NCBI GenBank assembly: GCA_030581615.1
Contig: JAKTTT010000019.1
Coordinates: forward strand, 62,001 to 126,000
Direction of reading: 5' to 3'
DNA: 64,000 nt
Source: Alloascoidea africana
Taxonomy: Eukaryota; Ascomycota; Alloascoideomycetes; Alloascoideales; Alloascoideaceae
Translations under genes and position numbers: made by a program
Notes under the pieces: model-generated
What the model was told of the DNA's origin: nothing
The model's input: the letters and a program-made list of their open reading frames with translations, nothing else
The model's database searches: none
Shown here: positions 1 to 64,000 of the stretch, piece after piece
Layout: each line of letters opens with the position of its first letter
Position numbering within the stretch: the stretch's first letter is position 1

Positions 1-729
1 GCGCCTGTCAAATCCGAGGATCAAATCACCAACATTTACTTCTCATTCTCAGATCTACTCGGTTCAGGCCTTGCCGTATTGTTCACAGTTTTGTATCTCT
101 TACATCCAGATAATTGGCTCTTATCAAACACCCTTGGAGTTAGCTACACGATATTTGGAATCAAATACACAAAGCTTCAAACTTTCACTTCTGGTTTTAT
201 TCTCTTGACAGGTCTATTTTTTTATGACATTTATTTTGTCTTTGGAACCAATGTTATGACCACTGTTGCTACAAATCTGGATATTCCTATAAAACTATTG
301 TTCCCAAAGCAATCTTTGGTGATAACTGAGGATGCTGAAGAAATCATAAAACGTGGAAGCACAATGCTTGGCCTCGGTGATATCGTCATACCCTCTCTTT
401 TCATTTCTCTATGTCTTCGCTTTGATCTTTGGAAGTTTTATGAAGCAAATGAAAAGTTGAATTTCCATCTTGCTAGAAAATTTCCAACTCCATATTTTAC
501 AAGTGCTGTTGTTGCCTATGCATTCGGGCTTGTTGTTACTATTGGATCAATGCATGTTTTCAAGGCCGCTCAGCCTGCACTTTTGTATTTATGTCCTTCT
601 GTTTTGATCATTACTGTTATTGTTGCTGCTGCCAAGGGTGACTTGAACGCTATGTGGAATTTTACAGATGAACAGGAAGAGGAAGAGGAGGAAGAAAAAG
701 ACAAGAAAGAGGACGTCTCTTCTAAATAG
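1..729 (+). CDS. YPF1: Signal peptide peptidase (intramembrane aspartyl protease), 5' partial
   Basis: The frame is open from the first base, so the N-terminal half lies outside the window. The three hallmarks of the presenilin/SPP family are visible: FFYDIYFVFG with the catalytic YD near 223-228, LGLGDIVIP with the catalytic GLGD at 370-381, and the QPALLY (PAL) motif at 574-582. These lie in hydrophobic membrane segments, and the protein ends in an acidic and lysine-rich cytosolic tail. The family cleaves signal-peptide remnants and tail-type membrane proteins inside the ER membrane; yeast Ypf1 acts in ER quality control. The gene runs tail to tail with TTI1, whose stop is only about 50 bp away. 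Family assignment is firm. The symbol follows the S. cerevisiae member. Confidence 0.88.
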   Translation, partial: APVKSEDQITNIYFSFSDLLGSGLAVLFTVLYLLHPDNWLLSNTLGVSYTIFGIKYTKLQTFTSGFILLTGLFFYDIYFVFGTNVMTTVATNLDIPIKLLFPKQSLVITEDAEEIIKRGSTMLGLGDIVIPSLFISLCLRFDLWKFYEANEKLNFHLARKFPTPYFTSAVVAYAFGLVVTIGSMHVFKAAQPALLYLCPSVLIITVIVAAAKGDLNAMWNFTDEQEEEEEEEKDKKEDVSSK

Positions 730-781
730 CTTAGAAGAGTACATTGACATAATAAACGGTAGCTATTGATACTTCATGTTT

Positions 782-3700
782 CTAAAAACAAATAGGTCTA
801 AATAAAGGACTTGGAATGGCATTATTGCCTTTATAAGCTCGATCTTTGGTGCTCGATTTGTACTTTACTTGTTCGATTTTGAGCCATAGCATATCACCAG
901 CAACACCATCCATTGCGTTTAAAAATTCGTCCATTAACTGCTTTTCAACAACGGGAGCGTTTTGTCCTAATAGGGGTACCAAAACGCATTCAAATATTAC
1001 ATTCAAAGCGTTAAAGGATAGTATTTTGCCACACTCGCTTTGTAAAACCGTGGTAAGCGCTCGTAGAATAGAAGCAATAACACGGGATTTAGATGTGTAT
1101 CTTGCAAGCCATTTCAGATTCCCATCATCATCAGGTTGTTCTTTCCTGTTGACTTTGCTCCCAGACGAAGAAATAACAGTCATTAATGTGTCATTGCCTT
1201 CTTGACCTTGTTTTGCTCTGGTTACGATACTAGTATCTTTAGATCCACTTTGATAACGCATATTCCCATTGCCACTTGCGAAAAGCAAAGTAGATACGGT
1301 TTTAAAATGTGTATTGATCAACTCTTCGATTCTCGACTTCATAAAGTCCCCGCTAAAACTGCACAACAAGGAAACAGTCTCAAAAAGTGATTCAAAAAGG
1401 AAAACCTCTCCGATCGCCCCTGTTCTTCTTGATTCCTTTTCTAACAGAGAAACCAATATCGGCCAAACTGAATCTATACGAGGTAAAAACCTTTTTTGAT
1501 CCGTGGATAATATTGGAATTGCTAAGTTAACCAACTTCACGAGATTGCTTTGTATCTGTACCGATTCGTGAGTTAAAAAACGCTCTGCATAATCAAGAAT
1601 CTTGAAAACAAGGTCAAGAGAAGGCGTGGGGATAGGACATTCCAATTTGATTTCTTCGTTTGTCTCTTCTTGATTGTATGTCGATGGTTGAGTGTCTTCA
1701 AACGTGTCTTCATTATCATCATCCGAATCTATCTCTTCAATCCTATTCTCAATGTCATCATTATTAAACTCATCACGAACAAAAGGCTTTCCTGTGCTCT
1801 TTAGATTCTCAAAATCTTTCTCGTTAATGACAAGGTCGGGTTTCGGTTTCAAAATCAACAACTCGAGTAGCTCAGTCTCTGATGCTATATGAGATTTGAG
1901 TTTCTGAAATCTCTCTGATTCTTCCTGTTTTCTTTTTTTGTTAAAATCATCAATTTTATCCTTATACTTGCTTTGCAGTTGGTCAATAAGCTCTTTGAAA
2001 ATGATAAAGAACCCAGACACAAGTTTATCGTAACCATGGTAATCATCCAGAATTACAAACATTGTGTCCACCAAGTCTCCAACGTACGAATTTATAGATG
2101 GACCAGCCAATTTTATCAATACCAAAAGAGCTCCTGTACTCTGTGGTGTAATTTCTAAAGATGAAAACTTTGTGGAAATCGAGTCCAATAGATAATCCGC
2201 ATTCGAAACAAGAATGTCGTTGATCGAGTTATATCCACATGACTCTGTCATTTGTAACAGAGATCTTTGACCAGCTATTCTAACCGATTCATTTGAAGAG
2301 GAGAGACTGCTTACAATTGGTGGTAGATAATCGACAAGCTCATCCTTAAATTCTGGTCCCATGTATTTGGCTACTTTCCCGATTCCTTGAATTGCCACAA
2401 TAGAGTATTGAATGTATATTTCTCCACCTCTCGTCTCTACAAACTCTAAAGGTTTGGATAAAATTGAGCCACAGGACGTGAGATAGTCGTATATCACTTG
2501 TGCTGCGTCCATCGAGAAGTCGGATTCGGGGTCATCATCCACTATCAGGTAATCCGCAAAGTCATCTGTTTGGTGTTTTAATATCCCATCCAAGACCTGT
2601 GAGTATATCCAAAAGGATACAAACTTGGTGGGGGAAGTTAGACTTGACTCGGCCTCAAAGTTTTCTTGTGAGAGGTTTCTAAGCAGTTCAAATCCTAGAT
2701 TATGTTGATAAAGTGAAGATAGTAAATCTGTCAATGCATTTTGAATTTCTTTTGCAGGTGAACTTTCAAGAGTCAGTTGGGATGTCAGATTTAGAACGGT
2801 ATCAGTATTTTCAAATGGCGTTACTTGAGATTTTGGGAGTAGAAGATTCGTACCAGATAATGACTTTGTCGATGGTGTTGAAGTCAAATTTATCGACTGT
2901 TGTAAAGTCCGTAATAACATTTCCTCAATAATCGTTTTATTCAAATTCATGCCAGCCCAGCCATTTTTACCAAGTAGTCCAATGGTTTCCTTTATAACCG
3001 CAATCGCAGATACAGTTCGCTCTGTATCATTTGAATTCATTAACCGAGGTAACGAATCGATCCATTCATACAGCTTGTTTTCCAGTGCTTTTGCAAACCC
3101 TTTTTTCTCAGTACTCAAATAAAATTCAATATCGAATTTGGCTCGGTCTTTTACCTCATCATCCAGTTCTGTTGTTGTGTTTGATTCTCTTGCTGCTAAA
3201 TATGCTATCGTATCGACAAGTATAGGGAGCGAAGAGTCAAGAGAAAGTGAACATTGACCCACAATCTTCTCACAGACTTCGAGAAATTCAATCCTTACTT
3301 CTGGTTTAGAATGTTCTCTGATATTTATTATCGAGGCAAGGGCTATTCGTACTTGTTCCTTTGTTGCCCTTAGCCAACTTTGTGTTCGATGTATGCTTTG
3401 AGTTCCCACTTCCGTGCGTTTTACAGGCAAGTCCCGATTCTTGCTCTGGTTGAAAAGGTCTTCTAACGAAATAGGTTCAACATCATCGTTTAAATGCAGG
3501 TCAGCATCTGCAAACGTAATACCGAGAACAAATGCCAAAATCCTTAGAGACAAAGCCAAAACTTTATAATTCCGTTTACCAAGTTTTGGAGTACAAACTT
3601 TGCATATCGTAGACATTATCCCAGGAAGAACGTTTGATATTATCTCACCGTCGTTTATGAGATGGTATAGCAACACTTTCAGAGCGGTCAGTGCTGCAAT

Positions 3701-4456
3701 CTGGGTGCCTACTGAATTAACCGAGATGACGAGACAATCTAAAAGGACGTATAGGGCATGTCCCAAAGGTGGCAGATTTGTTGCATTCTCAAAAAATTGC
3801 GAAACTTCTTTCACTGGAGAAGCAGCCATTGCGTTAAACAAGGTCTCTAGAGTCCTGCATCCTGCCTCTCTCAGCCCATCTGATCGTACTTTTCCATCAC
3901 TTTGTGTGCCTTTAGTTTTAAAGCTTGTTGTCGTAGTAGCTGTCGCTGCTGGAGGTGGTCCACCTGTTAGAAATGTAACCAAGATGAAGAGCTGTTGTGC
4001 CAAATCAACTTTTAATGCTCCACTTGACCAGCCCAACTCAATCAAATCACCAAGAATTCGAAGAACCAACTCTACGGTTTTATCTGTTAAATCCGAATGT
4101 TTGAGTAATTGTGAAATGGGGAAAAAGACATAATCCGCAAAAGAAGGTGTTAGCACTTTTATGCCTACTCCAAGATAACTTGCGTCTTCATCATAACTGT
4201 GTCTCCATTTATCTTTATTCCTAAGGGTTTCAAAAACCTGATGTATCCCGGAAAGAACTTCGATCAACTGTCGCGATTTGGGATTGAAAAGAGCTGGCTC
4301 GACAAGAGCCAAACTGGAGAGTTTTATACACAAGGGTTTGATCTATTTCGCAAGTATCCGGTTAGCACAACTGTAGAACCAAAATCAAAATCAAATGTAA
4401 ACTACACATACCTTCTGAAACAGTTCAGACCTCAACCTTTCCAGATCATCACTCAT
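782..4456 (-). CDS. TTI1: TTI1, TELO2-interacting protein 1 (TTT complex), one intron
   Basis: The main exon (782-4342) encodes a long HEAT-type alpha-helical protein. It carries conserved TTI1 stretches near the N-terminus, such as YVFFPISQLLKH, GDLIELGW and AQQLFILVTFLTGG. It has no usable ATG, but a short first exon at 4412-4456 supplies MSDDLERLRSELFQK. The intron is 4343-4411 (69 nt, donor GTATGT, branch GCTAAC, acceptor TAG) and is in phase. The junction gives FQKIKPLCIKL, which matches the start of the family. The predicted length is 1201 aa, with an acidic stretch in the middle. TTI1 acts with TEL2 and TTI2 as an Hsp90 co-chaperone that stabilises PIKK kinases (TOR, Tel1, Mec1). It shares a 253-bp promoter with the Sgt2-like gene on the other strand. 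Confidence 0.9.
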
Positions 4457-4536
4457 CTATTTCAGCAAATCTTTTCTTCCTGATGATGAAGTTACAAAGA
4501 GCGAGATGGCACACAATAGATGATGAATATCGTAAT

Positions 4537-4591
4537 CACGTGTCGGGAAAAGGGAAGCGTATATCCTGGCACGGACCGAGATGTTCACGTG
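4537..4591. promoter_or_regulatory. Two CACGTG boxes in the shared TTI1 / Sgt2-like promoter
   Basis: CACGTG occurs at 4537-4542 and again at 4586-4591, midway between the divergent start codons at 4456 and 4710. In yeasts this palindrome is bound by bHLH factors such as Cbf1. That it regulates both genes is inference from position. Confidence 0.4.
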
Positions 4592-4709
4592 TGTGCCTGA
4601 ACGCTGCCCAGAATTCGATACAAGCCATCAGACAATACCCTGATCTCCATTTCCCATTTCCCAGTTCCATCCACCCCCTTTTCCTGTCAGTCGAATATCT
4701 GAATACAAA

Positions 4710-5855
4710 ATGACCCAAATCACGTCTCAAGACCTGGCTCTTGCATTTATTGCGTTTCTGCTGGAGTCAATTGGCAACGGAACGCTCAGAGACGAACGGT
4801 CCGTGAACTCTGCGGTAGACACAATTGCACGGCTGTTCAATGTAGATCCACGAGATGGACGAGCAGCAGTCAACAACAAGTTCAATGGCGAAGGTCTTTT
4901 GGATGTGGTAAATGGCGGCAGTGTCGGCACCACAACGGCCTCATTTTCCAGAGTCCGTGTTTCCGATGAACAGGGCTCGAGAACCTATGAGTCGGCGACA
5001 ACGGAAACCTCCTCAGGTACAAGGGGCTTCATTGGCGGATCTGCAACTCTTGATGATGATGGCGAAGCCACGGAAAGGGGAATCTCAGACGTTTTGGCCC
5101 TGGGCAAGGCCTTTGGGGGATCATCCTCCAGTGCTGGTTCTGAACGTGGCGGTCTCAGCTTTGCGTCGCTGTTGAGCAACCCCGCTACCGCAGGGGTCAC
5201 GAAGAAGCTTTTGGAAAACCCCAAGGTGCTACAGGTCGTATTGAAGCATTTTGCCGGATCGATTGGGGGCTCTGGCGGTGGTGCGGGCGGCGCAGGAGCG
5301 CTAGGCGGTTTAATGGCCCTAGCTGTTGGAGGCAGTGGGAAGAAGCAGGAGTCGAGTAGTAGTGGGTTAGGGGGTATGATCTCAGGATTGACAGGGGGTA
5401 ATAAGAAAAAGCAGGAGGAGCAGCAGCAGCAGAGTAGCGGTGGACTAGGAAGCATCATTTCGGAATTCACTGGAGGATCAAGTCAGAGTCATGGGCAGAG
5501 TCAGAGCCAGAGTCAAAGTCATAGTTCCAGCAGTGGTGGACTTGGTGATTTGATTTCTGGCTTTACTGGTGGATCCTCCCAAAGCAGTTCACAGGGTCAT
5601 AGCCAGGGATATGGCCAAGGCCAAGGCCAAGGTCAGAGTCAAAGTCAAGGCCATTCTTCAGGTGGACTGGGCGGTTTGATTTCGGGTTTCAAGAATAGTG
5701 GTTCCCAATCGCAGTCTCAATCTCAATCTCAATCTCAATCTCAGGGCTATGGGCAACAATCGCAGCAATCGCAGCATGGAGGATCAGGTCTTTCTGAAAT
5801 CATGGGAAATCCTGCTCTTCAAAACATGGCCCAGAGCTTTTTTCAAAAGAAATAG
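4710..5855 (+). CDS. Sgt2-like protein without TPR repeats, Gly/Gln/Ser-rich
   Basis: 381 aa. Residues about 5-68 resemble the N-terminal homodimerisation domain of Sgt2/SGTA (LALAFIAFLLESIGNG, then AVDTIARLFNVD). The last 22 residues (LSEIMGNPALQNMAQSFF) resemble the Sgt2 C-terminal LSDLMNNPALRNMA segment, and residues 151-187 (LLSNPATAG, LLENPKVLQ) are STI1-like. The central TPR domain that binds Hsp70/Hsp90 in Sgt2 is missing. Instead there are four copies of a GGLGxLISGFTGG module (near residues 219, 244, 276 and 318) spaced by Q/S/G-rich linkers with runs of QS. Sgt2 hands tail-anchored proteins to the GET pathway; a substrate-holding role here is inference. The gene is transcribed away from TTI1, another chaperone-system gene. 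I know of no named family with exactly this layout. Confidence 0.7.
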   Translation: MTQITSQDLALAFIAFLLESIGNGTLRDERSVNSAVDTIARLFNVDPRDGRAAVNNKFNGEGLLDVVNGGSVGTTTASFSRVRVSDEQGSRTYESATTETSSGTRGFIGGSATLDDDGEATERGISDVLALGKAFGGSSSSAGSERGGLSFASLLSNPATAGVTKKLLENPKVLQVVLKHFAGSIGGSGGGAGGAGALGGLMALAVGGSGKKQESSSSGLGGMISGLTGGNKKKQEEQQQQSSGGLGSIISEFTGGSSQSHGQSQSQSQSHSSSSGGLGDLISGFTGGSSQSSSQGHSQGYGQGQGQGQSQSQGHSSGGLGGLISGFKNSGSQSQSQSQSQSQSQGYGQQSQQSQHGGSGLSEIMGNPALQNMAQSFFQKK

Positions 5856-6205
5856 TTTGATTCTTATGTTTGACTTTTCATGTATCTTTGACGTTTTGTG
5901 TCACTTATTTTTTTTTATGAACTCTGATGTCATCCAAACACCATATGATTGACTATGAGCACTACGTATAACGATGGATAGTAACGATGCACATACAAAA
6001 ATATATACCCCAGGTGTGAATTTTAAAAGATTGATTTTGGCAATGTCTTGCGATGAGGAGTGTACGGGTGTTTGAATGCAGGAGACGTTCTTATCAGGGC
6101 AAGCTGAAAAAAAACCAGTAAAGCTCTTAGAGGTCTCGAAACATAGTTTTGAAAACGGACAAGAAGAAACCACAAAAACATACACATTGAAGCAAATAGG
6201 AACAC
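5856..6205. other. Intergenic, Sgt2-like 3' end to TSR3 promoter
   Basis: 350 bp, AT-rich. It holds the 3' end of the Sgt2-like gene and the TSR3 promoter. I see no further gene in it. Confidence 0.5.
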
Positions 6206-7311
6206 ATGGCGAAGGGAAAGAACAAGTCGAAAGAGGTAAGCCACAGGGGCAAAAACACTGGTGGCGGTGGAGGACATCACGGCAAAAAGTACTACAATAA
6301 CCATGGCCATGGAGGAGGAGGAGGAGGAGGCAACAAATTTCCTACGAAGCTTGCCATGTGGGATTTCGAACAGTGTGATCCGAAAAGATGCAGTGGTAAA
6401 AAGTTGGAGAGGTTGGGACTGATACGAAGTCTACGGGTGGGACAAAAGTTTGCTGGAGTTATTGTTTCGTAAGTATGGTACAAATGAAGTATGGGGATGA
6501 AAAAATCAAACTAACTGAGAATTACTTAATCAGACCGAATGGGAAGTTCCCAGTATGTCCAAATGACAGAGAAACCGTTGAGACTCAGGGTGCCGCGGTT
6601 GTGGAGTGTTCATGGGCTCGAATCGAGGAGATTCCATTTTCGCGAATTGGCGGCAAGCACGAGCGGTTGCTTCCCTATCTCGTGGCAGCCAACACGGTCA
6701 ACTACGGTCGGCCATGGCGGTTGAACTGTGTCGAGGCGCTTGCGGCGTGTTTTGCAATTGTTGGTCGAATGGATTGGGCGGAGCTGTTGTTGTCGCATTT
6801 TGAATACGGGGCTTCGTTTCTCGAAATCAACAGAGAGTTATTTGAGATTTACTCAAAGTGCACGGATCCCGAGTCCGTTGTGAAGGCACAGGAGGCATGG
6901 CTAGAGAAAATAGAGACGGAGGCGAAAGAACGACGGAACCACGAGGGCGAGGATGACATTTGGATGATGGGAAATTTGAACCGTGGAGGAGGGCTAGTTA
7001 AATCTGATTCTCGGTCTGGATCTGGGTCTGGGTCTGACTTGATGGAGTCTGAGTCGGATGAGGAGCAAGATGAGCAGGACCAGGACGAGAACGAGCGAGA
7101 TGAAGAGGTAGAGCATGAGAGCAAAGTAAATGGAGATGGCCTGGACAAGCATGAACGCCACATTGAAGCTGATTTCGAGAACGGAGACGATGACGTTCCT
7201 GAGCTTGTCTCCCGCGTAGAGGCTCTTGGAGTCGAAGACCTCAAACTCGGAGGAGCTGGCGTCGGAGCTGGCGTCGGAGTAGGCGTCGTCGACAATGGGG
7301 TCAAAACGTAG
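6206..7311 (+). CDS. TSR3: TSR3, 18S rRNA aminocarboxypropyltransferase, one intron
   Basis: Exons 6206-6468 and 6534-7311 encode 346 aa. The intron (65 nt) has donor GTAAGT, branch ACTAAC and acceptor CAG, and joins GVIVS to PNGKF as the family requires. The N-terminus is basic and Gly/His-rich. The catalytic core follows: LAMWDFEQCDPKRCSGKKL, then CSWARIEEIPF, LLPYLVAANTVNYG and NCVEALAACFAIVG, all strongly conserved in Tsr3. The last 110 residues are acidic and serine-rich and low in complexity. Tsr3 transfers the aminocarboxypropyl group from S-adenosylmethionine to the hypermodified pseudouridine of 18S rRNA during cytoplasmic 40S maturation. The next gene downstream, on the other strand, is ubiquitin-RPL40, another ribosome gene. 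Confidence 0.93.
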
Positions 7312-7853
7312 CGAGGAAGGGTTCATTTCGCGTTTGTTTGTTGGTTAGACTCAGAAACGTCTACTGCCATGTTCATATAGGAGGAAACAAAACAAGATTG
7401 GAAAAGCATAGAGGAACAAACTAAGTGGACACCACTGGTCATCCTACCGGTTCAGGGAGGAGACGTGGAAAGTTTAAGCTTTTTAGCACTGACTCGTAAG
7501 AGCTTTACATCATTTCTACAGGAATAAAAAATCCATTTGTATGAACAAAATGTGAAATCATTAATACTAAAAGTTTCGGATTATTTTTCATTTTATTTTT
7601 TTTCGTTCCCAAGCTATTTGATTTGATGTGTATAGAACAAATGGAGAAACCTCTTTACTTTCAAAGTCCATATTATTGAGAGAATGCCAGCGACATTTTG
7701 TACAAACATTTTCTTTTTGTAGGAGTCATAATGTCGTATTTGATTTTAAACAATAATTAAACAGAAAAGTGCAGCGATTCCAAGCTCTATTGTGCTTTTT
7801 TATTCGTCTTGCAAAACCAAAAGAAACAAAATGAGTAGATACATAAAAGTAGC
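7312..7853. other. Convergent intergenic region, TSR3 / RPL40
   Basis: 542 bp of AT-rich 3' flanking sequence between two converging genes. No ORF, tRNA or repeat was recognised. Confidence 0.5.
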
Positions 7854-8436
<583 letters not shown>

Positions 8437-9218
8437 CCTAAACTGCTGAATGGTACAGACTTGTGAAGGGAAAACCGGAGTATAGTTGTGTACCTTTGAC
8501 TGGTAAAAAAATGGGAATGGGATAGTCACTGATACTTCCTAATTGGGTAAACATGTAAATTAGCCCTATTACATATCACGTGTAGTATATCACAGCACGT
8601 GCTTGTATTTGATTTACATCCGGGTAATATATATCTGCCTCACTGCATGAGGTTGCTCAATCAACAACTGGACAAGGGTCTTTTATTTATTTTTCAGAAG
8701 CAGGCCGACATTAATGAGATCTGTCTCATTAGAAGTGGCTTACAAGTTACTGTTTGAGTTTTCTGGTCATGGCTAAAGCCAGAGAGAGAAAGAGATAGAC
8801 AGAGAGTGGAAGGTAATAGCAAGCAATATTTCATTTCTCGGAACCTGTTTTTTTGATTACTTGCGCCGGGGTATTAGTGGTTTGGGTTGGGCTTTATTCA
8901 TGGCATAACGAACACACAATGCTAATGCTCATCCTTTTTCGTAGTATCATCACTGGATTCCCGTTAAAAGGGCAAAGCCAATTTTGTAGAAATATATATG
9001 TATACCTGTGTTTTTATGATATGAGGAGCAAGAAAAAACTTGGTGTTCCGAACCAAGGTTTCAATCAAAACTTTTATATAGGAAAAAGTTAAAAAGCTTG
9101 TGAAACATACATTATACAAGCACAACAAAGTAAAATCAACCACCCACAAAAACAAAAAACAAAAAACTGAAAAGACGCAAAAAAATAAGAAGCAATTAAT
9201 TGTTTTCCTTTTTGTCAG
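8437..9218. other. RPL40 promoter and downstream flank of the Tom20-like gene
   Basis: The RPL40 promoter holds CACGTG at 8577-8582 and 8596-8601, a Reb1-like CCGGGTAA at 8620-8627 and an adjoining TATA-like ATATATAT. From about 8700 to 9218 I see only AT-rich sequence and 3' flank, with no credible gene. Confidence 0.5.
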
Positions 9219-9806
9219 TCAATAGAAACCACGAAGTTCAGGATGTGGGGGTTCCATCATGACCATGGTTCTGAATGTTGCAAACACTTCTGAATGCATA
9301 CTTCTTTCGTAAATCATGAGTAGTTCTCTCGGGTTGGGATAAACTTTTGCAGCCTCGTAGAAACAAAGAGCAGCGTCTATTCTTTTGGAAGAATCCTGGC
9401 TAAGCTGTTCTCCTTCTCCCAGTTTGACCAAAAAGTAGTGAAGGCCGGATTTGGAGGTTGTTGGTTTGGAACGGGGAGTTGAGCTGTTCGTTGTGGTGGA
9501 GATGGGATGTTGGTCTGGGGAAGAAGGAGAAGGATAGGAAGGCTCCGCGACCATGGTGGACAGGCTCCGGTGCGAGATGGAGGCCAGGGCAAACCTGATC
9601 TGTTCCAAATCGTCCGTGGTGCCGGCGTCGGCGTCCTGTGCCGTGGATGGAGCAGGCCGGCTCCTATTGGGATCGAGAGTGCTTTCTTCGTCTTCCAGTT
9701 CGCCCTTCATTGGACACGGGATGGGGGGAGAATGGGAAGGAGAAAAGAACAAGTTCGGCTCATAAACAGCAGCATGAGGCTTTTGTTGATTGAATTGGCG
9801 ATGCAT
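9219..9806 (-). CDS. Tom20-like protein lacking the N-terminal membrane anchor
   Basis: 195 aa from the first ATG (9806); the reading frame extends upstream but without an ATG. The last 70 residues match the presequence-binding domain of the mitochondrial import receptor Tom20: LHYFLVKLGEGEQL, AALCFYEAAKVYPNP and ELLMIYERSM, the last two corresponding to the FYkALKVYPqP and iYdktVP signatures. Canonical fungal Tom20 begins with a membrane anchor and a basic linker. Here the N-terminal half is Ser/Thr/Pro-rich and has no hydrophobic segment, and I found no convincing upstream exon encoding one. It could be a soluble Tom20 paralogue or a Tom20 with an unseen first exon. An internal start at the methionine before KGELEDEE is also possible. 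Confidence 0.6.
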   Translation of the reverse strand: MHRQFNQQKPHAAVYEPNLFFSPSHSPPIPCPMKGELEDEESTLDPNRSRPAPSTAQDADAGTTDDLEQIRFALASISHRSLSTMVAEPSYPSPSSPDQHPISTTTNSSTPRSKPTTSKSGLHYFLVKLGEGEQLSQDSSKRIDAALCFYEAAKVYPNPRELLMIYERSMHSEVFATFRTMVMMEPPHPELRGFY

Positions 9807-10345
9807 GATGTCATTGGGATCTCCGAAGCGAAGTAAAGTGAAGTAAAGCGAAGTGAAGTCCAGCCAAGAGACCCCGTCCCCAGTAGTTTCTGGGAGGAAA
9901 ACACGGGGGAGAAGCAATGTTGATGATGGAGAGTGTTCAAGTGTTAGAGGCTTTCTGTCAATCTGGTCCAGTTGACGAGACCAAGCGCCAAACGGGCCTG
10001 TCTCTTCAATCTTCAGCGTCCAACGTCGGGATCAGAACGGTGAGGACCACGAGGTTCAGATCAACGGGCTACAGGACCACGCCCCGGCAACGAGCAGATC
10101 CAAAAGGCCCCAACCGGCCCTATCATGCCATGCCAGCATCTTCGCCAACTCCATCACCGCTGTTTGCATCTTCCAAAGACAAAATCCGCTGGCCGCAAGC
10201 GAGTGCCTGGCGTCCGGGTAACGGCACAGGGTCTGGACCGCGAGATGGGCATCGGGTGAGCCTCTGGGGTTTGCACATATATAAACATCTGTCCTTGCTC
10301 ACGACAGCTCCCAAAGTCCCTCTTCTTGCTCATTCTTCTCGGCCC
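9807..10345. other. Divergent promoter region, Tom20-like / cysteine-rich gene
   Basis: 539 bp, GC-rich. It carries a Reb1-like CCGGGTAA at 10214-10221 and a TATATAAA box at 10278-10285, oriented towards the cysteine-rich gene. The reading frame of that gene runs back through this region, but the TATA box argues that translation starts downstream. Confidence 0.5.
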
Positions 10346-11023
10346 ATGTCGTCTTCTCTCTCCAGTGGAATGGTCTCAGGCCCTCGTCCGGCCCCTCCTT
10401 CCCGCTCACGCTCCTACGCTCCTCGCATCCTGGCCTGGTGCTGCTGCAACTGCGGGATGAGCCATCGCGACACCCGTTGGGACTGCGAACGCTGTCTCCA
10501 TCTAATGTGTCCTTACTGCTCCAAGGAACGGGTTGACACTCACGAAGGTGCTAGCACTGGATCTAGCACGCCTACTATGACTGCCACTAGTGACGCCAAT
10601 CGCATCTTCCCCACGACCCCTGTGCTAACCGCCCACACCCATTATGACAAGCACACAGGCACAGGCACAGGCACTAGCTCAAGCTCAAGCTCAAGCTCAA
10701 ACTCAAGTACACCTTCCAGTATCGATGAGTCCTCCCCTACAGACCGCTCGCCTATAGAGGCTTCTGCCCGCTCGAGATACCCAGATGCCAGAACACTGCT
10801 CGGGAGTAGTGAAATCTTTCTCAGCTCTACGATATCTACTGCGCCGAGACTGACTAATGTCCCCAAATCTGAAACTTCCTTATCTTCTTATGCTATGATG
10901 AGCCATTGTGCAGAATCTGGTCTCGAACATCCACAGGAGCAACATGAAGAACAAAACCGGCATCACAGGCAGCAGCACCAGCAGCACCAGCACCAGCAGA
11001 AGCAGCATCTGGAAAAGGGATAA
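10346..11023 (+). CDS. Small cysteine-rich (zinc-binding type) fungal protein
   Basis: 225 aa from the ATG at 10346, chosen because a TATATAAA box lies 61-68 bp upstream. Near residue 32 is a compact cysteine cluster: WCCCNCGMSH, WDCERCLHLM and CPYCSKE. It has three CxxC pairs with an intervening histidine and resembles the small zinc ribbons seen in filamentous-fungal proteins of unknown role. The rest is low-complexity: Gly-Thr repeats, a run of about ten serines and a C-terminal Gln/His-rich tail. No catalytic domain is visible, so no function is assigned. A regulatory or RNA/DNA-binding role would be a guess. Confidence 0.6.
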   Translation: MSSSLSSGMVSGPRPAPPSRSRSYAPRILAWCCCNCGMSHRDTRWDCERCLHLMCPYCSKERVDTHEGASTGSSTPTMTATSDANRIFPTTPVLTAHTHYDKHTGTGTGTSSSSSSSSNSSTPSSIDESSPTDRSPIEASARSRYPDARTLLGSSEIFLSSTISTAPRLTNVPKSETSLSSYAMMSHCAESGLEHPQEQHEEQNRHHRQQHQQHQHQQKQHLEKG

Positions 11024-12316
11024 AGGCCAACATCAGCAATCCACATTACTGCAGATTCTACCGCATCATTGTTCTATACAAAACAAGAACTTACAAATGA
11101 GCCCCTTTCATCTCCCATAGCAGCTGCGATGTGACCCGATGAGCTGGCACGGCACCGAGACGTGCGACTCACGCTCCAGCTCCAGCTCCAGCTTCATGTT
11201 CGGCCTCCACCGAGCAATAGACACCCCGACGCCAACTTAACTCTAATCATACTGATTCTCAAACGGTCTAGGTCTCTCTCAACCTCAACCTCAACCTCAA
11301 TCTCGACTTTAACTTGGCCCTGGCTCTGGTCCTGACTGCCTATCTCTGTTGATCCGAGCTGCTGCTGCTGCTGTGGTTGGGTCAACAACCTTGTTCATTT
11401 ACTGCCCACCTCTAATCACACCAGAAACGCCGCCCTTTGGTCAGCCTCCTTTGATTAGTCGGGGACCTACGAAACCTGTATATAGTGTGATCTAGCCAGT
11501 GACTGAAATAAAGAATAAATAAATAAATACAAATGGAACTGTATTGTGCGTATAGACACTCAAATAAACCAGATTAATGAACATGATAATGAAGGTGAAG
11601 ATGAAGATGAAACACTCCCCCGCTGCCACTACCACCACAAAAAAATAAAAGAAAAAAAGGTTAATAAAACGTGTGAAAAAGTCAAGTCAAATCGTGCGAA
11701 AAGCCGCAGCTCAGATGCAAAAAAATTCATAGAGCTATCATCATCATCATATTGCCTAATGATCGTTTGCTTCCAATCTTCTGAATCTGAAATCTGAAAC
11801 AATTTACAAATTTAGCTCCTTTTTTCTTTCTTTCTTTTTTCTTTTCAATAGTAGACGGATTTTAAACAAATGCTGGGTTGATTATGGATATTCTGATCAT
11901 ATTTGATGCCTTTGCACTTTTCCATAAAGCAATATTGCGTTAAATGGAAAACATGACACCCATACACCCACATCCACAAATAGAAATTGCGGATGGAGGA
12001 AACCGGATCAATTTGTATTGTGACAATAGAAAAAAAAACCTACAACTTTTGTATGAAAGATTCATATATATGAGTACAAGTTTCTATCCAAATGTTTTCT
12101 ATTGTTTTCAACACTTTGTTTTTTTACCTTTTTTTTTCTTTTTTAGTTTCTTTTTTTTGGTCCTTCCTTATTCAGTTCTCGATCTGCATCGCAGTGCAGG
12201 GCCTTTTTTCCACTGATTCACTCGTAACACACATACGAGACAAAAAAAATGCAATTTTCATTTTATTGCAGATTCCATCAGGGCCGAGACGAAAGAATGG
12301 GAAAATAGCCAGACGT
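11024..12316. other. Intergenic, cysteine-rich gene to SFC1 3' end
   Basis: About 1.3 kb between converging genes. It contains short simple-sequence runs (CTCAAC units near 11280, CTG units near 11360), A/T tracts and many pyrimidine runs near 11820 and 12130. The short ORFs here show no family resemblance. I see no gene. Confidence 0.5.
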
Positions 12317-13282
12317 TTACTCTTCAAAAGTAGCAGCCTGGTCTCCAATATAGGGCAATTTATCAAGGAGGGTTCGGACGTACTCGTAAACGGTGAAAGT
12401 GACTGCCTGTCCTGGTGCAACTCTCATGATTCTGGGAGTGATGCCTTTGTACAAAGCATGAACACCTTCTTGTTTGATCAACTGGGTAGCAATTCGTGTG
12501 AACCTGGAAAGACCAGATTCAGAAGAGGCTCCGCTCTCCCTTTGCATACGGGTCTTGATTGTGTCCAATGGTGCGTTCGACAATGGACCCAAAGCACCCG
12601 AAATAAGTCCAATTATGGAAGTCTGCCAGGAAGGAAGCTGCTGGTCAGATCCATAGTGCTCTTGTAGTTTGGCCTTGAGCTGCGAGTAAACTGTAAAGTT
12701 GACACCCTGGTTCGTGGCCTGTCTTGCCGCGGTAAGAGTAACGCCTCGGTAAAGAGCGCTTATACCTTCTTCTCGGGCAACAGTGTAAGCGGCTTGGGGC
12801 GCGTTTCGGTACTTGGGCACAGCAGTAGGGTCTGCCATGGAGTGGTGCTGGGCCTGGAGTCTGATCTTGACCACCTCCATGGGGTTCACAATGATGACGG
12901 CCTCTGTGATTCCCGCGCCAACACCGGCGATAAACGTGTTCCCGATAGAAATGGACCCGTCCGCGTTCTTCAGCAAGGTGCGGTACCATTCGTAGGTCGA
13001 GAAGCGGATTGCCATCTTGGGCACAATCCCGATCACAACGGCCCCGAGCCCCTTATAGAGACCCATAACCGTCTCCCGCTTGGCAATCTGGACACCCGTT
13101 TTAACAAACCCCAACTTGGGCAATGGTTTCCCATCCGGACCCAAAGCTCCTTTGTTAGTCAGTTGCATTCGCACCTTGATGGTGTCGAGGGGGTGACAGC
13201 ACAAAGCCTCAAATAGACCCGCTGTTCCACCGGCAATCAAATCGACCGCTGGATTCTTCTTTTGGTTCTTTTGGCTCGACAT
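12317..13282 (-). CDS. SFC1: Mitochondrial succinate/fumarate carrier
   Basis: 321 aa with the tripartite mitochondrial carrier fold: three repeats, each with a PX[DE]XX[KR] signature (HPLDTIKVRMQ, NPMEVVKIRLQ, APLDTIKTRMQ). Residues such as AGGTAGLFEALCCHPLD, KGLGAVVIGIVPKMAIRF and YRGVTLTAARQATNQGVNF are characteristic of Sfc1/Acr1. It exchanges cytosolic succinate for mitochondrial fumarate across the inner membrane, feeding glyoxylate-cycle succinate into gluconeogenesis during growth on ethanol or acetate. A TATAAAAA element lies at 13408-13415, about 125 bp upstream. Confidence 0.95.
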   Translation of the reverse strand: MSSQKNQKKNPAVDLIAGGTAGLFEALCCHPLDTIKVRMQLTNKGALGPDGKPLPKLGFVKTGVQIAKRETVMGLYKGLGAVVIGIVPKMAIRFSTYEWYRTLLKNADGSISIGNTFIAGVGAGITEAVIIVNPMEVVKIRLQAQHHSMADPTAVPKYRNAPQAAYTVAREEGISALYRGVTLTAARQATNQGVNFTVYSQLKAKLQEHYGSDQQLPSWQTSIIGLISGALGPLSNAPLDTIKTRMQRESGASSESGLSRFTRIATQLIKQEGVHALYKGITPRIMRVAPGQAVTFTVYEYVRTLLDKLPYIGDQAATFEE

Positions 13283-14583
13283 TAGAAAGAAAAATTGGAC
13301 AAAGAAAACAAGACTACCACTCCAAGGGGAAAAAGAATGCCAAACTTAGTGGGAGAAAGGGGAGAGAAAGAAAAGAAGAGGTTGGGGCTGGTGGTGGTTT
13401 ATGGGGATTTTTATACGTGGAGAGCTTAAGCTTGGATCTGGAAAAGGTCCGAAATATCGGCAAGGGTTCCGCCAATTGTAGATCTGATAACGCACAAATC
13501 CGGGGAAATGGAGGTCACGTGCGCCACAGATACGGCGGCAAACGGAACCGCAGATACACCCGTCCACCCGTACGAAAGAGCTTCTTTTCCATCCGCAACG
13601 GGCCGAGAATGGGAGACCTGGGCTGGGATGTAGATGCTGGCTGGGGTTTGTGGAGATGGAGATGAGATAGATTTGGGAGGTGATGTCTGGCTTGGGCAAT
13701 GCCGCTGGACGAGTCTGCTACGGTCCCATCGTGAAAATTCACCATCGTATGTGAAACGCATGATTGGCCCAGTCGAGTCCGTTTGTCCTTGTGTGATAAG
13801 AATCTCTTTTACCATGCAGCTACTGTTCAGTGTATATCTGTAGGCATGTTTTTCTCAAGGCCAAGAGGTTTATAGTCTAATATTTGATATATCTTGTCCT
13901 AGATATGCCTAGTGACTTGCTTCTATTTTCAGTTTATTTGTTCGTGGAAAGACACAAGGGATAGTAGGCCAGTTTATTCGTTACAGAACCAGACGAAATC
14001 ATGCATGGCTGATAATTGACTAAGAAAAGCCAAGAAATCACATGCAGTTTTTCAAGTTAGAGAATAGAATAGCCGTCATTTCATCCCCATTACAAATTCT
14101 TTTGAGATTAGCTATGTCCCTTGTGATAAGTGGTGCTCAAAGTGGTGAACATCGCCAAACGTGGGAATGGGGTTATACGAATATAAAAGCGCCTTGCTAG
14201 TGTTGTGATGTAAGACTATTGCTTCAAGTAGATACCCTCAGGTGCTTGCAAAATTTTCGATTTCATTTCTTGTTGAATCCCTCAACCCGAAAACCTCCCA
14301 AACCCTGGAAGGTATTTCCGTAAATCAGAAATCCTATCTCACTATCAAGGCACTTTGTTATTTCTCACTTAATGATATATAGGTTGAGGAAATGAGTCTA
14401 CTGAGCAACATCTATTACACATCTGAAATAAGAAAAGAGATGAGATGTGAGAATGAAGGTCAATCACAATTAATGAAACAGACGTTTAACTATGTATTGG
14501 GCGCGAAAAAGCAGGAGTAATATGCAATGTACGATTCCCGTGGGGGTGTGCGTCTAATGAAACGCTATTTGTACCAAATCTCG

Positions 14584-14710
14584 CTGATCGGGATTTGCCC
14601 ACCTTTCCCCGATAATTAACACTACTCATATCCTCAACTCCGCGCTTTTCAAACATCAGCGCCGACTTTTGTATTCTGTGCAAATGGAGCAAATGGCCTC
14701 ATAAGTTGGG
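14584..14710 (+). repeat. Diverged repeat, copy 1
   Basis: This copy shares ordered blocks with 16862-16990: TGATCGGGATTTG against TGAACGGTCTTTG, then TCCCCGATAA in both, then a CTTTTCAAACAT-type block, an ACTTTTGT block and GTGCAAATGGAGCAAAT. Spacing is nearly identical. The order and spacing argue for an old duplication rather than chance. Confidence 0.5.
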
Positions 14711-15776
14711 TTTTGCGAGATCTCTATATCAGAATTCTATACGTTCAACTAACGACCAAAAGATCTTCCTAATACGCCCTAGTTTCAGAGCTTACTCACC
14801 AAAATAAGAGATTTTTAAATCACCAGTCACCAAAAAGGGCATACTAATATTACCGAGCAGAAATATTGATACTGTCCAAAAAGAATAAAACACGATGAAT
14901 CCGCTACAGTTAATAAGCTATTTGGGTTTCTAATGATACGGAGCTCTACTCGTGTAAACATCCCAAAACATAGCTTCATTTAAATAGGGCATGTATTCAC
15001 TAGATAGTAGAACAACAAGTTTGAATCCTCCGAAATCAATTCTCATGGCCTTTAACTCTCCTTCTTCCCTCTCTCGCAAACGCTACAGCTTTGGGGGTTC
15101 CATGTATAATAACGAAAATCACTAGGAACACACCAATCCAAACGACTGGACAAACCCGAAAGCAATAAGTAGAAGAATAATTCTTGGGACTGTCCTGAAA
15201 TTCAAACCATTTTAAGATTATGCGTCTCTATTTTTTTTGGCAAGGACCCTGAGACCTGGGAGTCAAGAGAAACACTTGGAATCTAACTGATCCAATTTCT
15301 CGTACATTTCAATAGAGCTGTAGTAAGCACATACTACTTTCACAAGTCGGGGTCGTGCTTATGTTGGATTAAAAGAGAAAATTGATTTCATATTCTAATT
15401 CCATGTTAATCATTGGAGCTGTAGTGATAAGCAGATGGAAATGAAAACGAAAACGAAAACGAAAAGGCTAGCATAGCGCTTACCTTCAATTTCAGCTATA
15501 TTCATCTACAGAAATATTCTTTCAATATTTTTTCAATTTCAAACTTCAGAGACTGTTATGACAGTAGGAAGTCTAACGCTTCTCAGGCGCTGCAAATTGC
15601 CTCCATAGCTTCATAACAAACAAAGAGTATCAGTTCGTGATCACGATAAATCTAACAGCATGATGGAAAGACAGATAGGGGCACTAGATGAGCATTCGAG
15701 ACTGTATATTGATTCACAGGAATAGGATTGGATGTCACTACTTCCACATACCAAGTATCTCCTGAGTTCATCTTCA

Positions 15777-16160
15777 TCATTTGTTCTCCAGGGTAAACCT
15801 CCTTTCGAAGCGAATTTGAATTATGTCCCCAGAATCCATCCCTACTTTCAGTGTCTCCAGAGATAAATGGAGAATGTCGTGGAAGGACAGACATGTGCTC
15901 ACAGAAAGGACTCTCATGGCCGTGAAGGACCGTTTGATCTTAACAAATTCTACACGGCGTTTGCAACTAGAGTCGAAGACGGCAACATGTTCGATCGAAT
16001 CCTGAAAGCTAAAATCATGGAAAAAGCAATCGAATACTGAATTTCTACTGATGTTCCTCACTAGAGCGAGGTCTAGTAGTTGTTCCATTAGTTCTTTTTT
16101 ATTGTGTCCCAGCATTGAATTGTCTCGAGAAAGAAAGAACAGTTGAAAGATTACATACAT
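15777..16160 (-). CDS. Orphan ORF of doubtful status
   Basis: 127 codons from an ATG at 16160, with no recognised family. In another frame just downstream (stop near 15652) a second open stretch reads EVYPGEQMMKMNSGDTWYVE. Removing 44 nt between a GTAGGG donor and a GAAAG acceptor would join the two in frame, but no CTAAC branch point is present. It may be a spliced lineage-specific gene, a decayed gene or chance. Nothing around it suggests a role. Confidence 0.18.
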   Translation of the reverse strand: MYVIFQLFFLSRDNSMLGHNKKELMEQLLDLALVRNISRNSVFDCFFHDFSFQDSIEHVAVFDSSCKRRVEFVKIKRSFTAMRVLSVSTCLSFHDILHLSLETLKVGMDSGDIIQIRFERRFTLENK

Positions 16161-16861
16161 TTTTTAGCTTCTTTTAGAGATTTTCGGAAGGATATTGTGT
16201 AAACGATGCTTTGTTCGCTGAAGATGGAGTAGATCATCATATGGACTTCGATCAAATGACGATTCATCCACAATTTGGCAAAATCTAGGGCATTTTCAAT
16301 TCTAAATCATAATACTCAGAGACAGAAAGAAAAAAATAGACTTACTGGCTTTACTTCTAGAAGTGCGATTTCCTTGAACGGCTACCAGTAACTGTTCACA
16401 AATTGAAGTTTTCTGCAGTACTCGCAACTATATGCCTCCACTTCGTTAACTTTCTAGATGAACTCTTTAAACAGTAAAAAAATACACACCGATTGAGAGT
16501 AAAAGCTCAAGAAAATGAAAGCAATTCTTGTTTGGGCGTGGGACATGGTTTCGGAATGGAAAGTTACCACATTTTCAGGCAAATGCTACTTTTACAACAC
16601 AACAAATCCTGCAAAGTCTTTAAGCAGAATAATCATAACAAGAGTTGCATTGTTTCATCCCATTGCGTTTATTTGAGATCATTTGGCCTTTGCTGAGCAG
16701 AGAATATGGCAACCCATTCAAATTACACATTGCTATTCTCCGGGATACGTTCAAGGAATGCAGCTGGAAAAGCTCAATAGATGAGGAGCTTCCCCGATAA
16801 ATTAAAAATTATTTCCTTCCCGGTTTGTGTTTTATGTTATTCTGTTAGTGTTCAACACTTT

Positions 16862-16990
16862 TTGAACGGTCTTTGACCACCAGTCCCCGATAAATTCTGC
16901 CACTTCACCGTTATTTCCTCAGAATCTTTCAAACTATAAAGGAACACCTTTGTGATCTATGCAAAGTGAGCCAATAACTTCATGAATTCT
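16862..16990 (+). repeat. Diverged repeat, copy 2
   Basis: Partner of 14584-14710 with the same block order. TCCCCGATAA occurs here at 16884-16893, and a further isolated copy lies at 16791-16800. Confidence 0.5.
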
Positions 16991-17676
16991 TGACCCCTAT
17001 GCCAAGGCACGTTCCTCGAGCCACAGACTAATGCAGCGACTCCTTGGGTGGGACTGAGAATAAAAGTGCGTGGGTTCTGATTGCACGGCTCGGCTGGGGA
17101 AAAAAGCTTAGCATTGCTTTCTAAATGTTATTGACTCGTCCATAAGACCGACGGGGGGGCAGTTAGATGATGCGATCTTGAATGTTTTTGTCTCTTCAAA
17201 GTATAAGCTTTCTCTTTTCAGTTGTTCCGGAAGCAAAAGCGAAATCGGAACGTGACTCGGAATGGCCATTTTCTCTTGTTTCTGTTCACAGCAACGGCAA
17301 TAATTAGTAATGAGGTTTCATCCAGCTCGTGACTCAGACATTCTCAAAAATTCAAGATTCATACACATCTGGGGTCAGCGATTGACCTTTGAGGGCTCAG
17401 TATCAATGTCTTAAGGTACGGCACATTAAGGTTCGGGGAGTTTCCGGGTGTAAAAGCCGGCTCGGCTAAAACAAGACCAAAAAATTGAATTTGTAATGGA
17501 GACTCTGACTAACTCCAATTCCCAAAGGTGGAGGAGATACAGTGCACCAAACTTTTTTTTTATTATATTTTTATCGCTTTATAAATAAAGCAAAGGTTGC
17601 AACTCTTCCCCATAAAACTAAATGCGAATATAGAGAAAGGGAAACATTTTCCACAGCGTATCAAGCACACCAAGAT

Positions 17677-19476
17677 ATGTCACTAGAACGTCCTCTTTCA
17701 TCGATATTATCGTCCAAGGCTGAAGATGAACGCGTTGCTCCGATTCATCTTTCGGAACAGGATCTGGAGCAGGATAGTCAAAGGCTTGGCATCTCTGCTA
17801 ATAGCGGTCTGGTTCTCGTCACTTCCCGAAGAAGTATTAGGAACCTAGGCGAAGACGAGAATGATTTACCAGCAACCGTACTAGTTTATGACGATGATGA
17901 TGCGGACAATAACAGGAGCCCACTGGACGGCCGAGCCGCTACCAGCGATGTGGAGTCCCAAACCAACGACGGAATCGCGGAAGAAAAAGACCCAAGCATT
18001 CCTCCAGATGGTGGCTACGGCTGGGTCTGTGTTGCCTGTACTGCGACCATCAACTTCGCCGTGTGGGGCGGCAACGCGAGCTATGGCGTCTTTCTCAACC
18101 ATTATCTGAACCACGAGACGTTTCCCAACGCAACGTCCCTGGATTATGCCTTTATCGCTGGATTTAGTACTGCTCTCTGTTTGCTCATCGCTCCTTTCAT
18201 CGCAATACTTCTTGGCAAAGCTGGAATGCACCCAGTTTTGATACTGGGGATTTTTATCCAGAACTTGGGATTTATTGGGGCCTCTTTTGCGAAAGAAATA
18301 TGGCAATTGTATCTCAGTCAGGGTGTCGCTGTTTCAATTGGAATGGGATTTCTGTTTTATTCTTCCACTTCTGTCATTCCGCAATGGTTTCTGAAGAAAC
18401 GATCTCTAGCAAACGGTCTCTGTGCGGCTGGGTCTGGCTGTGGAGGTCTCGTGTACAATCTGACTTGTCAAGCCATCATCAACAAGACTGGCGCTATCCA
18501 TTGGAGTTTGAGGTTTCTGGGTATTTGCAACATTGTGCTTCTGTCGATTGCAACAGTTTTCATGAGAAACAGAAACAAGTACATCACCTCTTCCAAGAAG
18601 AGTTACTCAATTGACCTTCGTGTGTTCAAAATCACGGCTTTGAATATGGTGTGTATCTGGTCTGCCTTTGGAATCATTGGGTTTTGCGTTTTCCAATTCT
18701 CGCTCGGTGCCTATGCTACATCTGTTGGACTCACCGCTTCCCAAGGTTCGATCGTTCTTGCACTGCTGAGCACAGGCCAAATTATTGGACGGCCATTGTT
18801 AGGATACGCATCTGACAACTTGGGCAGAATCAACGTTTCAATAGCTGTTTCGTTTCTTGTTGGAATTCTCTGTTTTGCGTTCTGGCTCCCCTCGAAAACA
18901 TTCAACTCTCTTGCAGCGTTTGGATTCATAAACGGATTGTTTATCGGTGTGCTATGGGTGAATTATCCTCCTCTTATAGCAGATGCTGTAGGACTGGTTT
19001 TACTTCCTTCCGGATTTGCAATTGCAACTTTTTTCGTTGGTCTTCCTGGGTTCTTCTCGGAAGTTATTGCAATGAAGATAAGAAGAGAGGAAGTAATGTT
19101 GCCCAATGGACACGCCAAGGGGAATCCATTCATTTACGTCCAGGTATTTATTGGCATAATTTACTTGGTTAGCACTATTCCTCTACTCTATTTGAGATAT
19201 TGGAAAGTTGGCAAGATCTTTAAGCGACATGTGGATCGGGTCCAGACCACTCTTGAAGAAATGAGGGCAGAACTGGGTTGTTCAGAACGTACAAAGGCAA
19301 CCGAAAAGATTGAATTAAAGTCAAAGCAACAGGAATCTACTGAACATGCTCATGAAAGCAATCCACATTCAATTGAGGAACTAGAAGAAGAGATTCGGTT
19401 TATTGAAACCCGATACCTGGGGAAAGGGTTTATGCCTTTTATAAGATGTGTGACGTATCCCTCAAAAGACGTCTAA
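17677..19476 (+). CDS. MCH-type monocarboxylate-like transporter (MFS)
   Basis: 599 aa from the first ATG (17677); the frame runs back to a GTG but no earlier ATG exists. About 100 polar N-terminal residues precede the typical MCH entry motif PPDGGYGWVCV, followed by twelve predicted membrane spans (for example NASYGVFLNHYL, GAGSGCGG-like SGCGGLVYNL, and GRPLLGYASDNLGRINV). The C-terminal tail is charged. The MCH family belongs to the major facilitator superfamily; S. cerevisiae Mch5 imports riboflavin, while the substrates of the others are unknown. Substrate cannot be inferred here. PER1 copy A follows on the same strand after 233 bp. Confidence 0.88.
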   Translation: MSLERPLSSILSSKAEDERVAPIHLSEQDLEQDSQRLGISANSGLVLVTSRRSIRNLGEDENDLPATVLVYDDDDADNNRSPLDGRAATSDVESQTNDGIAEEKDPSIPPDGGYGWVCVACTATINFAVWGGNASYGVFLNHYLNHETFPNATSLDYAFIAGFSTALCLLIAPFIAILLGKAGMHPVLILGIFIQNLGFIGASFAKEIWQLYLSQGVAVSIGMGFLFYSSTSVIPQWFLKKRSLANGLCAAGSGCGGLVYNLTCQAIINKTGAIHWSLRFLGICNIVLLSIATVFMRNRNKYITSSKKSYSIDLRVFKITALNMVCIWSAFGIIGFCVFQFSLGAYATSVGLTASQGSIVLALLSTGQIIGRPLLGYASDNLGRINVSIAVSFLVGILCFAFWLPSKTFNSLAAFGFINGLFIGVLWVNYPPLIADAVGLVLLPSGFAIATFFVGLPGFFSEVIAMKIRREEVMLPNGHAKGNPFIYVQVFIGIIYLVSTIPLLYLRYWKVGKIFKRHVDRVQTTLEEMRAELGCSERTKATEKIELKSKQQESTEHAHESNPHSIEELEEEIRFIETRYLGKGFMPFIRCVTYPSKDV

Positions 19477-19709
19477 TAATTATTTTTTTGTAAATCAGCC
19501 TAATTTTGCAGTAATGTGTATAGAGTAAATAGAAAACTCATGACATAGTTTTAATGGGAGCATTTGCTTTGGATTTCTTGGTTTCAACGGATAAGCCGGA
19601 AGATTGGGGCCTAAGCGCCCGGACAACAAAAACTCAAAACACTACAAGCTTTTATTTGAAGATCCATAGTAGCGAAAATGTCAACAAGCGTGCTGAGCCA
19701 AGCAATGCC

Positions 19710-20885
19710 ATGGTCCTGTTTCTCATCTTCATCTTTGTCTCCATAATCGGCCAGCATTTGGCGGTAGCATCTCCAGGTGACAAGCTTCCTCAGTTTTCGT
19801 CCTGCCTTGACCAATGCATCGACCAGATCTGCAACGGGAACGGGAACGGGAACGGGAACGGGAATGGGAATGGTAATGACCAGATTGATATTAACTCTGG
19901 TCTTCAGTTTACGCCTTTACCACTGCCTTTACCTTTACAATTGTTGCATTGGTCGTGCGAGACAAACTGCGACTTTGAGTGTCAGTGGCATGTAACTGAG
20001 GAGAGACTCCGAAATGGAGAGAGCATCGAACAGTTTCATGGCAAATGGCCATTTCGACGGCTTTGGGGAATCCATGAACCGGCTTCAATGGTGTTTTCTA
20101 TTATGAATTTATGGGCTCAGTATTGGGGGTATTGCCATGTTTGGAAACATATCGGGAAGGCCAGTTCTCAGAGAATAAAGTCCAGAAAGATGAAACATGA
20201 CGGTGACGATAAGGAAGAGGAAGAGATTTTACTCTGGAAGTACTACATGTTTGCAGCCTGTGTTGGCATGAATGCCTGGCTTTGGTCTACTATTTTCCAT
20301 ACTCGTGATTATCTCTGGACGGAGCGAATGGATTACTATTCTGCTGGATTTGCAGTCATGACGGGTTGTTTTATTTCATTTGTTCGGGCGTTTCGTCTTG
20401 ATAAACAAAGCCGCAAACTTGTACGATATACAGTGGGCTTTTTATGCTACGGATTCTATTGCTCGCACGTTTACAAAATGCAGTTTGTGGAATGGGGTTA
20501 TGTCTACAATATGACTGTTCAGTGTGTTATTGGGGCTATCCAGTATACAGTTTGGGTTCTTTTGGCGCTACATGTTTTCTACAAGTTACAGACCAAGAAA
20601 GAGATTTATAATCCAAATTCTGAAGCTTCAGGGAGTGACAACCCCCAGAAGACCACTGCCAAATCGAGTAATCTCTGGGCGTTATCACCTTTGGGTGTTG
20701 TATTTACAATGGTGGTGTCAATGAGTCTTGAACTTCTCGATTTTCCTCCAATATGGTTTTCGTTCGATGCACATAGTCTTTGGCACGCGGCGACTGTGTT
20801 TCCCGCCATCTACTGGTTTAAATGGATGGTTTGGGATTACGACTATCTTAAACATGTTGTAACTGTGAAAGATAAACAAGAATGA
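19710..20885 (+). CDS. PER1: PER1 copy A, GPI phospholipase A2 of the ER
   Basis: 391 aa starting at the ATG that opens a clear signal peptide (MVLFLIFIFVSIIGQHLAVA); an upstream in-frame ATG at 19554 would bury that signal. Conserved Per1/PGAP3 features: paired cysteines in the luminal domain (CLDQCIDQIC, CETNCDFECQWHV), EQFHGKWPF, WSTIFHTRDYLWTERMDY, several membrane spans, and FPPIWFSFDAHSLWHAAT. A run of Asn-Gly dipeptides (GGGAAC repeats near 19840) interrupts the luminal region and is probably a length-variable insertion. Per1 removes the sn-2 acyl chain of GPI anchors as the first lipid-remodelling step. A second copy lies at 58432-59601. Confidence 0.94.
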   Translation: MVLFLIFIFVSIIGQHLAVASPGDKLPQFSSCLDQCIDQICNGNGNGNGNGNGNGNDQIDINSGLQFTPLPLPLPLQLLHWSCETNCDFECQWHVTEERLRNGESIEQFHGKWPFRRLWGIHEPASMVFSIMNLWAQYWGYCHVWKHIGKASSQRIKSRKMKHDGDDKEEEEILLWKYYMFAACVGMNAWLWSTIFHTRDYLWTERMDYYSAGFAVMTGCFISFVRAFRLDKQSRKLVRYTVGFLCYGFYCSHVYKMQFVEWGYVYNMTVQCVIGAIQYTVWVLLALHVFYKLQTKKEIYNPNSEASGSDNPQKTTAKSSNLWALSPLGVVFTMVVSMSLELLDFPPIWFSFDAHSLWHAATVFPAIYWFKWMVWDYDYLKHVVTVKDKQE

Positions 20886-21002
20886 ACAAGAATGTTTTGC
20901 ATCATAGCTTGAGCTTGAGATCGTATTTTATAAACAACACAAAAAGGGAAAAACTTGTCAGGTTTGATATCTATCATATTCTATAAACTTTGACCCATCT
21001 AA

Positions 21003-22562
21003 TCAAAAAATTCCATTTCGAATCAACCATTCCTTCCCACTTAAAAACACACCATCGGGATCAACGTCTTCTCGTATTTTTCTGTAGATTTTCAGGTCCG
21101 AACCAAACCAGTCTTCAATCTTGTAAGCGAAACCCTGCATTTCTCCATCCTTTGGCGTTTTTGAAGTTTGCGCCTTGCCGATAAAGTTTTTGGCCCAGTG
21201 AGGTTTCCCACCAGCGGCTCCCACAACTTCTTCAAATGCCTGGAACCATTCGCCATACGGGGTCTTTGTATAAAAAGGTCTGTAAATTGTTGCGTTTAAA
21301 AACAAGGTCAGGTTTTCGTTTGTCGGGGTTGGAGAATACGGCAGTTTCGGGGCATAGGAGAGCAAAGGAACAAGGTTGTTGCCATAAACAGGTCCGATAT
21401 CGTCAACACTACGGGTTTTAAGATCTTGACCCTCAGTGGAGGTCGAATTGGTCATGTTTGAGCATCTGACTTCGATTGGAGCGTGCACAAAAAAGCGTCC
21501 TTGTTGTGCCGCTGTGTGGATAATCTTTTCGAGTTTTATCAAAGTGTCGATTCCATTTGTCAAGGGCAACCCCCATTCGTTAACGTATTGGCTGAAAAGA
21601 CAGTCCATATTCAAACCATCAACACTACCCGTAACAGCATCATCACCCTTGCCATAGGTATCTTCAAGTCCATACTGTCTCTCAAAAACAAATCTTTCAA
21701 TGAAAGGGGTTAGTCGAGGATATATATTTACTGAGATCCAGAGAAGGGTTTCGTAGAAAAGTCGGCCAGACCAAGTTCCGTACCAACTATACCTAGGAGC
21801 AGAAAGCGGTTCATCGGTTTTGTTTGCACGCCATAGTACACATCTGCTTGTATATGGGAACCACCATACTCGGATGAACTCAGAAGAGGTCCAAATTGTG
21901 TCCCAAGTGTCGATTAAACGTTGGAAAGAGATGATTTCCTGGGTTGAGTGGATCTGGAAGGCCGGGATTGCTCGCACGGTGACATGAACGATGATGCCGA
22001 TTTTGCCAAGTGAGAGCAACGCGGCTCTGAAAAGATCTGGATCGGCGTCTTCTGAACATTTACGGGTTCTGCCCTGGGAATCCACTATTGTTATGTCCAC
22101 AACCTGTTGAGACAGAAAGCTGTGGTAGGCACTTGAGCCATGGGTTCCCGTGCTCAGCAACCCGGCAATTGACTGTTCTGAAATGGACCCCAGGTTTTGC
22201 AATGCGAGACCTCTTGATCTAAGCAAGTCGTTCAGCTCGTGGATTCGGATACCGGCCTCGACAGTCACGTCTGTATACAGACCTGAGCTGTGGGGGTTGA
22301 AAGCAAGAGGTTTGTTGAACCGGTCGAGGTTCACTAGCCAGTCGTTGGTCATGGTGAGATCCGAAGGTGAATGGCCTGCTCCTGTAACCATGAGAGTGTG
22401 TCTGTGGACTCGGGCCTCGTTGACGAGGGTCTGGATCTCGCTTAGAGTCTGAGGCTGGAAGTACGCAGCAGGTTTGCAGTAGAAAGTGCCTGCCCAGGTG
22501 CGATGGTAAAGCTTGGGCACCAAGAAGCCCTTGATCTCGGGGGATATCGAGGAATTCGACAT
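21003..22562 (-). CDS. ALO1: D-arabinono-1,4-lactone oxidase
   Basis: 519 aa. The N-terminal FAD-binding domain contains VTGAGHSPSD, whose histidine (residue 64) is the covalent FAD attachment site in this family, and STGTHGSSAYH follows. The C-terminal aldonolactone oxidase domain has the HWAK motif at residues 455-458. Alo1 oxidises D-arabinono-1,4-lactone to D-erythroascorbic acid with release of hydrogen peroxide, the last step of the yeast ascorbate-like antioxidant pathway, and is associated with the mitochondrial outer membrane. It converges with PER1-A (117 bp between stops) and diverges from YOS1 (241 bp between starts). Confidence 0.95.
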   Translation of the reverse strand: MSNSSISPEIKGFLVPKLYHRTWAGTFYCKPAAYFQPQTLSEIQTLVNEARVHRHTLMVTGAGHSPSDLTMTNDWLVNLDRFNKPLAFNPHSSGLYTDVTVEAGIRIHELNDLLRSRGLALQNLGSISEQSIAGLLSTGTHGSSAYHSFLSQQVVDITIVDSQGRTRKCSEDADPDLFRAALLSLGKIGIIVHVTVRAIPAFQIHSTQEIISFQRLIDTWDTIWTSSEFIRVWWFPYTSRCVLWRANKTDEPLSAPRYSWYGTWSGRLFYETLLWISVNIYPRLTPFIERFVFERQYGLEDTYGKGDDAVTGSVDGLNMDCLFSQYVNEWGLPLTNGIDTLIKLEKIIHTAAQQGRFFVHAPIEVRCSNMTNSTSTEGQDLKTRSVDDIGPVYGNNLVPLLSYAPKLPYSPTPTNENLTLFLNATIYRPFYTKTPYGEWFQAFEEVVGAAGGKPHWAKNFIGKAQTSKTPKDGEMQGFAYKIEDWFGSDLKIYRKIREDVDPDGVFLSGKEWLIRNGIF

Positions 22563-22803
22563 GGCTAGAATACTCTATTCCCTTGGGGAAGATTTGCAGT
22601 AACAGTTTCTCCCGGTGACACGGAAGAAGGGGAAAAAGGGACTGGTCAAAAAGGTTTGTTTCTTGGAGGTGGGTTGGTAATCACACGTGACGCGACCGCC
22701 GGGTGAGTGAGTAAGCTGGAGTGTGAGGTGCTGACTCAGCGCGAAAAGAGTCTCACTATCAAAAGTGCCACGATATCGAACAGGCTGTTTGTACCTTTCG
22801 AAC

Positions 22804-23339
22804 ATGTTTGGCCTGGGACGGTTACTCTACGGTATGAACAGATCAGAACACGACAGCACGGAATTAATGGGGGTTTTATGTCAGAGTGCAAGCTAACGTA
22901 GTGGGAAGCAATCATTCTGCTGATAAATTCTGTTGCGGTTCTGAGCGAGGATCGATTTCTGAATAGAAGTAAGCGCGAATGATGGTCACTTTGTGACAAC
23001 CACGACCACAACCATGATCACGATCATTGCGGACAAAGATCATTTTTGACTGATTGACTAACACTAAATGTGGATATGCTGTAGTTGGATGGGGAAGCCA
23101 ACCTGAACCGCAAACATTTGGAGTTGTTCCGGAACAAACTGTGAAGACCAGGCTGGTGAACTTGATCGGTGCTATACGGACGCTACTGAGAAGTGAGTAT
23201 CTATACCAGTACTATAAACCCCCACTTGGTCCGGGAGACGGTTTGGGTTCTGCCGGTACTAACAGCCATCTGTGTATTTGTAGTTCCGCTTATCGCAGTC
23301 AATGCTGTTGTGATAGTCTACGAGCTGTTGTTAGGATGA
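22804..23339 (+). CDS. YOS1: YOS1, ER-to-Golgi transport membrane protein, three introns
   Basis: Exons 22804-22831, 22909-22968, 23085-23192 and 23284-23339 encode 83 aa. The introns (77, 116 and 91 nt) use donors GTATGA, GTAAGC and GTGAGT. Their branch points are GCTAAC, GACTAAC and TACTAAC, with AG acceptors, and every phase matches. The protein reads MFGLGRLLYAIILLIN, VAVLSEDRFLNRIGWG, PEQTVKTRLVNLIG and RTLLRIPLIAVNAVV, ending in VYELLLG, which is Yos1 (human IER3IP1) from end to end. Two membrane segments flank a short loop. Yos1 works with Yip1 and Yif1 in COPII vesicle traffic. It is easily missed because no exon exceeds 36 codons. Confidence 0.95.
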
Positions 23340-23423
23340 ACTGGGAATGAAAAAATAATTTTTATTGATTATAGATGAGGATGCATCGGTTTTAGCGTTT
23401 GTATTTTGTAGGTGTGTGTGAAG

Positions 23424-23432
23424 TATATATAA
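23424..23432 (+). promoter_or_regulatory. TATA box of the thioesterase gene
   Basis: TATATATAA lies 124-132 bp upstream of the ATG at 23556 in an otherwise AT-rich leader. The position is typical for yeast promoters. Confidence 0.6.
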
Positions 23433-23555
23433 GGAATGAAAAATGCTTATCTGGGTGACTCAGCACCAGTCCACACAGACAGACCAAGCTGTACACTCTT
23501 CCAGCAGCCAAGAAACGACAGAGAAACAGATTGATTGATTGACTGATTGTTCGAA

Positions 23556-24200
23556 ATGACCGGAGCCCACAAATCAGCCGAACACGCCCAAATCTTTGAG
23601 AACGAGTACGTCGTGGACCTCCTCGAGAACCGAAACTACAGGCTGATTGATCCTTTTCTTGAGCGGGAGGACGGACACGTCCCCGTCACAGCGGCAACGC
23701 TCTCGGGGCCCGGGCGGATCGCGGAGGAGCCCGTGCTGCTGATCAAGCACTCCGGGAACGAGTGCGACGACGCCGAGCGCTGGAGCGAACTACGAGTCAT
23801 CTACCACCTGGGCGAGGAGCTGTGTGGACACAAGGGGATCGTCCACGGAGGAATACTGGCGACGCTGCTGGACGAGAGCCTCTGCCGGTGCGCGTTCCCG
23901 CTGCTGCCTCATAAGACGGGCGTCACCGCGAAGCTGTCGGTCACGTACCGCGCGCCGACGCCGGCGAACTCGTTCGTCGTGCTCAAGGCGAGCGTCGAGA
24001 AGGTCGAGGGCCGCAAGGCCTTCGTGAAGGGCTGGCTGGAGTTGCTGGGCCCTGTCCAGGGCCACAGCCAGGGCCACAGCCAGGCTTCGAGTGTGCTGGT
24101 AGAGGCCGAGTGCCTGGTGGTGGAGCCGAGGTGGGCGGGTCGGCTGTCGCAGCGGTCCGCAGCACCCGAGGCACCGACAGCTGAGAGTAAATTTGCATAG
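23556..24200 (+). CDS. Hotdog-fold thioesterase-like protein, strongly GC-rich
   Basis: 214 aa from the ATG at 23556. The core motif HKGIVHGGILATLLDES is the PaaI/THEM4-type hotdog signature, with the expected HGG and a following Asp-Glu. Next comes a beta-strand region VTAKLSVTYRAPTPA. Such proteins hydrolyse acyl-CoA thioesters, often in or near mitochondria, but no targeting sequence is obvious and the substrate is unknown. The coding region is roughly two-thirds G+C with many CTG, GCG and GAG codons, whereas neighbours are about 42-45% GC. This suggests a different origin or strong local bias. A short QGHSQGHSQ repeat lies near the C-terminus. Confidence 0.82.
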   Translation: MTGAHKSAEHAQIFENEYVVDLLENRNYRLIDPFLEREDGHVPVTAATLSGPGRIAEEPVLLIKHSGNECDDAERWSELRVIYHLGEELCGHKGIVHGGILATLLDESLCRCAFPLLPHKTGVTAKLSVTYRAPTPANSFVVLKASVEKVEGRKAFVKGWLELLGPVQGHSQGHSQASSVLVEAECLVVEPRWAGRLSQRSAAPEAPTAESKFA

Positions 24201-24364
24201 CGGGTGGACGGGTGTATGCCCGTACACCCATCCCCAACATCATCTCTTCTTTTCTCCCCGTCCACAACACCGTGCTGTCGTTCCTGTTGCTGTTCTTCGT
24301 TCTCAGTTTTCAGCTCACCGCTGCCGAGGACAGATCCGTAGTCTAGCCCGTTGGCCCGTCCGGA

Positions 24365-27121
24365 ATGCCTTCGTTCAATAGATCCATATCACAGTCCGCA
24401 GTGCCTCCAGCACCAGCACCCTCGACTGTGGCCGGCACAGACTCACACTCGCCCCCAGGCTCACAAGACAAGCCCTCAGACCACCGGCGACAGCTCGACC
24501 CCTTCGACGAGATGGTTCCTGAAGACTTCAACTGGGTCATGTCCGACATGGACAAGTTCATCAAAATGGAGGAAGACCCCGTGGATCTCGAGCCGTCCCC
24601 AATAGCAACCTCTTCCGCTGCGCCTGCGACAACCTCACAGTGTAACACAGATCCCACAATGTCTACAACCACTGGAACCCATGCCTCACCTGAAAGCACC
24701 CACGACGACAATGACGATGACGATGATGTCCAGCTATCTTCTCCCACCAAGTTCACCCAATCTCCTCTCGACTTTGATTCCTCTCTCAGACGATTCAGTA
24801 GCGCTGCTGTGCCTCCAGAAACTGAGGTCTCGAATTCTTTCCCAAACACAATCAACCCTTCGGAATTCTTTGGCCAAGGAGACACCCAAAACGACCCCTT
24901 GCAAAAGCAACAGGGCATGGTGATGATGGCTATGATGAGCATGCCTACTGAACCTACCCTTACTACTCACCCTTTTTCAGATCAAGCTCTAAACTCGACA
25001 ATAGTGTCTACATTCGATCTAAAAAACACTCACCCTGATTCCCTGCAGGAAGACGATCAAGAGCAAGACGATGAAGACGATGAAGGAAGTATAGGTTTCA
25101 GCGTAAAGCCAAATTCGGGAAGCTATTTTTTCCCTCGCACAAAGTCGCTAAGGGATTTAAGCCTTCCGAAAACAGACTTTAAAAGTGTCCGAGTCGCAAA
25201 GCCTACCCGAGCCGACTCCCTTAGCTCCAGCCTTTCCAATTCCCTAATCAGAGAAACAAAACTAAAGCGCGGAATACACCAGGACCAGCGAAGATCCTCC
25301 TCCGTTGTCGACTTTAGTGTCGGTGGTTGGGTAGAATCAATGGCTTCAAAATCAAAGGTGGGGAAAGCCGCTGGCGACGCAACCGGAAAATCTTCAACCT
25401 CTAGCAATAATGGGAACGCTAGTCAGACAGAATGTACAAACTGTCACACCAGAACAACCCCCTTATGGAGACGAGATTCCCAGGGTCTTCCCCTATGTAA
25501 TGCATGTGGACTATTTCAAAAACTACATGGAACTAGTCGTCCTCTCTCAATGAAAACTGACGTTATAAAGAAGAGAAATAGTCGAAGATCAAATTCAAAT
25601 TCAAATTCAAATTCAAATGCAAATTCAAATGCAAATGCAAATTCAACATCCACTTCGGTGTCTTCTTCTTTTGGAACCACAAAATTTGGTCTCGAGTCTT
25701 CCTCTGCTCCACTATGGAATAGCTCAATTCAAAATAGTAGACCCATCCCAAGCTCAAAGTTTGGTTCAAGTTCAATATCGAATTCGGCATCCTCCGATAA
25801 TATTAGCGGCTATAGCTATGCGAAAAGAGATTTTTCTAAACAAAACTATCCTGGCTCAGGTAATACCGATGAGAATGGAGGGAAAGTTTCCTTGTTGACC
25901 CTATCGTTTGCGGAATCGACCAGGAAAACGGAAGCACAGCCACCACAGGCACAGATACCCGAACCGACGATTCAAGAATTTCCTGAGATGGCTATGGATA
26001 TTGATTATGAAGTTTTGAACACTTTTCAAGCACACACGGCGCCAAGTTCCTTTAATAATTCATTTGTAGATGTTCAACGACAGTTCAAGCAACAACAATC
26101 CATGTTACAGAGGTCCAGAAATGTTCCTATTCTACCCAAACCTTCAGTATCACAGAACAGTCCGTCTTTACGAACTGGCGTAAAGACACCAAAACCACTT
26201 TCACAATCTCAATTCTCCCAGATACAGCCTCCTCAACAACAGATCCATCAACAGCAAGTTCCGAATTCTGTAGGTGGACTTTGGAATCATTTTGGATTGG
26301 ATATGAATGCTCAGTCTCAGGAAAGTTATTCTCAACTTCAGAGTCCGAAATCTGAAGTGCCCCATGGCAACAGTTTTACAAATTCGCCATCCACTCAAAT
26401 GTTCTCTAACCAGCAAGATAATTTCCATCGACGGGATCGAAGCTTTGGTGATAATAAGACTATCCCCAACTCCACCAGGGCGAGATCATTTGGGGATGCG
26501 AATGCGGGTTTCGATTATACAGGTCGATTCCAATCTCCAATGTCCTTTAATTTTTCGCCTGCTGAGTTTTATGCAGTTCACGAGACTCAACCTGGAATCT
26601 CGAGAAACAATGTCAAACGATGTTCGAAAACACAACAAAAGGCGCTCAAAAGCTTTGGTCATCCACGGTATGAAAAGTATGGATTCGATTCAACAAAAGA
26701 CGATAGCCGTGTTATGGATGAAATTAAGAGGAAAAATAGCATTGTGTCGTCGTCTTCATCTTCATCACCATCTTCATCATCTTCTGCTTCTTCTCCTTAT
26801 AACGTTCGATCTCCTTCAAATGCGAATACTAATTCAAAACCAAGCCATTCAATTTTGACAAGACAATCTCACAATGACAGGCCAGTATGGAATAAAAGCA
26901 ATACATTGAGCCCTAATAGCAGCACAACGAGCTGTGATTTGAATGAAGTTGCAGAGGTTTATAAGAGTATGGATATGTATGGAGAAACAACAACACAAAG
27001 GGAAAAGAAAGATGAGAAGATAAATGACAGGCAACAAAAACCAGAAAAAGAAAGAGAAAATGGCAAAGAGTCTACAAAGTTGGATACTTCTCAATGGGAT
27101 TGGCTAAAACTAGGGTTGTAA
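24365..27121 (+). CDS. GATA zinc-finger nitrogen regulator (AreA/Gln3/Gat1 type)
   Basis: 918 aa. One type IVa GATA finger (C-X2-C-X17-C-X2-[13 protein letters not shown], then [16 protein letters not shown]) near residue 357 is followed by the basic [13 protein letters not shown] tail. The N-terminal region has acidic stretches and a segment ([12 protein letters not shown]) found in AreA/Nit2-like proteins. The extreme C-terminus WDWLKLGL resembles the conserved AreA tail that mediates repression in filamentous fungi. The remainder is low-complexity (Ser, Asn, Gln runs; an SN/AN repeat after the finger). Such factors activate nitrogen catabolite genes when preferred nitrogen is absent. The 164-bp upstream gap separates it from the GC-rich thioesterase. 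Confidence 0.9.
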
Positions 27122-27702
27122 AAACTGATGGAGATGATGAATCTTAAAAATTAATCAAAAGAAAAAAATATATCACAAAAACATTTAAAGGGACAACTCG
27201 GCGTGTATTAATGTGCAAGCCTGTTCTTGATGACTAAGGATCTTTCCTTCTTTTTTTTTTTTTTTTTTTTTGTTTGCCCTCCAAATAAAACATTATATTT
27301 GTTTGTTTCTTTTGTCTGTTTTGTTGCTTTGAAGCTGCTGTTCAGTATTGATTTTGATTTCTTTCCAAGTGTGATTAAAAAAATCTGGGAATTCTTTTTT
27401 TTTTTTGATCGTTATGATTTGTTTCTTCTACTTTTCTGTGTATGCAAACTCTTTTTTTAAATGTTGAGTTTTATACAATTTATACCTAATGCTTTTGAAA
27501 CAACATTTTAAAAAAGTGTCTTAGATTAGATTTAGTGGTTAAAAATGCTACGAAAATTTACTATGAAAAAAAAAAATTACAAAAAAGTACAGTGTTAGTC
27601 TAGTAATGCAGTTTTGATTTTGTTATTGTTATTCATGAGAGTTTTTTTTCTTCGGATCGAAGTTGTTGTTTGATATGTACAATGATAAATAAAAATCAAC
27701 TA
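27122..27702. other. Convergent intergenic region, GATA factor / SUV3
   Basis: 581 bp, very AT-rich, with long T and A runs (22 T near 27250, others near 27390 and 27566). It contains 3' ends only. No gene seen. Confidence 0.5.
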
Positions 27703-30231
27703 TTACCTTCTTCTCCTTGACCTTGACGATGATGGTCTACTATTTCGCGAACTTTCACTTGCCACCAGATCTGAAAAGTTTTTTGTGGTTGATGATGATG
27801 ATGAATTTTTATTATATCGAGAGTTTTCCAGATATTCTGTAAGCATTTGATCAAAGGCATCGGTATTTTTCAACTGTCTTGTATTTCTCGAATGTGAATC
27901 TTTTAAACATTCATCGATTTTCAACTCGCACAGTAATTTCAATTCCGATGCCCCTAATCTATCGGTGAATATCACAGGGAATCGATAACTTAACCAGAGA
28001 TATAATCCCAAAATTGAATGAAGAGCTTCAAACTCATCTAATCGAGATTGAGGATGTGGTCTTGCAAGACTTAGAGTTGTGAAATCGATAGAGCGATGAC
28101 TCATCACATTTATTGCCCTTGAGTTTGAAATTGATTTGCAGAAAAGTACAAATGCATCACAAACAACTGGAATTCGGGTTTTAACTGGGGCATTTAACAA
28201 TGTCAATTGATCGGACCAGAGAAGACCATCAACTCTTCTAAACAATTCAGCAGTGTTGATTTTGTTTGTAATATCGGTTATTGAATAATTTGATGAAGTT
28301 CGAACAAGCTCATCAACAGATCGAAGAATATCCGCCAGTGAGGTGCCTTCTGGGAATTCAGTAATGAATGAGCTAAGTGTATCGTCATCTGGGAAAATTA
28401 CAGCTTTTCGAAGTTGAACAGTTGGAGTTGCCATTGCGCGTTGAATAGCAACCAAATCCGGTTTTTTAAATGCTGTAACTTTACCAATAGTGGGTTCTTC
28501 ATCGTTCATATCCTGTTGTTGTCTAGTCTTGCTCTTGTCGCTTTGTCTTGATGGAGCAACTCTATATCTCCCTGCCCTTCCCGCAATCTGCTTTATATGT
28601 GGAATATCCAAGGGAACCAAATCTTTACCGTTAAATTTCTGCACCGAAGAGAAAATGATTCGTTTGATACTTAGATTCAACCCCATGCCAATCGCATCCG
28701 AGGCAACAAGAACGTCGTATAACCCATTGTTAAAATCTTGGGCCTGTTTTGCACGCGCTTCAGGGGGTAGAGCTCCATAAATGACAGAACATTTGAATTT
28801 GGATTGTTGTTCAATCTCTTTCTTCAATTCAAAAATCTTCCTTTTGGAAAATGCAACCAGACAATCGCCAGGTTTCAACATTCTCTTGATATTGTTCTCT
28901 GAAAACCTAATTTGTTTATCCTCGATTTCCAACGTTGTAAGACGTTTGTAATGCTTCACAATTACTTCGTCCCCTGTAGAAGCAGAAAGCTCTTTGACAA
29001 GATCCACTGTACTTGCCTCACCACAGACGTGAATTTCTCGAGCCTGGACACCTAAAAGTGCTCTGGTCCATGCTGAACCTCGCTCCATATCACCCATCAT
29101 TTGGATCTCATCCAGTACAACCACATCCATTGGCGTATTCGTGCTGATCATTTCCACTGTACCGCTTGAAATGCCTGCTTTGTTCCCGTCCTTGTCGAGA
29201 TCATAAATAATCTCTTCTCCTGTAATCAAATTACACCTTATCCCCTCTGATTGGAACCTTTCATAGATCTCTCTTCCTAGTAATCTCAAAGGTCCAGCGT
29301 AAAACCCCGTTCGAGCCTGTCTCAACCTTTGCAAAGCATGATATGTCTTGCCGCTATTAGTAGGCCCCACATGCATAAATATCTTTCTATGCATTTTTCT
29401 TGTATTTGGGAACCATTCGAGTGGGTATGTCAAGTCCAAACTTACCTGTTCCGTTTTCTCACTATGGATCATTTCATGTGCAGCCAATTTGTCAAAAATA
29501 GCACATGCAATTCTATTAGCAGCATTGGTATTGTTCTCAATCTTGAGAGAATGCAGTATGCTCTGGGGCAAACCCTTGTATGCTAAGTAAAGAATTTGGG
29601 CTGCTTTTCCTAATGGTGGATCAATGATCAGTTCGAGAAGCCTGTTGTGTCCTAGTGATTGAAATAGTCCTTCTGTATCTGATTCTGGCAAAGGAATGCT
29701 GGCTGCTTGCTTTTTTATCATATCTTTCAACATTGGTATGATTCTAAGAGAAGTTTCTCTGCTTATGTTGCCTTTCCATTTTTTCTTTGAACTTGTTTCT
29801 AAACTGTGTGGAATCTCGTACTCTAAATAATATGCAAACTCTTCATCATCTAGTATTGATTTCTCAAAACCATTGTCGGTCGCTTCTTTGTCGATTTCCC
29901 ATTCAAGTACACCTCCAGATCCTTTGGATTTTCGTCTACTGTTCCTGCCACTTTTTATTATCCAATCGTTGCTTAATAAGGCATCTGCTACGGTTGGTAT
30001 GTTGCTGCTCTTCTTTTTCTTCCTTCCCCCAAATGACACTTGTGATCGATGTCTAACAAGGGATAAACTCTGAGTTCTACCATCTTGTGTTGAGACTCTA
30101 CTGAACAGCATCGGTCGCGATGCCGCTGCAAGGAGATGATGAGGACTTGAACGTCCAGGGCATGGCACTGTCAGTAGTAAACGGCCCCAGCACCATACCC
30201 TGGTTTGACTTAATGTCAAGGCCGAATTCAT
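27703..30231 (-). CDS. SUV3: SUV3, mitochondrial ATP-dependent RNA helicase
   Basis: 842 aa. The N-terminus is arginine-rich and lacks acidic residues, as expected for a mitochondrial presequence. Helicase motifs follow: GPTNSGKT (Walker A, residues 289-296), ETxxG-like ITGEEI, DEIQMMGD (motif II, 374-381), SDAIGMGLNL, and QIAGRAGRY (motif VI, 548-556). The C-terminal SUV3 domain is present, ending in a Ser/Arg-rich tail. With the exoribonuclease Dss1 it forms the mitochondrial degradosome that turns over excised introns and faulty RNAs. The ATG at 30231 is the first in frame. Confidence 0.95.
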   Translation of the reverse strand: MNSALTLSQTRVWCWGRLLLTVPCPGRSSPHHLLAAASRPMLFSRVSTQDGRTQSLSLVRHRSQVSFGGRKKKKSSNIPTVADALLSNDWIIKSGRNSRRKSKGSGGVLEWEIDKEATDNGFEKSILDDEEFAYYLEYEIPHSLETSSKKKWKGNISRETSLRIIPMLKDMIKKQAASIPLPESDTEGLFQSLGHNRLLELIIDPPLGKAAQILYLAYKGLPQSILHSLKIENNTNAANRIACAIFDKLAAHEMIHSEKTEQVSLDLTYPLEWFPNTRKMHRKIFMHVGPTNSGKTYHALQRLRQARTGFYAGPLRLLGREIYERFQSEGIRCNLITGEEIIYDLDKDGNKAGISSGTVEMISTNTPMDVVVLDEIQMMGDMERGSAWTRALLGVQAREIHVCGEASTVDLVKELSASTGDEVIVKHYKRLTTLEIEDKQIRFSENNIKRMLKPGDCLVAFSKRKIFELKKEIEQQSKFKCSVIYGALPPEARAKQAQDFNNGLYDVLVASDAIGMGLNLSIKRIIFSSVQKFNGKDLVPLDIPHIKQIAGRAGRYRVAPSRQSDKSKTRQQQDMNDEEPTIGKVTAFKKPDLVAIQRAMATPTVQLRKAVIFPDDDTLSSFITEFPEGTSLADILRSVDELVRTSSNYSITDITNKINTAELFRRVDGLLWSDQLTLLNAPVKTRIPVVCDAFVLFCKSISNSRAINVMSHRSIDFTTLSLARPHPQSRLDEFEALHSILGLYLWLSYRFPVIFTDRLGASELKLLCELKIDECLKDSHSRNTRQLKNTDAFDQMLTEYLENSRYNKNSSSSSTTKNFSDLVASESSRNSRPSSSRSRRRR

Positions 30232-31448
30232 AATGCCCTCCTTTTGAGTCCTCCTGTCTCAGGGTCCTTTGCGATGCTTGACGTTGGTCTGATTTACTGG
30301 TTCTCAAACTATGAAATTTTTGGTGAATAGTGCTTACGTTTTAAATTAGTCAGCATTTGGTTTTTAATGAGAGATCTCAACCTGATGGGAGCAGTAGTGG
30401 ACTAAACACATTCATTTACTAATTGAAACTGATCTCAAATCTTGATAGATTAGCAGCGATTCAATGAATGTGGATAGAAAGTCCCGTTTGCACAAGAGTC
30501 ATAAAATAACTCATTTGGTCCCTACAAGTTCGAGGATGAACATGTTTTACATGGGACAAAAAATGAACAACTTCAAAAGTTCCAAACATTTGGAGTCAAC
30601 GGTTCTCCTGTGATCAAACAGCTTGAAACTCATTCGAAATCAGTTTAAGAAACACATTTTTCTCTTGCTCTCACTCAAATGGTGACTTTTGGATATGGAT
30701 GCCTTGAGAAGAGCAGAAAATCTGTAACCATAACCTGATGACATGAGTTTGAATTTCAAGGGGTTTTACCAAAAAGACTTGCCTCTATTTATTCTCATGG
30801 AGTTGGTTTATTTCAAGTAGTTCTAAACCCTGATGATTTTCCCCGTTGAAAATTGATGTTTCTTGGATGATAAGAAGGCTCGGCTCTTATCCTGACTTGA
30901 TACATGCACGTTTCTGGGATCTTCTACAAGACAAAGATTAACAGTTCTTGAAAATCCAGAATTCTTCACTCGAACCTTCCGCAACTTCTGAAAACATTCT
31001 ACAAAAGATGTTGTGAAATTGAACCTGTTCATGCTTAGTTTCTGTGAGAGGTGATTATAAAGCTATCAAAACCTCAAACCTAAACTGAACTACTCGGAGC
31101 TCTTTACTCTGCAGTACGCTCAGATTCATGGATCGAGGTATTTGAAAACAAAGCAAATAATTGCTCGGAATAGGTATCATTCACTAGAAGAGTGAATGTA
31201 TTGTAGTTGAGATCTTTAGCGGATCGGCTGATATCTCTTTATGTCAGACAAATTAAGGTTCCTCCGAAGGCTTATCAAGGCTAGCGCAAAACATACACCA
31301 AATAACTTCGAAATGAGCACATATCAGATGACAACCCTGCTCTTCTTTTTTTTTGAAATCTGGCTTGAACTACAATAAAAAGATCTTCATGATTGTTTCT
31401 GGTTTCCTGTTATTTACCACGATTTGAAGCCAGTCTTTGTCTATCATA
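30232..31448. other. Divergent promoter region, SUV3 / UPF0643-type gene
   Basis: 1.2 kb of AT-rich sequence between two divergent starts. No credible ORF, tRNA or repeat was found. It is longer than needed for two promoters. Confidence 0.45.
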
Positions 31449-32123
31449 ATGTCTGCCAAAGTAGCGACCGCGAGAATTGAAGATGATGCAAACCTCTTTA
31501 ACCCAGTGCGTACCTACCAAGAAAAAATTGATGTTTCAAGTTTAACATTTATCCAATCTTCGCCATACACAGAACAAGAACATTTACTCGATCTGCGAAG
31601 ACTCTCTGATCCGCTAAAGCTGGTTGCACTGGCGCTTCAACAGTTTGTACCCATTACATCTAGATATCAGTTTGACGAGTATGAAAAATCTTTCCCATTT
31701 GATGATATTCTCGAGGCGATAAGGTTTTTATCGGGGGATAGTGTGTTTGAAGGTGTGGAAAATATGTACATTGTTGCATTTCGATCTTCTTTGAAAGAAG
31801 AAATCAAGGCCAGTAAAGAACACAGGCAAGAGTTGGCAGATATTGATAGAACGTCTCATGTCGAGGCAACCGAATCTGGTGGGCTTTTAAAGTACTGGTT
31901 CGGGGTGCCTGACGATGAAACAGGGATAAACTTGGCAACCTGTCTTTGGCGAAGTAAAGAGGATGCTGTGTTGGGTGGAGGAGGAGAGTTTCACAGAAAT
32001 GCAATGAGGAAGGTTAAAGGTTGGTATGCCTCCTGGTTTATTGAAGAGTACGATTTTTCTATTTCAAAAGGTGCAAAAAGTTATCGTATAGAAAAGAGGA
32101 CTTCACATAGACGGCTTATCTAG
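31449..32123 (+). CDS. UPF0643-type fungal protein of unknown function
   Basis: 224 aa from the ATG at 31449. The segments FNPVRTYQEK near the start and KYWFGVPDDETG, NLATCLWRSKEDA and GGGGEFHRNAM towards the end resemble the fungal UPF0643 family (S. pombe PB2B2.08 type). Members are widespread in ascomycetes and have no established role. The WFG...LWRS arrangement suggests a compact alpha/beta domain. No signal peptide or membrane segment is visible. It is the last clear conventional gene before the gene-poor block. Confidence 0.7.
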   Translation: MSAKVATARIEDDANLFNPVRTYQEKIDVSSLTFIQSSPYTEQEHLLDLRRLSDPLKLVALALQQFVPITSRYQFDEYEKSFPFDDILEAIRFLSGDSVFEGVENMYIVAFRSSLKEEIKASKEHRQELADIDRTSHVEATESGGLLKYWFGVPDDETGINLATCLWRSKEDAVLGGGGEFHRNAMRKVKGWYASWFIEEYDFSISKGAKSYRIEKRTSHRRLI

Positions 32124-33677
32124 GGCATTTGACTATAGAGAGATTTCATAGATTGTCTCTGCAGATTATTATTTGGAGGAGGCATGATTGATAGAACAAT
32201 TTGCCAGCACAGTCTACTAAATTCTCAAGAGAGAAGGATTAAACACGAGCTTATTTTGTTCTATTAAGGGATATCGAATGAATAATTTCGATTCTCATCC
32301 ATTATGGCGCAATTTTTAACGCCTAGTGGAATTATTATTGCTAAATGAAACAGAAACTAAACTAAACATCGGATCGCTGTTCTCGTATTAACAATGGAGT
32401 AAGCATTACAGGTTGCTTTCTTACAAGCTTCTTTAGGAATCATGTGGATCTTTCGCAAAGCACTCTTCTTTCAAATTTAACCTCTCGGTTTTGAATTTGG
32501 GAGGTCCAAAGCTTGATAATCCAACATCAAACACTACGATAGAAAAATTAATGAAAAAAGGTAGTAAATATGCCAAAAATTTAGAGTGAAAACAGATAAT
32601 TTTTTAGATCTTTTAAATGCATACTAATTCTCGAAAATTGGATAGGGGATCAAACACCAATAACAAGTTGAAGAATTGCCTCCATTTTTCCGTCGCTTGT
32701 TTTCTTTTTAGCGCATTACAATAGTGCATGTCGGTTAGAGATCTATTTCGGACTTCTCTAACATCAAGAAAAGACCATCTTGTACAAATCAAATTTGATA
32801 ACCTCCAAGTAGCAACAGAATCATAATGAAATCCGTAAGGGTGATTCTCAATTCTACTACAGTCCTATTGAGCATAGCTATGTAAATATCCCAAGAGCTT
32901 TGGTATACGGAACATAATTTGGCACGTCTTACTCCGTATATTGCTGCTTCTTGACTCTTTCAGAATGCACGTTATTGTCTTTTTCTGCTTAAGAATCATT
33001 ATTGGCTTTCTTTATAGCAAGCTTACCCCTGAAAAATAATCCTTTTAAGGTCTTCAATTGTTAGGAAGAATTGGTCTCGAAAGGCATGCGGTGAAAGGCA
33101 AGCAACTTTTTTAATACGCTCTTTATTTTCTTTATTTCTGGTAAAAATTTACTCCGCATTGTTAACGATTTGTAAAGATATTTTTTTTATCTATTTCAAG
33201 TATTTTATGCTATAAAAATTATAAATAATCACTGATGTAACTGATGGACCACCTTTTTTTCGTTTGGTCAGGGGGATAGAGTCCTATGAACATGCTGATC
33301 CTGCTATGTAACACCGTGATATCTTACTCATATGCCAAGTCACAATTAGAGGTACAAAAATAAAACAAAACCCAAGTAGGAGGCGCTTAGAACAATGAAT
33401 TCACAAACAAGTCGTCAGAAATATAATTTTATATTGTATGCTTTACCAGAAACACTTCTTTTCTTCGCCGTAGTGAAAAAAAATCAATCCATCCTCTGGA
33501 GTTGTCATAGTCTGACCCGTAGTGAGGAAAATAATCAGACTTTAATAACTGACCGTACCGATTCAGAGACTGCAAAAAAATAAATGGATATGAAAAAGTC
33601 GTTAAAATTTATGGGTGGTTGACTCATTGGAGCTATCAGTGGGTGGCAGTGGACTGATGATTATCTCGATCATCTGC
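32124..33677. other. Gene-poor block, left part
   Basis: 1.55 kb of AT-rich sequence with A/T runs and stop codons in all frames. I see no gene, tRNA or simple repeat. It begins a 10-kb interval in which only small or fossil elements were found. Confidence 0.45.
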
Positions 33678-33884
33678 CTATTTACCAGAAGTGCTTGAAT
33701 TACTCGAGGACGATGAAAAAGGGGTCGATCTTGAGCCAGAGGGTGAGGAACTGTTCTTTATCCGAGTATACAGAGCTCTGGAGGCCATGGCCCGTCTGTT
33801 TAGCGACATAGGGCTTAAGGCTATGCGGTGATGAGATCGTTCAAGAGGTGCTGTGAGCTTCTCGTTAAGTAAGGTTGTGGTCAT
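33678..33884 (-). CDS. Possible small basic Ser-rich protein
   Basis: 68 codons from an ATG at 33884: a basic N-terminal half (RRAMASRALYTRIKN) and a serine run at the end. The leader just upstream is pyrimidine-rich with a TATTTATTTAAG element, as in expressed yeast genes. A GTAAAT donor overlaps the last codons. A T-rich TTTTTTTGCAG acceptor about 120 bp further on would replace the last residues by SESVRSVIKV, though the branch point is weak. No family was recognised. Confidence 0.28.
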   Translation of the reverse strand: MTTTLLNEKLTAPLERSHHRIALSPMSLNRRAMASRALYTRIKNSSSPSGSRSTPFSSSSSNSSTSGK

Positions 33885-35347
33885 TTTGAACTTTACAAAC
33901 TTGATGTGGGAGGAGAAAGAGTAGAGAAGGGCAAGGGAATCTGATCTTAAATAAATAAAAAACAAGACAGAGAGAAAAAGACCGTAAAGGGTGAGTGAGC
34001 ACAGAAAGCGTATCCGACGATCGTTCTCTTTTTGCCCGGGAGATCACGTTTACTCCCAGTGCCGCAGACCAAAAAAGTCTCAGCTGACGCGGGCACAAAC
34101 CCCGTAGATGAGTAATTTCTGACTGTACTGATTGATCAGATAATGCAATCCGCTCAATCACACATTTTGACACATGCCAGAAGTGGAAGAAGGGGATTGA
34201 AGCATTTTCCGTTCACTGTCTTTCTCTTAAAACCGCTCGTATTGTGCAAACAGTCATTCAGTCTTGTTGGCGCTGTGATGTGTGACAAAGGCTTCACGAC
34301 GAATGCGCATTTTAGCGTACGTTTTAGAGAAACGATTAAATTCTGCTGTACTCTTCATCTCCAAGTGTTTCTGCTCGCTGGTCTTAGACCTGGGCATCTT
34401 CTAGGCTTGTTTAGGAAATTTTACATTCCTGATTTGTCACTGAAATGAACACTTGCAGCTAGACTTGAAACATTCGATAGAAACTTGAATTGTCAGTCTT
34501 TGCATCATAATTTTGACAGCTCTCAGCGCCCCTTTTCATACTGGGGGGATAATTAACAGTTAAAAAATGCTGATTCATATGCTTTTATGATGATGTCATG
34601 GTTGGTAACTCGAGCAATAATAATTAACGAGGGGTGGAGCCCAGTCGGAAAACCTGGAGCCTTTTCACATGAATCTCCGGAGAACATGGTGGTTGTTTCT
34701 GAGGTCTAATCGGTCATTAAAAAGCCAAAGTCAGCCAGGCAACAAACAAAGCAACGCCAAAAGCGTTAGTTTGAAAGTATCTGGACCATTGATGTGTACC
34801 GGCATCACATCCAAGTACTCAGCCAATAATAATTTACTTCCAGAAACAATACCTTTTGCACAGCCTGAGCGTCATCTGAAAAATACAATATAGTCCTAGA
34901 ATAAAGCACGCAAGAAGGATAAAGTGAACAAGAGGTTACTGTTAACTGTTTCTCTTTAGCTCAGACAGAGAAGCTCATGTTTTCTCTGTTTAATACTGTT
35001 ACTCTTTCCTATGAACAGAGATCATGTTTACCATTTTTCCAAATTCTGCTTCCAAGTTAGGTAATACTAGAATCAAATCAGATAATTTTCATGGAAACCT
35101 CTTATTCTAAGAAGTACCAAACCATGGACTCGATGTACAAGATTATGACTGCAATCGATGAAATGTAGGGGATCTCAAACGCAACTCATAGCCATATCGA
35201 TCAACCACCATAATAATTGTCCCCCAACTTGATGATTGACTCACTTCCAAGGCTGCTAGGAGCTGTTACCCGCTGTTCTTCCCTTTTCAATTCTGATACC
35301 AACCGCACAACTATAGTGACATTAAACTAATATAGGGTAAGAGTTCC
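33885..35347. other. Gene-poor block, second part
   Basis: 1.46 kb. A GC-richer patch at 33990-34110 may be the promoter of the small Ser-rich ORF. The rest is AT-rich with no supported gene. A Reb1-core TTACCCG lies at 35266-35272. Confidence 0.4.
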
Positions 35348-35572
35348 ATGATAGGTCTGTATGAGACTAGTAAAATGTTACATCCTGTGTTTGCACCTAC
35401 TCGCCCTGCTATGGTTGTTGCTTCTTCTCCATCGCCACTTTACCTGTTGTTGTTCGTTATCGCCATAAACACTGTAGCATGGTTGTTTGTTTCGAAGCCA
35501 TGGAGCAACCAGCTGCAAAAGGCTCAATTCTTGACATGCTACTTCTTCAACCCCGACATAAGTTCAAAATAG
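35348..35572 (+). CDS. Possible small membrane protein
   Basis: 74 codons from the ATG at 35348 (or 65 from the next methionine). One clear hydrophobic segment, PLYLLLFVIAINTVAWLFV, is flanked by polar residues. A TTACCCG element lies 76 bp upstream. I do not recognise the family, and composition alone cannot separate it from chance. An overlapping frame (35479-35706) is lysine-rich but lacks a promoter of its own. Confidence 0.25.
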   Translation: MIGLYETSKMLHPVFAPTRPAMVVASSPSPLYLLLFVIAINTVAWLFVSKPWSNQLQKAQFLTCYFFNPDISSK

Positions 35573-35741
35573 GAAAGACTGAGAAACCAGGGAGCAATCA
35601 AAAATCTGCAACAGTTTGCAAAGCATTTCATTTCGGTATTTCTAAAAAACGAAAAAAATCGCAAGACAGAAATCAACGTGGTAGAATGGCCGCGAAAAGT
35701 ATCTAATCCCATAGATATGCTGAGAAGTATGTCTCTGCCTT

Positions 35742-36215
35742 TTAATGCAACCTTTTTGGGGGATTTGATCTTTCAATTTGCGGCCAATAGTTCTGATAAT
35801 TGAACTCCACTAAAAATGCTTCTTCTTCCTCAACATCTACCATGTGAGTTTCCCACTCGTCTAGTCCCAACACGGTCAAAGCACAGTTGGAGGGTTTTAG
35901 CATTGGGATTTATAGAGAGCCATTGATACCCCCTTTCGTTATTGAAAATGCTCACGGGAAACCGCATCAGATGTTGCCCCTCCTCAAAGTGGAATCTGTC
36001 GATTGTATCTTTGTGGGTAGGAATCCATGACGAATCCACTAGAACATAAGCTTTCAAACGTTCCACTTGGAGAAATAAAAGCGTCCTTATGAGCAATCCC
36101 AAACCTCCGCCACGCTCCTCAAACTGAATTGCAATGTCCAAGACCTGGATATATCAATTGGTCCTGCTCGTTAGATATTGGAGTATACAGAGCCATATAT
36201 GGAGGGAAGAAACAT
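35742..36215 (-). CDS. Unrecognised spliced gene, possibly frameshifted
   Basis: A 27-nt first exon (36189-36215, MFLPSIYGS) joins in phase to exon 2 starting at 36144. The 44-nt intron has donor GTATAC, branch TCTAAC and acceptor CCAG. Exon 2 reads VLDIAIQFEERGG, LLIRTLLFLQVERLKAY and FHFEEGQHLMRFP and stops at 35830 (113 aa in total). An overlapping frame displaced by +1 continues to a stop at 35742 with a convincing coding pattern (LGLDEWETHMVDVEEEEAF, VEFNYQNYWPQIE). Either a second unusual intron lies between, or the gene carries a frameshift near 35900, or one frame is chance. No family was recognised. It diverges from the Dad2-like gene. Confidence 0.42.
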
Positions 36216-36448
36216 GAAAAGCCCATCAAATCATCTCTTAAGCGATGAGCTCATCACGTGCATGCTTTGTCTATCTAGGGTGATTTTGCAGGGTAACCTG
36301 AGAGTCTGTATGTACTGGATTGGACTCGCTGAACAAGACTTGTTCATTCTTTAGCCAAGGATCCAAATACACGTCTAACTACTTTACTTCTAGAGAAGAC
36401 TGGGGGCTAGACGAGCTTAAGTACCATTCATTGTGAAAAATTCGTGTA

Positions 36449-36456
36449 TTACCCGG
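36449..36456 (-). promoter_or_regulatory. Reb1-like site between two divergent small genes
   Basis: TTACCCGG (CCGGGTAA on the other strand) lies between the candidate genes starting at 36215 (minus) and 36479 (plus). The same octamer occurs in the RPL40 and RPS16 promoters. That it is bound by Reb1 is inference from the yeast consensus. Confidence 0.4.
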
Positions 36457-36478
36457 GGTAGGATCACTCTTTACAGCG

Positions 36479-36815
36479 ATGAGTGACGAGAACAAGGCAC
36501 GTATCTGGAGACCAAGAAAAATAAATGAATTGTTTTTGCAGTCAGATTGGTGCTAACCAATCTTTTTATAGTTGAAAAGAGAGATTGAGCAACTGAAAAG
36601 CTTACGGGCTGCCGTGGAGGTTATCCAACAGTTCACGTCAAAGCTACACGAAGACCTTGACACGTCGATAGAAAACCATGATAATATAAAAGGTGGGAAT
36701 ATATGATTCAACTTGACTTGCGAATGTATCTAACCTAGACGATACATTAGCGAATGCCCTTGCTTTGGAGTCAGTGTTATCTCGAGTCAGGACTGCTGAG
36801 CCAGAGATAAAATAG
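36479..36815 (+). CDS. Small coiled-coil protein, possibly DASH subunit Dad2-like, two introns
   Basis: Proposed exons 36479-36496, 36572-36692 and 36739-36815 give 71 aa: MSDENK, LKREIEQLKSLRAAVEVI, KLHEDLDTSIENHDNIK, then LANALALESVLSRVRTAE. Intron 1 (75 nt) has a rare GC donor (AAG|GCACGT) with a good GCTAAC branch and TATAG acceptor. Intron 2 (46 nt) has donor GTGGGA, branch TCTAAC and CTAG. All phases fit. The heptad pattern and the spacing from the coiled coil to a final VL-containing helix resemble Dad2, a subunit of the kinetochore-microtubule DASH/Dam1 ring. The match is weak and the two unusual donors lower confidence. A different small coiled-coil protein is possible. Confidence 0.4.
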
Positions 36816-38344
36816 TTAGAGTAGAACTCTGCAAAATACAAATCGATACCCCCTTATCAGGCATTGTCGTAACCGTAGGCTCTATCTAGGGGGTTTGCTG
36901 CTAATAAATACGATAGTTGGCATTAAAAAACTCTGATATGGTAAATACTGGAGAAGAAGGATAGTGTTCAAGATGAACTGGAGACAGACTACACTGGCCA
37001 AAATGTGTCTCCTCTTGGCCACATTGAAATTATGAAAATATCAAGTCCCCAAAAGAAGTTACTCTAAAATAGGAATATATCTCGGCATATATAAGGGATC
37101 AGATGCTTTTTCTGGTTTTCACAAAATACTCGCACCGATGTGACCAAGCGCCGCGACCTCTCTACTACTTTGATTTCTGTGGAACGCAACCTTTCTTTTC
37201 TGTCAAATGTTAAATTCATTCCAGAAGACTCTCGGATTATCTTGTAATCTTTTGAAAAAGCATTTCCTACGAGAACATCCGCAAGACTTCTCTTCTACGT
37301 AATGCTTCTCCAACTTTGGTCCACTATGGTGTCTCGCTGTTTTCAAATGGGTTATGTGCATCTGCTGAACTTGGCTCGAAAGTGTTGTGTTTCTTCTAAT
37401 TCCACTGAAAAGCAAGGAAACCATAGAGAAAAAAGTAGGAAGATACGCTTCATCCAGCAAAAGCCAAGAGAAAGCGCTCTGTAAGAAATCACAGACCAAA
37501 AATAATCAACCACAGGTATCGTCACTGACATTTCCATCGAACCTCTATGCCATTTTTTGTAATGGAGACTGAATAAAGATCTTGCACAAAGGAACGCGCA
37601 ATAAGAAACATTTGGCAGAAAGCTTGTGCAAAGCTGATCCAGGGGATTCTTAAACTTGGATAAAAGAACACCTAACCACAAAAAATTCCTTCTATAATCT
37701 GGGTGACTAAAACAAAAAAGTTCTGGCTATGAGAGGCGCTTGAAAAGCCCTACCCAAATCGGTGCTTTCAGCTTTATGACAGGTCTGGAGCGGAATCTGC
37801 CTGCTAGATTGTAAATATAAAAAGGCTCTCAAGTGTTAGCCTCGGTTGGGTGATCTCCTTACTCTCTAGTAGGGAGGCTTAGATAGTTCTATATAAGTAG
37901 CCCGTCTGCTCTCCCTTATAGGGAAGAATCAACGATTCTAGTGTTGTTTGTAACCTCTCTCCTTCTCGAACCTTTGCATCAAGAGGGTTGGACAGCATGC
38001 AAAAATGTGTAAAACGGTCCCACATTCAACTAGGACACCCAATGCGGTATCACCTTTGAGTGAAGTACGAGATTTATTCTGCATGTACCACTGTATTACT
38101 ATTTTCAGCAGAAGTTTTGGGTTATTGAGATCTATGGACTCCTAACCCCCAGTTTTCACTAAAAGCAAAACCTTTCCATTGAACATGCCGAAAACTGATT
38201 ATTAAAGACTAAAATTCTGTGTTTACCTACTTTTGCATTGAGGATTAGGAGAAAACGTATATTGTGTGCGGCTCCAGAGATTTAGTCTACATTGACTCTA
38301 CATTGGTACCTTCTGGCGACGCACTCAATCGAGAACTTCCTATA
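36816..38344. other. Gene-poor block, third part
   Basis: 1.5 kb. Short overlapping ORFs near 37200-37700 occur on both strands without family resemblance. Bases 37830-37990 contain CTCTAGTAGGGAG-like motifs and a TATATAAG element resembling a promoter or solo repeat, but no matching partner was found. No supported gene. Confidence 0.4.
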
Positions 38345-38397
38345 ATCTCTGCTCATATCCCAGCGTATGCAGAAATCGCTGGGATATGAGCAGAGAT
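38345..38397. repeat. Perfect 21-bp inverted repeat with 11-bp spacer
   Basis: The left arm 38345-38365 (ATCTCTGCTCATATCC then CAGCG) and the right arm 38377-38397 are exact reverse complements; the spacer is 38366-38376. It lies in the gene-poor block about 240 bp beyond the retroelement fossil. Possible roles: a transcribed hairpin, a remnant of a mobile element, or a dyad of the type described at Yarrowia centromeres. Confidence 0.9.
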
Positions 38398-38547
38398 ATA
38401 GGTTGTTAAACCAAAAAATCTCAGCAATTCTTTCTTGTTGTTAGGCTGTAGTGTGTTGTTTACTATGTCAATCGATCTGTCGCTTGGGTCTACTATTACA
38501 GTGTGTTAAATAAGAAAGCAGTAATCTTTATTTTAAGTGTAAGCACT

Positions 38548-38583
38548 AAAGATCTAAACTCATAAGTACGAGTTTAGATCTTT
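38548..38583. repeat. Perfect 14-bp inverted repeat with 8-bp spacer
   Basis: AAAGATCTAAACTC (38548-38561) and GAGTTTAGATCTTT (38570-38583) are exact reverse complements separated by 8 bp. It sits 150 bp from the larger inverted repeat and 50 bp from the retroelement fossil. Confidence 0.85.
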
Positions 38584-38636
38584 TATATATTCTAAGAAAG
38601 AACTATATAAGACTGGCAAAAGCTATTTGGGCCAGT

Positions 38637-39582
38637 TTAAGGGTAAAGGCCTGAATAGAAGTTACGACATTGTGACAAATAATAATGTAATTTGTATAAT
38701 ATAAACACAGTGTTGTTGGAAACACTAAGTTGATGACCTAGCCATTGGATTCTCGATTGAAAAAAATCACGCTTGCTTTTGTTAACATATAGCCTAGCAT
38801 CTTTGAACGTTTGCAAAACGTCCATCAAGTGTTTTTTATGTTCATCCATATCGTTTCTAAATATTAACACATCATCAAGCTCGAGACTTGTATATTCTGC
38901 GTGCGCGCGGAGAATCTTGGCGATTGCTCGCGAAAAGATCTCGGGGTCATTCTTGAGTCCTAAGGGAAGCACTCTATATAAAATCCGCTGGGTGTCTTGA
39001 ACGTCGGGAATTTTTGTGATTGATCTGAAAGTCTTATATAGTGATAAGCATTCGTGAGATCTAATTTAGAAAATATGTTTCCTGTAACTCCCGCAAATAG
39101 ATGCTCCCAGCTTTCGAGCGTCGTAGGTATAGTTGAAGTGATTTGATTTAGCTGTCGGTAATCAATAACCACTCTTTTCTTTTTCCCAGTGACGACGAAC
39201 TGAAAGCTGTAGGCTTCTGTGCAAGGAACTTGTTGATCCTTGAGGCTCATTGTGATTAGTGGCCTTGGCTTTATCGTTTTAAACGATTGGGTTAAGTTTA
39301 TATGGTAGGTTGACGGTCGCCTGAGGAGACGATTCCTTCTTGTCCTTTCTCTTCTTGAGCCTTTGTCTGGCATAAGCAAGTATACTAAGGCCTAACACAA
39401 CGAAGCACACTCCTTCTCGCACTGTCAACGGTTGTCCTGTAAAAACGCTGTGTAGGAACCGGATTCCCTGCAGTACCCGTGAAATTACGGGTAAGGAAAC
39501 TTCTGTGTATGGCGTCATGATTTGACGGATCAACAAAATCCCGTAAGAAAGATGTTGAGGGATTGTTGACAATGACTACCAT
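38637..39582 (-). mobile_element. Fossil of a Ty3/gypsy-type LTR retrotransposon (pol fragment)
   Basis: Minus-strand translation shows reverse transcriptase features of the Ty3/gypsy family: VVIDYRQLNQIT, FSKLDLTNAYHYIRL, and a LDDVLIF active-site-type box followed by KCxFF-like KRDFF and WLGHQLS. The recognisable part spans about 740 bp; the upstream 200 bp has no clear assignment. Capsid, protease, RNase H and integrase regions were not recognised, and no pair of long terminal repeats was found. The element is broken, with at least a few breaks, and looks old. Confidence 0.75.
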
Positions 39583-40754
39583 AGCGGATAGAAGGTATTT
39601 CAGAGTGCTTAGTTGTTCCGAGAGATAGTTGGGTTGGTGTTGTGTCTACCCTTCAATCTTCAATCACAAGCCAGATAGAGATTGGCCCAATTCGAGGAAG
39701 GTCAAGGTAATTTTGGTTGGCTACCAACCATCCCAAGAAAGTGAAAGAAAGATAGAGAAGTTTCGGCACGACTTCAATATATAATCTGGTTTGTATTGCT
39801 AAAGTACAAATAGCAGTCTAAACTGAGCTTGGCCTTTTCGCTAGAAGGGGACAAGCCTTCCTTATATAAGCCTTCCTTATATATTCGTAACTATCAACTA
39901 AACCTTTCCTTTTTGTTCTAGTCTGTGTGAGCTAAGTGACTTTGTAGTCTTTGAATGACACAAAGTACCTTGCACATAGCAACCTTATAACACTTCCCTA
40001 ATAACAAAATACTTTGGCTCATTCAAGATAACTTCAAAAAATTCCAGCGTCAACTACGAACTAGAACTTCACCCTTAATTCAAAATGGACCCAGTCTTCC
40101 ATTACACCGTGACATTCGTCGTCAACAAACTTCGCTGGATTTTGCTGCAGATCAGCCCAGACAGAGAAAACTAAAGAGCACGTAGAAAAGAAGGGAACCC
40201 TAATAAAGGAGGAAGAATAGAGGCAAACAGAGCTTGGATATGGTTGGAACAAAAGGAAAAGCAACCGCTAACATTAAGGAAAAAGAAAGATAGGGACAGG
40301 AAATTCTGAAGAGAAATTTCATCAAGTAAAAGAATGTTATAATGAGATGGCTTAGCACGCGCGAGGACTGTATTACTACCTTTGGTATGCAAGCTATCCA
40401 CGCTCTGAGATCAAGCCAACCTCTTACCAACCACCTTAATTGTTTATCTACATAGTTCTATATACATAAGAGGAGAGTTTTTCTTATTTTCTAATAGATC
40501 AAGCTTTACACAGATTACTTTCCTGGATAAAACTCCTAACAAACTAGACTCTGTCATCCAGCAAGTAGAACAAAGAACCTCTTTTAGACTTTCAAAATTA
40601 GCAGTAAGTGTTTTGGAAGTTTAGCCACATATTGCTACTACGATATATCATTCGAGAAGAAGATACAAGTTATAAAGATAACTAAGAAAAACCAAAAATC
40701 TTAAGATGTTTATGTATAATAAGAAAATGTGCAAAATTTTATTAACAAAAAACG
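39583..40754. other. Flank between the retroelement fossil and tRNA-Leu
   Basis: 1.2 kb, AT-rich, with a short tandem CCTTCCTTATATAAG-type duplication near 39858-39885. No gene was recognised. Part may be unrecognisable retroelement remnant. Confidence 0.4.
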
Positions 40755-40868
40755 GGTTGTTTGGCCGAGTTGGTCTAAGGCGTCCGACTCAAGAGACAGT
40801 AGTTTCTTCACTGCTTAAACGGTGTTCGGATCTCGAAAGAGGCAAGAGTTCGAATCTCTTAGCAACCA
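40755..40868 (+). tRNA. tRNA-Leu(CAA) with a 31-nt intron
   Basis: The 7-bp acceptor stem GGTTGTT/AGCAACC closes with one G-U pair, followed by discriminator A. The D arm starts GCCGAGTTGG, the anticodon stem is TCCGA/TCGGA around C-T-CAA-G, and the T arm is AAGAGTTCGAATCTCTT. A 31-nt intron follows base 37, as in the S. cerevisiae tRNA-Leu(CAA) gene, whose sequence is closely similar. It carries a long variable arm typical of leucine tRNAs. A run of T at 40870-40877 is the Pol III terminator. Confidence 0.96.
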
Positions 40869-42355
40869 TCTTTTTTTGAAAATTTTTTGCAAATAAAATT
40901 TTACCTTAGAACTGTTCCAAAAGATTTTGGCCTAATCTCTGGTACAGCAGATACTTGTAACTAAGAAAATGTAGTTTTTTATGACCAGAACTAGAATGCT
41001 TAAGAAGCAGATTAAATTTAAAAGACAAAGGGGCGATTCTAAACATTTGCGAGCCTATACATTCCAGCCAATAGGGTTCTAGTCTGGAAGAGGAAGAACA
41101 TTGAAAGGACCAAAAAAGGTCGATCAGACAAACGCCATAGTGCACTTTTAATCCTCGTCATCTGTCCAGTTAACTTCGATGGCCAAGGGTTTCTAGCGAA
41201 ATGCTAAAACCTGAAACCATCTGTCAACGAACTATAACCAATTTCAAGTGCCCCTGGATGTGAAACGGCTTTTTCGAAACACAGCGCTAGAGAACTGTCA
41301 CCCAACTCGATAAGTTATATCAATTTGAATAGACTTGAAAAAATAGCAGGCATTATCAGTGGAAGCTGAAAAGAGCTCTCAGAGGTTCGCCACCATAAAA
41401 AGCCTATTATGCTTGGCTTGAGCACCATGATTCCATTTCCTTGGTTCCTACGCAATCTATGTGGCACTGAAATGGAATGCCATGGGAGTAGAGTATTTGG
41501 CGGCGTTAGACTTAATTTTGCTATTTTCTCTAGCTTATAAGTTTCATCAAGACGCCCCTTTGCAGTGATTGATTAGTGTCAAGCTAGGTGAGAAGCTCCA
41601 ACTCAGTAGAGTCTGTGTACAGGCCTAGGTTGTCCATTTGGGTGTCTTCTCAATTACAGGCCATTCCAACTCCGGTTAGTAGAAGAAAGTGCGTGCGCTT
41701 CAATAGCCTCAAAGTTCAGAAGTCTCAAAGACAGGTATTCTTGCATCAAGAATGAAAAATACCGAAGAACGCCGTGCGTTGCGCCTGTCTGAATTTTCCA
41801 CGCTTGTCTTGAAAAATATGGAGGGCGGACCGAAAAGTCACTTTCCCGGAACTCCACCTGGACCTGGGTCTGAGCAATCACCATTAGACACTACCGCGAC
41901 CTCACTAGTGGCTTAGGAATTTAAGATTGGCAGCCATGAATGGGGAAACACGTTTAAGATGGTGTGTGTCTCATTGTCGGAGACTGAGCACAAGCCTCCT
42001 TCCTAACCAGGAGGCCGCACACAGTTTGAAGATAGCGCCAGTCTCACTGCTCGGCTGCTCATCTCGCATTGCAGTTCGAGCCGGCCTCTCCAATCTCGCC
42101 TGTCCCGCCAGAAATGCTTCCTGTTCAGACGAAACGATTCGTGAGAAAGGGAAGGGGTTGTCCGAGTGTGTGTGAAAAAGGACCCGATCCTCCGGGTCGA
42201 CGCCAGCCCGGTCCTCACCCACCCGCTGTCACGTGTTGCGAATTCCGCTATTTTTGCAGGCGCTCGCTATTTATATCCGCATTGCCCCCCCCTTCGACCT
42301 CATATATATTGCTTTGCCTCTCCTTTACTTTTCTCTGTTGCTCAACTCTCCCACG
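40869..42355. other. Intergenic, tRNA-Leu to HAC1, including HAC1 promoter
   Basis: 1.5 kb. From 40869 to about 41900 no supported gene is seen. From 41900 the sequence becomes GC-richer. CACGTG lies at 42230-42235 and TATA-like elements at 42268-42276 and 42301-42310, about 50-90 bp before the HAC1 ATG. Reading frames running into HAC1 from here have no ATG. Confidence 0.5.
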
Positions 42356-43491
42356 ATGTCGATACCAGAAATACCAGCTCAGTGCTCCCAATCCCCATCT
42401 CCTGAACCCTCATTATCCTTGGATGCAAACTCAATCACCGTCACCGTTGGTGCCGGTCCAAACAAGCGGAAAGAGGTTGTAACGCTGCCTTTACCGCCTG
42501 GATCTCTTCCACCCAGGAAACGAGCAAAGACAAAAGATGAAAAAGAGCAGCGGAGGATCGAACGAATAATGCGAAACCGACAAGCTGCCCATGCATCAAG
42601 AGAGAAAAAACGAAGACATGTTGAAGACCTGGAAAAACAGTGTGTTTTACTTAAGGAGAAAAACAAAACATTGACCGAACAACTCAAGAGTGTGAAGGAA
42701 CAAGAAGTTGAATTGATCAATCAGCATGAAGTTATGAGTGATCAAATCCGGCAACTTACCCTTATTGTTGAGAAGACCATCGGAATAAGGTTGCCCAAGT
42801 TTGAAAGCCCAAGCAAAGATGCAGTTTCCGAGTCTGCTTTATTATCAGTGACAGACTCTTCAGCAGAAGTTGCAGATCTCATCGCAGAATCCAAAAAATC
42901 AGATGACAATTCTTCACTTAAATCGCCTGAGTTGAAAGCTATAAAAAGTTGTAGTCCTTTGATGGAGGGCGAAAAAGTCGAATCATCTCCCTTCTCATCG
43001 ACCGTGTCATCAAGGGCAACCAGCAGGTCCACAACTCCTTGTTTGAGCAAAGAGGACGCGGGTGTTCTTGTACCTACGCATTATCCAGCAGCGATAATGC
43101 CTCTTACCTTCCTGCAGCGTTGGTTAAGCAAGAACCTTCCGTCTCTTCTTTGTTTTCAAATAATGGGGTGAATACCGATCTTGCTACTGGAACAATGTCC
43201 CTGTTTGAAGATCCGTTTTTTGATCACAAATGCCAATCTAAAGGGGCAAATCTGGACTACGGTTCTCTAACTCCTGATTCACTCCTGAACGGGTTGTTCA
43301 ATGACCACAAAGTCAAGATTGAAGAGGATTCCTCCTTTACCCAGCTATCTTCCACGGAAGAGGAAGAGAAACTCTCTTTTTCTTTCAACGAGGATGATAA
43401 TGACCTTATGATGTTTAATGACATTTTGGCAGTTCAGGATTTGTTGAAAGGAGATTTGTTGATCCCACAGGATGAAAAGATTTCTATTTAA
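42356..43491 (+). CDS. HAC1: HAC1, bZIP factor of the unfolded protein response, Ire1-type intron
   Basis: The Hac1 bZIP is unmistakable: PPRKRAKTKDEKEQRR, IERIMRNRQAAHASREKKRR and a leucine-zipper region beginning VEDLEKQCVLL. Unspliced mRNA encodes 271 aa, ending at 43171. Removing 26 nt (43089-43114) shifts into a second frame and gives 369 aa (42356-43088 plus 43115-43491), with a new tail: AALVKQEPSVSSLFSN, SLFEDPFFDHKC and an acidic FNEDDNDLMMFND activation-type region. This is the classical arrangement in which Ire1 cuts the mRNA in the cytoplasm and tRNA ligase joins it when unfolded proteins accumulate in the ER. ATG 42356 follows the TATA-like elements closely. Confidence 0.96.
43078..43114 (+). 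promoter_or_regulatory. Ire1-dependent 26-nt HAC1 intron and its 5' hairpin
   Basis: The intron is 43089-43114. At the 5' site a perfect 8-bp stem (GCATTATC 43078-43085 with GATAATGC 43093-43100) presents the 7-nt loop CAG|CAGC, matching the Ire1 consensus CNG|NNGN. At the 3' site the loop CTG|CAGC (43112-43118) is flanked by an imperfect stem. Excision moves translation into the frame that is open to 43491. Confidence 0.9.
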
Positions 43492-44188
43492 TTTACTTGT
43501 GCCGCGATTATAAGTTTGGGCTTATCCAACAATTACTGTATTTTGTGGATAGGCTAGACAACTACGGGGGAGAGCGAGAGCTTTATGAAGCATTTCGTTT
43601 GACTACATTCGAAGGAAAGAAGCGGGACAGACTGAACGATTGGAAGATTTGAAGAATCACTAATGCGTAAGACAAAGAGGTTTGATCGATTTCGAGGCGC
43701 GTTTCGTACTGCGACTGGTCGTCTATAACCTTGCTTTGCAACCATTATTTGATGCTCTTTTCTTGATCGTTTACGGCTACCTGCATCGAATACTTTCAAG
43801 GAGTAGCTCAACTTTGCTCAAGGTTCTCTTCTTTCTCGAAAAGTCCTTAGCGGAAAGTAGAGTAGTTGTATGAAGTGTAATTTTAGAATTTTGAAAAAAA
43901 GGTGAAAAGGAAATGTTAGATTTTAACTGGACAAAATATCAATGGACAAATTGAAGATAAGTCTGTAAAGTTTTGATTGATTAGGAAACGGCGCTTTGAA
44001 GTGTTTTGTGGTTTGTAAAGTCCGGGTAACCCCAGCCCTAATCCTTTTGTGACAGACATTCCTAATTAGGAAATATGTGATCTTTCAGAGTAATCGTCAT
44101 ACTGCACACAATCTTATGCCTGTTCCATGGAAGAGTGAGAGCGAGAGCATACTTGAGAGTTTGGAATCTATATCACACCAACCACAAC
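43492..44188. other. Intergenic, HAC1 3' end and RPS16 promoter
   Basis: 697 bp. A Reb1-like CCGGGTAA at 44022-44029 lies about 160 bp before the RPS16 start. No additional gene was recognised. Confidence 0.5.
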
Positions 44189-44950
44189 ATGGCTGCTCCA
44201 AAATCTGAAACCCCAAGCGTCCAGGTATGTCTGTTTGAATAGTATTGTGTTGTTTTCTGCGTAGGAGATGAAGTTTAGGATGAGGATGAGGCATAGATTT
44301 AAAGGAATCGGGATTCCCATGGCATTTGAGCATGATTTGGTCTACAAATTCAATACTGTACACAAAGCGGTTTACTTCGACCATTTAAAACAAGGAATAT
44401 TTATTCACAACTTATGAAAAGACGAAACAGATACATATACTGAAAATGTGGTCTAGAAACGAATCTGCAACCTCTATTTCCTGCGCACAAATAAACTCGA
44501 ACATTTCATTGTATAGCATCGAGACTAACTGAATTTTTATAGACGTTTGGCAAGAAGAAGACCGCCACTGCCGTTGCCCATGTCAAGGCAGGATCAGGGC
44601 TCATTAAAGTGAACGGTTCACCAATCACTCTTGTCCAGCCTGAAATACTCAGATTCAAGGTTTACGAGCCTCTTTTAATTGTTGGTCTAGACAAGTTTGC
44701 CAACATTGATATCAGAGTCCGTGTCACTGGAGGTGGTCACATTTCACAAGTTTATGCTATTCGTCAGGCCATTGCCAAGGGTGTTGTTGCCTATCATCAA
44801 AAGTACGTCGATGAGCAATCAAAGAATGAGTTGAAGAAGGCTTTCACCTCCTACGACAGAACCTTGTTGATTGCTGATTCGAGAAGATCCGAGCCCAAGA
44901 AGTTTGGTGGTCCCGGTGCTCGTGCCCGTTACCAAAAGTCCTATCGTTAA
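44189..44950 (+). CDS. RPS16: 40S ribosomal protein uS9 (S16), one intron
   Basis: Exons 44189-44224 and 44543-44950 encode 147 aa. The 318-nt intron has donor GTATGT, branch GACTAAC and acceptor TATAG, and joins [12 protein letters not shown] to [13 protein letters not shown] in phase. The rest is typical uS9: [27 protein letters not shown], and the universal C-terminus [11 protein letters not shown] that reaches the tRNA in the decoding centre. A long intron close to the start codon is the usual pattern in yeast ribosomal protein genes. Confidence 0.98.
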
Positions 44951-45501
44951 GGACTGGCGATTTTGGAACGGGGAAGTGGGAGACAAGAGAGCAAAAATGT
45001 TTACAACCGAACCCGCATTCAAAGACAACAAGGGACGAAAAAGAAATGTCAAGGAACAAAAAAACACATCGAAAGAAAAAAAAAGAAGAAAAGTCAAAGC
45101 CTACCTTTACATTATACCTTCAATCAGCCCTCTGTTTTTATATCAATTTTTTTTCTCTTTCCGCGTTTTGTACTTTTAGGAAACTATTACGTGTGTTACA
45201 TACATGGCTTGATTGCAAAATGTAATTAATGCTGGTATTGCTGGTACAAAAGAAAGCTTGTAGTCTACTGTAGCTTATCGAAAAGAAATCTTCAAAATTA
45301 GAACATCTGAGATTGCATCCAGGTGATCAGTTGGGTATACTCATAACCACTATATTTCATTTTTCCACGATTATAGGTAGAACAAATGCAATTACGACAA
45401 GAGAAAGTATCATAAATCAAAAACTATAATAAGAACTAAACAAAAAAGCAACAGGAGTATGCAAATCTCAAAGTATTATGAGTCGTAAACCACAAAAGAG
45501 A
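44951..45501. other. Convergent intergenic region, RPS16 / permease
   Basis: 551 bp of A-rich 3' flank. No gene or repeat recognised. Confidence 0.5.
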
Positions 45502-47133
45502 TTAAACAAAAAAGCTGTAAAGAACATGTCGCACCTTGCGAAAGCCCTTCAAAGAGTCCAGTTTTTCATTAATTTCACGGTCTTCTTCAGTTTCAATGTA
45601 TCGATCTGTTTCCAAGTCGATATCGCGTAATTTTACAAATTTTGTTCGTTTCCACAGCTTCCAAGCAATATATAGAGCTGGCATAACGAGAAGCTCAATG
45701 TAGTAAGCGAAAAAATCAGAGGTGTTCCAAGGTGCAAAAGAGGACCAACCTTGAACTAAGATGATCAAAGTGCAGCCAATTACCACGACCCATGGACCCC
45801 ATGGATATGTCCAGTTTCTAAACTGAAGCAGGTTTTCTTTGCCCTGTTCTTTCAAAGCACGTCTAAAGCGGATTGAGGTGATGCCAATGGACCACCAAGA
45901 AATTTGGTTTGATACCCCAACAAGGTTTTGAAGCCAACTCCAGAGAGTTCCTGCTCCAATAAAAGATGAACCAAAGCAAAGTCCAGAGACGAGTGAAGTG
46001 GCCAGTAGCGAGACATAAGGGACTTGGTATCTTGTCAATCTTGCAAAAATCCTGGGTGCATAACCTTCAAGCGCCAACGTATATAACAATCTTGTTCCTG
46101 CAAAAAGAGCGTGGTTCCCAGCAGACAATACAGAAGTCATGATAACAGCATTCATAAAAGAACCAGCTACTTTTGATCCTATCATCTGAAAGACAATTGT
46201 GAATGGGGAAGTTGCCGTGTTACCTTTCATCAAATTCGGGTAGTTGTAAGGAACATTAATGCCAATTATGAGTACTGTGAGAAGATAAAACAGAACAATT
46301 CGCCAGAAAACCGTTTTCACCACTCTTGGCATTGTACGTATAGGATTTTTCGTCTCTCCTGCTGTTACACCTATTGATTCTGTACCGCCATAGGCAAAAG
46401 AAGCAGTGACAAATACAGAAGCAAAGCCTTTAAATCCATCCACAAAAGGAGCATCGCCGATATACCAATAGTGGAAGCCAAGGTATTTGTCATCGGTATT
46501 TGCACCAGCATTCACACAGATTCCAATAATGATGAATACAATGATTGATATGACTTTGAGAAGTGCAAGCCAGTATTCCAACTCACCATACAACTTGACA
46601 TGGATCATATTGACGGCAATTAGAAAAACCCAAAATATTAGAGATATAACCCATGCTGGGAAGTCACTCCAGTATTTGAATACCAGTTGTAGAGCAGTTA
46701 AATCCGAAGCAGTTGAAATTGCATCGTTAAACCAATAATTCCAAGTTAATGCAAAGCCAAAAGATTCGTCAACATATCTTGTTGCAAAAGTACAAAAAGA
46801 CCCAGCAACAGGTATAAAAGTTGCCATTTCACCAAGCGCTAACATGGTACAATATACAATGAATCCAACAATTGTGTAACAAATCAACAGGGCTGCTGGA
46901 CCACCTTTTGCCAGTGATTTTCCAGTTCCCAGGTATAATCCGGTTCCTATAACACCTGCAATTGCAATCATGTTGATCTGTCTTGCTGACAGACTTCGAT
47001 TTAGTCTGTCCTCATGTTCGTGAACCTGGCCCCTGACCGAATCATTTTCCACCTCAACATTCTGCTCTAGGTCTTTGACATCTTTTTCGTCGCGTGAGGA
47101 AGCGGATAGTAGTGGATTTGGTTCGTAGTTCAT
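45502..47133 (-). CDS. Basic amino acid permease (Lyp1/Alp1/Can1 type)
   Basis: 543 aa, about twelve membrane spans. It has the yeast amino acid transporter entry motif ISxGGxIGTGLF in the form AIAGVIGTGLYLGTG, then GEMATFIPVAGSFCTFA, and TRYVDESFGFALTWNYWFND, which is typical of the lysine/arginine/histidine permease group. GGTESIGVTAGET and the SWWSIGITSIRFRRA region follow. These plasma-membrane proton symporters import cationic amino acids. The N-terminal lysine-rich tail could be an endocytic ubiquitination region. Exact specificity (Lyp1, Alp1 or Can1) cannot be set by eye. Confidence 0.88.
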   Translation of the reverse strand: MNYEPNPLLSASSRDEKDVKDLEQNVEVENDSVRGQVHEHEDRLNRSLSARQINMIAIAGVIGTGLYLGTGKSLAKGGPAALLICYTIVGFIVYCTMLALGEMATFIPVAGSFCTFATRYVDESFGFALTWNYWFNDAISTASDLTALQLVFKYWSDFPAWVISLIFWVFLIAVNMIHVKLYGELEYWLALLKVISIIVFIIIGICVNAGANTDDKYLGFHYWYIGDAPFVDGFKGFASVFVTASFAYGGTESIGVTAGETKNPIRTMPRVVKTVFWRIVLFYLLTVLIIGINVPYNYPNLMKGNTATSPFTIVFQMIGSKVAGSFMNAVIMTSVLSAGNHALFAGTRLLYTLALEGYAPRIFARLTRYQVPYVSLLATSLVSGLCFGSSFIGAGTLWSWLQNLVGVSNQISWWSIGITSIRFRRALKEQGKENLLQFRNWTYPWGPWVVVIGCTLIILVQGWSSFAPWNTSDFFAYYIELLVMPALYIAWKLWKRTKFVKLRDIDLETDRYIETEEDREINEKLDSLKGFRKVRHVLYSFFV

Positions 47134-48863
47134 GACTTAACTTGAGCTATCCTAGACTGATCCTCCAAAAATTCCAACTATTGAAAACAAGAAAAACTAG
47201 AAGTTTAGAAAAAAGAGTAAAACAAATTAGAAGAATCTGAAAACGAAAAAAAAAAAACGACCAGCTGAAGAGTGTATTTTTATTGCGCCGTGTAAATTTA
47301 ATGTGTGTGCTCATCGCAGAATTTTTCCGGAGAGTAGTGCTTAGTTGCTTTAAATCCGCTATGGTGCAATATCCCATGACACAAAGTTTCTAGGGATGTG
47401 CATGCCGCTAAGCGTGCCTTAAAGAGCTTGTTTGGGGAAAGGCTCCTGCTGCCGCTGCCGAGTGCCTTTTCACGATTTGATGAGTGCCTTTTTTCTCAAG
47501 CCAGCTTTGGAATGTGTAGAATTGTCCTATTGATCATGGAGCTTACGTGCGTTTAGAGAGCCGAAAACTCAATGGATGGCGTTTTTGTTGAAGAGTTTGC
47601 TACTCTCATGCCCATTATTTGCACTGCGATGTCTGATGCCGGGATGTTCCTAGGCCACCCACCTACGGACTGGCAAAATAGATTCTACTAAAATTGAGAG
47701 AAAAGTTGATTCATGTATTAAGAATCACGACTACCCACCCACTACAACGTAATCTCCAACCTCCAATCGCATCATATCAGTTGTAAGCAAGATGGAAAAG
47801 CAAACAGATAAAGAAAGCTGTTATCTTACAGATATGACCCACCCCCCGGATGATAATTTGAACAATGAAATGGCCTGGTTCGTGATGTCAATAACAAAGG
47901 AGAGGTCGACGTGTCTGGTTTTTTGTTTTAAGCATTACGATTAAATTTGCAATTTATGTAATAATCTGTTTTTTCCACGTTCGGAATAGACCCTGTTCAA
48001 CCATCGAAAAGCCAAGACACGGCAAAGCTTGGGCATCTTGGTGATTAAAAACAAGGATTAAATCACCAAGAGAGGTTGTTGCCGGATCGGTTACCTGACT
48101 GGCTACTCTAGACAAGTCCACCGATATCTTTCTATGCCAAAAAATTGCTCAACTCATAAAGCTAGCTCGCGATGATCCAGAATTCTACGCCATGGCGTGG
48201 GAAGATGCAGTTTAACAACTACTTGGTCAATAAACCCCATTTAAAGTTCGAGAAGGTTTTAAATACATCAAGCTCAAACGAAAGAGATAACTTGCCAGAA
48301 TTTGCAAGTTTTATATGGTTGGTAACGTGAGTTTACATTTCACTCCAAAACCATTCTCTTCAACTCCATGAGTATAAAGTTATAGTAAAAAACAGAATCA
48401 TGGAACTAAATTAACAAAACTTTTGACATCAAGAATCAAAAATTCTCCATTCACATTACTTTTTTATAACCGATTCATACTTTTTTTTGTTTTCTCTTTC
48501 TTTCTTCTAATTAGAGTAGTAATCATCAATTCATAATCGTGCATCTAAATCAAAGTACAATAATATATCTCCCTTTGTAAAGAGTAAATAAATAATCAAA
48601 AACGACAAATAAATATGATCACGCACACACACACACACACAAATATAAATACGGTTTTAAAAGCCGTTTTCTTTTCTGCCACATTTCATGAAAAATAACA
48701 ACATAATAATAAAAAAATGATGAAGGAAGTCATATGAGATAAAACAACACAATGTTAATAGTAATAGTAAATGATAAAATAATAATAATAATAAAAAACG
48801 GACATCACAAACCAAAAAAAAAAAGAGTAATCCCCAAAATGCATTCCCCAGTTAATATACACA
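47134..48863. other. Intergenic, permease promoter and regulator 3' end
   Basis: 1.7 kb. The first part is the permease promoter (an ATAAAAAT element near 47275). Farther on are a (CA)n microsatellite at 48624-48640, an ATA-repeat near 48778-48794 and A/T tracts. No gene was recognised. Confidence 0.5.
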
Positions 48864-51497
48864 TTATTTTGAATTTCGTTCGACCCAGTTAATTCCCTGG
48901 ATAAGAGCATCAAAAGCACCTTGAGTTGTCTTGTTAATTGCCACAATACTTGCATTTCTACTCAGATTTGGAGATTGAACAGGTGAGAGGTATTCAGTAG
49001 GGGACGCATGTAAACTTTTTGTTGGTCGTAGATTGTATTTTGAAAGATCTGTTATTGCCGTTGAAGGAGTTAGACTGAAAGAGGGCAAAGATGGGGGAGG
49101 ACTTTGAGCTTTCTTTCTTTCAAAATCAAATCTATAATTGCCCAATTGATTGATATGGGGTAGTGAAACTTTTCTTGCCCTTGGTGTGTTTGGCAATATC
49201 GGTCGGAACTCTGGATGATGATGATTATGATGATGAGAGTTTGCCGCTATTGAGGATTCGTCAATTTCGACATGCTTCTTTAGTGGAAGCGGGAACGGTT
49301 TGTTCAAGTAGACTCTGGTCTTTGCATCATCCGTCATGTTTCCAGCTTGTTCCAACTCTTCATAGGTCGAGAAAGAACCGGTTGTTTCATCCTTCACGTT
49401 CATATGTTTATGATGGCTGTTAGTCTTGTCAGCGCTAAGGTTGTTGGACTGCTGGATACACCAAATCAGCTCATACATTAGCGAGGCAGAGAGACGGCTA
49501 CTCATATTGGAAACAATCTGGTCTCCCACAATCACCTGAGGATGGGAAACAATGACCTGGTTAAGTTTTTCCAAAATGTTGACGGATCTCGAAATATCGC
49601 TGAAAGACTGTGGTGCTTTTTTAAGCAGCCTGTATGTGTCAACAATAGAGTTTCGGGCTTGGGTCAGAAACTTGAAGGGGAGCATTGAGGAGAGGTGAAG
49701 CTTGTAGAGCATAAAGACAGCCGAGGAGACTGCATTCCTTATGAAAACTGGGAGCTGATAGATCTTTCTCGTGTACCGCTGCACGAGATCACATATATTG
49801 ATTGAGGACTGGTATGCGATTTGGACAAAGCGGACTTGATCATCGTACTCAATATCGGATAAAAATCCATAAGAACAGAGAACGAGTTTGAGATAGTGGA
49901 AAGTGATTGCCAGAGAGGTATCTTTCAAATCATCGGATTCAAATTGAGAGGTCAACTGGGAGTTCAACATCAAGAGTTGCGTAACCCGTTCTTTACTGGA
50001 GACCAATCCAGTAATTGTGTTTGTTGATCTCGTGATGGACTGGACAAGTTTTGAAAGACAATTTGCAAGGCTGACTGCGGTTTTCCAAGATTTTAGATAA
50101 ACCGTATCTGGATTTTCCATTCCTGCGATTTTCTCAATTAGAAAATCGCTTTGTAAAGAGCTGGAATAACCAAGAGCAGCACACCAGTACTGGTCCAACA
50201 TGAAAACGGTGCTCCATACCTGGGCGGTAAGCCTCGAGCCATCCTCAAGAACCAAGGATTCCGGGATAGGGTTCAACTGCAGACAGGAAGGACTGTTCGT
50301 TGAGGAGGAGGAGGAGCAATCCAACCCCCGGTTTAAGCCGATCTCATGGGCTCGGCTCATTGCCAAGTTGACGAATCGATACGACTTTTCGTTATACAGG
50401 TTCGGCATAGGCCAAGTGGACAGAATCAAGAGTGCATAAATATCGTACGAGGGAGATTTGGCATCGCCGAGGAGGAAGTGGTTGATCAGGGGCATGATAT
50501 GACTGCAGATTTGAGAGTAAAGAGAATCCGGGAGGTCATTCTCATGGATACGTTCGTTTGAGAGGCTGGCTGTGAGGCAAATGGCCCAGAATAGGAGCGG
50601 AGACTTTTGGTTGATTTCCTCGGGATTGTTTTCGATTTGTACCGGTAAAAAAGGAGCGTATTCCGCAAAGAACCGATCATGGAGTTTCTTCACGTCTTGT
50701 TTATCCAGAGAAAGAGAATTTAGGAAAAAATCATTTCCGACGCCGCCGCGGTGTCCGTCCACGGAAGATGACCTGGAAGATTTCGGAGATGGGAGTGTAG
50801 AGGATAGTTTCATGACCACCTCATTGTTGGCCAGGATCGACTCGGAGCGGAGTAAATGGTCGATTTCACTTCGTAAAGTGTCGAGTTCGGATTTCAAGGC
50901 CCCGAGTTGGTTTGCCTTTTGCTTTGTGGGAGCTCTCGTGGAACCAGCTGCTGTGTGTGGCGGTGATTGTTGTATGTGTGGCTGGTGTTGAGGCTGAGGT
51001 TGGGAGTGGGAGTGGGCAGTACTTTGGCTAGCCAAAGTAGCGGGTATTGCGGCTGGCGAGCTCGAGTTGGAACTGGACCTTGAGTTTGAGTTTGAGCTTG
51101 AGCGTGAGCTGGATCTGGAACGAGAGTCGAGGGCCAAATTATTGCAGGTATTAATGTTGGCAGCAGACCTTTTGCCGGAGTGCGGCGGGAGGGTATGGCT
51201 CGGTCTGAAAAGTGGATCTATTTCACAGACCTTGCCCTTTTTCTGGCAACTGGAGCACGGGTTTGGGTAGACGAGAGAAGCATTACACTTTATCTTCAAT
51301 TGCCGGCAACAAGAGCAAGACTTGACGGCTTTGGATTTTCTTGGATAGGCAGGCGTTGTGGAGGAGGCGGAGGAGTGTGTGGATGGGCCCTTACGGCCAG
51401 TGCGGGACGAGATTGGTACAGATCCGAGAGTGGTTGGATTAGGAGGTTGATAGGGCGCTATCGGAACCGGAGCAGATTGTCTTCTGAGACAGGGCAT
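48864..51497 (-). CDS. Zn2Cys6 transcription factor of the Leu3 type
   Basis: 877 aa. The binuclear zinc cluster at residues 61-91 (CSCCRQLKIKC, CSSCQKKGKVC) has the C-X2-C-X6-C-X9-C-X2-C-X6-C spacing of Leu3, longer in the loop than most family members. Low-complexity Ser/Gln/Pro/His segments follow, then a middle homology region (FWAICLTASLSNER, YDIYALLILSTWP, LAMSRAHEIGLNRGL). The C-terminal third has a histidine run and serine-rich stretches, ending with AFDALIQGINWVERN. Leu3 itself controls branched-chain amino acid genes in response to alpha-isopropylmalate; whether this is the orthologue or a paralogue is open. Confidence 0.85.
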   Translation of the reverse strand: MPCLRRQSAPVPIAPYQPPNPTTLGSVPISSRTGRKGPSTHSSASSTTPAYPRKSKAVKSCSCCRQLKIKCNASLVYPNPCSSCQKKGKVCEIDPLFRPSHTLPPHSGKRSAANINTCNNLALDSRSRSSSRSSSNSNSRSSSNSSSPAAIPATLASQSTAHSHSQPQPQHQPHIQQSPPHTAAGSTRAPTKQKANQLGALKSELDTLRSEIDHLLRSESILANNEVVMKLSSTLPSPKSSRSSSVDGHRGGVGNDFFLNSLSLDKQDVKKLHDRFFAEYAPFLPVQIENNPEEINQKSPLLFWAICLTASLSNERIHENDLPDSLYSQICSHIMPLINHFLLGDAKSPSYDIYALLILSTWPMPNLYNEKSYRFVNLAMSRAHEIGLNRGLDCSSSSSTNSPSCLQLNPIPESLVLEDGSRLTAQVWSTVFMLDQYWCAALGYSSSLQSDFLIEKIAGMENPDTVYLKSWKTAVSLANCLSKLVQSITRSTNTITGLVSSKERVTQLLMLNSQLTSQFESDDLKDTSLAITFHYLKLVLCSYGFLSDIEYDDQVRFVQIAYQSSINICDLVQRYTRKIYQLPVFIRNAVSSAVFMLYKLHLSSMLPFKFLTQARNSIVDTYRLLKKAPQSFSDISRSVNILEKLNQVIVSHPQVIVGDQIVSNMSSRLSASLMYELIWCIQQSNNLSADKTNSHHKHMNVKDETTGSFSTYEELEQAGNMTDDAKTRVYLNKPFPLPLKKHVEIDESSIAANSHHHNHHHPEFRPILPNTPRARKVSLPHINQLGNYRFDFERKKAQSPPPSLPSFSLTPSTAITDLSKYNLRPTKSLHASPTEYLSPVQSPNLSRNASIVAINKTTQGAFDALIQGINWVERNSK

Positions 51498-54378
51498 CTC
51501 GATCGCGGATATAGTAGAGTCTTGGTGGGGGGGGGGACAGGTTGGTTGGGCAGGAGGGAAGAAAGAGAAACCCGAGCAAGAACAAGTTCGGAGGAGATGG
51601 CAAAAGGGAGATATAAAAAGGAAAAAGGGGAAAAATAAAAGGAGGATATTTTAGTTTCTTTTTTTTTCTTTATTTGTGTTTTGACTTTGGATTCAGAAAG
51701 AAAAGGATTTTTATGGCATGATCTCGACGATGGGATGCTACGTGCTTGAGATGGACCTGTATGGGGTGATTTGGCTGGGCGGCAATTAAATAGGGCGCTC
51801 GTTCAGAGAAGCGAGAGCGAAGACACGGGCAGCCCGGGGAGCGAGAGCCTTCGCTGGGTTTTCGCTCCAAGGCCGTCTGGCTACATGGCATGGCATGGCA
51901 TGGAAGAGACCCAGTGGACCCAGTGGACCTAATCGCGAGCCCGGGCCAAGGCCAAGGCCAAAGCCGATTCCTTCTACAAGTAGAGTAGCAGGTCTACAGT
52001 GCTAGGAGAACACGACCGCGGACGTAAACCGTGGGGTGCCATTCCGGGGCATCGGTTATCCCTCGACACTTGAAACTTCTCCGTTGGAGAGTTTCGGAAC
52101 CCTTTTACAGCATACATAGAGACCCACTGCTGATAGGACAGCGGCGATGCCCACCATTTGCTGCTGGCCTCACGCCGTGGCGATCGGGTGACGATGATGA
52201 CGCTGAGGCTGAGGCCAGGGCCAAGACAAAAGGCCAATAGGGCCAATAGGCCCAGTTGATGAAGATGATGTTGGCGATGATGATAAATAAACACCACCCT
52301 GGCTTAATAATAACACCGGCCGGAACAGACCAGGGCACAGTAGACCGCGGCCTTCGTCCGTGGGCCTCCCCATGGGCCCCAGCGATAAGTTGGCGAGTGC
52401 CCTGGCAAATGCCCTGGTGAATGCCCTGACCAGCGCGGGATGGGCCGTGTGGCCGTGGGGCCATGGACCCGCGGTTGGCTGACGGGACTGGCTCGCAAAT
52501 CCCGATCAAGTCCGAGAGTAGCTCTTCTCATGACGGCCAGCCCCAGCGTGACGGGGACATGCTCCTCCAGTCCGAGCTGGCTTTGGGTCGGCCCCCAGAT
52601 TCGAAAGAGCTGCCCAGAGCTGTTCCTGGCCGCGGGATCTGATCCACCAACGGTGTCCGTGGACGCCTCCGGCACCCTTCCACGGCAATCGGGCTGGCGG
52701 TGGATGTCCAGCATCAATGCCAATGGCTATGGCTATGGAAAATGGGAAATATCAAAGGAAATGTGCCCAGAGGGAACGTGTGCGTTTGCTTGGACCCTTT
52801 TGGTCTCCCCATCTTTCTTTTCCAGGCTACCTTTCTGGACACACATTCGTCCCTTTGCGTATTCCACTTTTAATAAATTATCCAGTTCAATAACAAAAAA
52901 AAAAAAATGATTCTAGAAGTCTCCACACGCCGGGTTTGGGTTTGGGTTAAGGTTCCCATCCCCGGCGCCAGCGCAGGGTTCTCGGACGGCTCATCACTAC
53001 ACCATCTGTCCTGCTCAGATACGTGGGAGAACGAGATCGAGAACGAGATCGAGATCTATCCGTGCTGGTCCGTCGACGGCATCCCAGCCGGCCCCGTTTC
53101 CAGCGGGCCAAGACGTATACGGGCGTGAGAGCACACACGGCGGGAGCAGGAGGAGCAAGAGGGGGCTCAAAACAGGTCACAGACCGGTCTCACGCTTTTG
53201 CGCTCTAGCCGCCTATCATCGCCATCTCGCCGCCCTCCGGTACCGGATCTTGCTTCTTTGCAGGGACAGCGCGAACTCCGAACGTAGCAGGAAGCCGATG
53301 GGGACGAGAGAGAGCTTTTTTGATAATAAAGGGGGGATGAGGAGGTCCGCTCTGCCAACTCCTCTTGTAAAGCATACACTATATATCTGAGATGCCTCAG
53401 GCCTAACAATTGTGAATTGAATTGAATTGAATTGAAGCTAGTTGTATGGTCATTCTAGCAGATGGTCACAGCCTGTGAGGACCTCCGGACCGAATTTCCC
53501 TGGGCGGTTCTAACCACCGGCTTTCCCCTTCTTTCAATCTCCTTGTTAGCGCCCAGATTTGAATCATCTTTGCCTTTCGGAGACTGTAGACACCGTTGCA
53601 TCCAATTTCTGCAAACCTTCTGTCGTTTTGAACGGTATGAACGGACACAAAAACGGTAGTGCCAGCGGCGGCATCGGCGGCAGCGACAGCAGCAGCGGCA
53701 GCGGCTACATTTCAAACATAGAGACATGTACTTGTTTTGGAAATGTGGATGTGAACTCGACATCCTGATTACCGTAATCGGGATCGGGATGTCCCAATTA
53801 AATAACCATGCTCAGGAAATCCGTGAAGCAGTAACAAAAAATCTTGGGGCGTATTGTAATGTACAGACAAGTACAGTATGTCCGAAGGTTGACTTCTTTT
53901 CGCCTGTATCTCTTTCCAATGTCAATATTATCATCTTACATCTTTCGCATTTATCAATCGATCCATGTGCAGACCAATACTACACATTCTAGAAAGTTTA
54001 TAGGCTGGATATGTCTTCTAGTAACTACGCCGCCCGATATCCTATTCCGAAGTTTAGAGGCTTTTAACAAGAACGGTTTTTTTTTTGTAACTTGATTAGT
54101 ACCACCAACAATCCCTTTTCAATTCGTATTATAAACAGGCGGATTAAAAAAAAATGAATGAATGAATGAAAAGCAAGATAAGATAATTAGCAAGAAAAAA
54201 AAAATTAGCCAGTGCATATGAACATTTTAACAAACAGTCCAACAAATAGAAATCAAAGCGAACAATATAAAAACTCGTAGCGAAGGAACCAATTCTAGCA
54301 AATAGAGAAAAAGATACTTTTTTTTTTCTTTCTGGGAAAGCAAAATAAATAGTTATGATAGGCTTCCGAGGCGTTTTA
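51498..54378. other. Long GC-rich upstream region of the Leu3-type gene
   Basis: 2.9 kb without a supported gene. About 51720-53330 is clearly GC-richer than its flanks and full of short repeats (CCAGTGGA, GGCCAAGGCCAAG, CCCTGG units). Overlapping ORFs on both strands are a by-product of low stop-codon density. A TATA-like ACTATATATC lies near 53382. (GAATT)4 lies at 53414-53433. A strong intron-end signal (TTCTAAC, pyrimidine tract, TTAG) ends near 53549 with a short open stretch beyond it. The last 300 bp are AT-rich 3' flank of the lipase gene. Confidence 0.45.
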
Positions 54379-56397
54379 TCATCCATCATTTCGAAGTTTA
54401 CTTAAAGAAGTAGACGATCCACCAGATCCACTTCGAGGATGATGCACAATTCGATCTCGTAAAGATAAGACACTGAGATCTCCTTTGAGAACAACACCTT
54501 TATCACTGATGACACTGGAAGTCTCACTTATCGGTTTACTCTTGTTATACATTCTCAAATTGTCAATTGCAAACCCATGAAAACTCAAATGGGGGTGACT
54601 ATTCTGCGGTTCCAAACTTTTCCCCCTGCTCCTTGTTAAAGTAATGGATTTGCGGTGCGTGTCGATTTTAGGAGAAGAAGCAGGAGTGCTGGAAGCAAAA
54701 GGGGTCGGAATCGTAATGGACGATACAGAGTGCTGACGTCCATGATGATCTCGTGATCCAATCTCTCCACCACCAACATCTTCTCCACGGCTCAAGGACG
54801 GAGAAGCGGGGACAAAAGTATTCGCATTCGGCGATGATTCTACCTCATCATTAGCGTTATTGGTCTTGTCAACATTTGTTGCAACAGAAGAGCTCAACAC
54901 AAAAAAGTTTTCTCCCGTTTTGTTACTTGTCCAAGAACCTACTCGAGAATGTGAATTGGGTTTTGGTGATTTTAGTTTTGGAAACGTCAAATGCTCGACA
55001 TCTTCTTGTACACTCAAAATTGTTGCCGATTCTTCCGTCTCACCACCGCCCCCAGCAGCTTTGGTCTGATCCAATGCTTCCTCAAGTATGCCCGCAATTG
55101 TTGGGAAAACCACCTTATCGACCTCACTTGCCCAAATAAATTCCAAATTCTCATAGTCACGAATCTCAATGTTTTTCGTACCGTCTGGAAGACTTGACAG
55201 AATCTGTCGGTTTGCATCAGCGTTACTGGAGATTATGTATATCTCAGATTGTATGTTATCAATTGGGAAAATAGCCGCACTGTAGAAGCGGGTTCCGAAC
55301 CCTCCGATGGGGCCCATGAGGCTATCATCAAACATTTGGAATTTCCCATTTTGGATGATTTGAAACCAATGAACAATAGATTTCACACTTGTATAGGAAT
55401 ATAGATGGGTATAAGAAGCCAATTTCTGACGAGTTTCAATTTTATCAGTATGCCAATTCACCAAAGTCGCCAATGCCCAATCGATAATTTCCACAAAAAT
55501 GGGTGGATAGAGAATAGTTTGCCAAAATGCAGCACTCCCCAAAACATAACTTTTACCAAAAATTAGATACAGTAGAGAAGGTGAGGCCTTCATGAGGGGA
55601 GCTGTTAACTTTGTGGTCATCCCACTTAAAAAATTAACAGGTTCAAGTGCAATCACCCTGTTGATTTTGGAGTTTAGGGAAGGATTCACTGATAGTGCCG
55701 CAAAGCATTCAGCCGATCCTTGTGAAAATCCCACAAATGATAAATTTTGTCGTTTTGTGATTTGTAAAACATAGTTTATAGAATCGGGAATGTCATAAAG
55801 AGCAAGCTCATCGATTGAAAAATCCCAAAATTCTAAACTTGTAACATGTCTCGAAATGTGCTTTTGACTATACTTGTTGCCTCTGCTATTGCCTAACCAA
55901 ACGTCATATCCCAGCTCCACAAGATAAAATGGTAGATTCTTGTATTCTTCAATATGTGTGATCCATACCTCACTGCTCATAAGAAGGCCGTGTTGGAGAA
56001 AAACAACTGGCTTCTCTAACGGTCCACGCAGACTCGCTTTGCGCCAGGCTGAACTTTTGGGCCCGCCCAATCTGTGGATCGCCAACATATATCCATCCTG
56101 GGTCTTTATTACATGCTCCTCGACCTCGTATCCAAACAGTCTACACAGCTGGTTCATATCGGAAGCTTCGCGGATTTTCTTGGCCATGGTGTCAACACTG
56201 TGCTCGTACATGTCATCGCCTTCATTCCCCCAGTTGGATATGGTGTAGATGCCCCTGATCAGGGTATTGAAAGAGGAAATGATGGGCCTGGGGACCCATG
56301 AAACAAGGACGGAGAACAAAAACCCCACAAATACCAGGGCCATGGAGGCCAGAAGGAGCGGAAGCTCGACCAGACTCACTCGCCCTAACAGTAGCAT
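54379..56397 (-). CDS. Acid-lipase family steryl ester hydrolase (Tgl1/Yeh type)
   Basis: 672 aa from the ATG at 56397; the upstream extension of the frame lacks an ATG. A hydrophobic N-terminal hairpin (LLLASMALVFVGFLFSVLV) anchors it, followed by the AB-hydrolase lid entry region FGYEVEEHVIKTQDGYML. The nucleophile elbow is GFSQGSA (Ser225), preceded by LQHGLLMSSEVW and DVWLGNSRGNKYS, all typical of acid lipases. The C-terminal 200 residues are low-complexity and Ser-rich. Yeast relatives Tgl1, Yeh1 and Yeh2 release sterols and fatty acids from steryl esters at lipid droplets or the plasma membrane. It starts 168 bp from BOR1, divergently. Confidence 0.88.
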   Translation of the reverse strand: MLLLGRVSLVELPLLLASMALVFVGFLFSVLVSWVPRPIISSFNTLIRGIYTISNWGNEGDDMYEHSVDTMAKKIREASDMNQLCRLFGYEVEEHVIKTQDGYMLAIHRLGGPKSSAWRKASLRGPLEKPVVFLQHGLLMSSEVWITHIEEYKNLPFYLVELGYDVWLGNSRGNKYSQKHISRHVTSLEFWDFSIDELALYDIPDSINYVLQITKRQNLSFVGFSQGSAECFAALSVNPSLNSKINRVIALEPVNFLSGMTTKLTAPLMKASPSLLYLIFGKSYVLGSAAFWQTILYPPIFVEIIDWALATLVNWHTDKIETRQKLASYTHLYSYTSVKSIVHWFQIIQNGKFQMFDDSLMGPIGGFGTRFYSAAIFPIDNIQSEIYIISSNADANRQILSSLPDGTKNIEIRDYENLEFIWASEVDKVVFPTIAGILEEALDQTKAAGGGGETEESATILSVQEDVEHLTFPKLKSPKPNSHSRVGSWTSNKTGENFFVLSSSVATNVDKTNNANDEVESSPNANTFVPASPSLSRGEDVGGGEIGSRDHHGRQHSVSSITIPTPFASSTPASSPKIDTHRKSITLTRSRGKSLEPQNSHPHLSFHGFAIDNLRMYNKSKPISETSSVISDKGVVLKGDLSVLSLRDRIVHHPRSGSGGSSTSLSKLRNDG

Positions 56398-56565
56398 GAT
56401 GGGACGACTCTGTGACTCCAACAATAATTAATGTGTGGATGTTGTGTGGATGGTAAGCGCATGTCGAGATTTTCTTTTTTTTTTTCGAGGCAAGAACGTG
56501 GAGGGCATCGCTTCCAAGTGCCACAACCATAAATCACCAACTGGGACAAAACCACTTGTGCAAGA

Positions 56566-58257
56566 ATGCGATGGCCTAACTTCCTTTCTCATCCTTTCAA
56601 AGGGATAAGAAACGATATTGGTAAAAGACTCCCTCTATACTGGTCGGATTGGACAGATGCCTTCAACTACAGAGTCATCCCGGCCTCGGTCTACGTCTAT
56701 TTTACAAATTTGCTCCCAGCAATTGCCTTTGCCCAGGACATGTTCGACAACACAGACAATTCCTACGGTGTAAATGAGGTTCTCCTGGCAAGTGCGATCG
56801 GGGGAATCATCTTTGGCATTTTTGCAGGTCAACCGCTGTGTATAGTTGGAGTCACTGGTCCCATTTCGATTTTCAACTATACCGTCTACAAAATCGTCGA
56901 GCCTCGAGGAATCCCCTATTTCCCATTCATGTGTTGGATATGTCTTTGGGCCATGGCCATGCATTTTGTCATTGCCATATTCAATTGGTCCAGTTTAATG
57001 AGATATATTACGAGATATTCCTGCGATGTGTTTGGCTTTTTCATAAGCATTGTCTACATCCAGAAGGGGATCCAAATTCTGACTAGGCAGTTTGATCTTG
57101 GAGACGTCGAGGGCTACATGTCGATAACAGTTGCTCTCCTATTTCTGATTATTGGAGTCCTGGCAACATTGCTAGGAAACGAAACTTTTTTGTTTCATCC
57201 CAATGTCCGAAAGATGATTGCTGATTACAGTCTTCCCTTATTGGTGGTTTTCTTCACAGGCTACGTTCATTTCGGGAACATGGACAAGGTGGACCTGGAC
57301 ACGTTGCCCACCACTGGTGCTTTTTCTGTTACCGACTCATTTCAAAGACCAGAAGGTTGGTTCATTCATTTTTGGAAAATCTCAGTTGGCAATGTTTTTC
57401 TGGCCATCCCATTTGCCCTGCTCCTCACATTTCTGTTTTATTTTGACCATAATGTTTCATGTTTGATCTGCCAGAGCTCCGAATACCCCTTGAAAAAACC
57501 AGCGTCTTTCCACTGGGATTTTTTCTTGCTAGGAGTAACAACAGGTCTGTCTGGATTGTTGGGGATCCCTGCCCCCAATGGCCTCATCCCTCAAGCTCCT
57601 TTACACACCTCGTCCCTCTGTGTCCATCGAACCGAGACGGATCCCAGTGGTAAAAAATACAAATATATCCATCATGTGGTGGAACAAAGAGCCACAAATA
57701 CAATACAGGGCTTGATGATTTTGGGGACCATGACTGGGCCGTTTCTGGTGGTACTGGGACTGGTTCCTCAAGCTGTACTGGCTGGACTGTTTTTGGTTAT
57801 GGGCACTACAAATCTCATTCATAATGGCGTCACCAATAAGTTGGTTTTTCTCTTTAGTGAGAGGAGCACTATATCTGCTACGGATCCTCTGCTTGAATGT
57901 AGCTTCAAATCGGTTTTGATTTTTGTCATTTTGGAGTTGATTGCCTTTGGTTGCGAGTTTGGAATTACGTTGACCATTGCAGCTGTGGGATTCCCAGCAG
58001 TTTTGCTCGGTTTTGCTTTGTTGGTGGCGGTTTTCCCCAAAATCTTTTCTGCTGAGGATTTGAAAATACTGGATGAGCCCACTGCTCCTGTTTTCATATT
58101 GAAAAGCTTGGAATCTTTCACCAAAACTAGTGATGATTCGAGATCGATTGCTGAAGAACAGGCAGAAAGAGGTGGAGAAGAGTTACGCGATTTGGAGAAT
58201 CCAAATCCAAAGGACCCAAAGAATGAAGGACTTCACTTTTTTGAAAGAACTTCTTGA
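56566..58257 (+). CDS. BOR1: BOR1, borate/anion exporter of the SLC4 family
   Basis: 563 aa with about a dozen membrane segments. Conserved SLC4/Bor1 stretches include YWSDWTDAFNYRVIPASVY, FAQDMFDNTDNSYGVNE, GIFAGQPLCIVGVTGPI and HWDFFLLGVTTGLSGLLGIPAPNGLIPQAPLHT (given in parts: GLSGLLGIPAPNG, LIPQAPLHT). The soluble N-terminal domain is short, as in fungi. Bor1 exports borate across the plasma membrane and influences vacuolar protein sorting in S. cerevisiae. The C-terminus is acidic and charged. ATG 56566 lies beside the divergent lipase promoter. Confidence 0.93.
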   Translation: MRWPNFLSHPFKGIRNDIGKRLPLYWSDWTDAFNYRVIPASVYVYFTNLLPAIAFAQDMFDNTDNSYGVNEVLLASAIGGIIFGIFAGQPLCIVGVTGPISIFNYTVYKIVEPRGIPYFPFMCWICLWAMAMHFVIAIFNWSSLMRYITRYSCDVFGFFISIVYIQKGIQILTRQFDLGDVEGYMSITVALLFLIIGVLATLLGNETFLFHPNVRKMIADYSLPLLVVFFTGYVHFGNMDKVDLDTLPTTGAFSVTDSFQRPEGWFIHFWKISVGNVFLAIPFALLLTFLFYFDHNVSCLICQSSEYPLKKPASFHWDFFLLGVTTGLSGLLGIPAPNGLIPQAPLHTSSLCVHRTETDPSGKKYKYIHHVVEQRATNTIQGLMILGTMTGPFLVVLGLVPQAVLAGLFLVMGTTNLIHNGVTNKLVFLFSERSTISATDPLLECSFKSVLIFVILELIAFGCEFGITLTIAAVGFPAVLLGFALLVAVFPKIFSAEDLKILDEPTAPVFILKSLESFTKTSDDSRSIAEEQAERGGEELRDLENPNPKDPKNEGLHFFERTS

Positions 58258-58431
58258 TATCTAGTTTTTGTCTTTGCCCTAGATTTTTTTTGTTTTTTCC
58301 TTCTTTTGATTTTTTTTTATATGCTTCGCTGCGATTTTCCATTCATTTGCTTTATGAACCATCATTACATCCCAATTTCTATTCACGACGAAATCAATAC
58401 ATATATAGAGGGGGGGTATTAAAGACATGCA

Positions 58432-59601
58432 TCAACTTTTTGACTTTACACTCTTCAGGTAGTTATAATCCCATACCATCCACTTGAACCAATACATGGG
58501 CGGGATAACAGTAGCCGCATGCCAGAGACAATGTGCATCAAAGGTGAACCATATGGGAGGAAAATCGAAAAGTTCCAAACCCATTGATGCTATCATTGAA
58601 AGCACAACGGCGGCGGGAGTCAGTGTCCATAGGTTTGATCTTCGTTGATATGGATACAATTGACTATCCTTTTTTTGCAAAGTTATAAAGTTGAAGATCG
58701 AAAGTCCTATCCATATCGAGTACTGGATAACTCCAATAAACACCTGCACTTTCATGTTGTAACCGTAATCCCATTTGATGTAGAGCATTCTATAAATATG
58801 GTAAATGTAGAATAGATAGCATGCTAGACCAGCTGCATGTCGCATAGGTTTGTTCTCCTGTTTATCCAGTCTAAATAGCCTTACAAAGGCGACAAAACAC
58901 CCTGTTATTATGTACAGGTCTGCGGACAGATAATCCATTCTTTCTGTCCAGCGGTAATCTCTAGTGTGAAATACAGTGGACCATACCCAGGCATTCATGC
59001 CAATGACGGTGATGAGTAAATAGTACTTCCATAGTGATCCACCGCCGTCTCTAGGGATTTGGACATTTGACGCAGCCGGCCAAAAAGTTTCCAAATCTTG
59101 GTTGGGAATGGTACGCTTCTTTGAGCCATACTGTAGTAGTTTCTTCCCCGTGTGAGTCCAAATGTGTTTGAACCCCCAGTAATGGGCCCAAAAGTTTAGG
59201 AGTGAGAACAAAACAGAAGCAGGTTCTTGTATAGGTCCGAGCCTTATAAAAGGCCACTTGCCATGGAACTGCTCTACACTTTCCCCCCGCGAGAGCCTTT
59301 CCCTTGTGACGTGCCACTGGCATTGGAAATCGCAGTTTGATTCGCATTTCCAGAAAAACAGCCTCAGGTGCCAACTCAAAGGTTGACTGGAAAAGCTGAG
59401 CGAAGAGTCGTATTCAAAGTCCAGGTCGTAGGAGAGATGTTTGTTGTTTATGTCTGTCTGGCAAGTTTGCAAAACGCACTGGTTAAAACAGGATTTGAAA
59501 CGAGGGAGCTGGTCTCCTTTCGAAGCACCGCATTGTGGAACTAGAACCAGAAACAGCACCAGCGACCAGAGAAAGAACGGGGGAAGTGTAAGAACCTTCA
59601 T
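58432..59601 (-). CDS. PER1: PER1 copy B, GPI phospholipase A2 paralogue
   Basis: 389 aa with a clean signal peptide (FFLWSLVLFLVLVPQCGA). All Per1 landmarks seen in copy A are present: CFNQCVLQTCQ, CESNCDFQCQWHV, EQFHGKWPFIRLG, WSTVFHTRDYRWTERMDY and FPPIWFTFDAHCLWHAAT. Copy A's Asn-Gly repeat is absent, and the luminal loops differ. Both copies keep an intact reading frame and the conserved histidines and aspartates, so both are probably active. A GPI-lipid-remodelling role is shared. The copies sit about 38 kb apart on opposite strands. This one diverges from ISC1, another lipid-metabolic gene. Confidence 0.94.
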   Translation of the reverse strand: MKVLTLPPFFLWSLVLFLVLVPQCGASKGDQLPRFKSCFNQCVLQTCQTDINNKHLSYDLDFEYDSSLSFSSQPLSWHLRLFFWKCESNCDFQCQWHVTRERLSRGESVEQFHGKWPFIRLGPIQEPASVLFSLLNFWAHYWGFKHIWTHTGKKLLQYGSKKRTIPNQDLETFWPAASNVQIPRDGGGSLWKYYLLITVIGMNAWVWSTVFHTRDYRWTERMDYLSADLYIITGCFVAFVRLFRLDKQENKPMRHAAGLACYLFYIYHIYRMLYIKWDYGYNMKVQVFIGVIQYSIWIGLSIFNFITLQKKDSQLYPYQRRSNLWTLTPAAVVLSMIASMGLELFDFPPIWFTFDAHCLWHAATVIPPMYWFKWMVWDYNYLKSVKSKS

Positions 59602-60341
59602 CGGTGGTGTGCGGCTAGGTTGGCATGAAATGAATGCGAGGGATGTTGAAAAAAGAGATCAAAGTGGTTTGGGTGCAGTCAGGAGGACAAAAAGGATGTG
59701 TCCAGATCCACACATCACAGGATGGACCCAGGCTCATTGCAGAGGCCCGGCCGGAGAAGCAGCCACGGACAAAGAACTGAAAAAGTAGCACTCCGTCGCA
59801 CCATGTCGGACTGGTCTGGGACTGTCCGTGAAGAGCTGTGCTCGCTGTCCAGCTCGGCTGTCCAGCTCCACAGCCCTTAACTCCGGGACGCCAGCCGACA
59901 GCCAGCGATGACCGGGTGTGTGGGTGTAGCGGTAGCGCCGGGTGCGGCGGGCCGAGCGGCAGATTTGTGAGCAGCGGCAGAGTTTGTGTCCGCGGGGGGT
60001 GACTAATGTTTATGTCTCCAAGTATATCTGCCTCTTTCTCATCCTCTCGTCCCGGTTTCTGCTCCAGAATCCCCCAAGACACAGTCAGAGACGAATCTGG
60101 CTCTTACTCTCAGCCGGACTGCCGTTAAGTCGCATCGCCTTCTTCCGAGCAGAGCGCGCTTCCAGCTGCACTTCTCCAGCAATCAGCATATAAACATTCT
60201 CACATCCACCACCGCTGCTTTCTTCCGACTCGTTCGCCTTTTCCTCTTCATATCCTCTCGTCCACCAGTAATTTCGATTTCGATCTCGACTTCAACTTCA
60301 ACTTCGACATTGATCTTTAATCTTTAATCATCAGCCTCGAA
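59602..60341. other. Divergent promoter region, PER1-B / ISC1
   Basis: 740 bp, GC-rich in the middle. A TATAAA lies at 60189-60194, oriented to ISC1, and a CGA/TTCAACTTC-type simple repeat at 60265-60310 forms part of the ISC1 leader. No additional gene. Confidence 0.5.
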
Positions 60342-61682
60342 ATGCATGCCCGCATTCTCACCCTAAACACATGGGGGCTCAAATACGTCTCCAAAAACCG
60401 CAAAGTCCGCATGAGAGCAATAGCGAACAAGATCCTCGAGGATGCTCACAAGTATGACATTATTGCTCTGCAGGAGGTTTGGGTCGAGTCTGATTGGCAG
60501 TACCTGAGCCATTTGACCCAGCACGTCTTCCCGTTCCAGAGACGGTTTTGCTCTGGCATAATTTCAGGACCTGGTCTCACGGTTATATCGCGCTTCAGAA
60601 TCGAGTCCTGCTTCTTGTACCGATTTCCTCTCAATGGGAGACCAAGCGCTTTTTTCAGGGGAGATTGGTATGTGGGCAAAAGTGTTAGCATCACCATCAT
60701 TAGAATATCTCCGGGGAATACTATCGCTTTGATGAATGCCCACATGCATGCTCCTTACGGTCCTGGAGATGCAAACTATCTTTGTCATCGAACCTGTCAG
60801 GCCTGGGACTTTGCTAGACTTGCAAAGCTCTTGACCGCGGCCGGACATATTGTTGTGGTTGTGGGTGACTTGAATAGCACTCCTGGAAGCCTCTCCCATT
60901 CTCTGCTAACCCGCTACGCAGATTTGCACGATGCTTGGATAGACAAGCATGGAGAATACCCGGGTAGTATGGAAACACTATTGCCGATGCAGCAGATTGA
61001 GATTGCCGGTACCACTTGCGATCATACCTTAAACACTTATAGAAATCATCTGTCCATAGACAAGGCGAAAAGGTTGGACTACATTCTCTATGATTACAAA
61101 AGAGTCCGCGTGGTTGACTGCCGTGTTTCATTTTATGAAAGGCTAGAAGACGATACCAGTTACTCCGATCATTTTGCCGTGGAGGCGGTTTTGCAAATAA
61201 GAGAACCCAGTAGATCCGGAACTCCATTGCCTCCCGATGGAGGATTTTACTTACAGCCTGGGAATTGCTCCAGTGCTTCCTTCAACAATAACAATTTGGC
61301 CCTTGTTGAGGCTGTTAATGGCTCTGAAAATACCCTATCCAACATTGATAGTATTCCTGATTTCACCAAAAGCGATTCACAAAAGTTGTTAAGCGATATA
61401 TTGAGCGTTATTGAGGAGTATAAAAAGACCTCAATTTGGCAACGAAACATTCGAACATTCCATTTTTACATCTCTTTGGTTGCTATTGTTGCCTTACACG
61501 TTGCAATTTTTTGGATTGGTGCAAATGGAAGATCATGGGCCAGTTTCATCACAATGTTTTCCACATTCATAATTACATTAACAGGCGCCGCTGATTTCAT
61601 ATGCGGTGTTTTGTTTGGAAGAAACGAATGGAGAGCTCTCATGGAGTATGAAGAACAGATCAAAATCGAAGGAGAGTTTTAA
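60342..61682 (+). CDS. ISC1: ISC1, inositol phosphosphingolipid phospholipase C
   Basis: 446 aa. An endonuclease/exonuclease/phosphatase-fold domain fills residues 1 to about 290. Catalytic and metal-binding motifs are present: LNTWGLKYVSK (Asn9), ALQEVWVESD (Glu45), NAHMHAPYGPGD, VVVVGDLNSTPGS and the terminal YSDHFAVEA. Two closely spaced C-terminal membrane spans (ISLVAIVALHVAIFW and ITLTGAADFICGVLF) match Isc1, which is tethered to ER and mitochondria through them. The enzyme cleaves complex sphingolipids to ceramide and a phosphorylated head group, and is stimulated by anionic phospholipids. Confidence 0.94.
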   Translation: MHARILTLNTWGLKYVSKNRKVRMRAIANKILEDAHKYDIIALQEVWVESDWQYLSHLTQHVFPFQRRFCSGIISGPGLTVISRFRIESCFLYRFPLNGRPSAFFRGDWYVGKSVSITIIRISPGNTIALMNAHMHAPYGPGDANYLCHRTCQAWDFARLAKLLTAAGHIVVVVGDLNSTPGSLSHSLLTRYADLHDAWIDKHGEYPGSMETLLPMQQIEIAGTTCDHTLNTYRNHLSIDKAKRLDYILYDYKRVRVVDCRVSFYERLEDDTSYSDHFAVEAVLQIREPSRSGTPLPPDGGFYLQPGNCSSASFNNNNLALVEAVNGSENTLSNIDSIPDFTKSDSQKLLSDILSVIEEYKKTSIWQRNIRTFHFYISLVAIVALHVAIFWIGANGRSWASFITMFSTFIITLTGAADFICGVLFGRNEWRALMEYEEQIKIEGEF

Positions 61683-62070
61683 TCTTCCCCCCATCCATCG
61701 TTTAAACAACCAATTTCTTTTACCCTACTTGACTTTTCAATTTTTTCCTCTCTAGAACTAATTTCTTTCTTTCCTACTGCATTTTGCAATAACGAGTGGA
61801 CAATTTTCTTTCCTTTCATTTGTATACCTACTATAGCATATGTGGCCGATATAAGCTTGGGCCTTAATACCTTTGTTTTTTAATAATGTCTAATGTAATT
61901 CTTAATACTTTGTTTTAATCAGAACTTTTATTCTAAACTTTTGGCCTCTTGGCTGACTATATCAAATCAAAGCTTTAGTTTGATCTTACAATCTAAAAAA
62001 AACAGATCTTTATCAGATACGTGAACTGTATGAATGCATTAAAAAAAAAGAAAAAAATGCAGCGGGCAGA
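61683..62070. other. Convergent intergenic region, ISC1 / regulator
   Basis: 388 bp, AT-rich, 3' flanks of two converging genes. Nothing else seen. Confidence 0.5.
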
Positions 62071-64000
62071 TCAATTGAAATCTGTTTGCATCACTGAGCC
62101 ATCCTGGCAAGGCTGCTCAAATAAGTACCACATTATGTTGTTCTCATTGGAAAAATCCAAGTCCAAGTTGTTTAATGGATCATCATCGAACAATGGATCA
62201 AACATGTTTTGAAACGTAGATGTTTGTTGAATGCCACCCTCAAGCTCAGACACAGAAATTGAACCATGTGTGTCATTATTTGTCCCATCAACCATCATGT
62301 CTGTAGACTTTGAAAAATCCTTGTCTTTGAAAAAAGATCCTGGGTTCCAAGCGTCCAAGATCTCGGAGTTTAAGGCCAATTCCGGGTCATCATTATCACA
62401 ATCTTCCTCTTCCTCTTCATCATCATCATCTTCTTCTTCTTCTTCCTCCTCGTCGTCGTCGTCTTCATCGTCATCGAACCCGCCAGGAGCGGAGCAAGAT
62501 TTGAGCACTCGTAGCATGCTCTCGCGGTCCTTGCTCTCTTGCTTTTTCTTGTGTGCCATCTCTTCCACCATTGGCAACATCATGGCCACGACTTGATCAT
62601 CTGTAAGTTTCTCATCCAACAAATCAATCAATATTCGTATAAATCCCAGTAACTTTTGTCGCTCAAGATGTTTCCTTTCCGTCATCCTTTCCACCGTATT
62701 TGAAAACTCAACAATGTAAAAAAACATGGAACGCTGTTCTTCTGAAGCGTTTCCCTTGGTCAATTCCATAAAGTCTAGATAAGAATTTGATTGGTACAGA
62801 AAATCAAGACGTGGAATAGAAGCTTGGTATTTTATAGAGTTTGATCTTATCGCAATAGAAATGAAAAACTGAAACGTTTTCTTCATTGAACTCAAAATCA
62901 CCGGTGCTATCATAAACAAAGACTCGTATCCAAAATATTCAGGACATTTTTTATAAACTCTTGTAGAGAGATGGAAACTTGCTGTTCCACTCAACATTGC
63001 CTGTTGGAAATAGTGATCATTGAGTTCCTTTTCGTGAGGTGCACAACTCAAGTAAAGAATATAATACATAATGTGTAGTTGAGACAATAAAAACATTCGT
63101 ACTGACAAGAGACGAAGTCGACTGGCACGCAAAATGGTATCGGATGTAGCCACCAGTAACTGAGTTGAGGGAGGCAAGTCTTGAGACAAGATTCTGGAAA
63201 AACACGCTGCAGATTGCTCAAGCTCGGATCTGTGAGGGTTTCTCTTCAAGTTTAGTGTTTGTGTAATGGTTGGCCTAATGTTGTTCATAACGCTGGCCAG
63301 AAGCTGTAAGTATTGAACTTCCAATTGATACTTTAAGCGGCTTGCAATTTTGGGAAACAGTTCTGGAGGCCTTGTGTCCGTGAATTCATAACCCACGAAA
63401 AAGGGTCTCCCCACTGAGACAACCCTAACATAGTCCATAAATTCAATAATAGTCCATGTCCGTCTTGAAATATACTTCTCCATGTCTGTGGCATCGTGAT
63501 TGACGATGCTGGGATCTCGATGTAAATTGAGAGTGATTGTGAGTTGTACAATTTTTGCAAATAAAAGATTGTTTTCTTCCATGTCGATTTCTTCATCTAC
63601 AAAAAAAGCAAACGAGGCCATAAAACTCTTTAGACAGACGAGATACTGTAAATAGTCCACTGAAATCAACTTTCCAAACGATGTTACAAGCTCGGCCAAA
63701 GTCAAATATTCATGTCCAATGACAATACCCTTAGTGTACAATGACCTGAATTTTTTATACTTTGGTAGTGACAAGATTTCCTTCTCGTTTCCAGTTTCTC
63801 CAGGAGCTTTGTAAGGCAGTGTTGCATAACCTATTCGCAGTATCAGTAAAAAAGTACCCAAAACAGTCATATCCTCTGGTTGAATCTTGGATGCTGGGAT
63901 AAAGCGGTATCTATTCTTGGAAGAAGTCAGAATGATTCTATTCAACTTCGCCTCAAAAATGTCCCGATCCAATACTGGACACAATAACCCAAACATGTTC
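62071..64000 (-). CDS. Fungal transcription regulator, middle homology region, 5' partial
   Basis: The frame is open to the window edge, so the N-terminus, including any zinc cluster, lies outside. The visible 640 or so residues match the fungal-specific transcription factor (middle homology) domain: MFGLLCPVLDRDIFEAKLNRI at its start, then VDYLQYLVCLKSFMAS, QLTITLNLHRDPSI, RRTWTIIEFMDYVRVV and SVGRPFFVGYE. Near the C-terminus a run of about 25 Asp/Glu residues (62400-62480) is followed by an acidic, probably activating tail ending WYLFEQPCQDGSV. The best description is a Zn2Cys6-family regulator of the Hap1/Oaf1 size class; its target cannot be inferred. Confidence 0.8.
   Translation of the reverse strand, partial: NMFGLLCPVLDRDIFEAKLNRIILTSSKNRYRFIPASKIQPEDMTVLGTFLLILRIGYATLPYKAPGETGNEKEILSLPKYKKFRSLYTKGIVIGHEYLTLAELVTSFGKLISVDYLQYLVCLKSFMASFAFFVDEEIDMEENNLLFAKIVQLTITLNLHRDPSIVNHDATDMEKYISRRTWTIIEFMDYVRVVSVGRPFFVGYEFTDTRPPELFPKIASRLKYQLEVQYLQLLASVMNNIRPTITQTLNLKRNPHRSELEQSAACFSRILSQDLPPSTQLLVATSDTILRASRLRLLSVRMFLLSQLHIMYYILYLSCAPHEKELNDHYFQQAMLSGTASFHLSTRVYKKCPEYFGYESLFMIAPVILSSMKKTFQFFISIAIRSNSIKYQASIPRLDFLYQSNSYLDFMELTKGNASEEQRSMFFYIVEFSNTVERMTERKHLERQKLLGFIRILIDLLDEKLTDDQVVAMMLPMVEEMAHKKKQESKDRESMLRVLKSCSAPGGFDDDEDDDDEEEEEEEDDDDEEEEEDCDNDDPELALNSEILDAWNPGSFFKDKDFSKSTDMMVDGTNNDTHGSISVSELEGGIQQTSTFQNMFDPLFDDDPLNNLDLDFSNENNIMWYLFEQPCQDGSVMQTDFN

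Follow-up and report, generated by a model that had tools for sequence, protein, structure and literature searches.

A predicted 26-nt Ire1 intron in HAC1 of Alloascoidea africana, a yeast with five HAC1 genes and one Ire1

HAC1 encodes the bZIP master switch of the unfolded-protein response, and the locus studied here raises the question whether its mRNA is a substrate of Ire1 and whether it is the only one in its genome. The gene lies on the + strand of a 64,000-nt stretch of Alloascoidea africana DNA (contig JAKTTT010000019.1, positions 62,001 to 126,000), which we call the window and whose numbering is used throughout; the gene carries the contig label C19. The initial annotation had proposed that a 26-nt Ire1 intron separates two HAC1 reading frames, and the following features were found:

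42356-43088, + strand: coding part of HAC1 exon 1, an open reading frame with the bZIP region at about 42539-42706 (Pfam bZIP_1).
43089-43114, + strand: predicted Ire1 intron of 26 nt with the loops CAG|CAGC and CTG|CAGC and a frame switch, located inside the RF04247 match.
43115-43491, + strand: coding part of HAC1 exon 2 in the spliced frame, 124 full codons and a stop, joined only after excision.
42356-43171, + strand: open reading frame of the unspliced (uninduced) HAC1 form, 271 aa.
43078-43100, + strand: 5' splice hairpin of 8 bp with the loop CAGCAGC at 43086-43092, with a counterpart in all five paralogs.
43106-43124, + strand: 3' splice hairpin with the loop CTGCAGC at 43112-43118 and two U-U mismatches in its stem.

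Excision of 43089-43114 converts the 271-aa frame, which stops at 43171, into a 369-aa bZIP protein that stops at 43491, as had been annotated, and Pfam bZIP_1 matches residues 62-117 of the spliced protein (5.5e-9). Such a frame change in the C-terminal part of a bZIP protein is a hallmark of Ire1-spliced HAC1/XBP1 mRNAs, as are twin hairpins with 7-nt loops of the form CNG|(C/A)NGN, the Ire1 loop rule (PMC6037481, PMC8104961). Both loops were reproduced at the annotated coordinates and fit this consensus. The 5' hairpin, GCATTATC-CAGCAGC-GATAATGC, pairs 43078-43085 with 43093-43100 and thus has the perfect 8-bp stem that had been described, closing a 7-nt loop; the 3' stem is weak and imperfect, consisting of a C-G pair, two U-U mismatches and three pairs. 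As the 26-nt excision can be placed in seven ways, its first base ranging from 43088 to 43094, that all yield an identical mRNA, the exact junction CAG|CAGC..CTG|CAGC is taken from the loop rule.

On the + strand of the window the HAC1 5' loop is the sole one of 177 CNGCNGN loops with at least five closing pairs (G-U allowed), and on the - strand four of 177 have as many. The complete architecture, a loop with six or more closing pairs that is followed at 15-60 nt by a second loop, was scanned for in the window and six other loci (227,012 strand-summed bases, with the HAC1 paralog loci included by choice) and occurs five times, in four HAC1 genes and at one other site; when an 8-bp stem is required, only the four HAC1 genes are left. 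The other site, the sole non-HAC1 occurrence in the scanned DNA, is a CGGCTGC loop at 59072-59078 (- strand), closed by a 6-bp stem and followed 31 nt further on by another CNGCNGN loop. It lies on the sense strand of the gene at 58432-59601 and is probably due to chance. This gene (- strand) and another one in the window at 19554-20885 (+ strand) code for membrane proteins that are related, as judged by eye, and that we take to be PER1-like.

When 42300-43600 (1,301 bases) was searched against 4227 Rfam families, the best match was RF04247 (bZIP non canonical Hac1/Xbp1 intron) at 43060-43139, with 36.7 bits, an E value of 4.8e-5 and an alignment covering model positions 1-72 of 72. Although significant, this score is 4.3 bits short of the gathering score of 41 bits, and we therefore do not file the intron as a member of RF04247; our claim concerns its function, which would be that of a HAC1/XBP1 intron. 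Across the 23.2-Mb genome there are four matches at E up to 10, the best of them being window HAC1 (E 2.0e-4). Matches two and three (24.9 and 24.5 bits) are the HAC1 paralogs C8 and C6, and the fourth, on contig C25 (20.2 bits, E 4.4), was treated as chance. The paralogs C48 and C2 gave no match at E up to 10, so that three of the five genes are recognized (C19, C8 and C6). As 7 of 14 control genomes, the named seven being prokaryotes, also give matches at E up to 10, none of them above the cut-off, low RF04247 scores alone prove little.

A translated genome search with the spliced HAC1 protein yielded six matches at five loci, two of the stretches belonging to C19, and over the matched part the identity to window HAC1 is 66% for C6, 50% for C8, 45% for C48 and 60% for C2. 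HAC1 is a five-gene family here, and three of the further paralogs contain complete introns, as predicted from their sequences:

C6: predicted intron of 41 nt, 3' loop CTG|CAGC.
C8: predicted intron of 29 nt, 3' loop CTG|CCGT.
C48: predicted intron of 32 nt, 3' loop CCG|CTGC.

The 5' hairpin has its counterpart in every gene of the family, with seven of the eight stem pairs in C2. A genome scan with a hairpin pattern and up to three mismatches returned the five HAC1 places without mismatch, which is so by construction because the pattern was written from these five hairpins, and two others at three mismatches (the reversed pattern gave two matches); the result is that there is no closer other place in the genome. 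All four complete introns (C19 26, C6 41, C8 29 and C48 32 nt) have a length of 2 mod 3, and all eight of their loops fit C.GC.G.; this fit is partly by choice, as the 3' sites were found via a motif scan, which does not hold for the common phase and the helices described below. None of the four has a perfect 3' stem. Excision opens tails of 125 (C19), 204 (C6), 65 (C8) and 121 aa (C48), and the unspliced frame continues past the 5' cut for 26, 34, 60 and 125 codons, respectively, and for 170 codons in C2. Among the spliced-frame tails, with the alternative frame of C2 included, two of ten pairs align significantly, C19 with C6 (p 0.005) and C8 with C48 (p 0.001); among three unspliced pairs C8-C48 does so (p 0.001), as expected from short near-identical DNA. 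The unspliced tails of C8 and C48 are hydrophobic, but selection as a membrane anchor was rejected, since redrawing the synonymous codons of the spliced frame gave p 0.17 for C8 (counting open frames of 19 or more codons) and a marginal 0.05 for C48.

A duplicated block and a mixed assembly were both rejected as the origin of the paralogs: HAC1 is the only gene common to the window and the 8.5-9 kb around each paralog, each being compared with the window; there is just one Ire1 RNase domain in the genome, and SUV3 is likewise represented by one full-length match. A tree of the five bZIP regions did not resolve their branching. The hexamer CACGTG, a possible stress element, is located at 42230-42235, 126 bases upstream of the start codon of window HAC1, and is absent from the 800 bases before the assumed starts of the other four genes. 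Close to C8 there is a tRNA gene with an insertion, probably a tRNA intron (L011:2190-2282, - strand). Gene duplication extends beyond HAC1, as the gene for the 49-kDa subunit of complex I is also present in two copies (C18:89091-89903, L024, and C34:228183-228995, L025), which align over 1,264 columns at 82.8% identity, and the rest of the 3.8-kb loci yields no further alignment. Its protein is nearest to chains labelled NUCM, the name used in Yarrowia, which points to a budding yeast.

The exon ends flanking the predicted introns can pair with each other, in window HAC1 as follows:

43039-43074, + strand: exon-1 strand of the predicted exon-exon helix (flank duplex -38.5 kcal/mol, z -7.0, p 0.001).
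43122-43163, + strand: exon-2 strand, the partner of 43039-43074.

With the 45 nt before the 5' hairpin paired with the 45 nt after the 3' loop and dinucleotide shuffles as reference, z is -7.0 for C19, -3.9 for C6, -2.9 for C8 and -5.5 for C48 (p 0.001, 0.002, 0.008 and 0.001, respectively), and C2, for which a non-canonical 3' site was assumed, has no such helix (z +0.7, p 0.76). A second setting with whole exon ends gave p 0.001 for each of the four genes and 0.96 for C2. Measured against coding DNA, for which equally spaced flanks were drawn from 14 further ORFs in the window, the p values are 0.0007 (C19), 0.003 (C6), 0.033 (C8), 0.0013 (C48) and 0.56 (C2). As the helix sequences differ between the genes, it is pairing rather than sequence that is kept. 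By analogy, the arrangement resembles the zipper-like structure of XBP1, which holds the exons together for ligation (PMC6037481). Folds in which the 5' hairpin was forced and both loops were left open lie above the minimum fold by 2.3 (C19), 0.3 (C6), 2.8 (C8) and 0.9 kcal/mol (C48); the 3' hairpin forms in those of C8 and C48 and is absent from those of C19 and C6, and the predicted minimum fold of C19 differs from the Ire1-ready fold.

The genome encodes one Ire1 RNase domain. The corresponding ORF of 1127 residues (L022:2074-5454) gives matches to 2be1, an entry for the luminal domain (E 2e-30), and to 3fbv, which covers kinase and RNase (E 2e-135), and the residues around a His, which we take to be catalytic, are aligned. 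At the positions of S. cerevisiae Y1059 and K992, two residues tied to substrate stringency (PMC8104961), the alignment has Ala and a conserved Lys, respectively, with positions counted by hand. An Ire1-spliced HAC1/XBP1 mRNA further presupposes that its genome encodes, besides Ire1, a suitable RNA ligase, and here there are two divergent Trl1-type tRNA ligase genes:

C61:43779-44552 (L030): first Trl1-type ligase gene.
C18:307632-308345 (L031): second Trl1-type ligase gene.

Each contains ligase, kinase and phosphodiesterase domains and a K.NG motif, the Lys of which is presumably the adenylated one; the ligase domain of the C18 copy scores 42.6 bits, that of the C61 copy 159.2 bits (ORFs started at inner Met codons). 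Animal XBP1 exons, in contrast to this fungal pair of ligases, are joined by RtcB. With the machinery present, the annotation of HAC1 with a 26-nt Ire1 intron agrees with the sequence tests, apart from the Rfam gathering score and the imperfect 3' stem.

Based on this anatomy, the open frames, the predicted helices and the machinery genes, we consider it highly probable that Ire1 splices window HAC1 under ER stress and, most likely, the three paralogous mRNAs as well. Upon ER stress Ire1 would cleave both 7-nt loops of the HAC1 mRNA, one at CAG|C and the other at CTG|C, the paired exon flanks would keep the exon ends together while the 26-nt intron departs, and a Trl1-type ligase would join the exons. 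The resulting frame shift would give a 369-aa bZIP activator with a new tail in place of the 271-aa form, and the single Ire1 would most likely splice the C6, C8 and C48 mRNAs (introns of 41, 29 and 32 nt) in the same way.

Alternatively, the hairpin might be kept merely through the protein motif H-Y-P-A, with the intron being a relic in some paralogs, as all five genes encode [HR]Y[PS]A at the hairpin and C2 retains the 5' hairpin without a stemmed 3' loop (within 2.5 kb) and without the exon-exon helix. We regard this as very improbable: the pairing is preserved by codon choice, and in the four genes that have a 3' site, loop motif, phase and exon-exon helix are retained too. Equally small is the chance that Ire1 cuts the paralog mRNAs for decay (RIDD-like) and does not splice them. 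The lone 5' site of C2 and the Ala at the stringency-linked Y1059 position would suit such cutting, whereas four of five paralogs have two matched sites, an exon-exon helix and an open frame after excision, and Ire1 retains the Lys at the K992 position. That a spliceosomal intron or a sequencing frameshift joins the two HAC1 frames is the least probable reading, for although short spliceosomal introns occur in yeasts and the downstream frame becomes readable only through some change of frame, the loops, the hairpin, the RF04247 match and one architecture and phase repeated in four paralogs speak against it, and four errors at one same codon in four HAC1 genes are not credible. An intron excised by Ire1 is the best reading of the window HAC1 sequence and the most likely one.

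C2 is the exception in the family. No C.G[CA].G. loop with at least four of six closing pairs is found within 2.5 kb, and a long intron as in C. parapsilosis was rejected on this ground; a near candidate, CCG|TCGA, would give 31 nt, a length of 1 mod 3 and hence of different phase, and would run into a stop six residues later; it was likewise discarded. C2 is possibly spliced at a 3' site of another, unrecognised form; possibly, it is a fixed uninduced form or a target of decay.

Window HAC1 can be compared with Ire1 introns described in the literature. Yarrowia lipolytica HAC1 likewise has a short Ire1 intron in a budding yeast, of 29 nt (PMC10608004), compared with 26 nt here and five HAC1-type genes in the A. 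africana genome. With the HAC1/hacA introns of filamentous ascomycetes (20-26 nt) window HAC1 has the length range and the CNG|CNGN twin stem-loop in common; the gene of V. dahliae additionally carries a conventional intron, instead of which there is a paralog family here (PMC8071499). The mammalian XBP1 intron is of equal length, 26 nt (PMC4490496). CTG-clade introns vary widely in length (19-848 nt) with constant hairpins, but they do so between species and not, as here, among the paralogs of one genome (PMC6222058). S. cerevisiae HAC1 shares the loop rule CNG|(C/A)NGN in 7-nt loops and the tail change; its intron (252 nt), however, is about tenfold longer and pairs with the 5' leader. A translation block of this type, based on pairing between leader and intron, was rejected here: with the 250 nt before the ATG as leader and shuffled introns as reference, p is 0.78 for window HAC1, and pairing is significant in none of the five paralogs (p 0.30-0.87). 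The annotated closeness to short fungal introns holds, with lengths of 19-29 nt on record, and as fungal introns span 19-848 nt and those of filamentous ascomycetes 20-26 nt, 26 nt is unremarkable by itself.

Taken alone, the 26-nt HAC1 intron is therefore ordinary; what is new is that a single Ire1 goes with an enlarged HAC1 family. S. cerevisiae Ire1 cleaves a single mRNA only (PMC8104961), and four predicted splicing substrates for one Ire1 seem to be new among fungi. The literature searched, in which subscription journals are thinly covered so that absence is not firm, contains no precedent for several HAC1 genes in one genome and no match for 'HAC1 paralogs' or 'HAC1 paralogues'; the nearest candidates deal with splice variants or with the bZIP family as a whole.

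We tentatively speculate, as a possibility that is still doubtful, that one Ire1 controls all five HAC1 genes, four of them being spliced to bZIP proteins with different tails in a graded or combinatorial response, while C2 would be a fixed 'uninduced' bZIP protein, possibly serving as a brake or being cut a single time for decay, and the second Trl1-like ligase may join the module. The Ire1 pathway of yeasts is usually told as one enzyme and one mRNA, and four predicted substrates together with a half-site paralog constitute a natural experiment. Among introns of 26, 29, 32 and 41 nt the length differs from paralog to paralog and phase and exon pairing hold. The family separates what cutting needs (the loop) from what splicing needs (a second loop, the exon-exon helix and the phase), and it poses the question whether the unfolded-protein response of a yeast can be combinatorial.
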